52,377 nt of DNA. Origin: a virus. Under the pieces are notes generated by a model. The model had not been told where the DNA came from and did no database searches. It was given only the letters and a program-made list of their open reading frames with translations. Of this stretch, positions 1 to 52,377 are shown one piece after another. The translations under genes were made by a program, and so were the position numbers. Location: the IMG/VR virus record IMGVR_UViG_3300032294_001087, positions 1-52,377 of that record. One strand, given 5' to 3'. Within the stretch, counting starts at the first letter, position 1, and each line of letters opens with the position of its first letter.

Positions 1-2
1 CA

Positions 3-341
3 CAAAAAGGTTCACGTCGTTACAGAGTAACTAACGATCAAGGCACAGATGTAGTTCGCCTAGTTCCAACAGGTATTAACGGTAATGAAGATGCTAGTAA
101 CCCAACTGTAGCGCAAGTTACAGTCGCAGGCGGCCCAGTTGCTGCAGGTCAAATGACTATCCAAGCTAGTGATAGCGATGGTGGTACATATTGGGTTGGT
201 AAACTTGAAGGTCAGACAGCATTAGTATTCCCAGGTGGTACTGGAACTCCGGGCACACAGTTTGAGGCTAATACTCATGTAATTTGGTCTATGAACGCAG
301 CAGTAGCAAGTACTTCAGTAAAACTAGCAACAAACGACTAA
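3..341 (+). CDS. Virion structural protein, 3' part only
   Basis: The reading frame is open from the first bases of the window (frame 3) to a TAA at 339-341, so the gene starts upstream and only its last 112 residues are visible. The visible part begins QKGSRRYRVTNDQGT and continues with Gly/Thr/Val-rich beta-type sequence (DGGTYWVGKLEGQ, then a Pro/Gly-rich stretch), without Cys. This composition is usual for tailed-phage surface or fibre proteins. It is followed by a strong terminator and then by fibre-like genes, which supports a virion role. No precise family could be assigned. Confidence 0.6.
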   Translation, partial: QKGSRRYRVTNDQGTDVVRLVPTGINGNEDASNPTVAQVTVAGGPVAAGQMTIQASDSDGGTYWVGKLEGQTALVFPGGTGTPGTQFEANTHVIWSMNAAVASTSVKLATND

Positions 342-353
342 TTTTAGTCACTT

Positions 354-384
354 TAAAAATAGCACCTAAGGGTGCTATTTTTTT
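354..384 (+). terminator. Rho-independent terminator
   Basis: Perfect stem AAATAGCACC / GGTGCTATTT with loop TAAG, followed by a T run. It lies 13 bases after the stop of the upstream structural gene and just before a late promoter, so it separates two transcription units. Confidence 0.9.
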
Positions 385-399
385 ATCTATAGCATCAGT

Positions 400-407
400 G
401 ATAAATA
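400..407 (+). promoter_or_regulatory. T4-type late promoter GATAAATA
   Basis: GATAAATA, one base from the T4 late consensus TATAAATA, 20 bases before the ATG at 428. The expected start is about six bases after the motif. A weak GGAAAG lies between start site and ATG. Confidence 0.75.
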
Positions 408-427
408 ACATAAACGGAAAGATTTAA

Positions 428-985
428 ATGCCTACAGTTAAGAAAACCAACGGTAATTACGTTATACAGACTCCACGTCTAAATAACGGCAGTAATATCA
501 CCTTAGATACAGATAGTGTAATTGTCACAGGAAATTTAAACGTATTAGGTAATGTAACTACAATTAATACCACTGAAACCAATATCTTAGATAAGGTTAT
601 TACTCTAAACGCCGGCGAAACTGGTAATGGAGTAACTGGCGGAGGTAATGTATCTGGCATTGCTATCGATCGAGGTTTCTCTGCACCAAGTACAAGAAAT
701 GCCAATGTAGATTTGCGATGGAATGAAAATTACGACAAGTGGGAATTTACAAATGATGGCGTTACTTACAGTAATATTGGGGCTGCAACTGCTGCAATTA
801 TTGCGTCAAACGTAGCATTGGCTTATACAGGGGGCGTGGTTCCTAGTCCTATAGTTAGTACCTCTATTATCTATGGTGACACTGTAAATGCTGGACGAAC
901 TGGTGTATACATTGTTAGTGGTGACGTATCAGGCGACGAGTTAGTTAGTAAAAAACGAGCGTTAGGTCTTTCATTAATTTTATAG
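428..985 (+). CDS. Fibre-like virion protein with shared N-terminal module
   Basis: 185 aa. The N-terminal half carries a beta-repeat segment (TGNLNVLGNVTTINTTETN) followed by a domain in which GIAIDRGF, LRWNENYDKWEF and TYSNIGAAT can be picked out. The same order (GNLFVLG, NDPLVLLNNGF, GLVFNRG, WSEVFDEFRL) occurs near the N-terminus of the 1264-aa protein at 3568 and again in that protein's middle, so this is a module reused by neighbouring fibre genes. There is no signal peptide or membrane segment. A late promoter directly upstream fits a structural role. The exact place in the virion is unknown; a short tail fibre or fibre-tip subunit is the best guess. Confidence 0.6.
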   Translation: MPTVKKTNGNYVIQTPRLNNGSNITLDTDSVIVTGNLNVLGNVTTINTTETNILDKVITLNAGETGNGVTGGGNVSGIAIDRGFSAPSTRNANVDLRWNENYDKWEFTNDGVTYSNIGAATAAIIASNVALAYTGGVVPSPIVSTSIIYGDTVNAGRTGVYIVSGDVSGDELVSKKRALGLSLIL

Positions 986-993
986 GAATAATT

Positions 994-1308
994 ATGGCAA
1001 TTCAAAGCACTTCACTTACACTTGGCCGCGCTAATATATATGTTAGTTCTGGTACATCTGTAGTTTCAGTAATGTATTTTTGTAATCAAAATAGTGCTGC
1101 TGCAAACTTAAATGTGTGGACAGTAAGTAATGCATCTGTAGCAGGCGGTGGGGTAAGTGCCGCTAATCTTATCTATAGAGAAGTACAGATTGCAGCTGCA
1201 GATACTTTTGTAGTTGATATGGAAAAACTAGCACTAAACAATGGTGATTACGTTGTAGCTAACGCTGGCCCAACAATTAATGCAACTGTAAGTTTCTTAG
1301 GAATTTAA
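994..1308 (+). CDS. Small virion-associated protein, unknown
   Basis: 104 aa, beginning MAIQSTSLTLGRANIYVSS. Alternating hydrophobic and Ser/Thr/Gly residues with one NQNSAAANLNVW segment suggest an all-beta fold. A TAGGAATAATT stretch provides AGGA a few bases before the ATG. It sits nine bases after the previous stop and three before the next ATG, inside the fibre operon driven by the promoter at 400, so it is probably a small surface or fibre-tip subunit. No family recognised. Confidence 0.55.
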   Translation: MAIQSTSLTLGRANIYVSSGTSVVSVMYFCNQNSAAANLNVWTVSNASVAGGGVSAANLIYREVQIAAADTFVVDMEKLALNNGDYVVANAGPTINATVSFLGI

Positions 1309-1311
1309 TAA

Positions 1312-1752
1312 ATGGGACACATGCTTAAAAATACCGTGTTTAAAAGCGGTAGTTACGCCTTGGGAGTACCTGTGGGCACTAGCGGTGTGGGTCCAGCATC
1401 ACCAGTAAATGGTCAAACACGTTTTAACACTGTAACTAACCGTTTAGAATTTTATGCTAACATTACAGGTACACCAAGCTGGAATGCAGTAAGCCGTGAA
1501 GGTAATGTTTTAATTACCAGAGATAACTTTACAGGTAACGGTAATGCTAGTCAATTTTGGCCAATGAGCACAGTGTTTTCTTCAGGCGAAGAAAACGAAG
1601 TTTTGGTGCACGTAGGCACAGTATATCAAATACCTGTAACAAACTACACATTTAACGGTACAGGAAATATTATCTTTAGTAGTCCGCCTAACAATGGTGC
1701 GGCCATTACAATTATCAGCGGATTCGCAAGCACAGTATCAACCCTAGCCTAA
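1312..1752 (+). CDS. Fibre-like protein with RxNTxTNRLEFY module
   Basis: 146 aa. Residues about 25-60 contain VNGQTRFNTVTNRLEFY and then a W-containing segment, the common phage module in which a short (R/Y)(F/Y)N...(L/I)E(F/Y)(Y/W).G..W motif decorates fibre ends. The second half (VLVHVGTVYQIPVTNYTF ... ISGF) corresponds to the C-terminal regions of the proteins at 1787 (VSINGTLQQPDYSYSV) and 3568 (VSINGVIQFPVLAYAV). It is therefore a stand-alone copy of a module that the two large fibre proteins carry internally. An alternative ATG three codons in is possible; AGGAA nine bases upstream favours the ATG at 1312. Confidence 0.6.
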   Translation: MGHMLKNTVFKSGSYALGVPVGTSGVGPASPVNGQTRFNTVTNRLEFYANITGTPSWNAVSREGNVLITRDNFTGNGNASQFWPMSTVFSSGEENEVLVHVGTVYQIPVTNYTFNGTGNIIFSSPPNNGAAITIISGFASTVSTLA

Positions 1753-1759
1753 TAATCCA

Positions 1760-1767
1760 GATAAATA
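1760..1767 (+). promoter_or_regulatory. T4-type late promoter GATAAATA
   Basis: GATAAATA 19 bases before the ATG at 1787. It lies in the loop of a short inverted repeat, AATCCA (1754-1759) with TGGATT (1778-1783), and AAGG at 1773-1776 is the probable ribosome site. Confidence 0.75.
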
Positions 1768-1786
1768 GTTAAAAGGTTGGATTTAG

Positions 1787-3460
1787 ATGGCAATCAGTCG
1801 CGTTCCCGGTTATTCATTACTAGCAAATTTAGATCGCCAAGGCACAGACATTGGCATCACTTCTTCTGGCCTTTACGTAACCTATTGGGACGTTATTAAC
1901 TATAGATTTGGCATCAACACAGCGGCACCCCAACAAGCATTAGAAGTTAACGGCAACATTTTAACCGCAAACGGTCATGTATATACTAATGCAAACATAT
2001 CATATGACATTGGCGCATCATCTAATTGGTGGCGCAACATATATGCAAACACGATTATTTCCAACTTTTTGTCTGGTAGATTAATAACTAACGCACAACC
2101 TAATATCACAAGTTTAGGTATTGTATCTAATCTATATGCAACAGGAAATACATATCTAGTTGGTACCACTACAGTAAATGGAAATTTAGTAGTAGGTAAC
2201 ATTACATCTAGTGGCATATCGGGTAATATTACAGGGAATTTAACAGGATTTGTACTACAAGGTAATCAACCCTTTATCACAAATTTATCGAATATTACTG
2301 TTTCTAACATAACAATTCAAAGCGGCAATTTAAATGTAACAGGAAATATTTCTACTAACAACATCAATGCTAGCAACATTTATCAAAATGGTAATCAATT
2401 ATTAGATACTAATACAAATATTCAAGTAACCGGTGATGTTGTTGGATATGGTATATTCTCAAATGTAAGAGTTGAATTGCCAAATACTGGAGTAACTCCT
2501 GGGACGTATCAGGCACCGTTGATTGCTGTTGATAACAAAGGTAGAATTACCTTTGCTTCAAATGCCTCTATTAGCCAACTTGGTAACTTATTTTTTAGTA
2601 ACACCACAATTTCAAGCGACTATAATTTAACGCTGTTAACCAATACAAACGGTAACATAGTCTTAAATTCCTCTGGCACAGGCATAGTGCAAATCATTGG
2701 TAGCGATGCGGTGCAAATACCATACGGGAATGATTCGCTACGTCCAAATAATCCTGCACTGGGATATTTTAGATATAATACCGACAGATCATCTATAGAA
2801 TACTGGGACGGTTCTAACTGGGATTCACCAGGGGTTGCATACATTACGTCTGATGTAATTAATCCAGACGGAGTAAGTAATGTATATGCCCTAAGTTCAA
2901 ACGCTACTTCTGCAGGTTTAATTGTTAGCATTAACGGTACCTTACAGCAACCAGATTATTCTTACAGCGTTATTAACAATAATCAAATTCAATTTACTGA
3001 AGTTCCGTTAACTTCAGATATTATAGAAGTTCGACACGTGTCGGCGGGTGTTGTTACGTCAGTACAGGCATTGAGATATGGACCCAAAACCGAAGTTGTG
3101 TTGGACGCAGAAAATGTAAACATAGTTGGCAATATAATATTAAATGGCTCAATAAACAACAAAGCTAACATTCTGATACCCAATATCGCAACCACAACTA
3201 TAGATAGTTACAGTACTACAGCGTGGAGAACTGTAAAATATATAACCCAAGCTGTTAGAGCAAGCGATGTGCAAAGTTATGAAACTTTGGTTACACATAA
3301 CGGTGCAACAGTGGTTTCAAATACCTATGGGATACTTACAATAGGTAACAGTTTAGGTAGTATTAGTGCTACTTTAGTGGGCAGTAATGTAGAAGTACAA
3401 TACACTCCTGTGTTTGCTAACACTTATCTAACTGTTGCCAGGGATTTTTATCCTCTTTAG
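1787..3460 (+). CDS. Tail-fibre-like protein, 557 aa
   Basis: Starts MAISRVPGYSLLANLDRQG and is followed by a domain with a TAAPQQALEVNGNI segment typical of repetitive fibre shafts (AAPQxALEVNG is frequent in phage and bacterial fibre heads). Residues about 60-260 are Asn/Ile/Thr/Gly-rich beta repeats with many GN and TGN steps. Around residues 315-350 comes the module LRPNNPALGYFRYNTD ... IEYWDGSNW, then VSINGTLQQPDYSYSV, both shared with the proteins at 1312 and 3568. The terminal part has TVKYITQAVRASDVQSYETL, which resembles TAKYLISAKRGTSNYQSMEA in the 3568 protein. I infer a trimeric tail or side fibre. A late promoter directly upstream supports late expression. Confidence 0.7.
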   Translation: MAISRVPGYSLLANLDRQGTDIGITSSGLYVTYWDVINYRFGINTAAPQQALEVNGNILTANGHVYTNANISYDIGASSNWWRNIYANTIISNFLSGRLITNAQPNITSLGIVSNLYATGNTYLVGTTTVNGNLVVGNITSSGISGNITGNLTGFVLQGNQPFITNLSNITVSNITIQSGNLNVTGNISTNNINASNIYQNGNQLLDTNTNIQVTGDVVGYGIFSNVRVELPNTGVTPGTYQAPLIAVDNKGRITFASNASISQLGNLFFSNTTISSDYNLTLLTNTNGNIVLNSSGTGIVQIIGSDAVQIPYGNDSLRPNNPALGYFRYNTDRSSIEYWDGSNWDSPGVAYITSDVINPDGVSNVYALSSNATSAGLIVSINGTLQQPDYSYSVINNNQIQFTEVPLTSDIIEVRHVSAGVVTSVQALRYGPKTEVVLDAENVNIVGNIILNGSINNKANILIPNIATTTIDSYSTTAWRTVKYITQAVRASDVQSYETLVTHNGATVVSNTYGILTIGNSLGSISATLVGSNVEVQYTPVFANTYLTVARDFYPL

Positions 3461-3475
3461 TTTTTCTTAAACCCG

Positions 3476-3483
3476 CATAAATA
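3476..3483 (+). promoter_or_regulatory. T4-type late promoter CATAAATA
   Basis: CATAAATA 84 bases before the ATG at 3568, giving an unusually long leader of about 79 bases. The leader includes a small ATGG/CCAT hairpin near 3515-3524 and a GCGGAG ribosome site before the ATG. Confidence 0.6.
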
Positions 3484-3567
3484 TATACAAAGACACATCT
3501 AGCCTTAGGGGATATGGAACCATGGGCTCAAAAATAGTGTAAAATATAATTTATTGCGGAGCATTCC

Positions 3568-6500
3568 ATGTCGGCCCTAACCCGAATTTTTAATAATCAA
3601 ATCTTTAATGCTACAATCGTAGCTAGTCAAAAAATTGCCCCAGGAACTATTACCGGAAGTTTATTTTCAAGTAACGTTACAGTTCCCGGAGATCTACTTA
3701 TTGCAGGTAATCTGTTTGTACTAGGTACTAGTGCCTATACAACTATTGCTAGTACCAATACCTATGTTAATGACCCATTAGTACTTTTGAATAACGGATT
3801 CAGCGGTACTAACACCAGAGATATGGGTCTGGTGTTTAACAGAGGTACAGATCAAAATCAAGCAATTATTTGGAGTGAAGTATTTGACGAATTTCGCCTT
3901 ATTGCTACCAACGAAACAGGTACAACCTATGGTAATATCAATGCTGCGGGCCTAGCAAGATTAAGCATTGGTAGTTTAGTAGTTCCTGGGCAAGCTAATA
4001 TTGGATCTGCGGTCATAGGCGGTGCTATTAGCGGTGCTAGCTTGAATGTATCAGGTAACGTGTTAGCAAGTACTGTTGGTGCTAGCTTTGTAACAGCCAG
4101 CACTGCCGCATTTGGTAATATTTCAGCAGTTTCTTTTGGTAACACAGGTGCTACTTTTAGCGGTGCTAGCTTGAATGTATCAGGTAACGTGTTAGCCAGC
4201 ACAGTAGGTGCTAGTTTTGTAACAGCCAGCACTGCCGCATTTGGTAATATTGCCGCAGGCATTGTGGGAAATGTTGGAACACAATTTAACGGGTCGTCAA
4301 TTAATCTAAGTGGTAACGTGTTAGCTGCTGGGGGTGTGTTTAATGGAGTAACCGTTAATGGCAACGAAACTGTAACTGGATTCTTAAATGTAACTGGTAA
4401 CGTTATCGCAGCAAACGTTACAGCATCATATTTTGTAGGTAACGGTGCACTACTAACAGGTATGGGAGTTGGATACGGTAATATACAAGCCAAAGCCTAT
4501 ACCGAAACAATGGGCTTTACTAATTACAGTAACGTTAATGTCAAGGCCTATACCGAAACAATTGGCTTTACTAACTATAGTAACGTTAATGTAGCTAGTT
4601 ATCTATCAACTGCTACTATTAATACCACAGGCAACATATTAGCAGCTGCAGGCACTTTCAATGTCTTAACAGTAAACGGCAACGAAACAGTAACTGGTTT
4701 CTTAAATGTAACTGGTAACATTTTGGGGGCCACTGGTACTTTAAGTATACTAGGTGTTAGTAATAATTTCTATGCAAACGCTAGCATAGCAACTACTACA
4801 CAAGGCACAGGTGCAATCGTTGTTCCAAATGGTGGCATCAGTGTAAGTGGAGCAGCTAATATAGCAGGTGCGATTACTACAGCAGGTGCGGCACAGTTTA
4901 ACAATACATTAACAGTTGGTGGTGTTACACAAGTAACAAACACTACTAATTCTACTGATGCAACAGGAACGACCGGTGCACTACGAGTCGCAGGTGGTGG
5001 TAGTATCGCTAAAGACTTGTGGGTCGGTGGTAACTTATATGCTGCTAACATCATTGGTGTTACAGCCAACGTTATCACAGTCCAAGATCCATTGCTATAC
5101 TTAGCACCAGATCATACATTCCCATATGACTATGACATTGGTTTTTTCTCAGCCTTTACTGGCACTGGATTGACCACAGCTGGTAACATTCTCCAACACA
5201 CAGGCATAGTCCGTCATAATGACACTAACACTTGGACCTTTGCAAGTAATCTTGCTGCACCAAGTGCCGGCCATTTGGTATTAGACAGCAATACAGTTTA
5301 CGATCCAATCAAAGCAGGTAACTTAGAATTAGCAACCAACATTCCATCAACAAGCACAACAACAGGTGCTTTAATAGTAGCTGGCGGTGCTGGTATTGCT
5401 GGTACTGTGGTGGCTGGACAATTAAACAGCACAGGCAACGTACTAGGACAAGCTGGTACATTTAATGCTCTTACTGTTAATGGTGGTATTACATCAACCG
5501 GTTACTTTAATACATCAGGTAATATTAGTACAGCACAATTAAATGCTGGACAAATAAACACAACCGGCAACGTAAGTGCCGCAGTAGGTGTATTTGGTGC
5601 TATTAACTCAACAGGCTACATTAATACAAGTGGTAATATTTCAACAGCACAATTAAATGCTGGACAAATAAATACAACCGGTAATGTGCTAGCAAGTACT
5701 ATTGGTGCTAGTTTCTTAACTGCCAGCACCGCCGCAGTTGGCAACATATCAGCAGTAAACATAGGTAACGCAGGTGCTACACTCACAGGTACTACAGGTA
5801 CATTTGGTGCAGTTAATTCAGGATTTATTGGTAATACCGGTACTGCATTTACTGGTGCAAGCATAAACTTATCAGGTAACGTACTAGCGTCTTCTATCTT
5901 AACTAACTTTTTATCTGTAGATGATGTAGTATTTGGTAATGTGTCTGCAGCAGTATTTGGTAATGTTGGAGCAGTATTTACTGGTGCAAGCATAAACTTA
6001 TCAGGCAACGTGTTAGCTAGCACAGTACAAGGTAGTTTCTTAACTGCAAGTACGGCAGCAGTAGGTAATATTTCAGCAGTTACTATAGGTAATGCAGGAG
6101 CAACAGTAACTGGTACTACAGCCGCATTTAGCGGTAATGTAATTGGTGGACTAGCACAATTTGCGTCAATCAATGCAACTCCGGTAGGTAATGCATCTGC
6201 AAGTACCGGTGCATTCACAACTCTAAGTGCAAGCCAAGGTATATGGGCAAATAGCACTACGGCCAGTACTTCAACTACAACGGGTGCGATTGTTGTAGCA
6301 GGCGGTGTAGGTATTGCTGGTAATGTTCGTGCTGGGGGTGGAGCAGTATTTAATAGTAGTCAAACCGCTGATCCGTTCCAAGTACGAGGTGTAGCAACTA
6401 CAAGTTTAATCTATGCTGACACAGCTAACGGTGGAGTAATTATCGGAGGAAGTAACACAGCAGCTCCCTTAGGTATGACACTAAAAGTCAACGGCACAGA

Positions 6501-7362
6501 TTCTATGTTGTTACCAATTGGTACAACTGGTCAGCGTCCAAGTTCAACAGGTAATGTTGACATAGCTGGTATGATAAGGTACAACAGTACCATACAAGAT
6601 GTAGAGTATTACAACGGTACTACTTGGGCTGCTCCAGGCAGTGGACAAACACCTACAATAACTGATCGACAGTTTGCTGGCAATGTTGCAGGAGGATTTG
6701 GTAATGTAGACGGTACTAATACTGTATTTACAATACAATCAAACTCAACCACAGCAGGAACAGTGGTAAGCATTAACGGTGTAATACAATTTCCAGTATT
6801 GGCCTACGCAGTTAGCGGAACCACACTAACATTTACAGAGCCACCTGCTCCAGATGATGTTATCGATGTTCGTGTAATGGCAGCAGCAAGTACAGTAACT
6901 TCTATTGCTAGCGATAACGGGTATAATCAATTTATAGCCAGTGCTAGTGCTGCTGAAATTTGGACAGGCGTAGCGTTATCAACAAAACAAATACAAGTTA
7001 ACCCTGTTGGCGATGTTGAATATTTAACTGGCGGCAAAACAACATACACGCAACCAGTAATTAATATTGCAGCTAACAATACGCCATATGTAATTAGTAC
7101 ATGGAATCAAACAAGTTTTGTGACAGCCAAGTATTTGATTAGTGCTAAACGAGGAACTTCAAACTATCAAAGTATGGAAGCAGTAGTTACCACAGATCAA
7201 GCAGGCAATGCCTACATAACTACCTATGCAGTGGTCAGTAATGGAGTTGATATGGGAGGATTAACGGCAAATGTCGTTGGAGGCAATGTTCGAGTTTACT
7301 GGACAACTACTACAAACATTACCAATGCCAATGTCAAGGCCATGGGCACATTTATTGTTTAA
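3568..7362 (+). CDS. Giant repetitive tail-fibre-like protein, 1264 aa
   Basis: Largest protein of the fibre block. Order: N-terminal segment with PGTITGSLFSSNVTVPGDL; a shared domain (NDPLVLLNNGF ... WSEVFDEFRL) at about 70-115; a long region of degenerate beta repeats, unit LNVSGNVLAS then GASFVTASTAAFGNI; a second copy of the shared domain near residues 495-570 (VQDPLLYLAPD ... DIGFFSAF); more repeats to about residue 920; then a C-terminal set LPIGTTGQRPSS, RYNSTIQDVEYYNGTTW, VSINGVIQFPVLAYAV and TAKYLISAKRGTSNYQ. The C-terminal set matches the protein at 1787. No catalytic motif, Cys cluster or signal peptide is visible. I infer a long receptor-binding or side fibre whose shaft length can change by recombination between its DNA repeats. 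Confidence 0.75.
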   Translation: MSALTRIFNNQIFNATIVASQKIAPGTITGSLFSSNVTVPGDLLIAGNLFVLGTSAYTTIASTNTYVNDPLVLLNNGFSGTNTRDMGLVFNRGTDQNQAIIWSEVFDEFRLIATNETGTTYGNINAAGLARLSIGSLVVPGQANIGSAVIGGAISGASLNVSGNVLASTVGASFVTASTAAFGNISAVSFGNTGATFSGASLNVSGNVLASTVGASFVTASTAAFGNIAAGIVGNVGTQFNGSSINLSGNVLAAGGVFNGVTVNGNETVTGFLNVTGNVIAANVTASYFVGNGALLTGMGVGYGNIQAKAYTETMGFTNYSNVNVKAYTETIGFTNYSNVNVASYLSTATINTTGNILAAAGTFNVLTVNGNETVTGFLNVTGNILGATGTLSILGVSNNFYANASIATTTQGTGAIVVPNGGISVSGAANIAGAITTAGAAQFNNTLTVGGVTQVTNTTNSTDATGTTGALRVAGGGSIAKDLWVGGNLYAANIIGVTANVITVQDPLLYLAPDHTFPYDYDIGFFSAFTGTGLTTAGNILQHTGIVRHNDTNTWTFASNLAAPSAGHLVLDSNTVYDPIKAGNLELATNIPSTSTTTGALIVAGGAGIAGTVVAGQLNSTGNVLGQAGTFNALTVNGGITSTGYFNTSGNISTAQLNAGQINTTGNVSAAVGVFGAINSTGYINTSGNISTAQLNAGQINTTGNVLASTIGASFLTASTAAVGNISAVNIGNAGATLTGTTGTFGAVNSGFIGNTGTAFTGASINLSGNVLASSILTNFLSVDDVVFGNVSAAVFGNVGAVFTGASINLSGNVLASTVQGSFLTASTAAVGNISAVTIGNAGATVTGTTAAFSGNVIGGLAQFASINATPVGNASASTGAFTTLSASQGIWANSTTASTSTTTGAIVVAGGVGIAGNVRAGGGAVFNSSQTADPFQVRGVATTSLIYADTANGGVIIGGSNTAAPLGMTLKVNGTDSMLLPIGTTGQRPSSTGNVDIAGMIRYNSTIQDVEYYNGTTWAAPGSGQTPTITDRQFAGNVAGGFGNVDGTNTVFTIQSNSTTAGTVVSINGVIQFPVLAYAVSGTTLTFTEPPAPDDVIDVRVMAAASTVTSIASDNGYNQFIASASAAEIWTGVALSTKQIQVNPVGDVEYLTGGKTTYTQPVINIAANNTPYVISTWNQTSFVTAKYLISAKRGTSNYQSMEAVVTTDQAGNAYITTYAVVSNGVDMGGLTANVVGGNVRVYWTTTTNITNANVKAMGTFIV
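4030..4250 (+). repeat. 129-bp period direct repeats in fibre gene
   Basis: Two nearly identical blocks beginning AGCGGTGCTAGC at 4030 and 4159 (129 bp, 43 codons apart) encode SGASLNVSGNVLASTVGASF and the following STAAFGNI. More divergent copies recur further along the gene near 5670 and 5990. Confidence 0.85.
4492..4593 (+). repeat. Tandem 51-bp repeat, 17 residues twice
   Basis: KAYTETMGFTNYSNVNV is followed directly by KAYTETIGFTNYSNVNV; the DNA copies start at 4492 and 4543. The only differences are silent changes plus one Met/Ile change, which suggests a recent in-frame duplication. Confidence 0.9.
5514..5694 (+). repeat. 114-bp period direct repeat in fibre gene
   Basis: The segment encoding SGNISTAQLNAGQINTTGNV occurs twice, with AATATT at 5521 and 5635, 114 bp (38 codons) apart. 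It is a third repeat family within the same gene. Confidence 0.85.
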
Positions 7363-7370
7363 GGCGATCA

Positions 7371-8108
7371 ATGTTAAAATTAGTTAAGAAAATTCGAAAA
7401 GGCTATCAAGGTGAAGACATCATAGTCGAAAGAACTTTGGATGGCGGCACCTGGAAAACAACAACAGAACATGTTCCTAGTAGGGTTACTAATAATCAAA
7501 TATCAAAAACAGCCTTAGTGATTGGTAACGGAACCAACAGATTAGGATTTGATCTTGATAAAACTAAAAAAGCCAGCGGATTACTAGGAGCTAAAACTCT
7601 TCAAACTTATGGTTGTAATGCTCTCTACAGAGATTTTGATCCTGATTTTTTAGTGGCAGTGGGTAATAACGGAATAGTGGATGAAATAGCTGACAAAGGG
7701 TACACAAACGAACATATTGTCTATTCTAGTGTAGCACACGTTTTAGAGTTTCCAGGTAAATTTTACCTAATACCTCATGACATTTATGCAGATGCAGGTA
7801 CTACCGCTGCTTATATCGCCGCTTTCGACGAACACAAGACAATTTATCTAATAGGGTTTGATGGTCATGAACCAGGTGACTGGAATAACAATGTCTATGC
7901 AGGTACTACTGGATATGATCCAAAAAACATTTCTATAGATCACAGCGAGTGGATAACCAATCGTAAACAATTATTTGATGTTTATAATGATGTAGATTGG
8001 GTTTGGGTTACCCCAGCTGGTGTAAATTTTATCCCTGAACCTTTAAAATATTGTTTAAACTTTAGGCAAATAAATTTTCAAAATTTTATTTTAGAGTGCG
8101 ATTTATAA
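7371..8108 (+). CDS. Unidentified protein with Rossmann-like GNG motif
   Basis: 245 aa. After about 45 residues resembling a short charged arm, a compact domain starts with ALVIGNGTNRLGFDL and contains GAKTLQTYGCNALYRDF, DFLVAVGNNGIVDEI and TIYLIGFDGHEPGDWNNNVY. The beta-strand-GNG start plus the later YLIGFDG strand looks like a nucleotide- or sugar-nucleotide-binding alpha/beta fold, as in MptE/DUF115-like and some glycosyltransferase families. I cannot assign a reaction. It is nine bases after the giant fibre gene, so it may act on fibre assembly or modification. Its stop overlaps convergently with the Nudix gene on the other strand. Confidence 0.5.
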   Translation: MLKLVKKIRKGYQGEDIIVERTLDGGTWKTTTEHVPSRVTNNQISKTALVIGNGTNRLGFDLDKTKKASGLLGAKTLQTYGCNALYRDFDPDFLVAVGNNGIVDEIADKGYTNEHIVYSSVAHVLEFPGKFYLIPHDIYADAGTTAAYIAAFDEHKTIYLIGFDGHEPGDWNNNVYAGTTGYDPKNISIDHSEWITNRKQLFDVYNDVDWVWVTPAGVNFIPEPLKYCLNFRQINFQNFILECDL

Positions 8109-8570
8109 AACTTGTTCTAAGGTTTTAATTTTATCTACAACACTTGAAAAATTAATAGTACGCCACACACCCGGATGTAAAGGTTTAGGATGATCTTCTA
8201 AATTTATCCAACAGTATCCTCTATGTTCGTTATTTAAAATAGGAACGAATTCTTCATCTACAGGTATTAAGAAAGTATGATAGGTAAATCGTGCATTGTT
8301 GCTGGTAAATTTTTCTATAGGTATAACTTTAGTTTCAGAAAAATCATAACCTAATTCTTCGTCAAGTTCTCGATATAGACTAGATAATAATTGTTCGCCT
8401 GGTTCTATACCACCACCTGCGAGACCCCAGGTACCTGCGTATTTTTTAGTATTGCGTAGTAAGAACAAATAACGATGTGTGCTAGTACTGTAGATAAAAG
8501 TACCTACGCCTTCTATAACACCAGCGTCCAGGACCCTTCCTTGTACTCGCCCTCGTAACTTTTTAGCCAT
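8103..8570 (-). CDS. Nudix hydrolase
   Basis: The Nudix box is complete: GGIEPGEQLLSSLYRELDEE then LGY fits Gx5Ex7REUxEExGU, so metal-dependent hydrolysis of a nucleoside diphosphate linked to another moiety is expected. Upstream YLFLLRNTKKYAGTWGLAGG is the usual strand leading into the box, and the RFTYHTFL and HRGYCWINLED segments are typical of the rest of the fold. The first in-frame ATGs (8585 and 8570) lie inside the 3' end of gp15, so the overlap is 58 bases or more. The recognisable fold starts only at VIEGVGTFIY, so a later non-ATG start after AAGGAAGGG is possible. It is last in the gp14-gp15-Nudix minus-strand unit. Substrate unknown. Confidence 0.85.
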   Translation of the reverse strand: MAKKLRGRVQGRVLDAGVIEGVGTFIYSTSTHRYLFLLRNTKKYAGTWGLAGGGIEPGEQLLSSLYRELDEELGYDFSETKVIPIEKFTSNNARFTYHTFLIPVDEEFVPILNNEHRGYCWINLEDHPKPLHPGVWRTINFSSVVDKIKTLEQVL

Positions 8571-9904
8571 TGATTGCCATTCCATTTATATTGAACACCT
8601 GTGGTCAGGTTGCTTACATATTGTAACGTATTATCAGTCTGGCTGTCAAATGATACTACCCAACGAGTACCGTTGTATTGAATTATATCATTAGCGTATG
8701 CTACTAGTGCAGAACCATCTGACCCGCGCCATGCTACTGCATCATCTCCGGGAGCATTATTATAACTACCAATATTTTCTAGTATTAGATAACGTGTTCC
8801 GTTTGCAGGATTGGCAATACTTGCAGGATCTACGGTCTTAGGGTTAATAATAGCATCGATAGCCGTTAGTGTATTAGTTGGTTTGGTGTCTATATCAACA
8901 TTAAATATTAACTGCGTAGGGTCACTGGGATTATACGCTACAGTACCAATAACTTCAGTATAACCATCTTCTTGAAGTAATCGAACTTGACTAATACCGT
9001 TTTGTAGCTCACCATATAAATTAATTAGTTTGTGCCAGTTATCTTTTGTGCCAACTTTAGTCTGTGGCTCTACAGTGGGGTCTCTAGGATCTGCAAACTC
9101 ACTAATTTTTAGCAAGGTAAGACTGTTATTGATTAACAAGACGCCATACATTAAAGGAGTAAAGTATTGACGAGCACCTAACAGATTGTCTTCACTGTAG
9201 ACAGCGTCACTTAAATTACCATCTGCATCATGTATGCTGGCAATAATTTTTTGTATAACTCCAAGTTTTTTAACTTTAGCCGGAGGACTGATCCATACAG
9301 GAAGTTTAAATGTTAAGGTAGCAACATCGATTGGATTTTCAGTGCCAATAGGGACACTCCGACTAGTCCAATTAGGACTATCCAAATATACTACGCTAAG
9401 ACTAGTCCAATCAATGTAGTTGTCTGTACTTTGTATTTCTAAAGCAGGATTAAACAGCACAATTAATTGTTCTAACAACTGTAGTTTTTGTTTAGTGTTG
9501 CTGGTCCATATATCTAATTTAAGTTCTATTGTATAAGGCACAGGCATCATACGCTCAATGGTAAAGGCATTACCTTGACGATTTTCGTATTCCTGAGTGG
9601 CTTCGTTGTAATAGCGTTCACGAATATTCATGTGCCCGACAAAGGTTGGTTCCTGTACGCGATCCCTATCATAGGTAATATTGTTAATGTACACAGTCAT
9701 AGCAGGCACTGTTGGTAGTACACTACCTGCTGAGTTATTGTTTAAGATCATTTGTACCTGACGACTACTATCACCCCAGTATACAGGAACACGCTGTAGA
9801 GTACTGTTACCAAATTCAATTTGGAAACCCGATACCATTCGGATGAACTGTGCTAGGAAACGCTCGATCTGAGCATCATAAAAAAATTGGTTTAAAGCTG
9901 CCAT
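8513..9904 (-). CDS. 15: Tail completion / sheath stabiliser protein, gp15-like
   Basis: 463 aa. The N-terminus MAALNQFFYDAQIERFLAQF, followed by RVPVYWGDSSRQVQMIL, a PTVPAMTVYI segment and YDRDRVQEP, is the pattern of T4 gp15, which caps the tail and stabilises the sheath terminus. The family core ends near residue 235 with TLTFKLPVWISPPAKVKKLGVI. T4 gp15 is about 270 aa, so roughly 200 residues are extra. The extension ends in two aromatic decoration motifs (YNGTRWVVSF about 411 and YKWNGNQWLKSYEGEY about 440), similar to those inserted in gp14, gp18 and the fibres of this phage. The start codon overlaps the gp14 stop (TAATG), so the two are translationally coupled. Confidence 0.85.
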   Translation of the reverse strand: MAALNQFFYDAQIERFLAQFIRMVSGFQIEFGNSTLQRVPVYWGDSSRQVQMILNNNSAGSVLPTVPAMTVYINNITYDRDRVQEPTFVGHMNIRERYYNEATQEYENRQGNAFTIERMMPVPYTIELKLDIWTSNTKQKLQLLEQLIVLFNPALEIQSTDNYIDWTSLSVVYLDSPNWTSRSVPIGTENPIDVATLTFKLPVWISPPAKVKKLGVIQKIIASIHDADGNLSDAVYSEDNLLGARQYFTPLMYGVLLINNSLTLLKISEFADPRDPTVEPQTKVGTKDNWHKLINLYGELQNGISQVRLLQEDGYTEVIGTVAYNPSDPTQLIFNVDIDTKPTNTLTAIDAIINPKTVDPASIANPANGTRYLILENIGSYNNAPGDDAVAWRGSDGSALVAYANDIIQYNGTRWVVSFDSQTDNTLQYVSNLTTGVQYKWNGNQWLKSYEGEYKEGSWTLVL

Positions 9905-11358
9905 TATAAGTTATCCGCTGAAGGACGTAGGATTTGGCTCAGACCCTGACGTTGATTAATCACATGAGTATAAACTGTATACTCTAAAAAGTCTCCAATC
10001 TTTGGTTGACTTGTAATTGTAAAACTTACATTACCACTGGTGTTGCCCATAGTGTTAACAATAGGAATACCATTGAGTTTTGTTCGTATACCATATGTAC
10101 TTACATAAGACACCTTGGTTACTACAGTAGCATATGGACTTACGTTGCTTAGTGTAAACGAAATAGTAGACGCATTGGCTGGTGCTGTGTATGGACTTGA
10201 TACACGTATACCATCCCAGGCTACTGCATTGCTCATAAACTTCTCTTGGTTGTTTACAAAGCCACTACGTTGGGTAGTATTGTTTATGCCCGGTGTTAGA
10301 TTTGTACGCACTGCGTCCTCTACTTTAACCCAACGACGTCCATCATAACGAAATAGTCGATTTGGCACATAATCTAAGCGTAGATAGTAATCACCTTGAT
10401 TTGGACTAGTGGGGAAACTAAGGCCTGCGGCCACACTGTAACCATTTGGTGGCAGACCATCCCCAGTTAGGTAACCTTCTACCTTAACTGTGGATGTTAG
10501 GTATTGATCGCTAGCGTCATCTACAGTAGAACTAGCATCAATAACACTGCCATTTAAGATATGTGTTGCTTGGCTAGCATCTAAAGCACTAGGATCGCTA
10601 GGCAAGTGATCAGAACCCACTGCTAGAGTATAAATTGTACTGGTATCGTATCCTGATTTAGGAACATCATCCTCTGCACGTTGCACCACAGCGTCATTAA
10701 TTTCAATGAGTTTGTTGTAGGTGCTGAGTAAGTCTGTAAGTGCTTGATCTTTGTCGTCAACAACACCATCGCCGTTCATATCAAGATTATTGATAATATC
10801 TTTGTATTCTTGGCTGTCTACGAGTGGTTGTAATTTAACACGCCATAGATGCGGATACCAAAGAGGACTAAATCCTTCTGCGGCACGAGTAGCATCTTGA
10901 ACTACGTAAAAACGTTTAAGTGCCACTGGGATTGTGTCATCTAAGGGGTAGTAGTCTTTTAAGAAAGGCATTTCTAGTACATCGCCTACCATGATCTTAC
11001 GACCCAGGGTGTCAAGCATGTCGTTTAAGTGAAATACTGCAAATATAGTGTCACCAGTCAAAAATAAGCCAAACTGTGTTAAATCAAAATCACTATCGTT
11101 AACACGGAATAGTGTTCGCATGGTATAGATACTGGTATCATACTTGCGATCTCTATTTTCTAAGAATAGTAAATCTTGGATAGCAGTAACGCCAGTTGTA
11201 CCTGGTTCGGTATTGCTAACAAATCCTGTAGCCGCTGGCCCAAGATATTTGTGTAGATTAATATCAACACCGCCAACAGTGAACATTTCACTAATGGTTT
11301 GGTCAAAAAATTGATAATCGTTGCCTTTATTTGGCCTATATAAACTTAAACGAGGCAT
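9904..11358 (-). CDS. 14: Neck protein, gp14-like
   Basis: 484 aa, beginning MPRLSLYRPNKGNDYQFFDQ, with the gp14-type core DINLHKYLG ... AIQDLLFLENRDRKYD, then FDLTQFGLFLTGDTIFAVFH and VGDVLEMPFLKDYY, corresponding to the part of T4 gp14 that reads GDLIYFPMDNSLFEI. T4 gp14 is 256 aa, so this protein is nearly twice as long. Extra material from about residue 240 on includes GDYYLRLDYVPNRLFRYDGR followed by RW (about 325-345), a surface module shared with other virion proteins here. It should join head to tail together with gp13. It has its own minus-strand late promoter and is followed without gap by gp15. Confidence 0.85.
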   Translation of the reverse strand: MPRLSLYRPNKGNDYQFFDQTISEMFTVGGVDINLHKYLGPAATGFVSNTEPGTTGVTAIQDLLFLENRDRKYDTSIYTMRTLFRVNDSDFDLTQFGLFLTGDTIFAVFHLNDMLDTLGRKIMVGDVLEMPFLKDYYPLDDTIPVALKRFYVVQDATRAAEGFSPLWYPHLWRVKLQPLVDSQEYKDIINNLDMNGDGVVDDKDQALTDLLSTYNKLIEINDAVVQRAEDDVPKSGYDTSTIYTLAVGSDHLPSDPSALDASQATHILNGSVIDASSTVDDASDQYLTSTVKVEGYLTGDGLPPNGYSVAAGLSFPTSPNQGDYYLRLDYVPNRLFRYDGRRWVKVEDAVRTNLTPGINNTTQRSGFVNNQEKFMSNAVAWDGIRVSSPYTAPANASTISFTLSNVSPYATVVTKVSYVSTYGIRTKLNGIPIVNTMGNTSGNVSFTITSQPKIGDFLEYTVYTHVINQRQGLSQILRPSADNL

Positions 11359-11379
11359 TAACTTGTCCTAATTATCTAG

Positions 11380-11387
11380 TATTTATC
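11380..11387 (-). promoter_or_regulatory. T4-type late promoter GATAAATA, minus strand
   Basis: Minus-strand GATAAATA 21 bases before the gp14 ATG; AGGACAA precedes the start. It lies back to back with the sigma-70 promoter at 11392, making a divergent late/early control region of only about 70 bases. Confidence 0.8.
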
Positions 11388-11391
11388 GACA

Positions 11392-11420
11392 TTGACAACT
11401 ACACCAAAATGTGTTATACT
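11392..11420 (+). promoter_or_regulatory. Sigma-70-type promoter
   Basis: TTGACA (11392-11397), exactly 17 bases, TATACT (11415-11420). The predicted start (about 11427) coincides with the ATG at 11426, so the transcript may be leaderless; no Shine-Dalgarno is present. Confidence 0.85.
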
Positions 11421-11425
11421 GTATT

Positions 11426-11692
11426 ATGGCTGAAATTACTCAGAGTTTAGATTGGGCTGAAGTGCAGATAGCACTAGAAGCACCTGCACATAGGATGAAA
11501 CGCTACACTGGCGATATGCTGAAAATGAGCAGTGCTATAGGACACATGGTTAAAAAACTGTCAGAAGAAGAAATTAACTGCCGCAGGCAAGGTCGCCAGA
11601 CCCAACGACACAAGGAATTGTTAGTACAAATCAACCAAGAAATAGCTAATTATGAAGCATATCTTACTTTTGGTGTTCTATTAAATGGTTGA
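11426..11692 (+). CDS. Small conserved phage protein, unknown
   Basis: 88 aa, beginning MAEITQSLDWAEVQIALEAP. It is charged and almost entirely helical in appearance (APAHRMKRYTGDMLKMSSAI, then VKKLSEEEINCRRQGRQTQR), probably a short helical bundle or coiled coil. No membrane segment. An in-frame GTG five codons upstream lies within the promoter -10 region and cannot be the start. It is the first of a series of small genes read from sigma-70 promoters, so I infer early expression and a host-takeover or regulatory role, but nothing in the sequence shows function. Confidence 0.65.
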   Translation: MAEITQSLDWAEVQIALEAPAHRMKRYTGDMLKMSSAIGHMVKKLSEEEINCRRQGRQTQRHKELLVQINQEIANYEAYLTFGVLLNG

Positions 11693-11717
11693 CAAATCTA
11701 CCAAAAGATAGTATAAT
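11689..11717 (+). promoter_or_regulatory. Sigma-70-type consensus promoter
   Basis: TTGACA (11689-11694), 17 bases, TATAAT (11712-11717): full consensus. It overlaps the stop codon of the upstream gene and is followed by AAAGGAG and the ATG at 11741. Confidence 0.9.
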
Positions 11718-11740
11718 ACACATAATAAAGGAGTGACTAA

Positions 11741-11965
11741 ATGCATGATTTTATTAGAAAACTATGGGATAGCAAGGCCACAATAGCTGTTATATTGTGG
11801 ATAGCCGTATTTGCTTGGGCCTACAATTTAGATTGGGTTAAAAAGCCAATCGTCCAACATAAGCCCATTGGTAGGACTATCGAAGAAATCATGGCTACTC
11901 CGGTGGACACTGTCCAACAAGCCCCCTGGGACAACGATTTTAAATCAGCAGTGGAGCCTATCTAA
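11741..11965 (+). CDS. Small single-pass membrane protein
   Basis: 74 aa. A charged start MHDFIRKLWDSK is followed by one hydrophobic segment (ATIAVILWIAVFAWAYNLDW, about residues 13-32) and a hydrophilic tail with IGRTIEEIMATPVD. The basic residues before the segment suggest the N-terminus is cytoplasmic. A consensus sigma-70 promoter and good ribosome site predict strong early expression, as expected for a phage inner-membrane protein acting on the host envelope, but the role is unknown. The stop overlaps the next ATG by one base. Confidence 0.7.
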   Translation: MHDFIRKLWDSKATIAVILWIAVFAWAYNLDWVKKPIVQHKPIGRTIEEIMATPVDTVQQAPWDNDFKSAVEPI

Positions 11966-12138
11966 TGGAATATAAATGGAGCCAACCCTACCCTGGTGAA
12001 AGCCGTTATGAACGATTGTTCCGTGCTCAACGTATCCTACAGCTATCACGCCACGTCATGCTGTTAGACACTGTTGAGCCAGTCAAAGATTTAACAGAAG
12101 CGAATAAATATCTCATGAAGTTTAGATTGGAGAAATAG
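11965..12138 (+). CDS. Small hypothetical protein, 57 aa
   Basis: MEYKWSQPYPGESRYERLFR and on to YLMKFRLEK. The ATG overlaps the previous TAA (TAATG), which gives translational coupling. The protein is basic and helical in its middle (LFRAQRILQLSRHVMLL). The gene is short, but tight packing between two other coding regions and lack of frame breaks support it. No family recognised. Confidence 0.55.
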   Translation: MEYKWSQPYPGESRYERLFRAQRILQLSRHVMLLDTVEPVKDLTEANKYLMKFRLEK

Positions 12139-12139
12139 T

Positions 12140-12352
12140 ATGGGAACACCTGTATATATGGAAATAGAAGAAGCCTATAGCATCGTCCAATGGCACGGTG
12201 AAGAATATGGCCATCGCAATCTCTTTGGAGCCCTAAACAGCATGGAAGAAAATTGGGATGATCTAGACAGCATGGAACGTGCGGCCTACAAGCAGGTCAA
12301 ACGTGAATTAGAAAAAAGTATAGTCGAATCTGAAGGTGGGTCTATTGACTAG
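12140..12352 (+). CDS. Small acidic hypothetical protein, 70 aa
   Basis: Begins MGTPVYMEIEEAYSIVQWHG. Rich in Glu/Asp and helical (GALNSMEENWDDLDSMERAA). Its ATG follows the preceding stop by one base, with TTGGAGAAA upstream as ribosome site. It is part of the small-gene operon starting at 11741. No domain recognised. Confidence 0.6.
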   Translation: MGTPVYMEIEEAYSIVQWHGEEYGHRNLFGALNSMEENWDDLDSMERAAYKQVKRELEKSIVESEGGSID

Positions 12353-12545
12353 TGCAGAAGCACATCAACAGGCGTTAGAGCATGAACAATGGGCGAACGA
12401 ACATCATGAGTGTTCGGTTTGCTCTTGTGACTACACCGATGACGAAGGCGGTATCACAGGTTATATAGGTATATTGCCGGCTAGTTTCTGTCCAACTTGC
12501 CTAAGTGGTATAATTGATATGGTTGAACAGTTGACAGCAGAATAA
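12345..12545 (+). CDS. Small Cys-rich zinc-ribbon-like protein
   Basis: About 66 aa, read from TTG at 12345 (MTSAEAHQQALEHEQWANEH). GAAGGTGGG immediately upstream is a good ribosome site for this TTG; a GTG at 12336 lies inside that site and is less likely. Two Cys pairs, ECSVCSC near residue 24 and FCPTC near residue 51, could bind one zinc, as in small treble-clef or zinc-ribbon phage regulators. It overlaps the previous gene by eight bases. Function unknown; DNA or RNAP binding is only a possibility. Confidence 0.55.
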   Translation: MTSAEAHQQALEHEQWANEHHECSVCSCDYTDDEGGITGYIGILPASFCPTCLSGIIDMVEQLTAE

Positions 12546-12558
12546 AATCCTGTATAAT
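12531..12558 (+). promoter_or_regulatory. Sigma-70-type promoter
   Basis: TTGACA (12531-12536), 16 bases, TATAAT (12553-12558), inside the end of the upstream gene. The transcript leader carries AGAGAGGA before the ATG at 12583. Confidence 0.85.
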
Positions 12559-12582
12559 TAAGTTTAAATAAGAGAGGACACG

Positions 12583-13770
12583 ATGGCGATCAAGATTGAC
12601 GGAATGAAAAAGAAAGCTAAAATTGCCAATATCAATTTCAGCGATGAAAAATACACTGGTACAGAACCTAAATGGGACTATGATCGTGCCTTGACTTTTT
12701 CAGATGAAGAATTTGACCATCACCTACGTAAGAGTTTCCGTTACTATAACTATTACTACAGTCCCAAAGATCTTAAAAAATATGTAGTAGCTTGGTTGCG
12801 CCAACACGAAGGTGATAAGGGTGTTCATGTCTTAGACAAAACCACTATCGATCAATATGCACGTTCAGCAGATAATCTCACACCATTTACCGTCTGCGCT
12901 TTAATCAAAGCCCACGAACAGGGAATGCCTTTGCGTGACAAACACGTAGAATATATCCTTGATGCTATTAAGCGTGTGCTATTATTAAAGGTAGATGAAG
13001 AAGAGGAAGAAAAGAAAATAGACGCTAAACCTCAAGTAAAGATTCCGACGATCCAAGATCGCATGAACGAAGTAGCTAAGAAACATATCCTTTATTTTGA
13101 GATCCTTGAAGATACACTATTCGCAGGCGAAACTGTAGACCCTAAAGCCTATGAATATCTAGTCAAGAACACGGTACCACAGGCATTGATAGGTAAGATA
13201 CAGGCAGTGTTTGAGCCACGCTATGCTGAACTTAAAGAAGCACGCAAAGGCGAATGCGAACAGCTAAAAGAAGCTTACAGCCACTACAAAGCCGCAGACT
13301 ATAAACGCTGTGAAGCATTCTATGACCGATTATTCCAAGACCTAGCCGCTTACAATCAGACTAAGAAAGCCACAAAGAAAGCCGCAGTACGCAAACCACC
13401 ACAAAAAGAAAAACTAGTCAAGGGCTTGAAATATCTCAAACAAGACACTGCACTCAAGATCGTGTCAATTAATCCAGTAGACATCGTTGGTGCAGAAGTC
13501 TTATGGGTCTACAATGTTAAAAATCGCAAGTTAGGCAAATATGTAGCAGAAGCCATGGGTGGTGTACTAGGTGTTAAAGGTACTACGATCACAGGCTACG
13601 ACGCTAACAAAAGTACACAAAAAACACTACGTAAACCGGATGAACAGATCAAACAATTCCTAGCTTCAAGTAAAGTTGAATTACGCAAGTATCTTGAAAA
13701 TATCAGGACCACAGAGATCAAACTCAACGGACGTATCAACGCTGATACTATCTTACTAAAAGCAAACTAA
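12583..13770 (+). CDS. Conserved T4-like phage protein, 395 aa, unknown
   Basis: Starts MAIKIDGMKKKAKIANINFS. Residues about 35-70 are strikingly Tyr-rich (RKSFRYYNYYYSPKDLKKYV). A Glu-rich stretch (DEEEEEKKID, about 138-147) is followed by a helical, charged middle with KGECEQLKEAYSHYKAADYK. A lysine-rich linker (KKATKKAAVRKP) leads to a C-terminal domain with VNPVDIVGAEVLWVYN-like sequence (here INPVDIVGAEVLWVYNVKNR) and KSTQKTLRKPDEQIKQF. I believe similar proteins occur in marine T4-like phages next to neck genes, but I cannot give a function. A near-consensus sigma-70 promoter precedes it, so it is probably not a late structural protein. Confidence 0.65.
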   Translation: MAIKIDGMKKKAKIANINFSDEKYTGTEPKWDYDRALTFSDEEFDHHLRKSFRYYNYYYSPKDLKKYVVAWLRQHEGDKGVHVLDKTTIDQYARSADNLTPFTVCALIKAHEQGMPLRDKHVEYILDAIKRVLLLKVDEEEEEKKIDAKPQVKIPTIQDRMNEVAKKHILYFEILEDTLFAGETVDPKAYEYLVKNTVPQALIGKIQAVFEPRYAELKEARKGECEQLKEAYSHYKAADYKRCEAFYDRLFQDLAAYNQTKKATKKAAVRKPPQKEKLVKGLKYLKQDTALKIVSINPVDIVGAEVLWVYNVKNRKLGKYVAEAMGGVLGVKGTTITGYDANKSTQKTLRKPDEQIKQFLASSKVELRKYLENIRTTEIKLNGRINADTILLKAN

Positions 13771-13786
13771 TCCCCTCAAGATAGCG

Positions 13787-13832
13787 AAATTATCCTGTTG
13801 TCGATAATAAATACACGATAACAGGATAATTT
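13787..13832 (+). promoter_or_regulatory. Hairpin enclosing a late promoter and hiding the gp13 ribosome site
   Basis: Inverted repeat AAATTATCCTGTTGTCG (13787-13803) / CGATAACAGGATAATTT (13816-13832): 17 pairs with one G-U, loop ATAATAAATACA. The loop holds the late promoter; the right arm holds the AGGA ribosome site just before the ATG at 13835. A late transcript starting near 13819 would lack the left arm. Confidence 0.85.
13806..13813 (+). promoter_or_regulatory. T4-type late promoter AATAAATA
   Basis: AATAAATA in the loop of the 13787-13832 hairpin, 21 bases before the gp13 ATG. Expected start about 13819, within the right arm. Confidence 0.7.
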
Positions 13833-13834
13833 AA

Positions 13835-15028
13835 ATGTCTTTACTTCCAGCAAACGTTTCAGCAACCGGTAATCTAACTGCTACATTAAGTATGCAGACT
13901 GAAAGTCTGTATAATCCATACACAGGTACAGGTGCTGGACACATAGCATTTGATGCCAATTTAGCCGCACAGTTGACCACAGTACAAAGTCAACAAAATT
14001 CTATTATTGATTATATCCGTTTGCGATTAGGTTACGGCATGATTGATGTCGAAGCAGACAAAGAACACTTTGACATGGGAATCAAACAAGCACTTATTCG
14101 CTATCGTCAACGATCAAGTAACAGTGTAGAAGAAAGCTATGCTTTCTTAGACCTATACCCCGAAACACAAGAATACGTTCTTCCTAATACTGTCATGGAT
14201 GTAAAACAAGTATTTCGTCGTGGTATTGGTAGTGTCACTGGTACAACTGCTAGCCAATTTGAACCCTTTGCTAGCGGCTACCTCAACACTTATATGCTAG
14301 TAGCAGGTCGTGTTGGCGGCCTAACTAATTATGAATTGTTTGTAGATTATCAAAAACTTGCTATGAAAATGTTTGGCGGCTTTATGAATTTTACATGGAA
14401 TAAAGTCACCAAGAAACTAACTATTGTTCGCAAGATGCCTTTCCAAGGCGCTGGTGCTACCTTGAGATTAAAGAGCCTAACTGCTAGTGGTACTGCACCA
14501 GGTAGTACAGTTACTTTCCAAATTTCTAGTCAAGGTCCTTGGTCAGGAGTTAGTGTTGGCAGTACTGTTTCCATTACAAACTGCCCAGTTGCTGGCTATA
14601 ACGGTACATATACTATTACCAGTGTAGACCCTACACAGCAGATCTTTACATTTTTAAATACTGCGGCATTAGGTGCTACAGTTGTCAACGACATGTCTCT
14701 AGCCTCAACTTTTGTAAGTAGTCCAAGCAGTCCAGATAATGCTGTGACAGAAACAGTATTGCTATGGATCTACAACTACAAACCAGACATTATGTTGTTA
14801 AACGATCCCCAGGCATTTCCTTGGATCCAAGACTATGCTCTGGCATTAGTCATGATTTCAATTGGTCAAGCACGTGAAAAATTTGCATCAATCGCAGGTC
14901 CACAAGGCGGTACTAGTCTAAACGGTCAGGCACTTAAACAAGAAGGTGCAGAGCTATTAAAAGATCTAGATGAACAGATTAAAAATTACGTCGACGGTGG
15001 TCAACCATTAACCTGGATAATGGGTTAA
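13835..15028 (+). CDS. 13: Neck protein, gp13-like
   Basis: 397 aa. Recognised by IIDYIRLRLGYGMIDVEADK followed by HFDMGIKQALIRYRQRSSNS and VEESYAFLDLYPETQEYVLP, the conserved core of T4-type gp13 in marine phages; FGGFMNFTWNKVTKKLTIVR is also family-typical. A beta-rich segment at about 212-295 (TASGTAPGSTVTFQISS ... NGTYTITSVDPTQQIFTF) interrupts the core and looks like an inserted Ig-like or surface domain. The C-terminus resumes with VLLWIYNYKPDIMLLNDP and QDYALALVMISIGQAREKFA. It should form the neck that seals the portal for tail attachment. It is on the plus strand, whereas its partner gp14 is on the minus strand 2.5 kb upstream. Confidence 0.85.
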   Translation: MSLLPANVSATGNLTATLSMQTESLYNPYTGTGAGHIAFDANLAAQLTTVQSQQNSIIDYIRLRLGYGMIDVEADKEHFDMGIKQALIRYRQRSSNSVEESYAFLDLYPETQEYVLPNTVMDVKQVFRRGIGSVTGTTASQFEPFASGYLNTYMLVAGRVGGLTNYELFVDYQKLAMKMFGGFMNFTWNKVTKKLTIVRKMPFQGAGATLRLKSLTASGTAPGSTVTFQISSQGPWSGVSVGSTVSITNCPVAGYNGTYTITSVDPTQQIFTFLNTAALGATVVNDMSLASTFVSSPSSPDNAVTETVLLWIYNYKPDIMLLNDPQAFPWIQDYALALVMISIGQAREKFASIAGPQGGTSLNGQALKQEGAELLKDLDEQIKNYVDGGQPLTWIMG

Positions 15029-15034
15029 AAACTC

Positions 15035-15063
15035 TAGACTTCGGCAGTAAATTCCCGTAAAAT
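15035..15063 (+). promoter_or_regulatory. Possible sigma-70-type promoter
   Basis: TAGACT (15035-15040), 17 bases, TAAAAT (15058-15063), before the dNMP kinase gene. Weaker than the other early-type promoters but well spaced; AAGGAG precedes the ATG at 15087. Confidence 0.5.
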
Positions 15064-15086
15064 AGTATATCAACTAAGGAGTAGCT

Positions 15087-15791
15087 ATGAGTCAAATCAT
15101 TGGTATCTGTGGACTAATTGGTGCGGGCAAGGACACAGTAGCAGATTATCTGGTTAACCTACACGAATTCCGCAGAGAAAGTTTCGCCAACAGCCTCAAA
15201 GACAGCGTGGCCGCTGTGTTTGGATGGAATCGCGAACTACTAGAAGGTCGCACCAAACAATCAAGAGAGTGGAGAGAGCAAGTAGATGAATTCTGGGCTA
15301 ATCGCTTGAAGATGCCCAAACTAACTCCACGCTGGGTCTTACAGTACTGGGGTACAGAAGTTTGCCGCAAATCCTTCCACGATGATATCTGGGTAGCCAG
15401 TTTAGAAAATCGCTTGCGACAAAGCAAAGATGACATCGTCATTACTGATTGTCGATTTCCTAACGAACTCAAGGCCATACGCAAAGCTGGAGGTAAGATT
15501 ATACGTGTCAAACGTGGTGCAGAACCCGAATGGTACGATGATGCTGTCAGCATGAACAAAGGGCCTAGCCGTAACATGAGTTGGGCTTTAAGTAAACATA
15601 ACATTGAAAAACTTAAGATACATGCTAGTGAAACTGCTTGGATTGGTAGTAAGTTTGATGCAGTATTAGATAATAACGGTTCGTTAGATGAATTATACCT
15701 ACAGATAGAACAAATATTAGTTAAAAATCAGGAACTAGATCACCCTGACGCCACCCAAGACCCTCTTTCGCTATTTCAAACTGACAGTTAG
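15087..15791 (+). CDS. 1: Deoxynucleoside monophosphate kinase, gp1-like
   Basis: 234 aa. The P-loop GICGLIGAGKDTVADYL (about residues 6-22) is of the GxxGxGKDT type typical of dNMP kinases, which phosphorylate dNMPs to dNDPs for phage DNA synthesis. FRRESFANSLKDSVAAVFGW, a substrate-lid region with TPRWVLQYWGTEVCRKSFHD, and IVITDCRFPNELKAI follow in the same order as in T4 gp1. A KLTPRWVLQ-type stretch after the P-loop and the NE in FPNELKAI are family-conserved. Length is close to T4 gp1 (241 aa). Its 3' end overlaps the convergent HNH-like gene by 71 bases, which is unusual for two real genes but both are clear. Confidence 0.9.
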   Translation: MSQIIGICGLIGAGKDTVADYLVNLHEFRRESFANSLKDSVAAVFGWNRELLEGRTKQSREWREQVDEFWANRLKMPKLTPRWVLQYWGTEVCRKSFHDDIWVASLENRLRQSKDDIVITDCRFPNELKAIRKAGGKIIRVKRGAEPEWYDDAVSMNKGPSRNMSWALSKHNIEKLKIHASETAWIGSKFDAVLDNNGSLDELYLQIEQILVKNQELDHPDATQDPLSLFQTDS

Positions 15792-16071
15792 CACAGATTG
15801 TTTTTAAATTAGGTAAACTATTATTATTTAGATTTCCGTCAATATAATAGACAAATACTTGCTCTTTGTATTTTGCCTTAAAGCCGCACTTTTCACAGTG
15901 CGGTTTCTTTTTGTAGCCTGTCTTGTGCCAACTAGGTATCGGAGCAGGTAATTTTTTCTTTTTACGAATACAACTATCACATCGACTACGGTAATAGGTC
16001 TTATCCCACATCTTATAGTTGACTGCGCAGGGCTTTTTACCACAAACTTCGCATAATTTTCTATATTCCAT
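15721..16071 (-). CDS. HNH-like zinc-binding protein
   Basis: 116 aa from the ATG at 16071 (MEYRKLCEVCGKKPCAVNYK). Four Cys pairs: CEVC, CDSC, CEKC and CANC. The stretch VYYIDGNLNNNSLPNLKTIC is the HNH-type beta-beta-alpha core in which an (D/H)H(x)DGN...N...NL...C..C pattern is expected; the first His is replaced by Tyr and the last by Gln (CANCQ), so nuclease activity is doubtful. Similar small proteins are known from T4-like marine phages. An ATG nine codons upstream (16098) is unlikely because the promoter CATAAATA lies between the two. With that promoter the RNA would begin exactly at the ATG, with no Shine-Dalgarno. It overlaps the dNMP kinase 3' end. Confidence 0.7.
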   Translation of the reverse strand: MEYRKLCEVCGKKPCAVNYKMWDKTYYRSRCDSCIRKKKKLPAPIPSWHKTGYKKKPHCEKCGFKAKYKEQVFVYYIDGNLNNNSLPNLKTICANCQFEIAKEGLGWRQGDLVPDF

Positions 16072-16076
16072 ACTAG

Positions 16077-16084
16077 TATTTATG
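16077..16084 (-). promoter_or_regulatory. T4-type late promoter CATAAATA, minus strand
   Basis: Minus-strand CATAAATA ending six bases before the HNH-like ATG (16071), so the expected transcription start is the A of the ATG. CCATA...TATGG pairs across the promoter and start codon. Confidence 0.65.
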
Positions 16085-16132
16085 GGTGAACCTTTCAAAG
16101 GGCACTTTAAACCATTGATTTAACCAAATAAT

Positions 16133-16140
16133 TATAAATA
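16133..16140 (+). promoter_or_regulatory. T4 consensus late promoter TATAAATA
   Basis: Exact TATAAATA 36 bases before the sheath ATG. It is flanked by an 8-bp inverted repeat CTTTAAAC (16105-16112) / GTTTAAAG (16141-16148). The leader has AGTATT...AATACT around the AGAGG ribosome site. Confidence 0.9.
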
Positions 16141-16176
16141 GTTTAAAGCAGTATTATTATAGAGGAATACTAAACT

Positions 16177-19100
16177 ATGGCATCATTAACTTCACCTGGC
16201 GTATCAGTTACCATAATTGATCAAAGCCAATATGTAACTACTCAGGCAGGTACAGTTCCTTTCGTGCTAGTAGCAACAGCACAAGACAAACAAACCCCAA
16301 GTGGCACTCTTGCTACAGGAACTACTATTGCTAACGCAGAAAAAATTATTACAGTAACTAGTCAGCGTGATCTAGTTAATATCTTTGGCAATCCATTTTT
16401 TGAAGTCGACGCTGCTGGAAATCCAGTTAACGACAGTCAACGAAACGAATACGGTTTGCTTGCCGCTTACTCTGCACTAGGTTCTACAAATACTATCTAC
16501 ATACAACGTGCTAATGTAAATCTTTCAGAACTAGAAGGCACAAGTACACGTCCAACAGGTGAACCATCAGATGGTACATATTGGTTAGATACCGGAAATA
16601 CCAACTGGGGTGTATACGAATGGTCGATCGACAATGGATTTATTAGTCAACAAACTAATATCACCGTAATTACTGATTCAGATTATCTAAGTGGTGGTGT
16701 TCCTTTAAGCACATTTGGCAGTATCGGCGATTATGCTGTAGTAGCAACTAGCTCAAGTAATCCAATTTACTATAAAGGTTATAATAATAACTGGGTGTTA
16801 GTAGGTGGTGATAGCTGGAAATCAGTAGTTCCAACAGTAGTCGGTACAGTGGCTAATCCAACAATTACTAATGGTAGTAGAATTATTATTAATGGTAATG
16901 TTGTAAGTGTAAGCGGAACTACAGCAGCATCTGCCGCAACTGCGATTAATGCCGCTTTAAATCCTAATGGAGTTAGTGCTCAAGTTAATACAACAGGACA
17001 GTTAGAACTATTTGTAAACGGAGCTACTATTATCTATAGTAATGCAGCAGGTAATCTCCGAGGAAGTATTGACACTGCAACTAGTTCACCGTCTACTCTA
17101 CAGATTACTAGAGGATCTGTTTTAGGATTTACTGATTGCGCCGCAAACTTGGGTGTTCTAAACGCTAATATCGGCCCTACTATTAGTAATGGCGGTAACA
17201 CATATACATACAATGGCCCAACTATATCTTTTGCTGGATATACTAATCCACCAGCATGGAGACCAACAGATGTTACTCCTAGACCAGATGGTTCAATTTG
17301 GTTAAAAACATCAGCAACAGGCAATGGTGCAAATTGGGCTATTAAAGAATACGATGCTACTTTAGAGACTTGGAATCTGCTTGCTGCACCATTATATGCA
17401 AGTGACTCTGCCGCAATTAATGGATTAGATCCTGTAAGCGGTGGAGCAGGATTGCCTGCAGGAACTCTTTATGTGCAATATGATACTTTAGGCACACAAA
17501 CTACAACCTTCCGTCCTTATATTAAAGCAGTAAGTGGTATATTATCTATTACCGGTACAGTGGCTGGCGGCACTGCAACTTATGTAAATGGTGATAGTTT
17601 TAGATTAGATGTTAGCGTTCCAGGTAGTGCTACATTAGCTAATGCAACAATCGTTCTAAGCGGAACTACTGCAAGTGCGTTTGTTGGCGGTATTTTGGGT
17701 GCAGGATTACCAAATATCACAGCAGGATTTAACTCTAGTGGACAGATTTTCCTACGTCACTTAGCTGGCGGTACTATTTTAATGACGCAGATTGGTGGCA
17801 ACGCTTCATTAGTAACATCTGGATTAACATCAGATACTAATGTACAGACATTAGTAGCAGGCACTTTATTTTTAGCAAGTCCATTTACACCGTTAACATA
17901 CAATTACGGTGATACTGCTCCGTTTAGCAATCCAGCAGAAAATACATTGTGGTACTACAGTGATCCTACTGAAGTAGACGTTATGATGCATGATGGTACA
18001 GGATGGAGAGGTTACCGACTTGTTTCCAACGATGCACGTGGTTACAATCTGACAGTGACAGACCCTAACGGTCCTATCTTAAGTGCAAGTCAACCAACAA
18101 CACAAAGTGATGAAACACAACTTGTTCCAGGTGACCTATGGATTGACACTGGCGATCTTGCTAATTTCCCTGTAATCTATCGCTACAACGGAATTTCATG
18201 GGATCTAATAGATAACACAGACAATGTTGAATCTGACGGCATTCTATTTGCAGATGCACGATGGTCTGCTACAGGTAATGTAAACATTATTACTGATACA
18301 TTGCCAACTATTACTAGCCTATTGACTAGCGACCATTTAGATCCAGATGCTCCTGATTACCAATTATACGCTCGTGGTACACTGTTATTCAACACACGTC
18401 GTTCTGGTTACAATGTAAAACGCTTCAAAGCAAACTACTTTACAGACGCTGAATTAGCTGTAGTAAGTGCTACTGAAGCCGACGCATGGGTAACTTTCAG
18501 CGGTGAAGATCCAACTACTGGTGTTCCGTATTTTGGTTATAAATCACAGCGCAGTGTAGTAACACGTGCGATGAAATCTGCTATTGCCTCTAGCACAACA
18601 CTACGCGAAGAACAAACGCAGTTTAACTTAATCTGTGCTCCTGGATACACAGAACTAATCCAAGACATGATTACACTTAATAATGATCGTCTAAACACAG
18701 CGTTTATTATAGGTGATAGTCCGTTAGATCTACCATCAGACAGCACAACGTTAGATAACTGGGCAAAAAATGCTAATCTAGCGGCAGACAATGGCGAAGA
18801 TGGTCTTGTTAGTCGCAGTGAATACTTAGGTGTTTATTATCCAAGCGGCTTAGCAACTAACCTAGACGGTAACAGTGTTGCTGTACCACCTAGTCACATG
18901 ATGCTACGCACAATAATCCGCAGTGACGCAGTCAGCTATCCGTGGTTTGCACCAGCTGGTGTACGTCGTGGCTTAATTGACAACGTGTCAAGTATCGGTT
19001 ATGTTGATCGTAATAACGATAATGTTTGGGTAAGTATTGGGGTAACAGAAGGTCTACGCGATATTCTATACACAAATAGTGTTAACCCATTAACAGTATT

Positions 19101-19482
19101 ACCAGGTGTTGGATTAGTGGCATACGGTCAAAAAACACGTTCTGCACAGACTTCAGCAATGGATCGTATTAACGTAGCTCGTTTAGTAGTTTATCTACGT
19201 ACAATCCTAGCTAGAGTTGCATCACCGTTCATTTTTGAACCAAACGATACTATTACACGTAGCCAAGTTAAATCAGCATTTGATGCAGTGTTTAACGATC
19301 TAGTTGCTAAACGTGGTATCTATGATTACTTGGTAGTTTGCGATACTACAAACAACACACCAGCACGTATTGATGCTAACGAGTTGTGGGTTGATATTGC
19401 TATACAACCAGTTAAAGCAATTGAATTTATCTATATTCCAGTACGCTTACAAAACACTGGTGCAGCGTTGACAATTCAATAA
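16177..19482 (+). CDS. 18: Contractile tail sheath protein, gp18-like, enlarged
   Basis: 1101 aa; T4 gp18 is 659 aa. The N-terminus MASLTSPGVSVTIIDQSQYV and the following GTVPFVLVATAQDKQTPSGT and ITVTSQRDLVNIFGNP are standard for the family. So is the C-terminal third: EEQTQFNLICAPGYTELIQD, SYPWFAPAGVRRGLIDNVSS, then GQKTRSAQTSAMDRINVARL and RGIYDYLVVCDTTNNTPARI. Between about residues 115 and 700 lies a long insertion with at least four aromatic modules (DGTYWLDTGNTNWGVYEW about 132; DGSIWLKT ... WAIKEYD about 369; NTLWYYSDPTEVDVMMHDGT about 589; GDLWIDTGDLANFPVIYRYN about 652). These would project from the sheath surface. It forms the contractile outer tube with gp19 inside. Confidence 0.95.
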   Translation: MASLTSPGVSVTIIDQSQYVTTQAGTVPFVLVATAQDKQTPSGTLATGTTIANAEKIITVTSQRDLVNIFGNPFFEVDAAGNPVNDSQRNEYGLLAAYSALGSTNTIYIQRANVNLSELEGTSTRPTGEPSDGTYWLDTGNTNWGVYEWSIDNGFISQQTNITVITDSDYLSGGVPLSTFGSIGDYAVVATSSSNPIYYKGYNNNWVLVGGDSWKSVVPTVVGTVANPTITNGSRIIINGNVVSVSGTTAASAATAINAALNPNGVSAQVNTTGQLELFVNGATIIYSNAAGNLRGSIDTATSSPSTLQITRGSVLGFTDCAANLGVLNANIGPTISNGGNTYTYNGPTISFAGYTNPPAWRPTDVTPRPDGSIWLKTSATGNGANWAIKEYDATLETWNLLAAPLYASDSAAINGLDPVSGGAGLPAGTLYVQYDTLGTQTTTFRPYIKAVSGILSITGTVAGGTATYVNGDSFRLDVSVPGSATLANATIVLSGTTASAFVGGILGAGLPNITAGFNSSGQIFLRHLAGGTILMTQIGGNASLVTSGLTSDTNVQTLVAGTLFLASPFTPLTYNYGDTAPFSNPAENTLWYYSDPTEVDVMMHDGTGWRGYRLVSNDARGYNLTVTDPNGPILSASQPTTQSDETQLVPGDLWIDTGDLANFPVIYRYNGISWDLIDNTDNVESDGILFADARWSATGNVNIITDTLPTITSLLTSDHLDPDAPDYQLYARGTLLFNTRRSGYNVKRFKANYFTDAELAVVSATEADAWVTFSGEDPTTGVPYFGYKSQRSVVTRAMKSAIASSTTLREEQTQFNLICAPGYTELIQDMITLNNDRLNTAFIIGDSPLDLPSDSTTLDNWAKNANLAADNGEDGLVSRSEYLGVYYPSGLATNLDGNSVAVPPSHMMLRTIIRSDAVSYPWFAPAGVRRGLIDNVSSIGYVDRNNDNVWVSIGVTEGLRDILYTNSVNPLTVLPGVGLVAYGQKTRSAQTSAMDRINVARLVVYLRTILARVASPFIFEPNDTITRSQVKSAFDAVFNDLVAKRGIYDYLVVCDTTNNTPARIDANELWVDIAIQPVKAIEFIYIPVRLQNTGAALTIQ

Positions 19483-19496
19483 TATACGCAGATAAT

Positions 19497-19515
19497 GGGA
19501 GGGTCTGACCCTCCC
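19497..19515 (+). other. Strong hairpin between sheath and tube genes
   Basis: GGGAGGGT (19497-19504) pairs perfectly with ACCCTCCC (19508-19515), loop CTG. No T run follows (CGTTCTGAT), so it is not a classical terminator. It may protect the 3' end of sheath mRNA or partially stop readthrough before the gp19 promoter. Confidence 0.75.
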
Positions 19516-19533
19516 CGTTCTGATAGAAAAAAT

Positions 19534-19541
19534 GGTAAATA
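19534..19541 (+). promoter_or_regulatory. Probable late promoter GGTAAATA
   Basis: GGTAAATA, a two-base variant of the late motif, 26 bases before the gp19 ATG, at the edge of a hairpin AATACT-ATAA-AGTATT. AAAAGGAAG is the ribosome site. Confidence 0.5.
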
Positions 19542-19567
19542 CTATAAAGTATTAAAAGGAAGAAAAG

Positions 19568-20185
19568 ATGGCAACATCATCACTAACAAATTTTACAGTA
19601 CCGTTATCAACTAACCAAAGTGCTAGTTCGCAAGGTCTGTTAATGCCAAAATTAAAGTTCCGCTTTCGCGTAACTTTCTTAAACTTTGGTGTTACACAAC
19701 CTAGCACAGAACTAACAAAACAGGTTATTGACTTCAAACGTCCAAATCTGAGTTTTGAACAAATTGAAATTCCAATCTACAACAGTAAAGTTTATCTAGC
19801 AGGTAAACCGACCTGGGCAGAAGTAACTACAACACTACGTGATGACGCTAGCGGTGAAGTTACTAAACGTGTTGGCGAACAGATGCAAAAACAATTTGAC
19901 TTCTTTGAACAGAGCTCAGCAAGTTCAGGTATTGATTATAAATTCACTACAGTTCTTGAAATCCTTGATGGTGGTAACGGTGCTAATACACCTAACATCT
20001 TAGAAACTTGGGAAATGTATGGTTGCTATCTAATGTCAGCAGATTACAGCGATAATAACTATGCTAGTAACGAACCAATGACAGTAGCATTAAGCATACG
20101 TTATGATAATGCGCTACAAACACCTACAGGTGCAGGTATTGGTGCTCAAGTAACACGTACATTAGGTACGGTAATCACTGGTTAA
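19568..20185 (+). CDS. 19: Tail tube protein, gp19-like
   Basis: 205 aa. The segment LMPKLKFRFRVTFLNFGV, followed by LTKQVIDFKRPNLSFEQIEI and PIYNSKVYLAGKPTWAEVTT, matches T4-type tube proteins: a strand, then the fixed pattern of a short Y...G.P.W...T motif. TLRDDASGEV and KQFDFFEQSSA continue the family pattern, and ILETWEMYGCYLMSADYSDN is the conserved region near the end. T4 gp19 is 163 aa; here there is extra N-terminal sequence. It should polymerise as hexameric rings under the sheath and carry DNA during ejection. A good ribosome site (AAAGGAAG) and own terminator indicate high expression. Confidence 0.9.
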   Translation: MATSSLTNFTVPLSTNQSASSQGLLMPKLKFRFRVTFLNFGVTQPSTELTKQVIDFKRPNLSFEQIEIPIYNSKVYLAGKPTWAEVTTTLRDDASGEVTKRVGEQMQKQFDFFEQSSASSGIDYKFTTVLEILDGGNGANTPNILETWEMYGCYLMSADYSDNNYASNEPMTVALSIRYDNALQTPTGAGIGAQVTRTLGTVITG

Positions 20186-20206
20186 CCCAGACGAAACACA
20201 TACAAT

Positions 20207-20235
20207 TAGCCCGGTTAAAATCCGGGCTTTTTTTT
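20207..20235 (+). terminator. Rho-independent terminator after gp19
   Basis: AGCCCGG (20208-20214), loop TTAAAAT, CCGGGCT (20222-20228), then an uninterrupted run of T. It closes the sheath-tube unit. Confidence 0.95.
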
Positions 20236-20238
20236 GAC

Positions 20239-20246
20239 GATAAATA
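20239..20246 (+). promoter_or_regulatory. T4-type late promoter GATAAATA
   Basis: GATAAATA directly after the terminator, 18 bases before the ATG at 20265, with GGGATAA as weak ribosome site. Confidence 0.8.
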
Positions 20247-20264
20247 GTATAAATGGGATAATAT

Positions 20265-21266
20265 ATGGCACTGGCTGATTTTTTAGGTGAATTAAGACAA
20301 TCGATAGCACCCGATCAAAATGTTAGGGACTATCAGCACGCTAGTCGTACCTTTATCGACAGCTTGTATAGACTAAGTCCAAAACTTAGTAATCTATTTC
20401 ATGTGTTTATTGACGTCAATCAGAATGTTACATCTCTTGATCAGAACAGTCAAATTGAAATAGGTCTAATGGCTAAAGATGTGCAACTGCCTAAATTTAC
20501 CATACAAAACAAAGTACACAATGCATATAATCGTAAGGTAGTACAACAAGAACGTGTAAATTACGATCCCGTGAGTATTACTTTTCACGATGATAGTGCT
20601 GACCAAGTTAGAAATTTTTGGCGTAACTATTTTCAATATTATTACAGAGACAGCGACTATCTTAGTAACGAGCAGACTTATAATTACGACAGTAAATATA
20701 ATCAACGTCAGCAACAAGAGTGGGGATACAGCCCTAGATCAAATGATGGTAATCAAAACTATATAAGCGCAATCCGTATCTATAGCCTACATCAAAAACG
20801 ATTTAGCTCATATAACTTAATAAGACCTACTATAACTTCTTTTGCTCACGGGCAACACACAGCAGGTGACTATACCCCTGTTGAGAATTCAATGACTGTA
20901 CAATATGAAGCTGTTTTATATGACAGCGGTCCAGTAAGTTCTGGAGTAGTTCAAGGATTTGATGTAATACACTATGACAGGACACCGAGTCCTCTACGTA
21001 ATGCCGGTGCCGCATTGGGTGGTATTGAGGGTGTTATTAGAGGAGTACAAAACGGTGACTTAGGTGCAGTTTTACATGAAGGTATTAATGTTTACAATAT
21101 TTTTACAGGCAGTGACGTGCAACTTAAACAAGCACCGTCTATAGATTTAAGTAGTATAGGAAATGAAATTCTCCGCGGGCAAAATCCGTTTGGTACAGTT
21201 TTTGCGCCTACAAGTGCTTCAGTGCAACAAGGCATTCGCAAAGCAGTCGGCGGAAGCAGCGGTTAA
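20265..21266 (+). CDS. Tube-like baseplate protein (gp19/gp54 family)
   Basis: 333 aa. LYRLSPKLSNLFHVFIDVNQ, a SLDQNSQIEIGLMAKDVQLP segment and KFTIQNKVHNAYNRKVVQQE follow the same strand order as tail tube proteins, then VSITFHDDSADQVRNFWRNY. The middle is Tyr/Asn/Gln-rich (RDSDYLSNEQTYNYDSKYNQ). In T4 the tube-initiating baseplate protein gp54 is related to gp19 and about this length, so a gp54-type role (starting tube polymerisation on the baseplate hub) is the best inference. The N-terminal MALADFLGELRQSIAPDQNV is helical. Its place directly after gp19 and behind a separate late promoter supports a tail function. Confidence 0.65.
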   Translation: MALADFLGELRQSIAPDQNVRDYQHASRTFIDSLYRLSPKLSNLFHVFIDVNQNVTSLDQNSQIEIGLMAKDVQLPKFTIQNKVHNAYNRKVVQQERVNYDPVSITFHDDSADQVRNFWRNYFQYYYRDSDYLSNEQTYNYDSKYNQRQQQEWGYSPRSNDGNQNYISAIRIYSLHQKRFSSYNLIRPTITSFAHGQHTAGDYTPVENSMTVQYEAVLYDSGPVSSGVVQGFDVIHYDRTPSPLRNAGAALGGIEGVIRGVQNGDLGAVLHEGINVYNIFTGSDVQLKQAPSIDLSSIGNEILRGQNPFGTVFAPTSASVQQGIRKAVGGSSG

Positions 21267-21275
21267 GGAACTAAT

Positions 21276-21794
21276 ATGGCAATCAACGGAAATTTACCAG
21301 GACAAACTACAAACAATCCTGAAACTACTAATTACTTTAATAATTTTTACAATAATCCTACAAGCACAAGTCCGATGATTAACGACGCTGTGGTTGCCTA
21401 TTTTCAAAGTATTACAGGTAACGCAGACACTGGACGTAATCTTGCTGCGGCAGTTATTTTTACAGCTCTACAACAGAGCATAGATCCGATGAGTGTAGTT
21501 GATCAACTGCAAACGTTAAGTAAACGCAATTTAGCCAATGCACCTGCTTATTATCCAGGAACTACGAATCAGGAAGCTCAAGACACTGATGTGTATGATG
21601 CAGAAACAGGCACTTGGACTAGTAGTGGTAAACAATATGCCAAGCCAGGGCCAAGCGCATCATTCAATGAAATTAGTGAACTTGACGCTTATCTAACTAT
21701 GTTCCTAAATCTTAACAGAGTAGGCACAAGTCTACTGGGACTTAGCAATAGCCCTCAAGTCAGTTCCTATATTAGTCGCGCAATTTTAGCATAA
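21276..21794 (+). CDS. Putative virion assembly protein, unknown
   Basis: 172 aa beginning MAINGNLPGQTTNNPETTNY. The N-terminus is Asn/Thr-rich and disordered, followed by a helical part (VAYFQSITGNADTGRNLAAA, then ALQQSIDPMSVVDQLQTLSK) and a C-terminal NEISELDAYLTMFLNLNRVG with SSYISRAILA at the end. A TAAGGAA sequence nine bases upstream fits as ribosome site. It lies between a tube-like protein and gp4, and its stop overlaps the gp4 start (ATAATG), so a role in tail or head completion is likely; I do not recognise the family. Confidence 0.6.
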   Translation: MAINGNLPGQTTNNPETTNYFNNFYNNPTSTSPMINDAVVAYFQSITGNADTGRNLAAAVIFTALQQSIDPMSVVDQLQTLSKRNLANAPAYYPGTTNQEAQDTDVYDAETGTWTSSGKQYAKPGPSASFNEISELDAYLTMFLNLNRVGTSLLGLSNSPQVSSYISRAILA

Positions 21795-22225
21795 TGTCCA
21801 AATACGCTAACGGAAAATTTACAATTAAAAACCCCGAAAAGTACATAGGCAAACGTGTACCTACATACCGCAGTAGTTGGGAATTTGCTTTTATGAGCTT
21901 TGCGGATAATAATCCAGCTGTAACTCAATGGGCCAGTGAAAGCATACAAATACCTTATTTTAACCCTGTGCTAGGTCGCCAGACTATTTATGTACCAGAT
22001 TTTGTTATAGTGTACCAAGATGCAGGTAAAAAGCAACATGTTGAAGTAGTTGAAATTAAACCACTTGCTCAGACCACAATGGAAAGTGCTAAGTCAGTCA
22101 AAGACAAATACAGTGTAGCAATTAACATGGCCAAATGGGCTGCTGCTGATGCATGGTGTAAAGCCAATAATATGCGCTTTAGAGTAGTCACCGAACACGA
22201 TATCTTCAAAAATCTTAAACGATAA
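21794..22225 (+). CDS. 4: Head completion protein, gp4-like nuclease fold
   Basis: 143 aa. NPEKYIGKRVPTYRSSWEFA, then NPAVTQWASESIQIPYFNPV and TIYVPDFVIVYQDAGKKQHV, EVVEIKP match the gp4 (head completion) family of T4. The fold resembles PD-(D/E)xK nucleases: an upstream Glu in RSSWEF, Asp in VPDF and E-x-K in EIKP supply the metal site. INMAKWAAADAWCKANNMRF and the final VVTEHDIF are also family-typical. T4 gp4 is 150 aa. In T4 it acts after packaging to make heads competent for tail joining. The start overlaps the previous stop. Confidence 0.85.
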   Translation: MSKYANGKFTIKNPEKYIGKRVPTYRSSWEFAFMSFADNNPAVTQWASESIQIPYFNPVLGRQTIYVPDFVIVYQDAGKKQHVEVVEIKPLAQTTMESAKSVKDKYSVAINMAKWAAADAWCKANNMRFRVVTEHDIFKNLKR

Positions 22226-22232
22226 AAATCTC

Positions 22233-22240
22233 GTTAAATA
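22233..22240 (+). promoter_or_regulatory. Possible late promoter GTTAAATA
   Basis: GTTAAATA ending eight bases before the ATG at 22248. If functional, the transcript starts about two bases before the ATG, and no Shine-Dalgarno is present, so this may be another near-leaderless gene. Confidence 0.4.
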
Positions 22241-22247
22241 CATAACT

Positions 22248-22736
22248 ATGACAAAGAAACTAGAAGAATTATTCAACCTCTCACCTTGCGAGGAATCAGA
22301 TGCTACTCCTCAACAAGTAGAACACACTATCGAAGAAAATCGTGCTATCATCAAGGAAGTAGATGAAGCCATTGATAAGATCGATGCGGCACTGCCATTT
22401 GTAGCAGACTTAGATGTCAGCGATCGAGAGCTAGATGAACTCAGCGACCTTGCTAAAGAAAAATTCCAGGACCTGATTGATCTAGGCATGAACGTTGAAG
22501 CACGCTTCAGCGGACACATCCTAGCCACAGCAGGTACCCTGCTAGGACATGCTATTACAGCCAAGCAAGCCAAGCTAGATAAGAAGCTACGTATGGTGGA
22601 TCTACAGCTGAAAAAGGCACGTTTAGACCAAGCAAATGCCAAAAACGATGGCGAAAAACTAGTAGATGCAGCCGATGGTAAGGGCGTGATACTAGATCGC
22701 AACGAATTGCTCAAGCAAATTCTTAACAAAAAATAA
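22248..22736 (+). CDS. 16: Terminase small subunit, gp16-like
   Basis: 162 aa, beginning MTKKLEELFNLSPCEESDAT. The middle is a long helical region: IDKIDAALPFVADLDVSDRE, LDELSDLAKEKFQDLIDLGM, then VEARFSGHILATAGTLLGHA and ITAKQAKLDKKLRMVDLQLK. T4 gp16 (164 aa) has the same layout: acidic N-terminus, a central coiled-coil pair that forms the oligomeric ring, and a basic C-terminus. It should recognise phage DNA and regulate gp17. In T4, genes 16 and 17 are adjacent; here about 5 kb of other virion genes lies between them. Confidence 0.8.
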   Translation: MTKKLEELFNLSPCEESDATPQQVEHTIEENRAIIKEVDEAIDKIDAALPFVADLDVSDRELDELSDLAKEKFQDLIDLGMNVEARFSGHILATAGTLLGHAITAKQAKLDKKLRMVDLQLKKARLDQANAKNDGEKLVDAADGKGVILDRNELLKQILNKK

Positions 22737-22746
22737 CAGTATTTTT

Positions 22747-22754
22747 GATAAATA
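22747..22754 (+). promoter_or_regulatory. T4-type late promoter GATAAATA
   Basis: GATAAATA 21 bases before the ATG at 22776, with AGGAAAA as ribosome site. Confidence 0.8.
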
Positions 22755-22775
22755 ACAATAATAGGAAAACTTATT

Positions 22776-23378
22776 ATGAAAAACTTTTTACAATATCTTT
22801 CAGAAGTTCAAAAAACATACGAATTCCGTATTAAAATCGCTAACTGTGATCCCAAGGACAAGTTAGATGGACTTAAAATTGGTCTCGCACAATACGCTGT
22901 AGAAAGCGTTAGTGCTGCCAAACGCCTACCAATCAAAGCCAATGATATCGATTTTCCAAGCATTTCGAACTGCGAAGTGTTCTTGATGGATGCTGTATTA
23001 AAATATCCAGTAAATGATGCACAATTACGTTCAATCGTAGCAGAACGTTTAGGTTGTCCAGTTGCACAAGTAGTTGTAGTTCCTAAATATAATCCAGAAG
23101 AGATCTGGCGTTGGAATGTAGATGGCGAAAGTGAAATTAAAGAATATAAACAAGGTGATGCAGAATTAACGAAACCTTACCCAGCCGCTGATGCAGATCA
23201 AAAAGCTGCTAGCAAGGCTTATGCTGGTGCAGAAACTATTCTTAAAGAATTAATTAAACCGGCTGAAGTAAAAATTGAAGGCAATGAGCCTGCTGATGGT
23301 AAAACATTAAACGACATTTCAACTAGTGATTTAAGTCCAGTTGGCAGCACTAAAAATAAGATTCCCAGCCCAAAATAA
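22776..23378 (+). CDS. Putative capsid-internal protein with MKNFLQYLSE start
   Basis: 200 aa. The first residues MKNFLQYLSEVQKTYEF resemble T4 capsid-targeting peptides (MKTYQEFIAE in internal proteins), which end in a xxE site for the prohead protease gp21. The rest has YEFRIKIANCDPKDKLDGLK and a GLAQYAVESVSAAKRLPIKA segment with a ferredoxin-like alternation of strands and helices, ending in a low-complexity tail (PVGSTKNKIPSPK). The sequence RIKIANCDPKDKLDGLKIGL suggests a folded beta-alpha-beta domain similar to known phage 'head core' components, but this is only an impression. The late promoter fits a virion protein. Confidence 0.55.
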   Translation: MKNFLQYLSEVQKTYEFRIKIANCDPKDKLDGLKIGLAQYAVESVSAAKRLPIKANDIDFPSISNCEVFLMDAVLKYPVNDAQLRSIVAERLGCPVAQVVVVPKYNPEEIWRWNVDGESEIKEYKQGDAELTKPYPAADADQKAASKAYAGAETILKELIKPAEVKIEGNEPADGKTLNDISTSDLSPVGSTKNKIPSPK

Positions 23379-23389
23379 AGGTCTATAGA

Positions 23390-26300
23390 ATGAGCGACAA
23401 TATATATGATATCTTAGGAAAACTCAACGGTCTAGTACCTAAAGAGAATCCTCAATCAATCGCTGAACCCATCTACGAAAGCGTAGATCCTCGCGGTGAT
23501 ATCATGTCTGCTGTCACACAACTTGAAGAACGCTATATGGGCTTTAAAGAAGCCAAAGGCAAATCTAAACGCAAAGAACCAGAAGCAGTGATTCCTGCTA
23601 CTGACTTAACTAAAAGTGCTGATCCTGATGTGGCAAGATTAGCAACTGCTGCCAAGTTTATCAAACCTGAACTAAATGATTTTGAAGCGATAGTTAGTTA
23701 TACGAGTAAACTAGAAAAAGAACTAGAACAGGCTGAAAAGGCTGACGTGGTTGATAGACAAAAGATTGAACAATTACAAAATATGCTGGCAAAAACACAG
23801 GCTAATCAAGATGCCATGCAGAAAGTAATCACTGCGACTGATCAGAGATTCCGCGCTGTCAATGATAAGATAGCTTCTGGCCAGATCACAGCACAAGATC
23901 AAGCTGCCGCCAAAGCGGCCCAACAAATTGAAAAAGATCATGATGCGGCAGTGGCTGCTGTACAAAAAGCACCACAACAACCAAACGCAATAGTGGCTAC
24001 ACCGCAACAACCAACTGCTGATATCTATCGACTCCCTGGCAAAAAACAATCAGGAAAATCATCTGCAGGCGGTGGTAGATCTGCAGGCGGTGGTAGAGCG
24101 GAAATACCAACAGCTGCAAATGACCCAATGTCATATACACCTGTAGCTAGAGCCGTTGGACAAAATGAAAACAAAGAGAGTAAATTAAAAATGTTAAGAG
24201 AATACAAAGAGAATGATCCTGATCTAGGGCTAATTAATTATAATTCAGCACTCAAAGCATTCCAAAATGCACAGGAAAAAATAACATTGGATTTTGGTGG
24301 TAAACCATTACCTCTTTATGATTATCAACTATATGGTCTATTAACAGACCTTACAGCAGATCAGAATCAAGATCGTAAAATGGCACGTATTGAAACAGTG
24401 ATGTCAAACTATGACAGCGTAGTGCAATTATTAATGACGCCAAAAGTAAAAAAATTGATTCAACAATTCCCAGAATATGCTAAAAAGAATCCAAAATTTA
24501 AAGCACGTATGCGTGATGTCAATAGAGACCAGTTTAAATTAGAACCAGCACCACCAGAGGATCCACGTTATGATCCTAGACTAGACCCCAATTCACCAGA
24601 ATTTGATCAAGCGTATGCGGCTACTCAGTCTCATCCTTATCAACGTAGCGATAGCCAATTAGAAGAAAACTTAGGAACCACAAGCATGAAAAACGTAAAA
24701 CAACTAGCAGAAAATCTAATGGAGAGATTTGCTAACTTCAGAGAAGATGCCAAGCCAGACTTCTTAGATCTTGACAAAGATGGCGATACCGAAGAGCCGA
24801 TGAAGAAGGCCGCTAAAGATGCTAAAGACGAAGAGCCAGCAAAACCAGATAGTGATGCTGTAGCTAAACGTAAACGCCTACAAGCACTTAAAGACAAACA
24901 AGAAGATGAACGTGCTGAGAAAGATGATTATGATAGTAAATCATCCTCACGTGTTGTTAAAGGTCGTGCTTACGGTGGCTCTGCACAAAAAGATGATGAA
25001 GACAAAGATGACTTAGATGAAGTAAGTTATTCAGCTAAGGCTGCACGTGCAGGTAAAGATATTGGTAAACCAGGTAAAGCATTCGCTAAGATCGCTAAAT
25101 CAGCAGGCGAACGTTATGGTAGTAAGGAACGTGGTGAGAAAGTAGCTGGTGCTGTGCTTAAGAAATTACGTGCTAACGAAAGTGAAGAAGTTGAAGAAAG
25201 TGGTCTACAAGCATATCTAGGCAAAAAGAAATACGGTAAAGAAGGTATGAAAGCTCTACAAAAAGCAGGTCGCGAAGGCGCAAGCAAAGAGAAGATGGCT
25301 ATGATCCGTGCTAAACATGATAAAATGGATGAATCAGCTAAGCCAGACTATATCGATCTCGACAAAGATGGCAACAAAACAGAACCATTGAAAAAAGCTG
25401 CTAAAGAAAAAAAAGCTAAACCGTTTAGTAGCGACGACTATGATGAATACGGTGTACGTCACTCTTCATCTTTTAATCAACCACCTAAGAAAGTCGATGA
25501 AGTAGCACCCCCAGGTGCTAAAGCAGAACGCATGGTTAAACATATCAAGAAAGGTTATGCTAAAGACGGAAAACTAACTAAGAAAGAAAAAGGTATCGCT
25601 TATGCTACTGCTTGGAAAGCGCATAACAAAGGCCAAGTAGAAGAAGGTAAAGCAGCTGACAAAGTAACACATGATTTACAGAAGATAGCTGATAAAAAAG
25701 GTTACAAATCTAAGAAAGATTTTACATCAGCAGATTGGGATAACGTAGCTAAACCACATGGTTACACAGGCAAAGAAGTTGCCGCGATAAGAGGACACAA
25801 AATTGCAGAAAGCCGTAATCACGAAAGCAGTGAATACACTTATGAAACAGTTGGTCGCATCCTATGTGATGAACAACCACACCTGGATTGCAATTCAGAA
25901 GCATTCGTAAAAGCAGTTTATGATGAATTGATTGAAATGAAAATGACACCAAAAGCTGCTCGTTGGTTAGTTCATTATGATGAAGATTTTATCAGTGACT
26001 GTGCTTCATCATACAGCCATTTCTGTGCTAGCAAGGAAAAAGAAGCTATGGAATGTGGCGCACCAATGAACAGTTTCGTCAGTGAAGAACCTGTGTTAGA
26101 TGCAGTGCAAGAACTAGATGAGATTGCTCGCCTAGCTGGGTTAACACGTGAAAACTATAATCCAATGGTACCGGGTGATTCAGCAAGTCCATTGACCTAT
26201 GCAGGTTGTCCAAAATGCAATGCTGACCCTTGTTGCTGTGAAGATGAAAAAGCTATGGATGAGGGTATGGGTTGCACAGAAGATGAATTGAATGAAGCTG

Positions 26301-27064
26301 CAACACGCAAAGATTTCCGTATGGTAGCTGATCTATTACAATCAATCCCAGATATAGCTAAAAGAACAGAGCTAGCTATGTATCATGCAGATATATTCAA
26401 AGAACAAAATCCAAGATTTAAAAAGGAAATGTTCTTAGCAGCCGCTGGTGTTGATACTACTCCGATTGAAGATACTATGGATGAAGATGCATTAGGTGCT
26501 GCAATGGGCGGAGTAGCAGGTGCACTTGTAGGTAAAAGTCCACAAGCCGCGGCTACCGGTGCTAAATTAGGTAGTGCAGCCCGTGATGCGTTTAATAGCG
26601 CGACTGGCTTAGAAGAAGAAGAAATAGGTGAAGGTAACGAATTCTCAGGCGCCTTAGCTAAAGCTCGCGCTGAAGGGAAAAAGGAGTTTGAAGTGGACGG
26701 TAAAAAATACACAGTAAAAGAAGATATCAACATTAACGTATCAGCTAACGGTGAAGAAGATGTGGTTAATCTAATCCGTAAGTTAAGTGGTATGCCAATG
26801 GTTGCTATCCAAGCACAACCAGCCGTGGCTGAAGAAATCGTCGCAGAAGAAGGCCCTAAAGAACGTGATATCGAGTATACAAACTCGCCACGCGAAGAAG
26901 TAGCAGGAACAGATGCGGCTATTCCGGCAGGTGGTGATCTAAATCGTGCTAAGAAACAATACAAGAAAGAATATCCTGGTGACAATCCAATGGCAGTTGC
27001 AGAAGCCAAAGAAGAACAACTATGGCGTGCATACGAAACTATGATCAACGATCTAAAGGCCTAA
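23390..27064 (+). CDS. Giant charged virion or prohead-core protein, 1224 aa
   Basis: Starts MSDNIYDILGKLNGLVPKEN. It is highly charged, with low-complexity linkers. Notable segments: SAVTQLEERYMGFKEAKGKS (about 42-61); a coiled-coil region about 105-190; a Gly/Ser linker with GGGRSAGGGR; two EF-hand-like motifs, KPDFLDLDKDGDTEEPMKKA (about 453) and KPDYIDLDKDGNKTEPLKKA (about 648); MVKHIKKGYAKDGKLTKKEK (about 715); a Cys cluster CPKCNADPCCCE (about 942-953); and ELDEIARLAGL (about 908). Short hydrophobic helices ending in Glu recur, possibly cleavage or targeting elements for prohead protease. I infer a scaffold or internal head polyprotein, from composition and its place next to terminase; not a recognised T4 gene. 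Confidence 0.55.
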   Translation: MSDNIYDILGKLNGLVPKENPQSIAEPIYESVDPRGDIMSAVTQLEERYMGFKEAKGKSKRKEPEAVIPATDLTKSADPDVARLATAAKFIKPELNDFEAIVSYTSKLEKELEQAEKADVVDRQKIEQLQNMLAKTQANQDAMQKVITATDQRFRAVNDKIASGQITAQDQAAAKAAQQIEKDHDAAVAAVQKAPQQPNAIVATPQQPTADIYRLPGKKQSGKSSAGGGRSAGGGRAEIPTAANDPMSYTPVARAVGQNENKESKLKMLREYKENDPDLGLINYNSALKAFQNAQEKITLDFGGKPLPLYDYQLYGLLTDLTADQNQDRKMARIETVMSNYDSVVQLLMTPKVKKLIQQFPEYAKKNPKFKARMRDVNRDQFKLEPAPPEDPRYDPRLDPNSPEFDQAYAATQSHPYQRSDSQLEENLGTTSMKNVKQLAENLMERFANFREDAKPDFLDLDKDGDTEEPMKKAAKDAKDEEPAKPDSDAVAKRKRLQALKDKQEDERAEKDDYDSKSSSRVVKGRAYGGSAQKDDEDKDDLDEVSYSAKAARAGKDIGKPGKAFAKIAKSAGERYGSKERGEKVAGAVLKKLRANESEEVEESGLQAYLGKKKYGKEGMKALQKAGREGASKEKMAMIRAKHDKMDESAKPDYIDLDKDGNKTEPLKKAAKEKKAKPFSSDDYDEYGVRHSSSFNQPPKKVDEVAPPGAKAERMVKHIKKGYAKDGKLTKKEKGIAYATAWKAHNKGQVEEGKAADKVTHDLQKIADKKGYKSKKDFTSADWDNVAKPHGYTGKEVAAIRGHKIAESRNHESSEYTYETVGRILCDEQPHLDCNSEAFVKAVYDELIEMKMTPKAARWLVHYDEDFISDCASSYSHFCASKEKEAMECGAPMNSFVSEEPVLDAVQELDEIARLAGLTRENYNPMVPGDSASPLTYAGCPKCNADPCCCEDEKAMDEGMGCTEDELNEAATRKDFRMVADLLQSIPDIAKRTELAMYHADIFKEQNPRFKKEMFLAAAGVDTTPIEDTMDEDALGAAMGGVAGALVGKSPQAAATGAKLGSAARDAFNSATGLEEEEIGEGNEFSGALAKARAEGKKEFEVDGKKYTVKEDININVSANGEEDVVNLIRKLSGMPMVAIQAQPAVAEEIVAEEGPKERDIEYTNSPREEVAGTDAAIPAGGDLNRAKKQYKKEYPGDNPMAVAEAKEEQLWRAYETMINDLKA

Positions 27065-27065
27065 C

Positions 27066-27392
27066 ATGAAAGAACTACGCGAATTTATTGAGTTGATGGA
27101 TGCCATACAAGAAGGCAAACCTATCAATGAAGATGCTGTAGATGCTGTGCATCTTAGCGATATGTTAGATCAACTTGAAGAACATCTCAATCAAGCTGTT
27201 GGTATTGCTAACGATCTAGCACGTTTTGGTCGTGATCTTCCAGGTCCTTTCGCAGGTCAGATCCGTAGTTATCTAACACCACACCTAGAAAGTTTTATTG
27301 ATGATCGCCGCCAACCAGGTAGTATTCCTAGTCTACGCAGCATGTTAAGTGACAGTCAAGAAGACGACGATGACGAAGAAATTGGTATATGA
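27066..27392 (+). CDS. Small acidic putative head-internal protein
   Basis: 108 aa, beginning MKELREFIELMDAIQEGKPI, again an amphipathic helix ending in Glu like the other proteins in this block. Then HLSDMLDQLEEHLNQAVGIA, which is helical, and a very acidic end (SQEDDDDEEIGI). The ATG follows the previous stop by one base and its end overlaps the next ATG (ATGAAG within ATATGA), so it is translated together with its neighbours. Function unknown; co-location suggests a prohead-core component. Confidence 0.55.
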   Translation: MKELREFIELMDAIQEGKPINEDAVDAVHLSDMLDQLEEHLNQAVGIANDLARFGRDLPGPFAGQIRSYLTPHLESFIDDRRQPGSIPSLRSMLSDSQEDDDDEEIGI

Positions 27393-27754
27393 AGATTAAT
27401 GAGATTATCACAGAAGTATTAGAAAGAGGCAAGTTTCGTAAGTCAACTCGCCAATCTCTATCAAACGTAGATAGTTATCCATATTTAGATAATAATTCAC
27501 ATCCTTATGTAGCCTATAGATTTGGTATGGCGTTGGCTAGAAGTCCTATCGATGTAGTTGATCCCCTAGGCCCAATAGGTAGTGAATTTACAACGGTTGG
27601 ATATAGTGATGCTGATCAAGAAATCATCGATCATGCACGTAAAGAATTTGGATTAAAGATAAGAAAACACAGCGAAAAAGGCAGTGAAGAATTAGAAAAA
27701 ATTAATAAAGTCAGCCCAGTTGCTAAACCTAAACGTAACAAATACGGTGTATAA
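27389..27754 (+). CDS. Small putative virion protein with MKINEIITE start
   Basis: 121 aa. The first residues MKINEIITEVLERGKFRKST are a short amphipathic helix with xxE, as in the neighbouring genes. Then NVDSYPYLDNNSHPYVAYRF, FGMALARSPIDVVDPLGPIG and a YSDADQEIIDHARKEFGLKI segment form a compact globular domain, followed by a basic tail (SPVAKPKRNKYGV). Proteins with a MKxxEIIxE start are frequent in T4-like marine phages. It overlaps the previous gene by four bases; the next ATG follows its stop directly. No function known. Confidence 0.55.
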   Translation: MKINEIITEVLERGKFRKSTRQSLSNVDSYPYLDNNSHPYVAYRFGMALARSPIDVVDPLGPIGSEFTTVGYSDADQEIIDHARKEFGLKIRKHSEKGSEELEKINKVSPVAKPKRNKYGV

Positions 27755-27982
27755 ATGGATAGTATCGAAGAAATAAAACAATTAGCTGGTATTACACAAA
27801 ATATAGGACGCCTACAGGAATACAAAGGTCAAGGCACAGTCAGCACAGAAGGCAGTAACATGAGTATTACAGCCAACGAAAAAATACAATATCAAAACAA
27901 TAATAATATCCAACCTGGAACCTCAGAATGGTTCCAATTGTGGTTCTCAAAACCATATCTAACAGGCGAAAAACCCTGGTAA
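27755..27982 (+). CDS. Small hypothetical protein with LAGI motif
   Basis: 75 aa, MDSIEEIKQLAGITQNIGRL. The sequence EEIKQLAGI echoes DEIARLAGL in the 1224-aa protein and EQLKKLAGL at the very C-terminus of the 727-aa protein at 29601, so this short helix is a shared element of the block. The rest is Asn/Gln-rich (KIQYQNNNNIQPGTSEWFQL). The ATG follows the upstream TAA without a gap. It precedes the large terminase gene by 36 bases. Confidence 0.5.
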   Translation: MDSIEEIKQLAGITQNIGRLQEYKGQGTVSTEGSNMSITANEKIQYQNNNNIQPGTSEWFQLWFSKPYLTGEKPW

Positions 27983-28018
27983 TTGTAGTACCCAAACACT
28001 TCCAACATAAGTAATAAT

Positions 28019-29587
28019 ATGGCGACAGCAAAAGGTACAGATTCAGTTCTCGTAAAGAAACCTCATACCCGCGAGAGTTTCACCGAAGAACAATTAAGAG
28101 AATTCGCAAAGTGCGCAGACCCTATCACAGGACCTGAATACTTTATGAGTAACTACTTCTACATACAACATCCTACTCGTGGACGTATGCTGTATGAACC
28201 ATTTGATTATCAGAAACGCTTGATACACACATATCATAATTATCGCTTCAGCATTTCACTAATGCCTCGGCAAACAGGTAAGTCTACTAGTGCCGCTGGT
28301 TACTTGTTATGGTACGCTATGTTTGTTGCCGACAGCACCATCCTAATTGCCGCACACAAATACACGGGCTCACAAGAAATCATGCAACGTATCCGTTACG
28401 CTTATGAAAGCGTGCCGGACTTTATACGTGCTGGTGCTGTGAGTTATAACAAAGGTAGCATTGACTTTGACAACGGTAGTAGGATTATATCAGCTACAAC
28501 CACTGAAAACACTGGTCGAGGTATGTCAATATCTCTATTATACGCAGATGAGTTTGCGTTCGTCCGTCCCACTATCGGTCGTGAGTTTTGGACTTCTATT
28601 AGCCCAACCTTAGCCACTGGTGGTAAGTGTATTATTACTTCAACCCCTAACAGCGACGAAGATCAGTTTGCTACTCTATGGAAAGGCGCTAACAAGTGTT
28701 TTGATGAGTTTGGTAATCCTACGGAAATCGGCATTAACGGGTTTAAAGCGTTCCGCTCTTATTGGAATGAACATCCAGATCGCGATGAAGCATGGGCAGT
28801 ACAGCAAAGAGCACAGCTAGGTGATGAACGTTTCCGCCGTGAGATGGACTGTGAATTCATCATCTGGGACGAAACCTTGATAAATCCTGGTCATCTAATA
28901 GAATTAGAAGGTATAGATCCTATGGAACGACAAGGACAGGTGCGTTGGTACAAACGTCCAGAGGCACAGTGTACCTATGTTGTAGCCTTAGATCCTAGCC
29001 TAGGTACTGGCGGTGATCCTGCAGGTATTCAGATATTTGAATTGCCTACATTTAGGCAAATAGGAGAGTGGCAACACAATCGCACACCTATCCAACAGCA
29101 AGTGGGTATTCTAACAGAAATCATCCGTTACTTAAATGAAACTGTGTCACAGACTAACATTTACTATAGCGTTGAAAATAACACTGTGGGTGAAGCAGCC
29201 TTGATCAGCATCAGCGAAATTGGCGAAGAAAATATCAAAGGTATTTTTCTAAGTGAGCCCAAACGTGTGGGCAGTGGTCGTAGATATCGTAGGGGGTTTA
29301 ATACCACAAACTCAACTAAAATTTCAGCTTGCGCCAAACTTAAAAATCTAATTGAAAGCAAACGCATGACCATTGTTAGTAAGCCTCTTATATCAGAGTT
29401 GAAAACGTTTGTAGCACACGGGTCCAGCTTTGCGGCAAAACCAGGTGAAACTGATGACCTAGTTATGGCCTTAGTTTTAGTGGTGCGTATGGCCATGCTG
29501 TTACAGAGTTTTGACAGCCAAATTGATTACACTATGAAGAACAGCCTCGAAGACATAATTGAGCCTATGCCTTTCTTCATGCTCTAA
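28019..29587 (+). CDS. 17: Terminase large subunit, gp17-like
   Basis: 522 aa. The packaging ATPase part has a Walker A variant MPRQTGKST (about 82-90), equivalent to SRQLGKT in T4, and Walker B LLYADEFAF (about 173-181) with catalytic Glu after Asp; TSTPN (about 206) is the coupling motif. The C-terminal RNase H-like nuclease carries its acidic residues in VALDPSLGTGGDPAG (about 322), VENNTVGEA (about 385) and ETDDLVMAL (about 478). All motor and nuclease residues look intact. T4 gp17 is 610 aa; this is a shorter form typical of marine T4-like phages. It cuts concatemeric DNA and pumps it into the prohead. Confidence 0.95.
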   Translation: MATAKGTDSVLVKKPHTRESFTEEQLREFAKCADPITGPEYFMSNYFYIQHPTRGRMLYEPFDYQKRLIHTYHNYRFSISLMPRQTGKSTSAAGYLLWYAMFVADSTILIAAHKYTGSQEIMQRIRYAYESVPDFIRAGAVSYNKGSIDFDNGSRIISATTTENTGRGMSISLLYADEFAFVRPTIGREFWTSISPTLATGGKCIITSTPNSDEDQFATLWKGANKCFDEFGNPTEIGINGFKAFRSYWNEHPDRDEAWAVQQRAQLGDERFRREMDCEFIIWDETLINPGHLIELEGIDPMERQGQVRWYKRPEAQCTYVVALDPSLGTGGDPAGIQIFELPTFRQIGEWQHNRTPIQQQVGILTEIIRYLNETVSQTNIYYSVENNTVGEAALISISEIGEENIKGIFLSEPKRVGSGRRYRRGFNTTNSTKISACAKLKNLIESKRMTIVSKPLISELKTFVAHGSSFAAKPGETDDLVMALVLVVRMAMLLQSFDSQIDYTMKNSLEDIIEPMPFFML

Positions 29588-29595
29588 GATAAATA
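29588..29595 (+). promoter_or_regulatory. T4-type late promoter GATAAATA, leaderless geometry
   Basis: GATAAATA overlapping the terminase end. The expected start, six bases after the motif, is 29601, the A of the next ATG. No Shine-Dalgarno is present. Confidence 0.75.
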
Positions 29596-29600
29596 ATGTT

Positions 29601-31784
29601 ATGAGAGAAATTAATAAAATTGCAGAAGGTCTATTTGAAAAAATCCGTGATCGATTTGAAGATGTAAGTTTAGGCGAAGAAAACGCAAACTCTACACAAA
29701 ATCCAGAAGACGCACGTTTTTTTAATTTTGATTACGTAATAGACGGAAACAACTACGGCAATATTACTATCAGTATTATTGATGAAACTAGTCTTAAAGT
29801 GTACTTTAGTAAAAATATCAGTAGCGAGTTAGAAGGAGAAAATCGAAAGCAATGGTATGGTTTTCTTAAAGAACTACGTGAATTTGCTAAACGTAACCTA
29901 CTTAGTTTTGAGCCGCGCGATATTACTCGTGCCACGCTCAAACATCGAGATATACAGCAAGTCAGTAAAGCAGACACAACTTATGATAAAAATGAAGTAA
30001 TAGGCGAAAGCCAACTTTACGGAACTAGACGATCAAGTTACGAAAATGATGGTCCTGTACGAATTATTATCCGACACAGTGATCAAATTGATCCAGAACG
30101 TAAAGGTGCACGTGCTCGTAAAATCCGTGCTATTTACTTAGAAAATTCCGATGGTGAGCGCCTTAAACTACCACATAACAGTCTACGGTATGCTCGGGCT
30201 ATGGCACGTCACTGTGCAGAAGGTGGCAGTATTAACGATGAGTTTGGTAACCACATAACAGAAATCGCAGAAGAATGCGGCAAACTAAAACCATTTAAAG
30301 CTGCAATGATTCGCCGTGTGTTTGAAGATGAAGAAACACATCGTATGGTAGAAGCAGCCTTCGAATATCATAGTTTGCTAAAAGATACACTGAATAAAAT
30401 GAGTGGACGCAAAGGTTACAGTCAATGTAAAGAACAATTTGTGCATACTAGCACCAGTTACATTCCGGAAGAAGATTTTGATGCAGACAGTCTTAAAGAA
30501 AGATTTGTAAAACGCACTTACAATGAACGCATGGACGATGCACTACCAATAGTATACAAGGCTTATAATATGAAAAAAACTAATAAAATGGCTGAAGCAT
30601 TTGAAAGCTGGGCAAATCGATTAGCAGAAGGTACATGGGCACTTCCAGATAGTGAAGATGAAGTCAATGAATTGATTGAATTGTTTGGTAATCCATTACC
30701 AGTGGGAGTCGATGCACAAAACGCTACTAACGCACTGTACAATCTCATAGGTGACGATAAATTGTTTGATCGCCTAGGAGAATTAGCTGAACAAGATCCA
30801 GAAGCAGATGCACGTGATGTGATCGCATATTGGTTACAAGATAATTTACCAAACATCTATCAACAGATTGCTAACGAAATTGGTGATCCTGATGTTCCGG
30901 CAGAACCAGCGGAAGTAGGAGATGAAGATTTACAAGTAGATGAAGGTAACACATACGGTGCAGGTAATGGCGGTATGGACGGCGTAGTATATGAAGATGA
31001 AACAGATCAAGATGACCTATTAGCAAATATTGAAACAATACAATCAGCAATTATCCGTAGAATCTTAAACAATATTAATGATCATAGCGAGTTACTTAAG
31101 AAAGCAGGCCCGGAAGGTATTATGAATGCTGCAAGTGATGTAGCATCATTCCACGCACCAATGGAAGAAATAGGCTCAAGCGATATTAGTATCATGGTCC
31201 GCGAAGTATACAATGAAGCAGGTGTAGAATATCCAGAAATGCATGAAGCCAAAGACAAAGTAACATACGACCCAAAAACAGGCAAATTAACAGGTTGGGA
31301 ACACGAAGGTGATTGGAAAAAACGAACTAAGAAGAAAGATCCTGTTGGTAAGATCCATCATATGAGCGATGTTGCCCGCAGACAAACAGAAAAGATGGCA
31401 GATAAGACATTAGAAGAAGCATTTGAAAAATTAGTAAATGAAGCGGCAATTAATGTAGGTGATATGATTAAAGATAAAACTCAACCAGAAATCCAAGGCA
31501 AAGTAGTAGGTGACATGGAAGAAAATTATACTATACAAGTTGATGACGATATATATCATATTAAAAAATTAAATGCAGAAAAGGTAGCCAAAGAAGCGAT
31601 AGAAATGCCAGATAATCCTGATTATAGCAAATATGATGAACCCACATTCAAAAGACAGCAACCAAAAATTGATAAGAAACTACCTGGATGGGCGGGATAC
31701 GATTTAGATAAACCTGCTTTCCAACGAAAAGCACAATACGAAAAAGAAAGAGAACAACTTAAAAAATTAGCAGGCTTAAAATAA
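29601..31784 (+). CDS. Large putative head-internal protein, 727 aa
   Basis: Start chosen at 29601 (MREINKIAEGLFEKIRDRFE): an upstream in-frame ATG lies inside the terminase gene and before the promoter. The N-terminal helix ending in Glu resembles the other proteins here. Segments: SYENDGPVRIIIRHSDQIDP (about 154), a helical region with GRKGYSQCKEQFVHTSTSYI (about 270), ALPIVYKAYNMKKTNKMAEA (about 315), an acidic linker, then KVTYDPKTGKLTGWEHEGDW (about 552) and a beta-type end (PEIQGKVVGDMEENYTIQVD), closing with REQLKKLAGLK. The acidic, segmented architecture parallels the 1224-aa protein. I infer a prohead-core or packaged protein; no enzyme motif is clear. Confidence 0.55.
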   Translation: MREINKIAEGLFEKIRDRFEDVSLGEENANSTQNPEDARFFNFDYVIDGNNYGNITISIIDETSLKVYFSKNISSELEGENRKQWYGFLKELREFAKRNLLSFEPRDITRATLKHRDIQQVSKADTTYDKNEVIGESQLYGTRRSSYENDGPVRIIIRHSDQIDPERKGARARKIRAIYLENSDGERLKLPHNSLRYARAMARHCAEGGSINDEFGNHITEIAEECGKLKPFKAAMIRRVFEDEETHRMVEAAFEYHSLLKDTLNKMSGRKGYSQCKEQFVHTSTSYIPEEDFDADSLKERFVKRTYNERMDDALPIVYKAYNMKKTNKMAEAFESWANRLAEGTWALPDSEDEVNELIELFGNPLPVGVDAQNATNALYNLIGDDKLFDRLGELAEQDPEADARDVIAYWLQDNLPNIYQQIANEIGDPDVPAEPAEVGDEDLQVDEGNTYGAGNGGMDGVVYEDETDQDDLLANIETIQSAIIRRILNNINDHSELLKKAGPEGIMNAASDVASFHAPMEEIGSSDISIMVREVYNEAGVEYPEMHEAKDKVTYDPKTGKLTGWEHEGDWKKRTKKKDPVGKIHHMSDVARRQTEKMADKTLEEAFEKLVNEAAINVGDMIKDKTQPEIQGKVVGDMEENYTIQVDDDIYHIKKLNAEKVAKEAIEMPDNPDYSKYDEPTFKRQQPKIDKKLPGWAGYDLDKPAFQRKAQYEKEREQLKKLAGLK

Positions 31785-31803
31785 GATCCCCCAGACTGGG
31801 ATG

Positions 31804-31831
31804 AAAGGCACTTTTATAGTGCCTTTTTTTT
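31804..31831 (+). terminator. Rho-independent terminator
   Basis: AAGGCACT / AGTGCCTT with loop TTTAT and a long T run. A smaller ATCCC/GGGAT hairpin lies just before it. It ends the packaging/head unit. Confidence 0.95.
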
Positions 31832-31848
31832 AATAAAAATTTATCGAT

Positions 31849-32820
31849 ATGTATCAAATAACAGAAAATCAAATTGAGTTTGATATGTGCGTAGGCATAT
31901 CTAAATACTACATTTGGCAATTACACCCAACAATAATACAAGATATAATAAACAAATTTTATACTAATCAAACCATTGTGTTTAATTTTAGAGATGGTGA
32001 GAATTTATATTTGTCGGGTGCCTTAGAGGTAATAAAATTAACTCAGCAGTTTTTTAAAATTCCAAAAGAAAAATTAATAATATTAAGTCATGATACAATT
32101 GATATCCCGTATGCAACATGTAAAAAACATCATAAGATGTTTTTGTCCACAGGATCAAAATTTATACAACCTATAAACAACAAAGAATTTGACAAAAAAT
32201 TTTTGTGCTTGCTGGGCAGAATAGACATATTCAGATTAAAAATGGCCATGTATTTACATGCACAGCATAAAGACAGTACGTTACTAAGTTTTCGTCCAAA
32301 ATATAGTCATGCCCACTGGTATTTTTCTCATGTTTCTAATTTATATTTTGATGAATTAGAGTGGATTAAAAATCATTCTCCTATACTTGTAGATGAATTA
32401 ACAGCAATAAACGATGCAGGATCATGTAATTGGGTAGAATCAGTAAACACTGTAGGAAAATACGCTAGTAGATATTTTTTAGAGATAGTTATAGAAACAG
32501 ACATATATAATCCAGAATGGATAACAGAAAAAACAGTTAGATCTCTTGCATTGGGTAAACCTTTTATATTATTTTCAGGTACAGGTGCTTTAGCATACTT
32601 ACAAAATTTAGAATTTAAAACATTTTCTCCTTGGATTAACGAACAGTATGACCAAATAGTAAATCCGTTTGAACGCTTTAATGCTATACAGCAAGAGATT
32701 GATAGGTTAGCGGCAATGTCGAATGATGAATTAAAAAATATAGCTGACTGTTTACAATCTACAGTAGAACATAACCAACATATCCTTAGATCAAAAAATT
32801 GGCAAAAAATTCCCTTGTAA
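31849..32820 (+). CDS. Glycosyltransferase-like protein (GT-B C-terminal pattern)
   Basis: 323 aa, MYQITENQIEFDMCVGISKY. The diagnostic part is C-terminal: FLEIVIETDIYNPEWITEKT, VRSLALGKPFILFSGTGALA and YLQNLEFKTFSPWINEQYDQ. The order E-T...TEKT...GKPFI...L..L.FKTF...E.YD is that of a fucosyltransferase-like or nucleotide-sugar-binding domain found in many phage proteins. IVFNFRDGENLYLSGALEVI in the N-terminal half fits an acceptor domain. It lies just after a terminator with no obvious ribosome site, and lower GC and Phe/Ile/Lys-rich codons than its neighbours hint at separate acquisition. Acceptor unknown: phage DNA, virion protein or host surface. Confidence 0.6.
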   Translation: MYQITENQIEFDMCVGISKYYIWQLHPTIIQDIINKFYTNQTIVFNFRDGENLYLSGALEVIKLTQQFFKIPKEKLIILSHDTIDIPYATCKKHHKMFLSTGSKFIQPINNKEFDKKFLCLLGRIDIFRLKMAMYLHAQHKDSTLLSFRPKYSHAHWYFSHVSNLYFDELEWIKNHSPILVDELTAINDAGSCNWVESVNTVGKYASRYFLEIVIETDIYNPEWITEKTVRSLALGKPFILFSGTGALAYLQNLEFKTFSPWINEQYDQIVNPFERFNAIQQEIDRLAAMSNDELKNIADCLQSTVEHNQHILRSKNWQKIPL

Positions 32821-32828
32821 GATAAATA
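32821..32828 (+). promoter_or_regulatory. T4-type late promoter GATAAATA before gp32
   Basis: GATAAATA at the stop of the upstream gene, giving a leader of about 70 bases before the ATG at 32905. CCTTGT (32813-32818) could pair with ACAAGG (32888-32893), which covers the ribosome site; the pairing is short and the loop long. Confidence 0.65.
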
Positions 32829-32904
32829 ATAGTAGCGTATTATGTTATTATGCATATACGTTATAGGCATATTAAAGACCATCTTAAACAAGGAGAAATA
32901 CATT

Positions 32905-33915
32905 ATGGCAACATCATTAGCAGAAATCCGTGCAAAATTACAAGCACAAGAAACACGCAGTTCAGGTAACAATTCACAAACAGGTGGCGACAACGCTATC
33001 TACGCACACTGGAATATCCAAGAAGGCACAAACGCTCGCATTAGATTCCTTCCAGACGCAGATCCAAAAAACACATTCTTCTGGGTAGAACGTTTAATGA
33101 TTAACTTACCATTTGCTGGTGTTAAAGGTCAAGCAGATAGTAAACCAGTCACAGTTCAAGTACCATGCGTTGAAATGTATGGTGAAGCATGTCCAGTACT
33201 TGCAGAAGTACGCACATGGTTTAAAGATTCATCATTGGAAGAAATGGGTCGTAAGTATTGGAAAAAGAAATCATACTTATTCCAAGGTTTCGTGCGTGAG
33301 AACCCTTTAACTGATGACAAGACACCAGAAAACCCAATTCGCAGATTTATTATCAGTCCGCAAATTTTTAACTTAGTTAAATCAGCCTTGCTTGATCCTG
33401 AGTTAGAAAACCTTCCAACAGACTATCAAGGTGGTTTAGACTTTACAGTTACTAAAACATCAAAAGGTGGTTATGCTGATTACTCAACAAGTAAATGGTC
33501 ACGCAAAGAATCTGCACTAACAGCAGAAGAAGCTGCGGCTATTGAAACTCATGGCTTGTATAATCTTAGCGATTTCCTTCCTAAGAAACCAAGTGATGTT
33601 GAACTTAAAGTGATCAAAGAAATGTTTGAAGCATCGGTAGATGGTCAAGCATATGACGCAGATCGTTGGGGTAACTACTACAAACCAAGAGGTGTTAATG
33701 TGGTTGTAGCTAATGCTCCGGCAGCGGCGCCAGCAAGTGCTCCTACAGCAACCGTAGATGGTCATGGTGATGTTCATGACGTTGAAGATACTCCGGCAGT
33801 TGCAGAAGTAGCACCGGCGGCTCCTACAGCACCAGTAGCAACACCTCCAGCAGGTGGTACAGCACGTGCTGAAGACATCTTAGCGATGATCCGCAATCGC
33901 CAAAAAACATCCTAA
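32905..33915 (+). CDS. 32: Single-stranded DNA-binding protein, gp32-like
   Basis: 336 aa from ATG at 32905 (AAGGAGAAATACATT upstream); an earlier in-frame ATG at 32842 lacks a ribosome site. ATSLAEIRAKLQAQETRSSG is the basic N-terminal arm used for cooperative binding; the core has AIYAHWNIQEGTNARIRFLP, FFWVERLMINLPFAGVKG, VPCVEMYGEACPV and KKSYLFQGFVRENPL, as in T4-like SSBs. Only two of the Cys ligands of the T4 zinc site are evident. A Pro/Ala-rich acidic linker precedes the C-terminal tail ARAEDILAMIRNRQKTS, the likely partner-binding end. It should coat ssDNA during replication and recombination with UvsX/UvsY downstream. Confidence 0.9.
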   Translation: MATSLAEIRAKLQAQETRSSGNNSQTGGDNAIYAHWNIQEGTNARIRFLPDADPKNTFFWVERLMINLPFAGVKGQADSKPVTVQVPCVEMYGEACPVLAEVRTWFKDSSLEEMGRKYWKKKSYLFQGFVRENPLTDDKTPENPIRRFIISPQIFNLVKSALLDPELENLPTDYQGGLDFTVTKTSKGGYADYSTSKWSRKESALTAEEAAAIETHGLYNLSDFLPKKPSDVELKVIKEMFEASVDGQAYDADRWGNYYKPRGVNVVVANAPAAAPASAPTATVDGHGDVHDVEDTPAVAEVAPAAPTAPVATPPAGGTARAEDILAMIRNRQKTS

Positions 33916-33927
33916 GTAGTAAACTAG

Positions 33928-34560
33928 ATGTTAAGTAGGTTAGATGATATAATCTTTCCTAACCGATGTGAAGTTATAGAAATAGAAGCTTCACATCGGT
34001 ACATCTACCCCATCTTTAAAAATGGTAGTAGTAGTTTTTACGAGTATGCTCATCGGAATAACTGCAAGATATTATTAAATAATCAAATCACACGTATACC
34101 GATAGTAGATATTGTTCTGCGTGATCCTATGCAGAGATTTCTATCTGGAATTAATACCTATGTCTATAATACCAAACGTGATAACCCACAATTGGACGTA
34201 GATACTATTATATACTTTGCCGAAAAATATTTGTTTTTAAATAGACACTATGCTCCTCAACTAAGTTGGATTGTTAATTTATCCAAATATATAAACAAGA
34301 ATACCAGCTTATGCTTACATGATATGACTGTGATAAGTAAGTTTATTAATATATCAATTAAACCGGAAGAAACAAACATGCTGTCGGCTGAAGTATTAGA
34401 CCGACTAAAGAATAATTTACATAATGAAATGTATCAACGCTTAGACTATTATCTATTAGAAATGATAGGTCAGGAAGTTACATTCAGTGAGATATTAGCC
34501 TACTTACACGCTCAAGACCCAATAGCATATTCAAAATTAAAATGCACTGCCCTAGACTAG
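33928..34560 (+). CDS. Sulfotransferase-like protein
   Basis: 210 aa. YIYPIFKNGSSSFYEYAHRN (about residues 25-44) resembles the 5'-phosphosulfate loop of sulfotransferases (KxGSTS-type), and DIVLRDPMQRFLSGINTYVY (about 60-79) matches the 3'-phosphate motif (RDPxxRxxSxxxxY). These two motifs in the right order and spacing support a PAPS-dependent sulfotransferase fold. The family is common in marine phages but substrates are unknown. The C-terminal half is helical. Its 3' end overlaps the radical SAM gene by 19 bases, so the two are co-translated. No good ribosome site is visible 13 bases after gp32. Confidence 0.65.
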   Translation: MLSRLDDIIFPNRCEVIEIEASHRYIYPIFKNGSSSFYEYAHRNNCKILLNNQITRIPIVDIVLRDPMQRFLSGINTYVYNTKRDNPQLDVDTIIYFAEKYLFLNRHYAPQLSWIVNLSKYINKNTSLCLHDMTVISKFINISIKPEETNMLSAEVLDRLKNNLHNEMYQRLDYYLLEMIGQEVTFSEILAYLHAQDPIAYSKLKCTALD

Positions 34561-35426
34561 AACATTTCGTTAGATTAAACTCAGATGGCACCGTCGGCCG
34601 TTGTGGCCATATGGCAAACGCACCAAGGTTTAATTCACTTGAAGAAATGGATAGAAGTATTTGGTTACACGACATTAAATTATCTATGCACAGAGACATC
34701 TGGCCTGAGGAATGTATCAGATGTAAAGAGACTGAAGCAATTAATCAAACCAGTATTAGATTGAATGCCATCGAATTTGACAAAATTCAAAAAAAATCAG
34801 ATTATCTGTCGGTGGGCGGGGTACTTGATAATATATGTAACAGCGCATGTCTGACCTGTAACGAAAATTTAAGCACACTAATTGGCGGATTAAAAAGTAA
34901 AACATATACGATTGTGGACAATTCTAGTAAATTTTGGGAGTTACCTTTGGATAGGGTAGTACACCTAGACATCAACGGTGGAGAACCTAGCTATAGTAAA
35001 AACTATAAACATATACTGGCAAACTTGCCTAAGAATATAAAAAGTATTAGACTTAATACAAACTGTAGCACAGTCTTAGAAGAACTGTGGCCGCTGTGTG
35101 AACGCGGTGTACAGATTACTGTAACAGTTAGCCTTGATGGTATCGGACCCGTGCATGACCTAGTGCGTTGGCCTATCAAATGGGACAAGTTTTATGCTAA
35201 TCTACAGCGATACATGGAAATGCCTATAAAATTAAACACTTGGACCACGGTTAGTGTGCTGAATGTAAATGACTTACCTAACATACTAGAGTTTGTTAAA
35301 CTACATAATTTAGATCACAGCTATGCGTATCTTAAAGAACCATCAGAACTGGCGGTCGAAAATAAAGATACTCCGGAGTCTCTAGCATACATACAAGAAC
35401 AAACGCGATTAAGAGGTATAGAATGA
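34542..35426 (+). CDS. Radical SAM enzyme with extra N-terminal Cys domain
   Basis: 294 aa. CNSACLTC (about 99-106) is the CxxxCxxC motif that holds the 4Fe-4S cluster for S-adenosylmethionine cleavage; HLDINGGEPSYSKNYKHIL provides the GGE SAM-binding motif, and RLNTNCST and TVSLDGIG are the next barrel strands. The N-terminal 65 residues hold more Cys (MHCPRLEHFVRLNSDGTVGR, then CGHM and CIRC), resembling a twitch/SPASM-like auxiliary cluster placed before the barrel. This layout is known from marine phage 'twitch-domain radical SAM' proteins of unknown substrate. It sits between a sulfotransferase-like and a 2OG-oxygenase-like gene with overlaps on both sides. Confidence 0.85.
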   Translation: MHCPRLEHFVRLNSDGTVGRCGHMANAPRFNSLEEMDRSIWLHDIKLSMHRDIWPEECIRCKETEAINQTSIRLNAIEFDKIQKKSDYLSVGGVLDNICNSACLTCNENLSTLIGGLKSKTYTIVDNSSKFWELPLDRVVHLDINGGEPSYSKNYKHILANLPKNIKSIRLNTNCSTVLEELWPLCERGVQITVTVSLDGIGPVHDLVRWPIKWDKFYANLQRYMEMPIKLNTWTTVSVLNVNDLPNILEFVKLHNLDHSYAYLKEPSELAVENKDTPESLAYIQEQTRLRGIE

Positions 35427-35974
35427 AAGCCTATGTAGAAATAGAGTGCGAAGATTTAGATATTATCCAATCTAAAATTTACAATTTTTTATTAAATGAC
35501 ACAGATTTAATATCATCCAAGGCAAAAAATTGGCAATTTTTAGATACTGAGAAATTAATAACAAGTATACCTGAACTGGTTAAATTTTTTCTTAAAAATA
35601 AATTATATGTTCAAAATGCCTCAGTGACACTGCTTTATGAAGATTTACCATTACATGTAGATACACTACCAATGATAGCTAAAATTAATATTCCTATTAA
35701 AAATACCCAAGGCTGGGTAAATAGGTGGTATGAATATAATGAGGATATAGCTAAATTATCTAGAACAAAAAATCAATTTGATAATGAACAAGAAGATGTT
35801 AGTGAGCTAGATGAATCTAAATTAAAACTAAAATCAGAAATATATGATTTAACTAAACCTATAGTTTTCCATTCAAGAATACCACACAGTGTTATAAAAT
35901 TAACAGCAACAGAACTACCAAGAATAGTAGCAAGTTTTACTTTTGTAAACCAACCATTGGACTTGTTACAATGA
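35423..35974 (+). CDS. Putative 2OG-Fe(II) oxygenase-like protein
   Basis: 183 aa, MKAYVEIECEDLDIIQSKIY. LPLHVDTLPMIAKINIPIKN (about 76-95) offers the HxD iron ligands at the start of a double-stranded beta-helix; FHSRIPHSVIKLTATELPRI (about 152-171) offers the distal His, and RIVASFTF the Arg that would hold 2-oxoglutarate. The pattern HxD...H...R with spacing of about 75 residues fits small phage 2OG oxygenases. An inserted charged helix (about 110-140) separates the strands. ATGA overlaps with genes on both sides imply coupled translation with the radical SAM and SDR genes. Substrate unknown. Confidence 0.6.
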   Translation: MKAYVEIECEDLDIIQSKIYNFLLNDTDLISSKAKNWQFLDTEKLITSIPELVKFFLKNKLYVQNASVTLLYEDLPLHVDTLPMIAKINIPIKNTQGWVNRWYEYNEDIAKLSRTKNQFDNEQEDVSELDESKLKLKSEIYDLTKPIVFHSRIPHSVIKLTATELPRIVASFTFVNQPLDLLQ

Positions 35975-36462
35975 AAATAGCGATCACCGGACACAGCGCA
36001 GGTATTGGACAAGCACTTGCTAGTATATACGAAGAAAATGGTCACGAAGTGATTGGACTTAGCCGACGCAACGGATACAATATACGCAGTCTACCTAAAG
36101 TAGCCGGTATGATAGAACCTTGCGATATGTTCGTTAATAATGCACAAGTTGGCTTCGCACAAACAGAATTATTATTTGAAGTATGGCGCCGTTGGCGAGG
36201 ACAACAGAAATATATTGTAAATGTTGGTACACAGATGACTGATATGTTACTTCCACCTAAAGAGGAATGGGATGAATATATCATACAGAAAAAAGCCTTG
36301 GACTTAGCAACACAGTTGTTAGAACATCGTAGTGAGTGGCCAAGATTATTATTAGTTAGACCGGGTAGTATTGCAACACAACCAGGACAAACACTGCCAG
36401 ACTACATGGATGTCGACGAATATGCTCAAGGAGTAATAGAGTGGATAGCAAAGAATATTTAA
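35971..36462 (+). CDS. Short-chain dehydrogenase/reductase, short form
   Basis: 163 aa. AITGHSAGIGQALASIYEEN gives the TGxxxGIG cofactor motif at the N-terminus, FVNNAQVG the NNAG-type strand, and DEYIIQKKALDLATQLLEHR the catalytic YxxxK. LLLVRPGSIATQPG corresponds to the PG segment after the active site. Classical SDRs are about 250 aa; this one is missing roughly 80 residues, mainly between the first glycine motif and NNAG, yet all catalytic elements remain. Being last in the overlapping cassette, it probably oxidises or reduces the same intermediate handled by the radical SAM and oxygenase proteins. Confidence 0.8.
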   Translation: MKIAITGHSAGIGQALASIYEENGHEVIGLSRRNGYNIRSLPKVAGMIEPCDMFVNNAQVGFAQTELLFEVWRRWRGQQKYIVNVGTQMTDMLLPPKEEWDEYIIQKKALDLATQLLEHRSEWPRLLLVRPGSIATQPGQTLPDYMDVDEYAQGVIEWIAKNI

Positions 36463-36485
36463 TTAGTCAAAATTAGAATTTTTAC

Positions 36486-36514
36486 TTGAAAAAGTTTGAA
36501 CAAAATGTTACAAT
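36486..36514 (+). promoter_or_regulatory. Sigma-70-type promoter before uvsX
   Basis: TTGAAA (36486-36491), 17 bases, TACAAT (36509-36514). The leader of about 65 bases ends with AGAGGA before the ATG at 36587. Confidence 0.7.
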
Positions 36515-36586
36515 GCATAAAGATATCTATAAAAATAATGAAACAATATTTACAGAATTACGTAATTTAACAGAGGACAAATAATT

Positions 36587-37702
36587 ATGGCAAAACCATT
36601 CGATATATCAAAATTTAGAAAGTCAATTACAAAGTCTATAGATGGCTTAGGTATTGGCTTTAACGATCCAACAGATTGGATCTCAACAGGCAACTACACA
36701 TTAAACTATCTACTCAGCGGGGATTTTAACAAAGGTATTCCGATGGGTAAAGTAACTGTGTTTGCAGGTGAATCAGGGGCAGGTAAAAGTTTTATCTGTT
36801 CAGGTAATATTGTACGTCATGCACAAGAACAAGGCATCTATGTAATCTTAATTGATACAGAAAACGCACTCGACGAAGCATGGTTACACGCACTTGGTGT
36901 GGACACTAGCGAAGAAAAACTACTTAAACTTAACATGGCTATGATTGATGACGTGGCTAAAGTTATCAGTGACTTTGTTAAAGAATACAAAACATTACCT
37001 GCAGAAGAACGTCCAAAAGTATTATTTGTACTTGACTCACTAGGCATGATGTTAACTCCAACAGACGTTAATCAGTTTGAAGCAGGTGAAATGAAAGGTG
37101 ATATGGGTCGTAAACCTAAAGCACTTACAGCACTTGTACGTAACTGTGTAAACATGTTTGGTACACTAAACTTAGGCTTAGTGGCAACTAACCACACTTA
37201 CGCAAGCCAAGATATGTTTGACCCAGATGATAAAATTTCAGGTGGTCAAGGCTTTATTTACGCATCAAGTATCGTTGTAGCTATGCGCAAACTTAAACTT
37301 AAAACAGACGCTGACGGTAATAAGACTACAACAGTTAACGGTATCCGTGCTGCTTGTAAGATTATGAAAACTCGTTATGCTAAACCTTTTGAATCAGTGC
37401 AGGTAGAGATTCCATATGAAACTGGTATGAGTCCATATTCAGGTATGGTAGACATGTTAGAAGCCAAGAGCTTGCTGTCAAAAGAAGGCAACAGTTTAGT
37501 CTACAAGTTCACCGACGGCACCACTATTAAACAATTCCGTAAAGCATGGGAACGCAACGAAGATAATAGTTTAGACAAAGTTATGAAAGAACTTAGTTCT
37601 AATGCTAAATTATTAAATGTAGAATCATCAGTCATTGAAGGCAGTAACGAAGTTGAAGTAATCAAAGAGGTTAAAGTTTCTATCAAGGAGACAGCAGAAT
37701 GA
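36587..37702 (+). CDS. uvsX: RecA-like recombinase UvsX
   Basis: 371 aa. Starts MAKPFDISKFRKSITKSIDG. Walker A GESGAGKSF (about 63-71), Walker B VLFVLDSLG (about 144-152), then ATNHTYASQDMFDPDDKISG GQGF, which carries the loop region after the RecA-fold strand. WISTGNYTLNYLLSGDFNKG is the usual segment before the P-loop. The acidic C-terminal tail (SNEVEVIKEVKVSIKETAE) is shorter than in T4. UvsX forms presynaptic filaments with gp32 and UvsY for strand exchange and recombination-dependent replication. It heads an operon whose next four genes overlap end to start. Confidence 0.95.
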   Translation: MAKPFDISKFRKSITKSIDGLGIGFNDPTDWISTGNYTLNYLLSGDFNKGIPMGKVTVFAGESGAGKSFICSGNIVRHAQEQGIYVILIDTENALDEAWLHALGVDTSEEKLLKLNMAMIDDVAKVISDFVKEYKTLPAEERPKVLFVLDSLGMMLTPTDVNQFEAGEMKGDMGRKPKALTALVRNCVNMFGTLNLGLVATNHTYASQDMFDPDDKISGGQGFIYASSIVVAMRKLKLKTDADGNKTTTVNGIRAACKIMKTRYAKPFESVQVEIPYETGMSPYSGMVDMLEAKSLLSKEGNSLVYKFTDGTTIKQFRKAWERNEDNSLDKVMKELSSNAKLLNVESSVIEGSNEVEVIKEVKVSIKETAE

Positions 37703-37941
37703 GTATTGAATTAGATGCATTAGGCGAAGTTTGGCTTACTTGTAAAGAGTATATTGCTCCTAAAGACCGCCAGGCAGCCGCAGATCACGTATTATCAATC
37801 GTAGCAGATCATAACATAGTCGAACGTGATCTCAAGGCATTTGCTGGTACAGACAGCTATCTTAAACGGGCCTTAACAGAATATCTAGGTGAAGACGAAG
37901 TTGAAGAAGCTGACTATGATGACGAGGATGAAGATTATTAA
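37699..37941 (+). CDS. Small acidic protein between uvsX and uvsY
   Basis: 80 aa, MSIELDALGEVWLTCKEYIA. A compact helical part (PKDRQAAADHVLSIVADHNI, VERDLKAFAGTDSYLKRALT) ends in a strongly acidic tail (EDEVEEADYDDEDEDY). It overlaps uvsX by ATGA and uvsY by TAATG. The acidic tail may mimic DNA or contact gp32/UvsX-type partners. I believe such small proteins also accompany uvsX in other marine T4-like phages; no demonstrated function comes to mind. Confidence 0.6.
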   Translation: MSIELDALGEVWLTCKEYIAPKDRQAAADHVLSIVADHNIVERDLKAFAGTDSYLKRALTEYLGEDEVEEADYDDEDEDY

Positions 37942-38396
37942 TGTGGTATAGCCGCGTAGTAGCAAGTTTAGGTAGTATTCCTGATTTCATACAACATTAT
38001 GAACGGGAATTAGATGAAGCACGAAAGGAAGTGGGAGTCTATGGTAACATAGAAAAGAATCTTGCTGGCCTGCCCGGAATTACAGAACGACGTTTCAATC
38101 AGCTACAAGAGATCGAAGCAGTTCTTAATTACCTCAACATTCAGTTAAGAAAAATACGCAAGAAACACTTCCAGAAGTATCTAGAAGGATACGCTCGTGC
38201 TTTAACATCTAGAGACGCAGAAAAATATGTTGATGGTGAAGACGAAGTTATTGACTTTGAAACGATCATCAATGAAGTAGCATTATTGCGCAACAAATGG
38301 TTGGGTATTATGAAAGGTCTTGAAAGCAAGAACTTCATGCTAGGACACGTTACACGCTTAAGAACAGCTGGTATGGAGGACGCATCGATTGGCTAG
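37941..38396 (+). CDS. uvsY: Recombination mediator UvsY
   Basis: 151 aa. The C-terminal half aligns in pattern with T4 UvsY (137 aa): FQKYLEGYARALTSRDAEKY (T4 has KARLDYY...DRYEK), DFETIINEVALLRNKWLGIM and KGLESKNFMLGHVTRLRTAG (T4 has SRGFAIKHIQDMRAFEAG). The N-terminal half is helical with QEIEAVLNYLNIQLRKIRKK. UvsY loads UvsX on gp32-covered ssDNA, so its position right after uvsX supports the call. It lies between two overlapping neighbours; its end contains the ribosome site (GGAGGA) for the next gene. Confidence 0.8.
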   Translation: MWYSRVVASLGSIPDFIQHYERELDEARKEVGVYGNIEKNLAGLPGITERRFNQLQEIEAVLNYLNIQLRKIRKKHFQKYLEGYARALTSRDAEKYVDGEDEVIDFETIINEVALLRNKWLGIMKGLESKNFMLGHVTRLRTAGMEDASIG

Positions 38397-39297
38397 AGAT
38401 AGTTTAAGTATTTTAGAACTCATACAACAGTACGATAACTTTTTAGAAAGTCTAAAATTTATCGCAGATATGGGATGTGGAGCAGGCAAAGATACCGAAT
38501 GGTGGGCAAATTTACTTAATAATGACGATCCACCAAAACCTTACAATTTTTCTGTTTATGCAGTAGATACTGATGCCAATAAACTTGCACAAATACCCGC
38601 AAAGAATAACATTTATAAATTCCACGATCGTTACGACAAAGAAAATTTGTTTCCGGTGCCGGTAGATTTTATATGGTCACACGATAGTCTACAATATAGT
38701 ACTGATCCATTGAATACTTTGCGTATGTGGAATAGTTATATGAACACTAATGGTATGCTGGCTATAGTCGTGCCTCAGCACACAGGTATAGAATACTACA
38801 GACAATTTAGCAAGGCCTACAACGGGTGCGTTTATCACTATACACCTTTGATGTTGATTTACATGTTGGCAGTAAATGGATTTGACTGTCGCGATGCCTA
38901 TCTTTTAAAACAATTTAATGACCCATGGATCCAAATTGCAGTTTATAAAAGCAATATAGCCCCGATGGATCCTAATACTACATCTTGGTTTGATTTAGCA
39001 GACTGCGGGTTATTACATCCTAGTATTGTGGATAGTTTAAATTCTAATGGATATATTAAACAAGAAGAAATTTGTATGCCTTGGCTTGATAAAGAGCTTT
39101 ATTTTATTGATTACATGAGTCAACGCATGGAAACACCACCAGCTACTGAAGAAACAGGAGCCATCCAGGGACAGTCAGTTGAGTCTAATCAACATATAAT
39201 TAAACAGGCTGTGGAGACCAAAGTAGGCACTCAGTTGCTGAAATCAAAGGTTATTAAAAGCAAGCCGCCGACTAGAAAGAGTTATAAAAACAAATGA
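38389..39297 (+). CDS. SAM-dependent methyltransferase, class I
   Basis: 302 aa from a TTG start at 38389; GGAGGA nine bases upstream and the eight-base overlap with uvsY support it. FIADMGCGAGKDTEWW (about 22-37) is motif I for SAM; VYAVDTDANKLAQIP is the acidic strand II; DFIWSHDSLQYSTDPLNTLR corresponds to motif IV. A second domain (about 155-240) has DAYLLKQFNDPWIQIAVYKS, and the last 50 residues form a basic, disordered tail (KSKPPTRKSYKNK). The fold is of the kind that methylates small molecules or sugars; no DNA-methyltransferase (D/N)PPY motif is seen. Co-translation with uvsY is unexpected, and it ends in ATGA overlap with the nucleotidyltransferase/cupin gene. Confidence 0.75.
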   Translation: MARDSLSILELIQQYDNFLESLKFIADMGCGAGKDTEWWANLLNNDDPPKPYNFSVYAVDTDANKLAQIPAKNNIYKFHDRYDKENLFPVPVDFIWSHDSLQYSTDPLNTLRMWNSYMNTNGMLAIVVPQHTGIEYYRQFSKAYNGCVYHYTPLMLIYMLAVNGFDCRDAYLLKQFNDPWIQIAVYKSNIAPMDPNTTSWFDLADCGLLHPSIVDSLNSNGYIKQEEICMPWLDKELYFIDYMSQRMETPPATEETGAIQGQSVESNQHIIKQAVETKVGTQLLKSKVIKSKPPTRKSYKNK

Positions 39298-40046
39298 TTA
39301 ATCGTGTAGTATTAGTCACTGGTGGGTTCGATCCTTTACATTCAGGACACATAGATTATTTCCGTGCGGCCAAGAGATTGGGTGACGTCCTAGTAGTTGG
39401 AGTAAACAGCGACAGTTGGCTACGCCGTAAAAAAGGTCGAGAGTTCATGCCCAGCTACGAACGTATACAGATCATTGAAAATCTTCGTATGGTAGATCAC
39501 TGTATCTTGTTTAACGATACAGAAGATCATGCTATAGAAGCCATCCGCAATGTCAAAACCATGTACCCTAACAGTGAAATCATCTTCGCCAATGGCGGGG
39601 ATCGCACAGCTGATAATATCCCAGAGATGAGTGAGACAGACGTCAAATTTGAATTTGGTGTAGGTGGCGAAACGAAAAAGAATAGCAGTAGTTGGATCCT
39701 TGATGAATGGAAAGCACCTAAGACAGATCGCCCTTGGGGATATTATCGTGTATTACACGAAGTAATTGGAACCAAAGTTAAAGAACTCACGATTAATCCA
39801 GGGCACAGCCTAACCATGCAACGACATTATGATCGCGATGAACATTGGCATGTATCTGAAGGCCGTTGTCATGTTGATTTTGAAGACGCAACAACTGAAA
39901 GCCACGTTAAACTTAAACAGCATGATCAGTTCACGATCAAAGCAGAATGCTGGCATCGTCTACACAACCCCTATGATACCCCTTGTAAAATAGTTGAAAT
40001 CCAATACGGGATTGCCTGCGAAGAAGATGATATAGAACGCAGATAA
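39294..40046 (+). CDS. Nucleotidyltransferase fused to mannose-6-phosphate isomerase-type cupin
   Basis: 250 aa, two domains. Residues 1-130: VVLVTGGFDPLHSGHIDYFR with HxGH, GVNSDSWLRRKKGR and a late NGGDRT make a cytidylyltransferase-like domain of the RfaE/HldE C-terminal or TagD type, which couples a sugar phosphate to NTP. Residues about 140-250: DRPWGYYRVLHEVIGTKVKE, TINPGHSLTMQRHYDRDEHW, IKAECWHRLHNPYDTPCKIV and EIQYGIACEEDDIERR match the cupin of type II mannose-6-phosphate isomerase/ManC, with metal ligands in EHWH and the later His. The domains may make and activate one sugar. ManC itself has the reverse combination with a different transferase. It ends the uvsX operon. Confidence 0.8.
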   Translation: MINRVVLVTGGFDPLHSGHIDYFRAAKRLGDVLVVGVNSDSWLRRKKGREFMPSYERIQIIENLRMVDHCILFNDTEDHAIEAIRNVKTMYPNSEIIFANGGDRTADNIPEMSETDVKFEFGVGGETKKNSSSWILDEWKAPKTDRPWGYYRVLHEVIGTKVKELTINPGHSLTMQRHYDRDEHWHVSEGRCHVDFEDATTESHVKLKQHDQFTIKAECWHRLHNPYDTPCKIVEIQYGIACEEDDIERR

Positions 40047-40058
40047 ATACTGTATCAT
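40027..40058 (+). promoter_or_regulatory. Hairpin enclosing a late promoter and covering a start codon
   Basis: ATGATATA (40027-40034) pairs with TGTATCAT (40051-40058), eight pairs with one G-U, loop of 16 holding GATAAATA. The right arm includes the A and T of the ATG at 40057. Confidence 0.6.
40042..40049 (+). promoter_or_regulatory. T4-type late promoter GATAAATA, near-leaderless geometry
   Basis: GATAAATA ending eight bases before the ATG at 40057; expected start about 40055. No Shine-Dalgarno lies in the interval. Confidence 0.75.
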
Positions 40059-41502
40059 GATGAAAAACTTACTTACAATAATTAAAGAAAATGAAGAATT
40101 AGCCGCTAATCCGCAAACTGGGCAAGTAGATCAGTTAATTAAAGATATTAAAGCCGGTGAAATTGCACCCACGGTTGTGCAGGCAGTTAGTAACTATGTA
40201 AGTAAAAAAATAGCCCAAAAACAACAGCAGTCAGCAGAACCACAAAAACAACCAGTAGCCCAACAACCCGCAGAGATAAATCCTGTAACAGAACCAGAAG
40301 TAACTCCTGATGATCAAGAAGAAAAAGATCTAGCTGAAGCAGTAGCGATGGCCATGCCAGCAGGTATTACTCTTAAACCAGATGAACTACGTAAATTTCT
40401 ATTAAAAGGTGGCTTTAAAAGCGATGAAGTTAACGATATTGTTACCTTTGCATATAGACAGACTATCGAATTGGCCTGTAAAGAAATCGCCTCGGTGAAG
40501 CTGTATAAAGCAGAAGCGGCTGATATGCTAGCACAGCTATTCTTTAAAATTCCTGGCACATTAAGTCAGCGTAATCATATAGCTAAAGTATTAACAACCA
40601 CTGGTGTACTAGATCTTAAGAAATTAACTAAACCTGGGATCGGAACATTAGATGATTTATTACTGCCAGAATATAGATCAAATCCTATAGTGGTGAACTT
40701 AAAATTAAAACTTAAATCACGCAGTGATTTCCCTACACAGGTAAGTGCTGCAAACAAAGGCGCAGGCGAAGATCTAATTACTATCTTAGGTAATCCTGTT
40801 AATAAATTAAGTCCAGGCGATTTAAATATTGCTGGTAAAGAAATTGAAATCAAAGGTATGGGTGCTAGATTAAAAGGCTTTGGCGGTACTAGTGTTTATG
40901 GTGATGCCGCACGTATCTATAAAGAGTGGGCGGGACTAATGATACAAGCCTTGGGACCTGCAGGATTAGAAGTATTAGAAGGATCGGGTGCTAGCCTTAA
41001 AACTTATCTACATTTCAGTTTAAAGAATTTAAATGCCTTAAATGATGCTGTACAAGTTAGTAAAGTACCACAACGCGGCAAGTATATTCGCATGGCATTT
41101 GAATTACTATTAGAAACACTGTACGTACAAAGCGATAGCAAGATGAGAGAAATTGTCTTACGTAGCTTTAATACAAAAACAGGTATGTTTAACGTTGAAG
41201 AATTAAGAAAGAATTGGTTTTTATTCAGTTATGAATATTATAAACTAACTACAGCTGATAAGAAAACAGGACAACAGATGCACGCTATCATGTTCTTAAA
41301 TCAAGGTGATGAAACGTATCAAATTGTCACAGATAGACAGCAGTTAGAAACTAATCTCGACAGTTATCAACTTGGTACAGACTTATTTAATTGGACCAAT
41401 CCCACAGGACAAGCACCAAAAGTAACATTAGGTAAAGAAGTTAGGGTACAACGTAAAAGAGCATCAAGAGACACACCATCAGCTGAAAGAAAAAAACGTT
41501 GA
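40057..41502 (+). CDS. Putative packaged nuclease-like protein, 481 aa
   Basis: MMKNLLTIIKENEELAANPQ is a short amphipathic helix of the kind that starts the head-internal proteins elsewhere in this window. A Gln/Pro-rich linker (about 50-85) leads to a helical domain (LKPDELRKFLLKGGFKSDEV) and to GAGEDLITILGNPVNKLSPG, then DLNIAGKEIEIKGMGARLKG (about 253-272). Glu in GEDL, Asp in GDL and E-x-K in IEIKG fit a PD-(D/E)xK nuclease active site. RGKYIRMAFELLLETLYVQS and a basic end (RKRASRDTPSAERKKR) complete it. The late promoter overlaps the start region. I infer a nuclease carried in the virion or acting on host or competing phage DNA, with moderate confidence. Confidence 0.5.
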   Translation: MMKNLLTIIKENEELAANPQTGQVDQLIKDIKAGEIAPTVVQAVSNYVSKKIAQKQQQSAEPQKQPVAQQPAEINPVTEPEVTPDDQEEKDLAEAVAMAMPAGITLKPDELRKFLLKGGFKSDEVNDIVTFAYRQTIELACKEIASVKLYKAEAADMLAQLFFKIPGTLSQRNHIAKVLTTTGVLDLKKLTKPGIGTLDDLLLPEYRSNPIVVNLKLKLKSRSDFPTQVSAANKGAGEDLITILGNPVNKLSPGDLNIAGKEIEIKGMGARLKGFGGTSVYGDAARIYKEWAGLMIQALGPAGLEVLEGSGASLKTYLHFSLKNLNALNDAVQVSKVPQRGKYIRMAFELLLETLYVQSDSKMREIVLRSFNTKTGMFNVEELRKNWFLFSYEYYKLTTADKKTGQQMHAIMFLNQGDETYQIVTDRQQLETNLDSYQLGTDLFNWTNPTGQAPKVTLGKEVRVQRKRASRDTPSAERKKR

Positions 41503-41527
41503 CCTTAACGTAATAATCTGTTATACT
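41499..41527 (+). promoter_or_regulatory. Sigma-70-type promoter
   Basis: TTGACC (41499-41504), 17 bases, TATACT (41522-41527), overlapping the end of the upstream gene. It reads into the omega-like gene with AATGGAG as ribosome site. Confidence 0.8.
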
Positions 41528-41560
41528 TAAATGTAAATTCAATCACTAATGGAGTATTCA

Positions 41561-41806
41561 ATGTCTATCAAAGCTGTTAATACCGTAGAACGATATAATA
41601 TCGATAATTGCATCAAACCATTCGATGGCAATAGGTTCCAAATGATCTTAGCGGGAGCATTACGTGCCCGTGAAATTGCTAGCAAACGCACTATCGCAGA
41701 TAAAAATGGTGATCGCACCAAACACGCAAATAAACCCACAGTTGAAGCTCTTTGTGAAATTGACCAAGGTAAATTTGGTGCAGAATACTTAAACAAACTT
41801 AAATAA
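41561..41806 (+). CDS. rpoZ: RNA polymerase omega subunit-like protein
   Basis: 81 aa from ATG at 41561 (MSIKAVNTVERYNIDNCIKP); TGGAGTATTCA upstream favours this start over an in-frame ATG four codons earlier that lies in the ribosome site. NRFQMILAGALRAREIASKR (about 24-43) matches NRFDLVLVAARRARQM of bacterial RpoZ, and NKPTVEALCEIDQGKFG (about 60-76) matches the (N/D)K(P/T)TV.AL.EI..G motif. It ends soon after, lacking the bacterial tail. Bacterial omega helps fold beta-prime and is the site of ppGpp binding at its N-terminus. A phage copy could replace or compete with host omega to change promoter choice. A sigma-70 promoter suggests early expression. Confidence 0.75.
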   Translation: MSIKAVNTVERYNIDNCIKPFDGNRFQMILAGALRAREIASKRTIADKNGDRTKHANKPTVEALCEIDQGKFGAEYLNKLK

Positions 41807-41815
41807 GGAATTATA

Positions 41816-42010
41816 ATGGCAAAAACTAACTCAAGTTTCAATCTTTCAAAAACCACTAAAAAATTAGCAGGTGGAATTCAAGATCCACACACACGTAGAA
41901 AATTTTTAGATCTGATGATTGAAGCAGAAGCCGCCCAAGCTGCCGGTAAAAATCGTAAATTTAGTGATCCAGCAACCAGTCAACGCCCTAGTAGAGAGAC
42001 AGCAACTTAA
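41816..42010 (+). CDS. Small basic hypothetical protein, 64 aa
   Basis: MAKTNSSFNLSKTTKKLAGG, followed by DPHTRRKFLDLMIEAEAAQA and a Ser/Arg-rich tail (SDPATSQRPSRETAT). AAGGAATT seven bases upstream of the ATG serves as ribosome site. The stop overlaps the QueF-like start (TAATG). It is co-transcribed with the omega-like gene; the charged helix could bind protein or DNA. No family recognised. Confidence 0.6.
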   Translation: MAKTNSSFNLSKTTKKLAGGIQDPHTRRKFLDLMIEAEAAQAAGKNRKFSDPATSQRPSRETAT

Positions 42011-42414
42011 TGGAAAAAAAATTATGGGATAGCATCGAACGATCGATGCTTAAAAGTCTGCCAAATGCAGCTAGAGGCTATGAACAACGGATCAGTATTC
42101 CAGAATTTACATTCTTAGGCGGTGCTAATCAACCAGATTTTGGTGATGTAACTATTTGGTTTTATGGTAAAGAAAAAACCATAGAATTAAAAAGCCTCAA
42201 GCAATACATCTTCCAATATCGAGATACTAGATTGAGTTATGAGCGAGCACTAGATGTTATGTATAAAGATCTCATGGCAGTATATGAACCCGATCGTATA
42301 CGTATAGAAATTGAATATCGTCCACGCGGCGGTATAAGTAGTAGAATGACCGTAGATAGTGATTGGGGACACCTAGGTGGCACTGATCAATTATGGCAAC
42401 ATCATAAGGACTAA
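42010..42414 (+). CDS. queF: QueF-like protein without the catalytic cysteine
   Basis: 134 aa. The QueF (preQ0 reductase) pattern is clear: [40 protein letters not shown] and [16 protein letters not shown] match the family's PEFT.LCP.TGQPDF, E.KSLK.YL.S(F/Y)R and (F/Y).PRGGI. In QueF the Cys of the LCP motif forms a thioimide with preQ0; here LCPKTG is replaced by LGGAN, so the Cys is Gly and one residue is missing. The usual FHE after the RN stretch is SYE, so the His is also lost, whereas Glu and the Asp of QPDF remain. It cannot work as a normal nitrile reductase. It may bind 7-deazaguanines or perform a different step in DNA or tRNA deazapurine modification. It lies directly before ahcY. 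Confidence 0.85.
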
Positions 42415-42415
42415 C

Positions 42416-43702
42416 ATGGATTACAAAATTAAAGATATTAGCCTAGCGGCCTGGGGACATAAAGAGATCGCTATCGCTGAAACAGAAATGCCGGGTCTTA
42501 TTTCGGTAAGAGAAGAGTATAGAGATCAACAACCACTTCGAGGTGCTCGTATAGCTGGTAGTCTACACATGACTATCCAAACAGCGGTTCTAGTAGAAAC
42601 ACTAGTGGCGTTAGGTGCTGAAGTTAGATGGAGTTCATGTAATATATTTTCAACTCAGGATCACGCCGCTGCCGCACTTGCTGATCAAGGCATACCTGTA
42701 TTTGCTTGGAAAGGTGAAACAGAAGAAGAATACTGGTGGTGTATTGAACAGACAGTCAGTGGTCCCAACGATTGGCAGCCAAATATGTTGCTAGATGACG
42801 GACATGATCTAACTTGGTGGGTACACAACAAACACCCAGATCTATTAGAAGGTATCCGTGGAGTAACAGAAGAAACCACCACTGGTATCCACAAGATCAA
42901 TGAGGCGATAAAAGACGGTAAATTCAAGCTACGTGCTATTAACGTTAATGATAGTGTAACAAAAGCTAAATTTGATAACTTGTATGGTTGCCGTGAAAGC
43001 CTAGTAGATGGCATCAAACGTGCCACTGATGTGATGATCGCAGGTAAAATCGCTGTGGTAGCAGGCTTTGGTGATGTAGGTAAAGGATCAGCCGCGGCAT
43101 TGCGAGCACTGTCAGCACAGGTATGGGTAACTGAGATCGATCCGATCTGCGCCTTACAAGCCGCAATGGAAGGCTACAAGGTAGTTACTATGGACTATGC
43201 CGCAGACAAAGCAGATATCTTTGTAACAGCCACAGGTAATATCGATGTTATCACTCGTGCGCACATGTTGAAGATGAAACACAACAGCATCGTCTGTAAC
43301 ATTGGACACTTTGACAGTGAGATCGACATTGCTGGTATACAGGATCTGGCATGGGATGAAATCAAACCGCAGGTAGATCACGTAACCTTACCTAACGGCA
43401 ATAAGATTATTATCCTAGCCAAAGGTCGACTAGTCAATCTAGGTTGTGCTACAGGCCATCCTAGTTATGTGATGTCTAATAGTTTTACAAATCAAGTATT
43501 AGCACAGATTGAAATGTTCAATAACACTGAAAATTACAATATCGGGCACTTATATCTACTACCAAAACATTTGGATGAGAAGGTTGCCCAATTACATTTG
43601 GCTAAGATTGGTGCAGAACTAACAGCCTTGACCGCTGAACAAGCCACGTATATTGGCGTTGCGGCGGAGGGTCCATATAAACCTGATAGTTATCGTTATT
43701 AA
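42416..43702 (+). CDS. ahcY: S-adenosylhomocysteine hydrolase
   Basis: 428 aa from ATG at 42416 ([20 protein letters not shown]). It is a full-length enzyme: [88 protein letters not shown], the NAD motif [18 protein letters not shown] (about 215-232), [34 protein letters not shown] and a C-terminal PYKPDSYRY. Catalytic His, Asp, Glu, Lys and Asp are all in place; the only visible oddity is GHDLT for the usual GGDLT. It splits AdoHcy to adenosine and homocysteine, relieving product inhibition of methyltransferases. Two methyltransferases and a radical SAM enzyme in this window use SAM. It follows the QueF-like stop by one base. Confidence 0.95.
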
Positions 43703-43821
43703 TAGATTATTAAGTAATATTATTACCTCTCGGCCACCTGGCTAAATAAAAACGTGGCTTTGATGCAACAAAATTTATTTTGTGGCATTTTTGCAACAAT
43801 TTAAAAACAGAGGAATAAGTA
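43703..43821 (+). promoter_or_regulatory. Porin upstream region with repeats
   Basis: No clear sigma-70 or late promoter. Seen: GCCAC...GTGGC arms around CTAAATAAA (43730-43756 region), a dyad CAAAAT-TT-ATTTTG (43769-43782), and direct repeats TGCAACAA at 43764 and 43792. AGAGGAATAAGT is the ribosome site. CTAAATAA may be a variant late promoter. Confidence 0.4.
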
Positions 43822-44985
43822 ATGAAAAAATCATTAATCGCAACAATGCTAGCAGGTTTGTTCGCAACATCAGCAAACGCTGGTATTGTTATCCCAGCAG
43901 GTGACTGGACACTAGACATCAACGGTAACGTTAACGCTTTTGCAAACTACACTAAAGCGCACGGTGACAATGCAATCACAGGTGGTCTAGCAGCTCGTCC
44001 AGACTCAAGAGGTGAGGACAAGGCTATGGGTATCAACACTGGCCTATTACCATCATGGTTAGGTTTCACAGGTAAGACTCGCCAAAATGATACTGATGTA
44101 GAATTCACTATCAGCTTCCAACCAAACGTAAGTGACAATTCGAGAGCAGGTGATGAACTAGCTCCACTTAATCGTCAAGCATACGTGAGTTTTGGTGATA
44201 AGTCATGGGGCTCTATCAAGTTAGGTAAAGACCTAGGTATTTTCGCTAGCGATGCTATCTTAAACGATATGACATTATTAGGCGTTGGTGCTGGTGCTGG
44301 TATCAGCGGTGCTACAACAACATTAGGTGGTATTGGTAGTGGTTACATCTATCCAGCATGGAAAGGTCAAATCGCATATACAACACCTAACTTCAACGGA
44401 TTACAAGCAACTGTTGGTATTACTAATCCAAATCAAGCAAGTGCTAATCAACTTAACCAAGATCGTTTTGGTCTAGAAGGTAAAGTATCTTACACATTTG
44501 ACACAAATGGTATCAATACTAAAGTTTGGACATCAGGTGCAAGTTACAAAGTAACACCCGCAACTGGTGCTGAATACAATGCTTGGGCGGCTGACGTTGG
44601 TGCTACAGCAACACTTGGTAAGTTTGGCCTAACTGGTTATTACTATCGAGGTGAAGGTGCTGGTACGACAACATTTGGTGCAAACGGTGTTGACGCATCG
44701 GGTCAAAGACGTGATTCAGATGGTTACTATGTCCAAGGTACATACGTATTGCCGATCAAGACAAAACTTGGTCTAGCATATGGTAAGTCAAATCTTGACA
44801 AAGCTAACAGCAGCGACAGTGCTAGCCTAGTTGACTACAACGAACGCTACACAGTTGGTGCATATCACCCACTTACTAAGCACTTAAACTTAGTAGCTGA
44901 GTATAATCGCGTTGAGTCACAGGCACACAGTGGCGCGACTAACAAGAGCGACACTATCTCAACAGGTGCTATCTTATTCTTCTAA
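43822..44985 (+). CDS. Outer-membrane porin
   Basis: 387 aa. MKKSLIATMLAGLFATSANA is a typical Sec signal peptide with cleavage after ANA. The mature protein starts GIVIPAGDWTLDINGNVNAF and consists of alternating amphipathic strands: YVSFGDKSWGSIKLGKDLGI (the FG...G...G(R/K)DLG turn typical of trimeric general porins), SGYIYPAWKGQIAYTTPNFN, YYVQGTYVLPIKTKLGLAYG, and the last strand ending TGAILFF, with the terminal Phe recognised by the BAM machinery. Full length and undamaged, so probably functional. Codon use (many CTA, GCA) resembles the surrounding phage genes, so it is not a recent host capture. It stands alone with its own leader and terminator. Roles could be superinfection exclusion or nutrient uptake during infection. 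Confidence 0.9.
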   Translation: MKKSLIATMLAGLFATSANAGIVIPAGDWTLDINGNVNAFANYTKAHGDNAITGGLAARPDSRGEDKAMGINTGLLPSWLGFTGKTRQNDTDVEFTISFQPNVSDNSRAGDELAPLNRQAYVSFGDKSWGSIKLGKDLGIFASDAILNDMTLLGVGAGAGISGATTTLGGIGSGYIYPAWKGQIAYTTPNFNGLQATVGITNPNQASANQLNQDRFGLEGKVSYTFDTNGINTKVWTSGASYKVTPATGAEYNAWAADVGATATLGKFGLTGYYYRGEGAGTTTFGANGVDASGQRRDSDGYYVQGTYVLPIKTKLGLAYGKSNLDKANSSDSASLVDYNERYTVGAYHPLTKHLNLVAEYNRVESQAHSGATNKSDTISTGAILFF

Positions 44986-45011
44986 GATTGATTTCTTAGT
45001 TCGATAAAGCC

Positions 45012-45042
45012 AAAAAAAGCCTCATTTCGGTGGGGCTTTTTC
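45012..45042 (+). terminator. Rho-independent terminator after porin
   Basis: AAAAAGCCTC pairs with GGGGCTTTTT (one G-U), loop ATTTCGGT, ending in TTTTTCTT. It directly precedes a sigma-70 promoter. Confidence 0.85.
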
Positions 45043-45071
45043 TTGACAAAATTTTGACTTCATGCTATAGT
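45043..45071 (+). promoter_or_regulatory. Sigma-70-type promoter
   Basis: TTGACA (45043-45048), 17 bases, TATAGT (45066-45071), starting at the end of the terminator. It drives the 57-aa gene at 45107. Confidence 0.85.
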
Positions 45072-45106
45072 ATTACAGTAACATTCTATAATTATGGAGT
45101 AAAAAC

Positions 45107-45280
45107 ATGTTTGATTCAATTGAAATTCGTAAGGTAACAAATGGATTCGTAGTGATCCTAAATCAAGAAGAAGAAACCAAAGAATATGTATTTGATACTA
45201 GCCGTAAAGCTATCAAGTTTATCAAAGAATATGTAGAAACTAAGGTTGCTCGTACAGTAGCAGACCGACAAGAAGCATAA
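45107..45280 (+). CDS. Small hypothetical protein, 57 aa
   Basis: MFDSIEIRKVTNGFVVILNQ followed by EEETKEYVFDTSRKAIKFIK and a charged helical end. Two strands and a helix suggest a small beta-beta-alpha fold. TATGGAGTAAAAAC upstream gives the ribosome site and a consensus promoter precedes it, so expression is likely. Similar short proteins starting with MFDSIEIRK-like sequence seem common in T4-like marine phages. No function known. Confidence 0.65.
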   Translation: MFDSIEIRKVTNGFVVILNQEEETKEYVFDTSRKAIKFIKEYVETKVARTVADRQEA

Positions 45281-45290
45281 TTTTTCCGCC

Positions 45291-45310
45291 TATTTTAGCT
45301 AAAATAAATA
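45291..45310 (+). promoter_or_regulatory. Late promoter AATAAATA overlapping a perfect palindrome
   Basis: TATTTTAGCTAAAATA (45291-45306) is a 16-base perfect palindrome; its right end merges with AATAAATA (45303-45310), a late-type promoter 38 bases before the ATG at 45349. TTGGAG is the ribosome site. Confidence 0.65.
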
Positions 45311-45348
45311 CGTTATAGCAGTAAATTCAACAAATATTGGAGAAATCA

Positions 45349-46380
45349 ATGTCAAAAACCGTCTTAGTGACTGGCGGTGCGGGTTTTATCGCACACCACG
45401 TTATTGAAAAAATCCTAAGAGAAACCGATTGGAATGTGGTCAGCCTAGACCGTTTAGACTTTTCAGGTAATCTTAATCGCCTAAATGATATGGCACAGGA
45501 TCTAGATCCTGAAGTACGTAAACGTGTCAAAGTAGTATTCCATGATCTGCGTGCAGAACTAAACCCAATGGTAGCCAGAGATATTGGTGATGTGAATTAT
45601 GTCCTACACTTGGCCGCTGGTAGCCATGTTGATCGTTCAATTGAATTTCCAATGGAATTCGTATTTGACAACGTAGTTGGTACAGGTCATATCTTAGAGT
45701 TCGCTCGTAAGTTAAAAAATCTAGAACGTTTCATCTACTTCTCAACAGACGAAGTATTTGGTCCAGCACCATTGGGTGTTAACTACGGTGAGCGTGATCG
45801 CTATAATTCAAGCAATCCATACTCAGCTACTAAAGCTGGTGGTGAAGAACTAGCAGTGGCATTTGAAAATACCTATAAGATGCCAATCTACATCACTCAT
45901 ACCATGAACGTATTTGGTCAACGACAACACCCAGAGAAGTTTATTCCTATGTGTATTCGTAAGGTAAACGATGGCGACACTATCACTATCCACAGTGATG
46001 CGTCGAGAACTATTCCAGGTAGTCGTTACTATATCCATGCGGCAGACGTAGCAGATGCTATGTTGTTCTTGCTGGGATTAGATGATACTAAACTAGAACC
46101 AGACTACGGTGATGCTAAATGTCCTAAGTTTAATCTAGTAGGCAAGCAAGAAATCAATAATCTACAACTAGCACAGATTATCGCTGATGCGCAAGGAAAA
46201 GAATTGAAGTACGAAATGGTTGACTTCCATAGCTCACGCCCAGGACATGACCTACGTTATGCTCTAAGCGGTGACTACATGCGCAGTTTAGGTTGGGAAC
46301 CTAAGGTAGAATTAACAGAACGTATCGGTCAAGTAGTACAATGGACGCTGGCAAATGAACGCTGGTTACGTTGCGAATAA
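45349..46380 (+). CDS. NAD-dependent sugar dehydratase/epimerase (dTDP-glucose 4,6-dehydratase type)
   Basis: 343 aa from ATG at 45349. VLVTGGAGFIAHHVIEKILR holds the GGxGFI NAD motif, VLHLAAGSHVDRSIEFPMEF the conserved AAxSHVDRS segment, STDEVFG (about 133-139) the catalytic Thr-Asp-Glu, and PYSATKAGGEEL (about 159) the YxxxK. The TDE triad and SHVDRS are marks of dTDP-glucose 4,6-dehydratases (RfbB) rather than simple epimerases. The product would be a 4-keto-6-deoxy sugar nucleotide, the substrate for the C-methyltransferase at 48043. First gene of a coupled sugar operon. Confidence 0.85.
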   Translation: MSKTVLVTGGAGFIAHHVIEKILRETDWNVVSLDRLDFSGNLNRLNDMAQDLDPEVRKRVKVVFHDLRAELNPMVARDIGDVNYVLHLAAGSHVDRSIEFPMEFVFDNVVGTGHILEFARKLKNLERFIYFSTDEVFGPAPLGVNYGERDRYNSSNPYSATKAGGEELAVAFENTYKMPIYITHTMNVFGQRQHPEKFIPMCIRKVNDGDTITIHSDASRTIPGSRYYIHAADVADAMLFLLGLDDTKLEPDYGDAKCPKFNLVGKQEINNLQLAQIIADAQGKELKYEMVDFHSSRPGHDLRYALSGDYMRSLGWEPKVELTERIGQVVQWTLANERWLRCE

Positions 46381-46389
46381 AGGACACTT

Positions 46390-47127
46390 ATGAAAAATAT
46401 CGTATTATTAACATCAGCAGTTTATACTAACTATGGTATCTATAAACCAGCAGAACGTATCCAACAAACACTAGACACAGCTAAGAGTGCTAAGAAATAT
46501 ATTCCTGGCGCAGTAGTTATCCTAGTAGACAACAGCAAAGTTGACGTGCAGAATGATACTAGTGCAGAGTTTGAAGAACTTATTGACTTAGTTGACTATT
46601 ACATCGATAACAGCGATGATGCTGATATCCAATATTTCCATAATAATGTTGCTAACTATGATATCGGTAAGAATGCCATGGAAGCCATGGGTCTTATGAA
46701 AGCATTGACTTATATCAATGGTGACGAAGATATGAAAAAAATCATTGCTGATGCTGATCGTATTTTCAAACTCAGTGGTCGTTATCAAGTGACAGACAAG
46801 TTTGATATCACTAAGTTCAGCAACGCTAATACCAAAGACAAATATGTGTTTAAGCGAGCACAACCTAGTTGGATCAATCCAGCAGACACTGGTGTAAACA
46901 CACTATTACAAACACGTCTATGGTCATTTACTCCGGGCTTGTTGTTAGAGACCATGGATATCTATAAGAATATCATTGAAAACATGGTTAAGATGTTTAA
47001 TGAAAACAAATACATCGACAATGAACATAGTATGTCAAAATTTATTCCTAAAGATCGATTAGTTGAGTTAGAAACAGTGGGTCTTGTTGGTAACATCGCG
47101 CCAAATGGAATGATGATCATTGACTGA
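46390..47127 (+). CDS. Putative glycosyltransferase-like protein
   Basis: 245 aa, MKNIVLLTSAVYTNYGIYKP. Order: an N-terminal strand leading to ERIQQTLDTAKSAKKYIPGA and VVILVDNSKVD, resembling the start of a GT-A fold where a VD(N/D)S motif follows the second strand; KIIADADRIFKLSGRYQVTD (about 117-136) contains a D-x-D-like element and a SGRY motif seen in several phage sugar-transferase proteins. TRLWSFTPGLLLETMDIYKN follows. AAAGGACACTT is the ribosome site. Its stop overlaps the next start (TGATG). I infer a glycosyltransferase using sugars made by the neighbours. Confidence 0.6.
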   Translation: MKNIVLLTSAVYTNYGIYKPAERIQQTLDTAKSAKKYIPGAVVILVDNSKVDVQNDTSAEFEELIDLVDYYIDNSDDADIQYFHNNVANYDIGKNAMEAMGLMKALTYINGDEDMKKIIADADRIFKLSGRYQVTDKFDITKFSNANTKDKYVFKRAQPSWINPADTGVNTLLQTRLWSFTPGLLLETMDIYKNIIENMVKMFNENKYIDNEHSMSKFIPKDRLVELETVGLVGNIAPNGMMIID

Positions 47128-48056
47128 TGAAAAAGGTCCTGATACTAGGTGGTAATGGTTACATTGGCAGTAGACTGCGTCAAGTCTTGCGTGAACAGCA
47201 CTTTGTAAAATCAAACGATATCTGTTGGCATGCCTACGACGAAACTAGTGATCGCAGAGATTATCATAAACTTACCCGTGAAGAACTAGCAGAGTTTGAA
47301 GTAATTATTGTCTTGGCTGGTCACAGCAGTGTACCAAGTTGCATTGGTGAACTACCGGGACCATGGTTAAACAATGTCACTAACTTCACCGACCTGTTAG
47401 ATAAAACGACAGATCAGCTGATCATCTATGCTAGTAGTGCTAGTGTCTATGGTAACAGCAAGCCCGGTGAGCGACATAAGGAAATCAATACACACTTTAC
47501 TCCTGTTAATAATTATGACGTAACCAAACATGCATTAGATCAACAGGCTATCATTGCTAACTTGCGTGGTAAACGTGTAATTGGTCTACGTTTTGGTACC
47601 GTTAATGGTTGGGCACCTAACCTACGTGTTGATGTCATGATTAACAGCATGTATCACAGTGTGCAGAGTGGTCGAGGTATACAGGTTATGAATCGCCAGA
47701 TCAGTCGTGCTATGTTAGGCATAGAAGATCTATGTCGTGCTGTATTGCGATGCATAGAACAACCAGTATCTGGTATCTACAACTTGGCCAGTTTCAACAG
47801 TACAGTGGGAGAAATCGCCCAGGCAGTCAGTCAAAAGCTGGGGGTTGCTATAGTAGACAAGGGCACAACTGCCAATGCCTATGATTTTGCTATCGATACT
47901 ACCTTATTTGAACAAACATTTGATTTTACATTTACAGAAACACCTGCTACTATAGTAGATAGTTTAATAGAAAGCTACGAACAGTCGACTCCACAGTGGA
48001 GAGACAAATACGTAATTTATAATTGGGAACGAGAAGACTTATATGGAAGACGCTAA
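47127..48056 (+). CDS. NAD-dependent epimerase/reductase of sugar nucleotides
   Basis: 309 aa. KKVLILGGNGYIGSRLRQVL gives the GGxGxIG cofactor motif; VIIVLAGHSSVPSC corresponds to the AAxs strand, LIIYASSASVYGNSKPGERH to the Ser/Thr catalytic strand, and NNYDVTKHALDQQAI to YxxxK. GLRFGTVNGWAPNLRVDVMI is the usual region after the active site. It belongs to the extended SDR epimerases (GalE or GDP-fucose synthase type). In this operon it would epimerise or reduce the keto sugar. It overlaps the preceding stop by one base and the following gene by 14 bases. Confidence 0.85.
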   Translation: MKKVLILGGNGYIGSRLRQVLREQHFVKSNDICWHAYDETSDRRDYHKLTREELAEFEVIIVLAGHSSVPSCIGELPGPWLNNVTNFTDLLDKTTDQLIIYASSASVYGNSKPGERHKEINTHFTPVNNYDVTKHALDQQAIIANLRGKRVIGLRFGTVNGWAPNLRVDVMINSMYHSVQSGRGIQVMNRQISRAMLGIEDLCRAVLRCIEQPVSGIYNLASFNSTVGEIAQAVSQKLGVAIVDKGTTANAYDFAIDTTLFEQTFDFTFTETPATIVDSLIESYEQSTPQWRDKYVIYNWEREDLYGRR

Positions 48057-49251
48057 ACAACTTAAAGAATGCCTTTGCTGTGGTAGTGAGAGATTAAAAC
48101 TAGTATTAGATCTTAAAGAACAGCCATTAGCTAACAGTTTTAAGAAAACATCAGAGGAAACAGAACCATATTTCCCATTACGTTTAAACATCTGCGAAGA
48201 CTGCACACATCTACAATTAAGCCATGCGGTTAATCCGGATTTATTATTTAAGAACTATCTATATGTCAGTGGCACAAGCCAAACCCTACGTGACTACTTT
48301 GATTGGTTTGCTAAAGAAACACTTACCTACGCACCAGATGCTAAGACAGTGTTAGACATCGCCTGTAACGACGGTAGTCAATTAAACAGTTTCAAAGCAC
48401 TAGGATTAAAAACCTATGGTGTTGATCCCGCAGAAAATTTACACAAACTAAGTAACGCCAATCACGAAGTAGTGTGTGATTACTTTACTGACAAATATAC
48501 ATATCATTATAAGAATAAAAACTTAGATATTATTACAGCACAGAATGTGTTCGCACACAATAGCTATCCATTAGAGTTTTTACAGCAATGTAAAGAAATC
48601 ATGAGTGATACTAGTGTGTTATTCATACAGACCAGCCAAGCAGATATGATCAAGAACAATGAGTTTGATACTATCTATCATGAACATCTGAGTTTCTTCA
48701 ATTCAAGTTCAATGTCTGCGCTAGCGACACGTGCCGGATTACATATCATCGACATACAAAAAACGCCCATCCATGGTAATAGTTATTTGTTCGTTATGTC
48801 TAAGAATCCAGGAGCGAGATCAAGCGTTCAACATCAATTAGATCAAGAACGAGAACAAGGTCTACAGGATATGAATACCTATTCGGCCTATGCTGATCGT
48901 TGCTATACTATCGTAGAAGATCTCAATGAGACTATCCAACATTATCGTGGTCTGGGATATGTCATTGCGGGCTATGGCGCCGCAGCCAAAGGCATGACAT
49001 TGATTAATTTTGGTGATGTCAACTTGGATTTCGTCATAGATGACAATCCTCTAAAACAGGGATTGTTCTGTCCTGGTAGCAACATACCAGTGGTAGGAAT
49101 TGACATGTTAGACGAATGCCAAGATGTCCAAGTAGCATTTATACCATTGGCTTGGAATTTCTTCACTGAAATCCGTAGCAAAATTAAGACCAAACGTGAC
49201 CAAGAAGGTGATGTGTTCATCAAGTATTTTCCTAAAATAAGTATCGAGTGA
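48043..49251 (+). CDS. Sugar C-methyltransferase (TylC3/NovU-type)
   Basis: 402 aa. Three regions of the family are present. Zinc-binding N-terminus: KECLCCGSERLKLVLDLKEQ with PLANSF, then LNICEDCTHLQLSHAV. SAM-binding middle: TVLDIACNDGSQLNSFKALG and LKTYGVDPAENL. Catalytic segment: DTIYHEHLSFFNSSSMSALA (about 209-228) with the YHEH motif. C-terminal domain: YVIAGYGAAAKGMTLINFGD and DFVIDDNPLKQGLFCPGSNI. This set is diagnostic of enzymes that add a methyl branch to a 4-keto-deoxy sugar nucleotide. It makes the operon's likely product a branched, C-methylated deoxysugar. SAM use fits with the phage AdoHcy hydrolase. Confidence 0.9.
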   Translation: MEDAKQLKECLCCGSERLKLVLDLKEQPLANSFKKTSEETEPYFPLRLNICEDCTHLQLSHAVNPDLLFKNYLYVSGTSQTLRDYFDWFAKETLTYAPDAKTVLDIACNDGSQLNSFKALGLKTYGVDPAENLHKLSNANHEVVCDYFTDKYTYHYKNKNLDIITAQNVFAHNSYPLEFLQQCKEIMSDTSVLFIQTSQADMIKNNEFDTIYHEHLSFFNSSSMSALATRAGLHIIDIQKTPIHGNSYLFVMSKNPGARSSVQHQLDQEREQGLQDMNTYSAYADRCYTIVEDLNETIQHYRGLGYVIAGYGAAAKGMTLINFGDVNLDFVIDDNPLKQGLFCPGSNIPVVGIDMLDECQDVQVAFIPLAWNFFTEIRSKIKTKRDQEGDVFIKYFPKISIE

Positions 49252-50036
49252 TGTCAAAAAAAACCTTAATCAGTCACTTCTATAATGAAGAGTACATGCT
49301 ACCATGGTTCCTTAACCATCACAAGCAGATATTTGATCATGGGGTAATGATTGATTATCACTCAACAGATCGTAGCCGTGAGATCATCAAGGAAATATGT
49401 CCTACCTGGGATATCGTTACAAGCCGCAATCAAGATTTCCAAGCAGATACTATTGATACAGAAGTCAATGATATCGAACGTAATATCCAAGGGTGGAAGA
49501 TCTGTCTTAACGTAACAGAACAACTAATCGGCGACTATAGTATATTAGATGACACCCCTCGCCAATTACTAGTGCCTGGCGTGTTCTTTGTTGACTGTGA
49601 TCGTGAACGCACTGTTACCTATGATTTACCACTATATGAACAAAAGACAGATGGATTTATGTTCAGCGACAATGCACAGAACTTTTTTGAGCGTCGTAGC
49701 CGTAGCCTACATAATATTCCTGTGCATTATCCAGCACAATCAACAGTCGAATGTATGGCGCCCGGACGGCACTGGAATACCTATAACACAGATAAACTAG
49801 TAACATTCTACTACGGTTGGTGCCCATTTGATCAAGGACAACTAGCACGTAAGCTACAGATACAAACGCAAATACCACTAATTGATCGCCAATTAAATCG
49901 TGGCTTTCATCATATTACAAATAAAGAAACATTAACCTATAGACTTGAAAATGAGTTTATTCCTCGTTCAAGAGATATCTCAAAGGAAATACAGCAGTAT
50001 GTCAACAAACACAAAGATTTTTCAAATATACTTTAA
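49251..50036 (+). CDS. Glycosyltransferase family 2-like protein
   Basis: 261 aa from ATG at 49251 (TGATG overlap with the previous stop; a GTG one codon earlier is possible). TLISHFYNEEYMLPWFLNHH with NEE and GVMIDYHSTDRSREIIKEIC are the start of a glycosyltransferase 2/92-like GT-A fold (H(F/Y)NEE...W..HH...G.D...I.D..S.D.S). VPGVFFVDCDRERTV supplies a DxD-like metal site (about 104-118). HYPAQSTVECMAPGRHWNTY may be the acceptor part. It should transfer the activated sugar. It is coupled to both neighbours. Confidence 0.7.
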   Translation: MSKKTLISHFYNEEYMLPWFLNHHKQIFDHGVMIDYHSTDRSREIIKEICPTWDIVTSRNQDFQADTIDTEVNDIERNIQGWKICLNVTEQLIGDYSILDDTPRQLLVPGVFFVDCDRERTVTYDLPLYEQKTDGFMFSDNAQNFFERRSRSLHNIPVHYPAQSTVECMAPGRHWNTYNTDKLVTFYYGWCPFDQGQLARKLQIQTQIPLIDRQLNRGFHHITNKETLTYRLENEFIPRSRDISKEIQQYVNKHKDFSNIL

Positions 50037-50832
50037 ACCAGAGCTTGTGGCGCATTGTGATCCAGCATTCACTCCATTGGATAATACTGAAAATCCTCGC
50101 CCAGAATTACGTGAATGGTATGTATGGGACAAGGAACATAAAAACATCCTGGCGCAAGAATTAGATTATTGGGGATTCGTCAGTTGGAAATTCCAAGAGA
50201 AAACTGGCTTAACAGGCCAACAGGCTTTTGATTTTATTAATAATAATCCAGGGTATGATGTTTATCTATTCAATCCCTGTATTGTCAATGAAGCTGTATT
50301 TGCTAACAGTTGGGAACAAGGCGACATACATCATCCTAACATCAGCGGCATCGGTAACACATTTTTTGCCAAACTTGGTTATGAAGATATTGATGTTAAA
50401 TCGATAATTTTAGATCGCAACAAGACAGTGTTCGCTAACTATGTTGTTGGCAATCAAAAGTTTTGGACTAAGTTTATGGAATTCAGTCGTAATCTATTTA
50501 CAGAAGCAGACAAGGATCCTGGATTTAAACAACAGGTATTTGGGGAAGGATTGAGTAATTATGTCCATGATCGTAGTTTGCCAAACTTTACATTTTTAAT
50601 CGAACGATTGATCCCAACATTTTTAGAATTAGAAGAGTTGACTAGTATTGGATATAAATACTCTCCTGAAACTTTACCAGAAAAATATCGTCCTTATGCT
50701 GGAGATATTATGGCACTTAGTGATTTAAAAGTTGCTGTAAATCGCTACAATTCAGACGAATTATACGATATTTGGAACTTTTATCGCCACAAATTTCTAA
50801 GCCAACATCAAGGCATTTTAGGATTAGAATAG
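49999..50832 (+). CDS. Putative glycosyltransferase-like protein, last gene of sugar operon
   Basis: 277 aa from ATG at 49999 (MSTNTKIFQIYFKPELVAHC; CAAAGGAAA upstream). Overlaps the previous gene by 38 bases; an in-frame ATG at 49945 lies deeper in that gene and lacks a ribosome site. IFQIYFKPE and the following REWYVWDKEH, WGFVSWKFQEKTGLTGQQAF and NPGYDVYLFNPCIVNEAVFA, SNYVHDRSLPNFTFLIERLI are seen in phage and bacterial proteins linked to glycosyltransferases. No firm catalytic motif is visible. I infer a sugar-transfer role only from context. Confidence 0.5.
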   Translation: MSTNTKIFQIYFKPELVAHCDPAFTPLDNTENPRPELREWYVWDKEHKNILAQELDYWGFVSWKFQEKTGLTGQQAFDFINNNPGYDVYLFNPCIVNEAVFANSWEQGDIHHPNISGIGNTFFAKLGYEDIDVKSIILDRNKTVFANYVVGNQKFWTKFMEFSRNLFTEADKDPGFKQQVFGEGLSNYVHDRSLPNFTFLIERLIPTFLELEELTSIGYKYSPETLPEKYRPYAGDIMALSDLKVAVNRYNSDELYDIWNFYRHKFLSQHQGILGLE

Positions 50833-50850
50833 TTATCTCATATTTTGGTT

Positions 50851-50907
50851 AGTTTTATACGCATAAAACTCCGGATTCTCGTGACTACATAATACTACGT
50901 TCGGAGG
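50851..50907 (+). promoter_or_regulatory. Two overlapping hairpins before a small gene
   Basis: Hairpin 1: AGTTTTAT (50851-50858), loop ACGC, ATAAAACT (50863-50870), perfect. Hairpin 2: CTCCGGAT (50869-50876) with GTTCGGAG (50899-50906), eight pairs with G-U, covering the GGAGG ribosome site of the gene at 50915. The two share bases 50869-50870. Confidence 0.5.
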
Positions 50908-50914
50908 ATTCAGA

Positions 50915-51118
50915 ATGAGTAATAACCATGAAGCCGAATCAAGATACTATTGCGCAGGGAGATATTGCACAATGAGAGAAAGTTGTCACAGACACACATC
51001 AAGCACTGGAGTTAACCATGCTCCATTTGAAGACTATGATTTATTGGCATTAAAGACGCCAACTAAATTATGCCAACACTACATCGATCGCGACGTTGCG
51101 ACTGGTGTAAATTCTTAA
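50915..51118 (+). CDS. Small Cys/His-rich protein
   Basis: 67 aa, MSNNHEAESRYYCAGRYCTM, with Cys in YYCAGRYC, ESCHRHTSS and TKLCQHYID. Four Cys and several His could bind a metal. The CGGAGGATTCAG ribosome site is strong but can be sealed in the hairpin upstream. No family recognised; genes of this kind are frequent regulators in phages, but nothing visible proves it. Confidence 0.6.
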   Translation: MSNNHEAESRYYCAGRYCTMRESCHRHTSSTGVNHAPFEDYDLLALKTPTKLCQHYIDRDVATGVNS

Positions 51119-51158
51119 GGTAACTGCCTAAAGACAAATACTAACAGGAGGGAAGAAT

Positions 51159-51710
51159 ATGAACGTGTTCACACGATTCAAAAAAATACTAACCTGGACA
51201 ATGATGTCCACAACAGTTTTAGCACTAACAGCAACACCAATAGCACTAGGCAGTGAAGCCAGTGATTTTGGATTTAAATTAGTCAAACAGCAGGAAGCAA
51301 AAATTACCAGACAACTAACCTGCTTGGCTCGAAATGTATTCTATGAGGCTAATGGCGAACCCATGGCAGGGCAGATGGCAGTAGCACAGGTAACCGTCAA
51401 CAGAGCCAAGAGCGGACTGTTTCCGAATGATTTATGTGCGGTAGTAGCACAGACCACAGTAGTCGAAGGTGACAAGATCTGTCAATTTAGTTGGTACTGC
51501 GATAGTCGTATTAATAAAAATCGAGTAATCAATAAAAGCAGTCCTAGTTATATCGCCGCCAAAAAGGTCCTAGTAGATGGACAAAAAGTAGCTAAAATTG
51601 ACAAAGACGTCATGTGGTTCCACGAGGACTCAGTAAAGGTCAACCCACGTTGGCCACACAAGGTTGCTACCAAAATTGGTAACCATGTGTTCTACAAGCG
51701 ACAAAAATAA
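51159..51710 (+). CDS. SleB-type cell wall hydrolase with signal/anchor
   Basis: 183 aa. An N-terminal hydrophobic segment (about 10-31, ILTWTMMSTTVLALTATPIA) after basic MNVFTRFKK looks like a signal peptide or signal-anchor, so export is by the host Sec system. The catalytic domain starts LTCLARNVFYEANGEPMAGQ followed by MAVAQVTVNRAKSGLFP, the SleB/CwlJ hydrolase signature with its Glu, then CQFSWYCDSRINKN and a DVMWFHEDSVKVNPRWP end. It should cleave peptidoglycan and is the best candidate endolysin in the window. AACAGGAGGGAAG is a strong ribosome site. A membrane protein gene follows. Confidence 0.85.
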   Translation: MNVFTRFKKILTWTMMSTTVLALTATPIALGSEASDFGFKLVKQQEAKITRQLTCLARNVFYEANGEPMAGQMAVAQVTVNRAKSGLFPNDLCAVVAQTTVVEGDKICQFSWYCDSRINKNRVINKSSPSYIAAKKVLVDGQKVAKIDKDVMWFHEDSVKVNPRWPHKVATKIGNHVFYKRQK

Positions 51711-51713
51711 TCA

Positions 51714-51742
51714 TTGACAACATCCTATCACTCGTGTATAAT
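51714..51742 (+). promoter_or_regulatory. Sigma-70-type consensus promoter inside a hairpin
   Basis: TTGACA (51714-51719), 17 bases, TATAAT (51737-51742). The predicted start is 51749, the A of the next ATG. The -10 box lies in the upper stem and loop of the hairpin at 51725-51759. Confidence 0.9.
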
Positions 51743-51759
51743 ACATGCATGAGTGATAG
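51725..51759 (+). promoter_or_regulatory. 15-bp hairpin covering a start codon
   Basis: CTATCACTC (51725-51733) pairs perfectly with GAGTGATAG (51751-51759); GTGTAT (51734-51739) continues with ATGCAT (51745-51750) using two G-U pairs, loop AATAC. The ATG at 51749 is entirely in the right arm. RNA started at the local promoter would lack the left arm. Confidence 0.8.
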
Positions 51760-52072
51760 ATTCCACGATCCAAATTGGGGCAACCACGGTAATCCAAATC
51801 GAACTGATTGGTTCCACGCACCTCGCGGGTTAGATCAGTTAAACACAAAGAATTGGGGTATCAGACATAGAGATCGTCCAATGTTCCACGACGGCGTTGA
51901 AAAGAAAATCAGCGTCTGGACTATTTTTTGGGTTATTGCATTTATTATCATACTCAGTGGATTCAGCGAAACTGCCCGTGGAGTAGTATTCTATGGTATT
52001 AATCTAACTGAAAATTGGTATGCTGGTGTAGACAGCATGTTAGACGCCCTAGGAGCACCTAAGCTACCATGA
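51749..52072 (+). CDS. Small single-pass membrane protein next to the hydrolase
   Basis: 107 aa from ATG at 51749 (MSDRFHDPNWGNHGNPNRTD). A Trp/His/Asn-rich hydrophilic N-terminus (about 55 residues) is followed by one membrane segment (VWTIFWVIAFIIILSGF, about 58-74) and a short tail (GVVFYGINLTENWYAGVDSM). An in-frame GTG upstream lies in the promoter -10 region and is rejected. Possible roles: a holin- or spanin-like lysis helper, or a superinfection-exclusion protein; the early-type promoter argues against a pure lysis function. The next gene overlaps by ATGA. Confidence 0.65.
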   Translation: MSDRFHDPNWGNHGNPNRTDWFHAPRGLDQLNTKNWGIRHRDRPMFHDGVEKKISVWTIFWVIAFIIILSGFSETARGVVFYGINLTENWYAGVDSMLDALGAPKLP

Positions 52073-52239
52073 AAAATTTCCGCAGTTGGGTCCAGGATAA
52101 ATGGTATGATTACGTAGAAGAAATCATGGCTTGGGAAAAACGCATACCCGATCTTAACAGCCAGCAGTATTTCCGCAAGTACCGTTGGATGCTAAAAACT
52201 CTATATAAACACGAGCTAAAACATAAAGCAACTAAATAA
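52069..52239 (+). CDS. Small basic hypothetical protein, 56 aa
   Basis: MKNFRSWVQDKWYDYVEEIM followed by AWEKRIPDLNSQQYFRKYRW and a basic end (KTLYKHELKHKATK). It overlaps the preceding stop by four bases (ATGA), so it is coupled to the membrane protein. Rich in Trp/Tyr/Lys and helical. A hairpin terminator follows the stop. No family recognised. Confidence 0.6.
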   Translation: MKNFRSWVQDKWYDYVEEIMAWEKRIPDLNSQQYFRKYRWMLKTLYKHELKHKATK

Positions 52240-52242
52240 TTG

Positions 52243-52267
52243 TATAGTGACAAAATCACTATATTTT
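52243..52267 (+). terminator. Probable terminator
   Basis: TATAGTGA (52243-52250), loop CAAAA, TCACTATA (52256-52263), then TTTT. The stem is AT-rich and the T run short, so termination may be partial. Confidence 0.6.
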
Positions 52268-52299
52268 AACAAACTGCCCAAAAGGCGAAAGGAAGTAAA

Positions 52300-52377
52300 A
52301 TGGCAAATTATAATGTATCAGGGTTACAAACCCTAAGTGATCTAGCCGCAGAAGCTATGGTCAAGAGCATTCCTAGC
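52300..52377 (+). CDS. Start of a gene cut by the window end
   Basis: ATG at 52300 after AAAGGCGAAAGGAAGT; 26 codons visible, MANYNVSGLQTLSDLAAEAM then VKSIPS. A good ribosome site and the terminator upstream support a real start. The product cannot be identified from this fragment. Confidence 0.6.
   Translation, partial: MANYNVSGLQTLSDLAAEAMVKSIPS

Follow-up and report, generated by a model that had tools for sequence, protein, structure and literature searches.

In bacteriophage T4, the genes e, soc, 49 and I-TevI carry stems that hide the Shine-Dalgarno sequence or the AUG in early read-through RNA (PMC3014915). For e and I-TevI, the position of a late promoter ensures that late transcripts do not include the 5' arm of the stem, and the effect of the hairpin on e amounts to about 100-fold (PMC3014915). 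Where T4 homing endonuclease genes have specific promoters, these belong to the middle or late class, and early ones are absent (PMC2988022). A preliminary description of the locus studied here had stated that promoters within hairpins are known from T4 but not with an early promoter, and both reviews agree with this (PMC3014915, PMC2988022).

The locus and its closest counterparts

The window, that is, the whole stretch of 52,377 nucleotides that was analysed, is a 52-kb virus record from a T4-like phage, as judged by its gene content (tail sheath, tail tube, single-strand DNA-binding protein and UvsX-like recombinase). Its terminase shows the best likeness to the terminases of large T4-like phages, and a late-promoter box, GATAAATA, lies 15-29 nt upstream of several of its genes, mostly structural ones. 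The features of the locus are as follows:

51159-51710, plus strand: SleB-type cell wall hydrolase (Hydrolase_2; Pfam PF07486, E 3e-22; PHROG endolysin families)
51714-51719, plus strand: -35 element TTGACA, 12/12 consensus together with the -10 element; TTGAC kept in all relatives
51725-51739, plus strand: hairpin left arm, lying before the predicted transcript start and hence missing from the local transcript; covaries with the right arm
51737-51742, plus strand: -10 element TATAAT, 17-nt spacer to the -35 element; invariant in the alignment of relatives
51745-51759, plus strand: right arm of the hairpin, which includes the ATG together with most of codons 2-4; covaries with the left arm
51749-51751, plus strand: start codon and predicted transcription start (leaderless); same TATAAT-N6-ATG spacing in 13/13 relatives
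51749-52072, plus strand: protein of 107 aa, apparently spanning the membrane once (by sequence); relatives found by protein search
52069-52239, plus strand: 56-aa open reading frame, ATGA overlap with the preceding gene; also in locus L092 by sequence
52243-52263, plus strand: terminator-like 8-bp hairpin followed by TTTT, closing the local unit; relatives differ in the stem sequence but keep it paired

This arrangement resembles that of the four T4 genes, in which the promoter also lies between or within the arms, the read-through fold hides the start and the 5' arm is missing from the local RNA (PMC3014915, PMC2988022). The mobE gene of Aeromonas phage Aeh1 is similar in that a hairpin sequesters the translation start inside a transcribed operon, but this gene encodes a homing endonuclease and has a ribosome binding site (PMC2988022). 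As in the T4 class, a stable stem at our locus joins the translation start to nucleotides that precede the local transcript start; the -10 element ends at 51742 and transcription is predicted to start at 51749, so that the local RNA would be devoid of the left arm. The T4 class uses the late promoter TATAAATA, whereas the promoter found here has the sigma-70 consensus and the late box occurs elsewhere in the phage. Furthermore, the T4 class hides the Shine-Dalgarno sequence and/or the AUG of a leadered mRNA, whereas here there is no Shine-Dalgarno sequence and the mRNA is predicted to be leaderless. Because the promoter is not late and a Shine-Dalgarno sequence is lacking, we call this case a variant of the T4-type device: the putative mechanism matches the one already known, and what appears to be new is a host-type promoter together with a predicted leaderless mRNA.

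In IS10 and IS50, read-through transposase mRNA folds back and hides its start, which protects these elements from outside promoters. There too, a host-type promoter lies by an inverted repeat, and the fold and the hidden start arise solely in the read-through RNA; in contrast to our locus, the repeats are mobile element ends that double as transposase sites, and the mRNA is leadered and has a Shine-Dalgarno sequence. The lambda cI gene provides an example of a leaderless mRNA made from a host-type promoter, PRM, and we know of no start-hiding read-through hairpin in that system.

Promoter, hairpin and predicted access to the start codon

The preliminary description had reported a consensus sigma-70 promoter within a 15-bp hairpin that takes in the start codon. 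Its sequence and coordinates for the 51725-51759 region are correct, the promoter matches the consensus at 12 of 12 positions with a 17-nt spacer, and the ATG at 51749 does fall inside the right arm. The count of 15 pairs is right when wobble is included, since 13 pairs are Watson-Crick and two are G-U, around a 5-nt loop (51740-51744). The -10 element, which had been placed at the tip, indeed spans it; more precisely, its TAT belongs to the paired left arm and its AAT to the loop.

The 12/12 promoter (51714-51742) is unique within 47000-52377, and exact TTGACA-N16-18-TATAAT matches number three in the window versus 0.14 expected. Transcription is predicted to start at the A of the ATG, 7 nt past the -10 element, yielding a leaderless mRNA. 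The six nucleotides between the -10 element and the ATG read ACATGC, ACTTGC, CTTTAC, GTTTAC, ATTTGC or ACTTAC in the relatives, and none of the aligned relatives has a Shine-Dalgarno site there. The -35 element begins after a gap of only 3 nt from the end of the hydrolase gene, and the left arm starts about 15 nt past the hydrolase stop codon; read-through RNA from this upstream gene would include the hairpin. No conserved late or sigma-70 promoter was seen immediately upstream of the hydrolase in the relatives compared. At the other end of the local unit, the hairpin at 52243-52263 has the stems ATAGTGA/TCACTAT, ATAGCGA/TCGCTAT and ATAGCTA/TGGCTAT in relatives and, together with its TTTT, is probably a weak terminator. 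The 107-aa membrane protein has no Pfam or PHROG match and no match in named phages or prokaryote genomes, the DNA of the region shows no similarity match to named phages, and an Rfam scan of 51000-52377 returned no match up to E = 1.

The hairpin has a folding energy of -21.3 kcal/mol (z -5.35), and equal stability was reached in 0/200 shuffles. Hairpins with at least 14 contiguous pairs number four in the window versus 0.45 expected per shuffled window. A 14-pair hairpin at 33962-34000 lies within the coding region 33928-34560 and has no evident role. Among the 48 gene starts of the window, the folding score at 51749 is the second most extreme, and only two starts, 51749 and 13835, have z below -5, both of them with a promoter in a hairpin.

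Accessibility was evaluated as the predicted probability that the AUG is unpaired, in a long RNA with 150 nt of upstream sequence and in an RNA starting at the A of the AUG. In the long RNA this probability was 0.001 in all 10 loci tested, while in the short RNA it reached 0.58-0.98 in nine loci. The proposal that the AUG is hidden in read-through RNA and open in local RNA agrees with this predicted folding, the counterexample being L094, whose short RNA is predicted to be just 24% open at the AUG (0.24).

In the mechanism that we propose, host sigma-70 RNA polymerase would start at the A of the ATG and make a leaderless mRNA without the left arm, leaving the AUG open for ribosomes. Read-through transcripts from the hydrolase would carry both arms and fold into the 15-pair stem, locking the AUG so that it could not be used, for instance by ribosomes terminating at the end of the hydrolase gene, 38 nt upstream. 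With the AUG locked in read-through RNA and open in local RNA, the membrane protein would be made solely when the local promoter fires. We put at roughly three in four the probability that this promoter-in-hairpin switch makes the membrane-protein gene deaf to the transcription of its upstream neighbour. As a counterpoint, the long RNA has no Shine-Dalgarno sequence near the ATG and might be translated poorly even without the hairpin.

Such a switch may well benefit the phage. Genes in phage genomes follow one another closely, head to tail, and transcription spills over from each into its successor; the locus would offer a T4-like answer to this leakage, but with an ordinary host promoter, without a ribosome-binding site and in as few as 46 nt, making the device compact and portable. 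It also predicts that leaderless initiation strongly discriminates between a free 5' AUG and an AUG enclosed in a stem.

Conservation, covariation and competing explanations

Relatives were collected by protein searches with the membrane protein and its relatives, an unbiased procedure that yielded 20 phage loci. The junction between the hydrolase and the membrane protein is kept in 13 of these, and promoter, N6-ATG spacing and hairpin are present in all 13/13. One further locus is truncated, and the remaining six have an additional small gene between the two; there, the membrane-protein gene overlaps the extra gene start to stop and has neither promoter nor hairpin of its own. A match from a pattern scan, L102, proved to be an unrelated 13-codon open reading frame and was dropped.

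The covariation alignment comprised 12 sequences, nine of them distinct, and 96.3% of the cells of the 15-pair helix are paired. Changes on both sides of a pair were found in columns 16/42 (C-G, A-U, U-A), 17/41 (A-U, G-C) and 18/40 (C-G, U-A), for a total of 11 cells. The number of paired cells, the covariation score and the number of two-sided cells were each reached by 0/500 shuffles. The count of two-sided pairs (three) was also reached by 74/500 shuffles, and the strength of the covariation therefore lies in the cells and the score. When the helix was slid as a control, pairing dropped to 19-52%. Absence of arm complementarity in close relatives had been named beforehand as evidence that would speak against the hairpin; instead, the helix is kept in the nine distinct sequences, and the covariation sought between the arms in homologous loci is found in the three pairs changed on both sides.

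The pattern of change is informative in several respects. The 14-pair core shows no mismatches across the nine distinct sequences, with G-U pairs persisting. The outer CTAT/ATAG of the arms is nearly constant, and the middle three positions vary in step with their partners. The six nucleotides between the -10 element and the ATG are variable in the loop and keep their pairing in the stem, with the exception of the loop-closing pair. The right arm encodes residues 2-4 (SDR, SYR, NNR or DNR, giving protein starts MSDR, MSYR, MNNR and MDNR), and the non-coding left arm tracks it. Four arm types were distinguished, corresponding to few independent events, at least three; the branching of a hydrolase tree used for counting them was not resolved. 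Such coordinated substitutions among the related phages show that selection maintains the hairpin.

The hairpin might instead serve the upstream RNA, by shielding the hydrolase mRNA at its 3' end or by providing a site for RNase cleavage, the burial of the ATG being a side effect. Its position about 15 nt past the hydrolase stop would suit such a role, as would the fact that it would form solely in read-through RNA. We nevertheless consider this improbable: it accounts neither for the constant enclosure of the start codon in the stem nor for the way the left arm tracks codons 2-4, and homologs with an inserted gene bear a hairpin at the start of the inserted gene instead. Moreover, no U-run lies downstream of the hairpin, so it is not an intrinsic terminator.

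Slightly less probable still is that the inverted repeat is a DNA operator, on which a dimeric repressor binding both half-sites across the -10 element and the start would shut the promoter. The repeat is centred on the promoter and its outer CTAT/ATAG is nearly constant, as an operator would have it. However, the middle three positions change freely with their partners, unlike a recognition sequence, and copies of the half-site elsewhere in the window are not above chance. The inner part, owing to its G-U pairs, is not a symmetric DNA palindrome. The one-sided changes in the outer 14 pairs are all exchanges between G-U and Watson-Crick pairs on the sense strand, which on the other strand would be A-C, and such a restriction to one strand is irrelevant to a DNA-binding dimer. 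Rather than a conserved half-site with two-fold symmetry, the locus has a covarying half-site core and sense-strand G-U pairs. Because the one-sided changes keep G-U on the sense strand, selection most likely acts on the sense RNA rather than on a DNA operator or cruciform.

Templated mutation could also generate covariation without selection for RNA folding, by copying one arm of a quasi-palindrome to the other, and templated correction of quasi-palindromes is established. This process would yield perfect arms, yet here G-U pairs persist and mismatches are absent from 14 pairs over nine sequences; unrelated hairpins have also arisen at the same junction, and we regard this explanation as very unlikely. 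A chance overlap of a strong promoter and an inverted repeat deserves almost no credence: TGTATAATACA is itself nearly symmetric and makes the inner pairs cheap, but the z of -5.35, the conservation and the scarcity of hairpins at most phage leaderless consensus promoters argue against it, and the covariation refutes it.

Promoter-hairpins at other genes

The six loci with an extra gene offer a second case at the same junction, since the extra gene behind the hydrolase is equipped with a sigma-70 promoter of its own, set in an inverted repeat of unrelated sequence. In five identical loci (L118-L122), a 71-aa leaderless sigma-70 gene behind the SleB-type hydrolase (around 1240-1310 in L118) has the arrangement TTGACA-17-TATAAT-N6-ATG within an interrupted stem of 19 pairs (-24.6 kcal/mol, z -5.96). 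The AUG of L118 lies in an 18-nt loop, outside the stem, and what recurs is therefore a promoter in a hairpin, not strictly the burial of the AUG. In the sixth, L111, ATCAATT/AATTGAT surrounds TTGACA-17-TACAAT, and the predicted accessibility of the AUG is 0.006 in the long RNA versus 0.857 in the short one. A check of other SleB-type hydrolase loci (43 listed) revealed no promoter-hairpin of this kind downstream of the hydrolase.

The same phages have another conserved leaderless sigma-70 gene (TATAATAATAGTATG), which has no strong hairpin but an intrinsic terminator directly before its promoter. Leaderless sigma-70 genes in L205, L206 and L209-L213 have an intrinsic terminator directly upstream of the -35 element. 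Hairpin and terminator could represent two ways to exclude upstream transcription, the former by making the RNA unreadable and the latter by stopping it.

Ahead of the gene at 13835-15028, the window also has a 17-pair hairpin (13787-13832), whose loop contains the late box AATAAATA (13806-13813) and whose right arm includes the Shine-Dalgarno AGGA. Most of 38 relatives retain this hairpin with covariation, three pairs being altered in both arms, and by these sequence features it is a classical T4-type late-promoter hairpin. Use of the T4-type device by this phage family makes the sigma-70 version easier to accept.

To place the locus in a wider context, leaderless consensus sigma-70 promoters were surveyed in phage contigs, giving at least 80 with an open reading frame of at least 50 codons and enough flank. 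Among the matches listed, the median z was about 0 and most promoters had no hairpin. Four of these listed matches (at least 80) had z below -3, all directly behind a same-strand gene: the window's membrane-protein family and, classified by eye, a phosphatase-like (L258), a GIY-YIG-like (L290) and a primase-like gene (L238). Leaderless sigma-70 promoter-hairpins behind a same-strand gene were noted in L290 (on the reverse strand), L258, L238 and L279, the last also primase-like by eye. A z below -2 was observed for 8/49 genes directly behind a same-strand gene versus 1/31 others among the matches listed, and the overall difference in hairpins between the two groups was not significant (p 0.26 among the 80 listed). 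The promoter-hairpin device seems to recur but not to be the rule. It is conceivable, although we would bet against it, that several unrelated phage gene families share a general device of about 46 nt, in which a silencing hairpin is fused with a host-type promoter and a leaderless start. A gene so equipped would be expressed early from its own promoter and silent in later read-through RNA, reversing the timing of the T4 lysozyme switch.

Finally, in three loci (L005 at 3611, L008 at 3544 and L009 at 4173) the late box GATAAATA lies inside the spacer of a TTGACA...TAAAAT promoter, some 550-600 nt beyond the start of the membrane-protein gene; these sites are possible dual early/late promoters.
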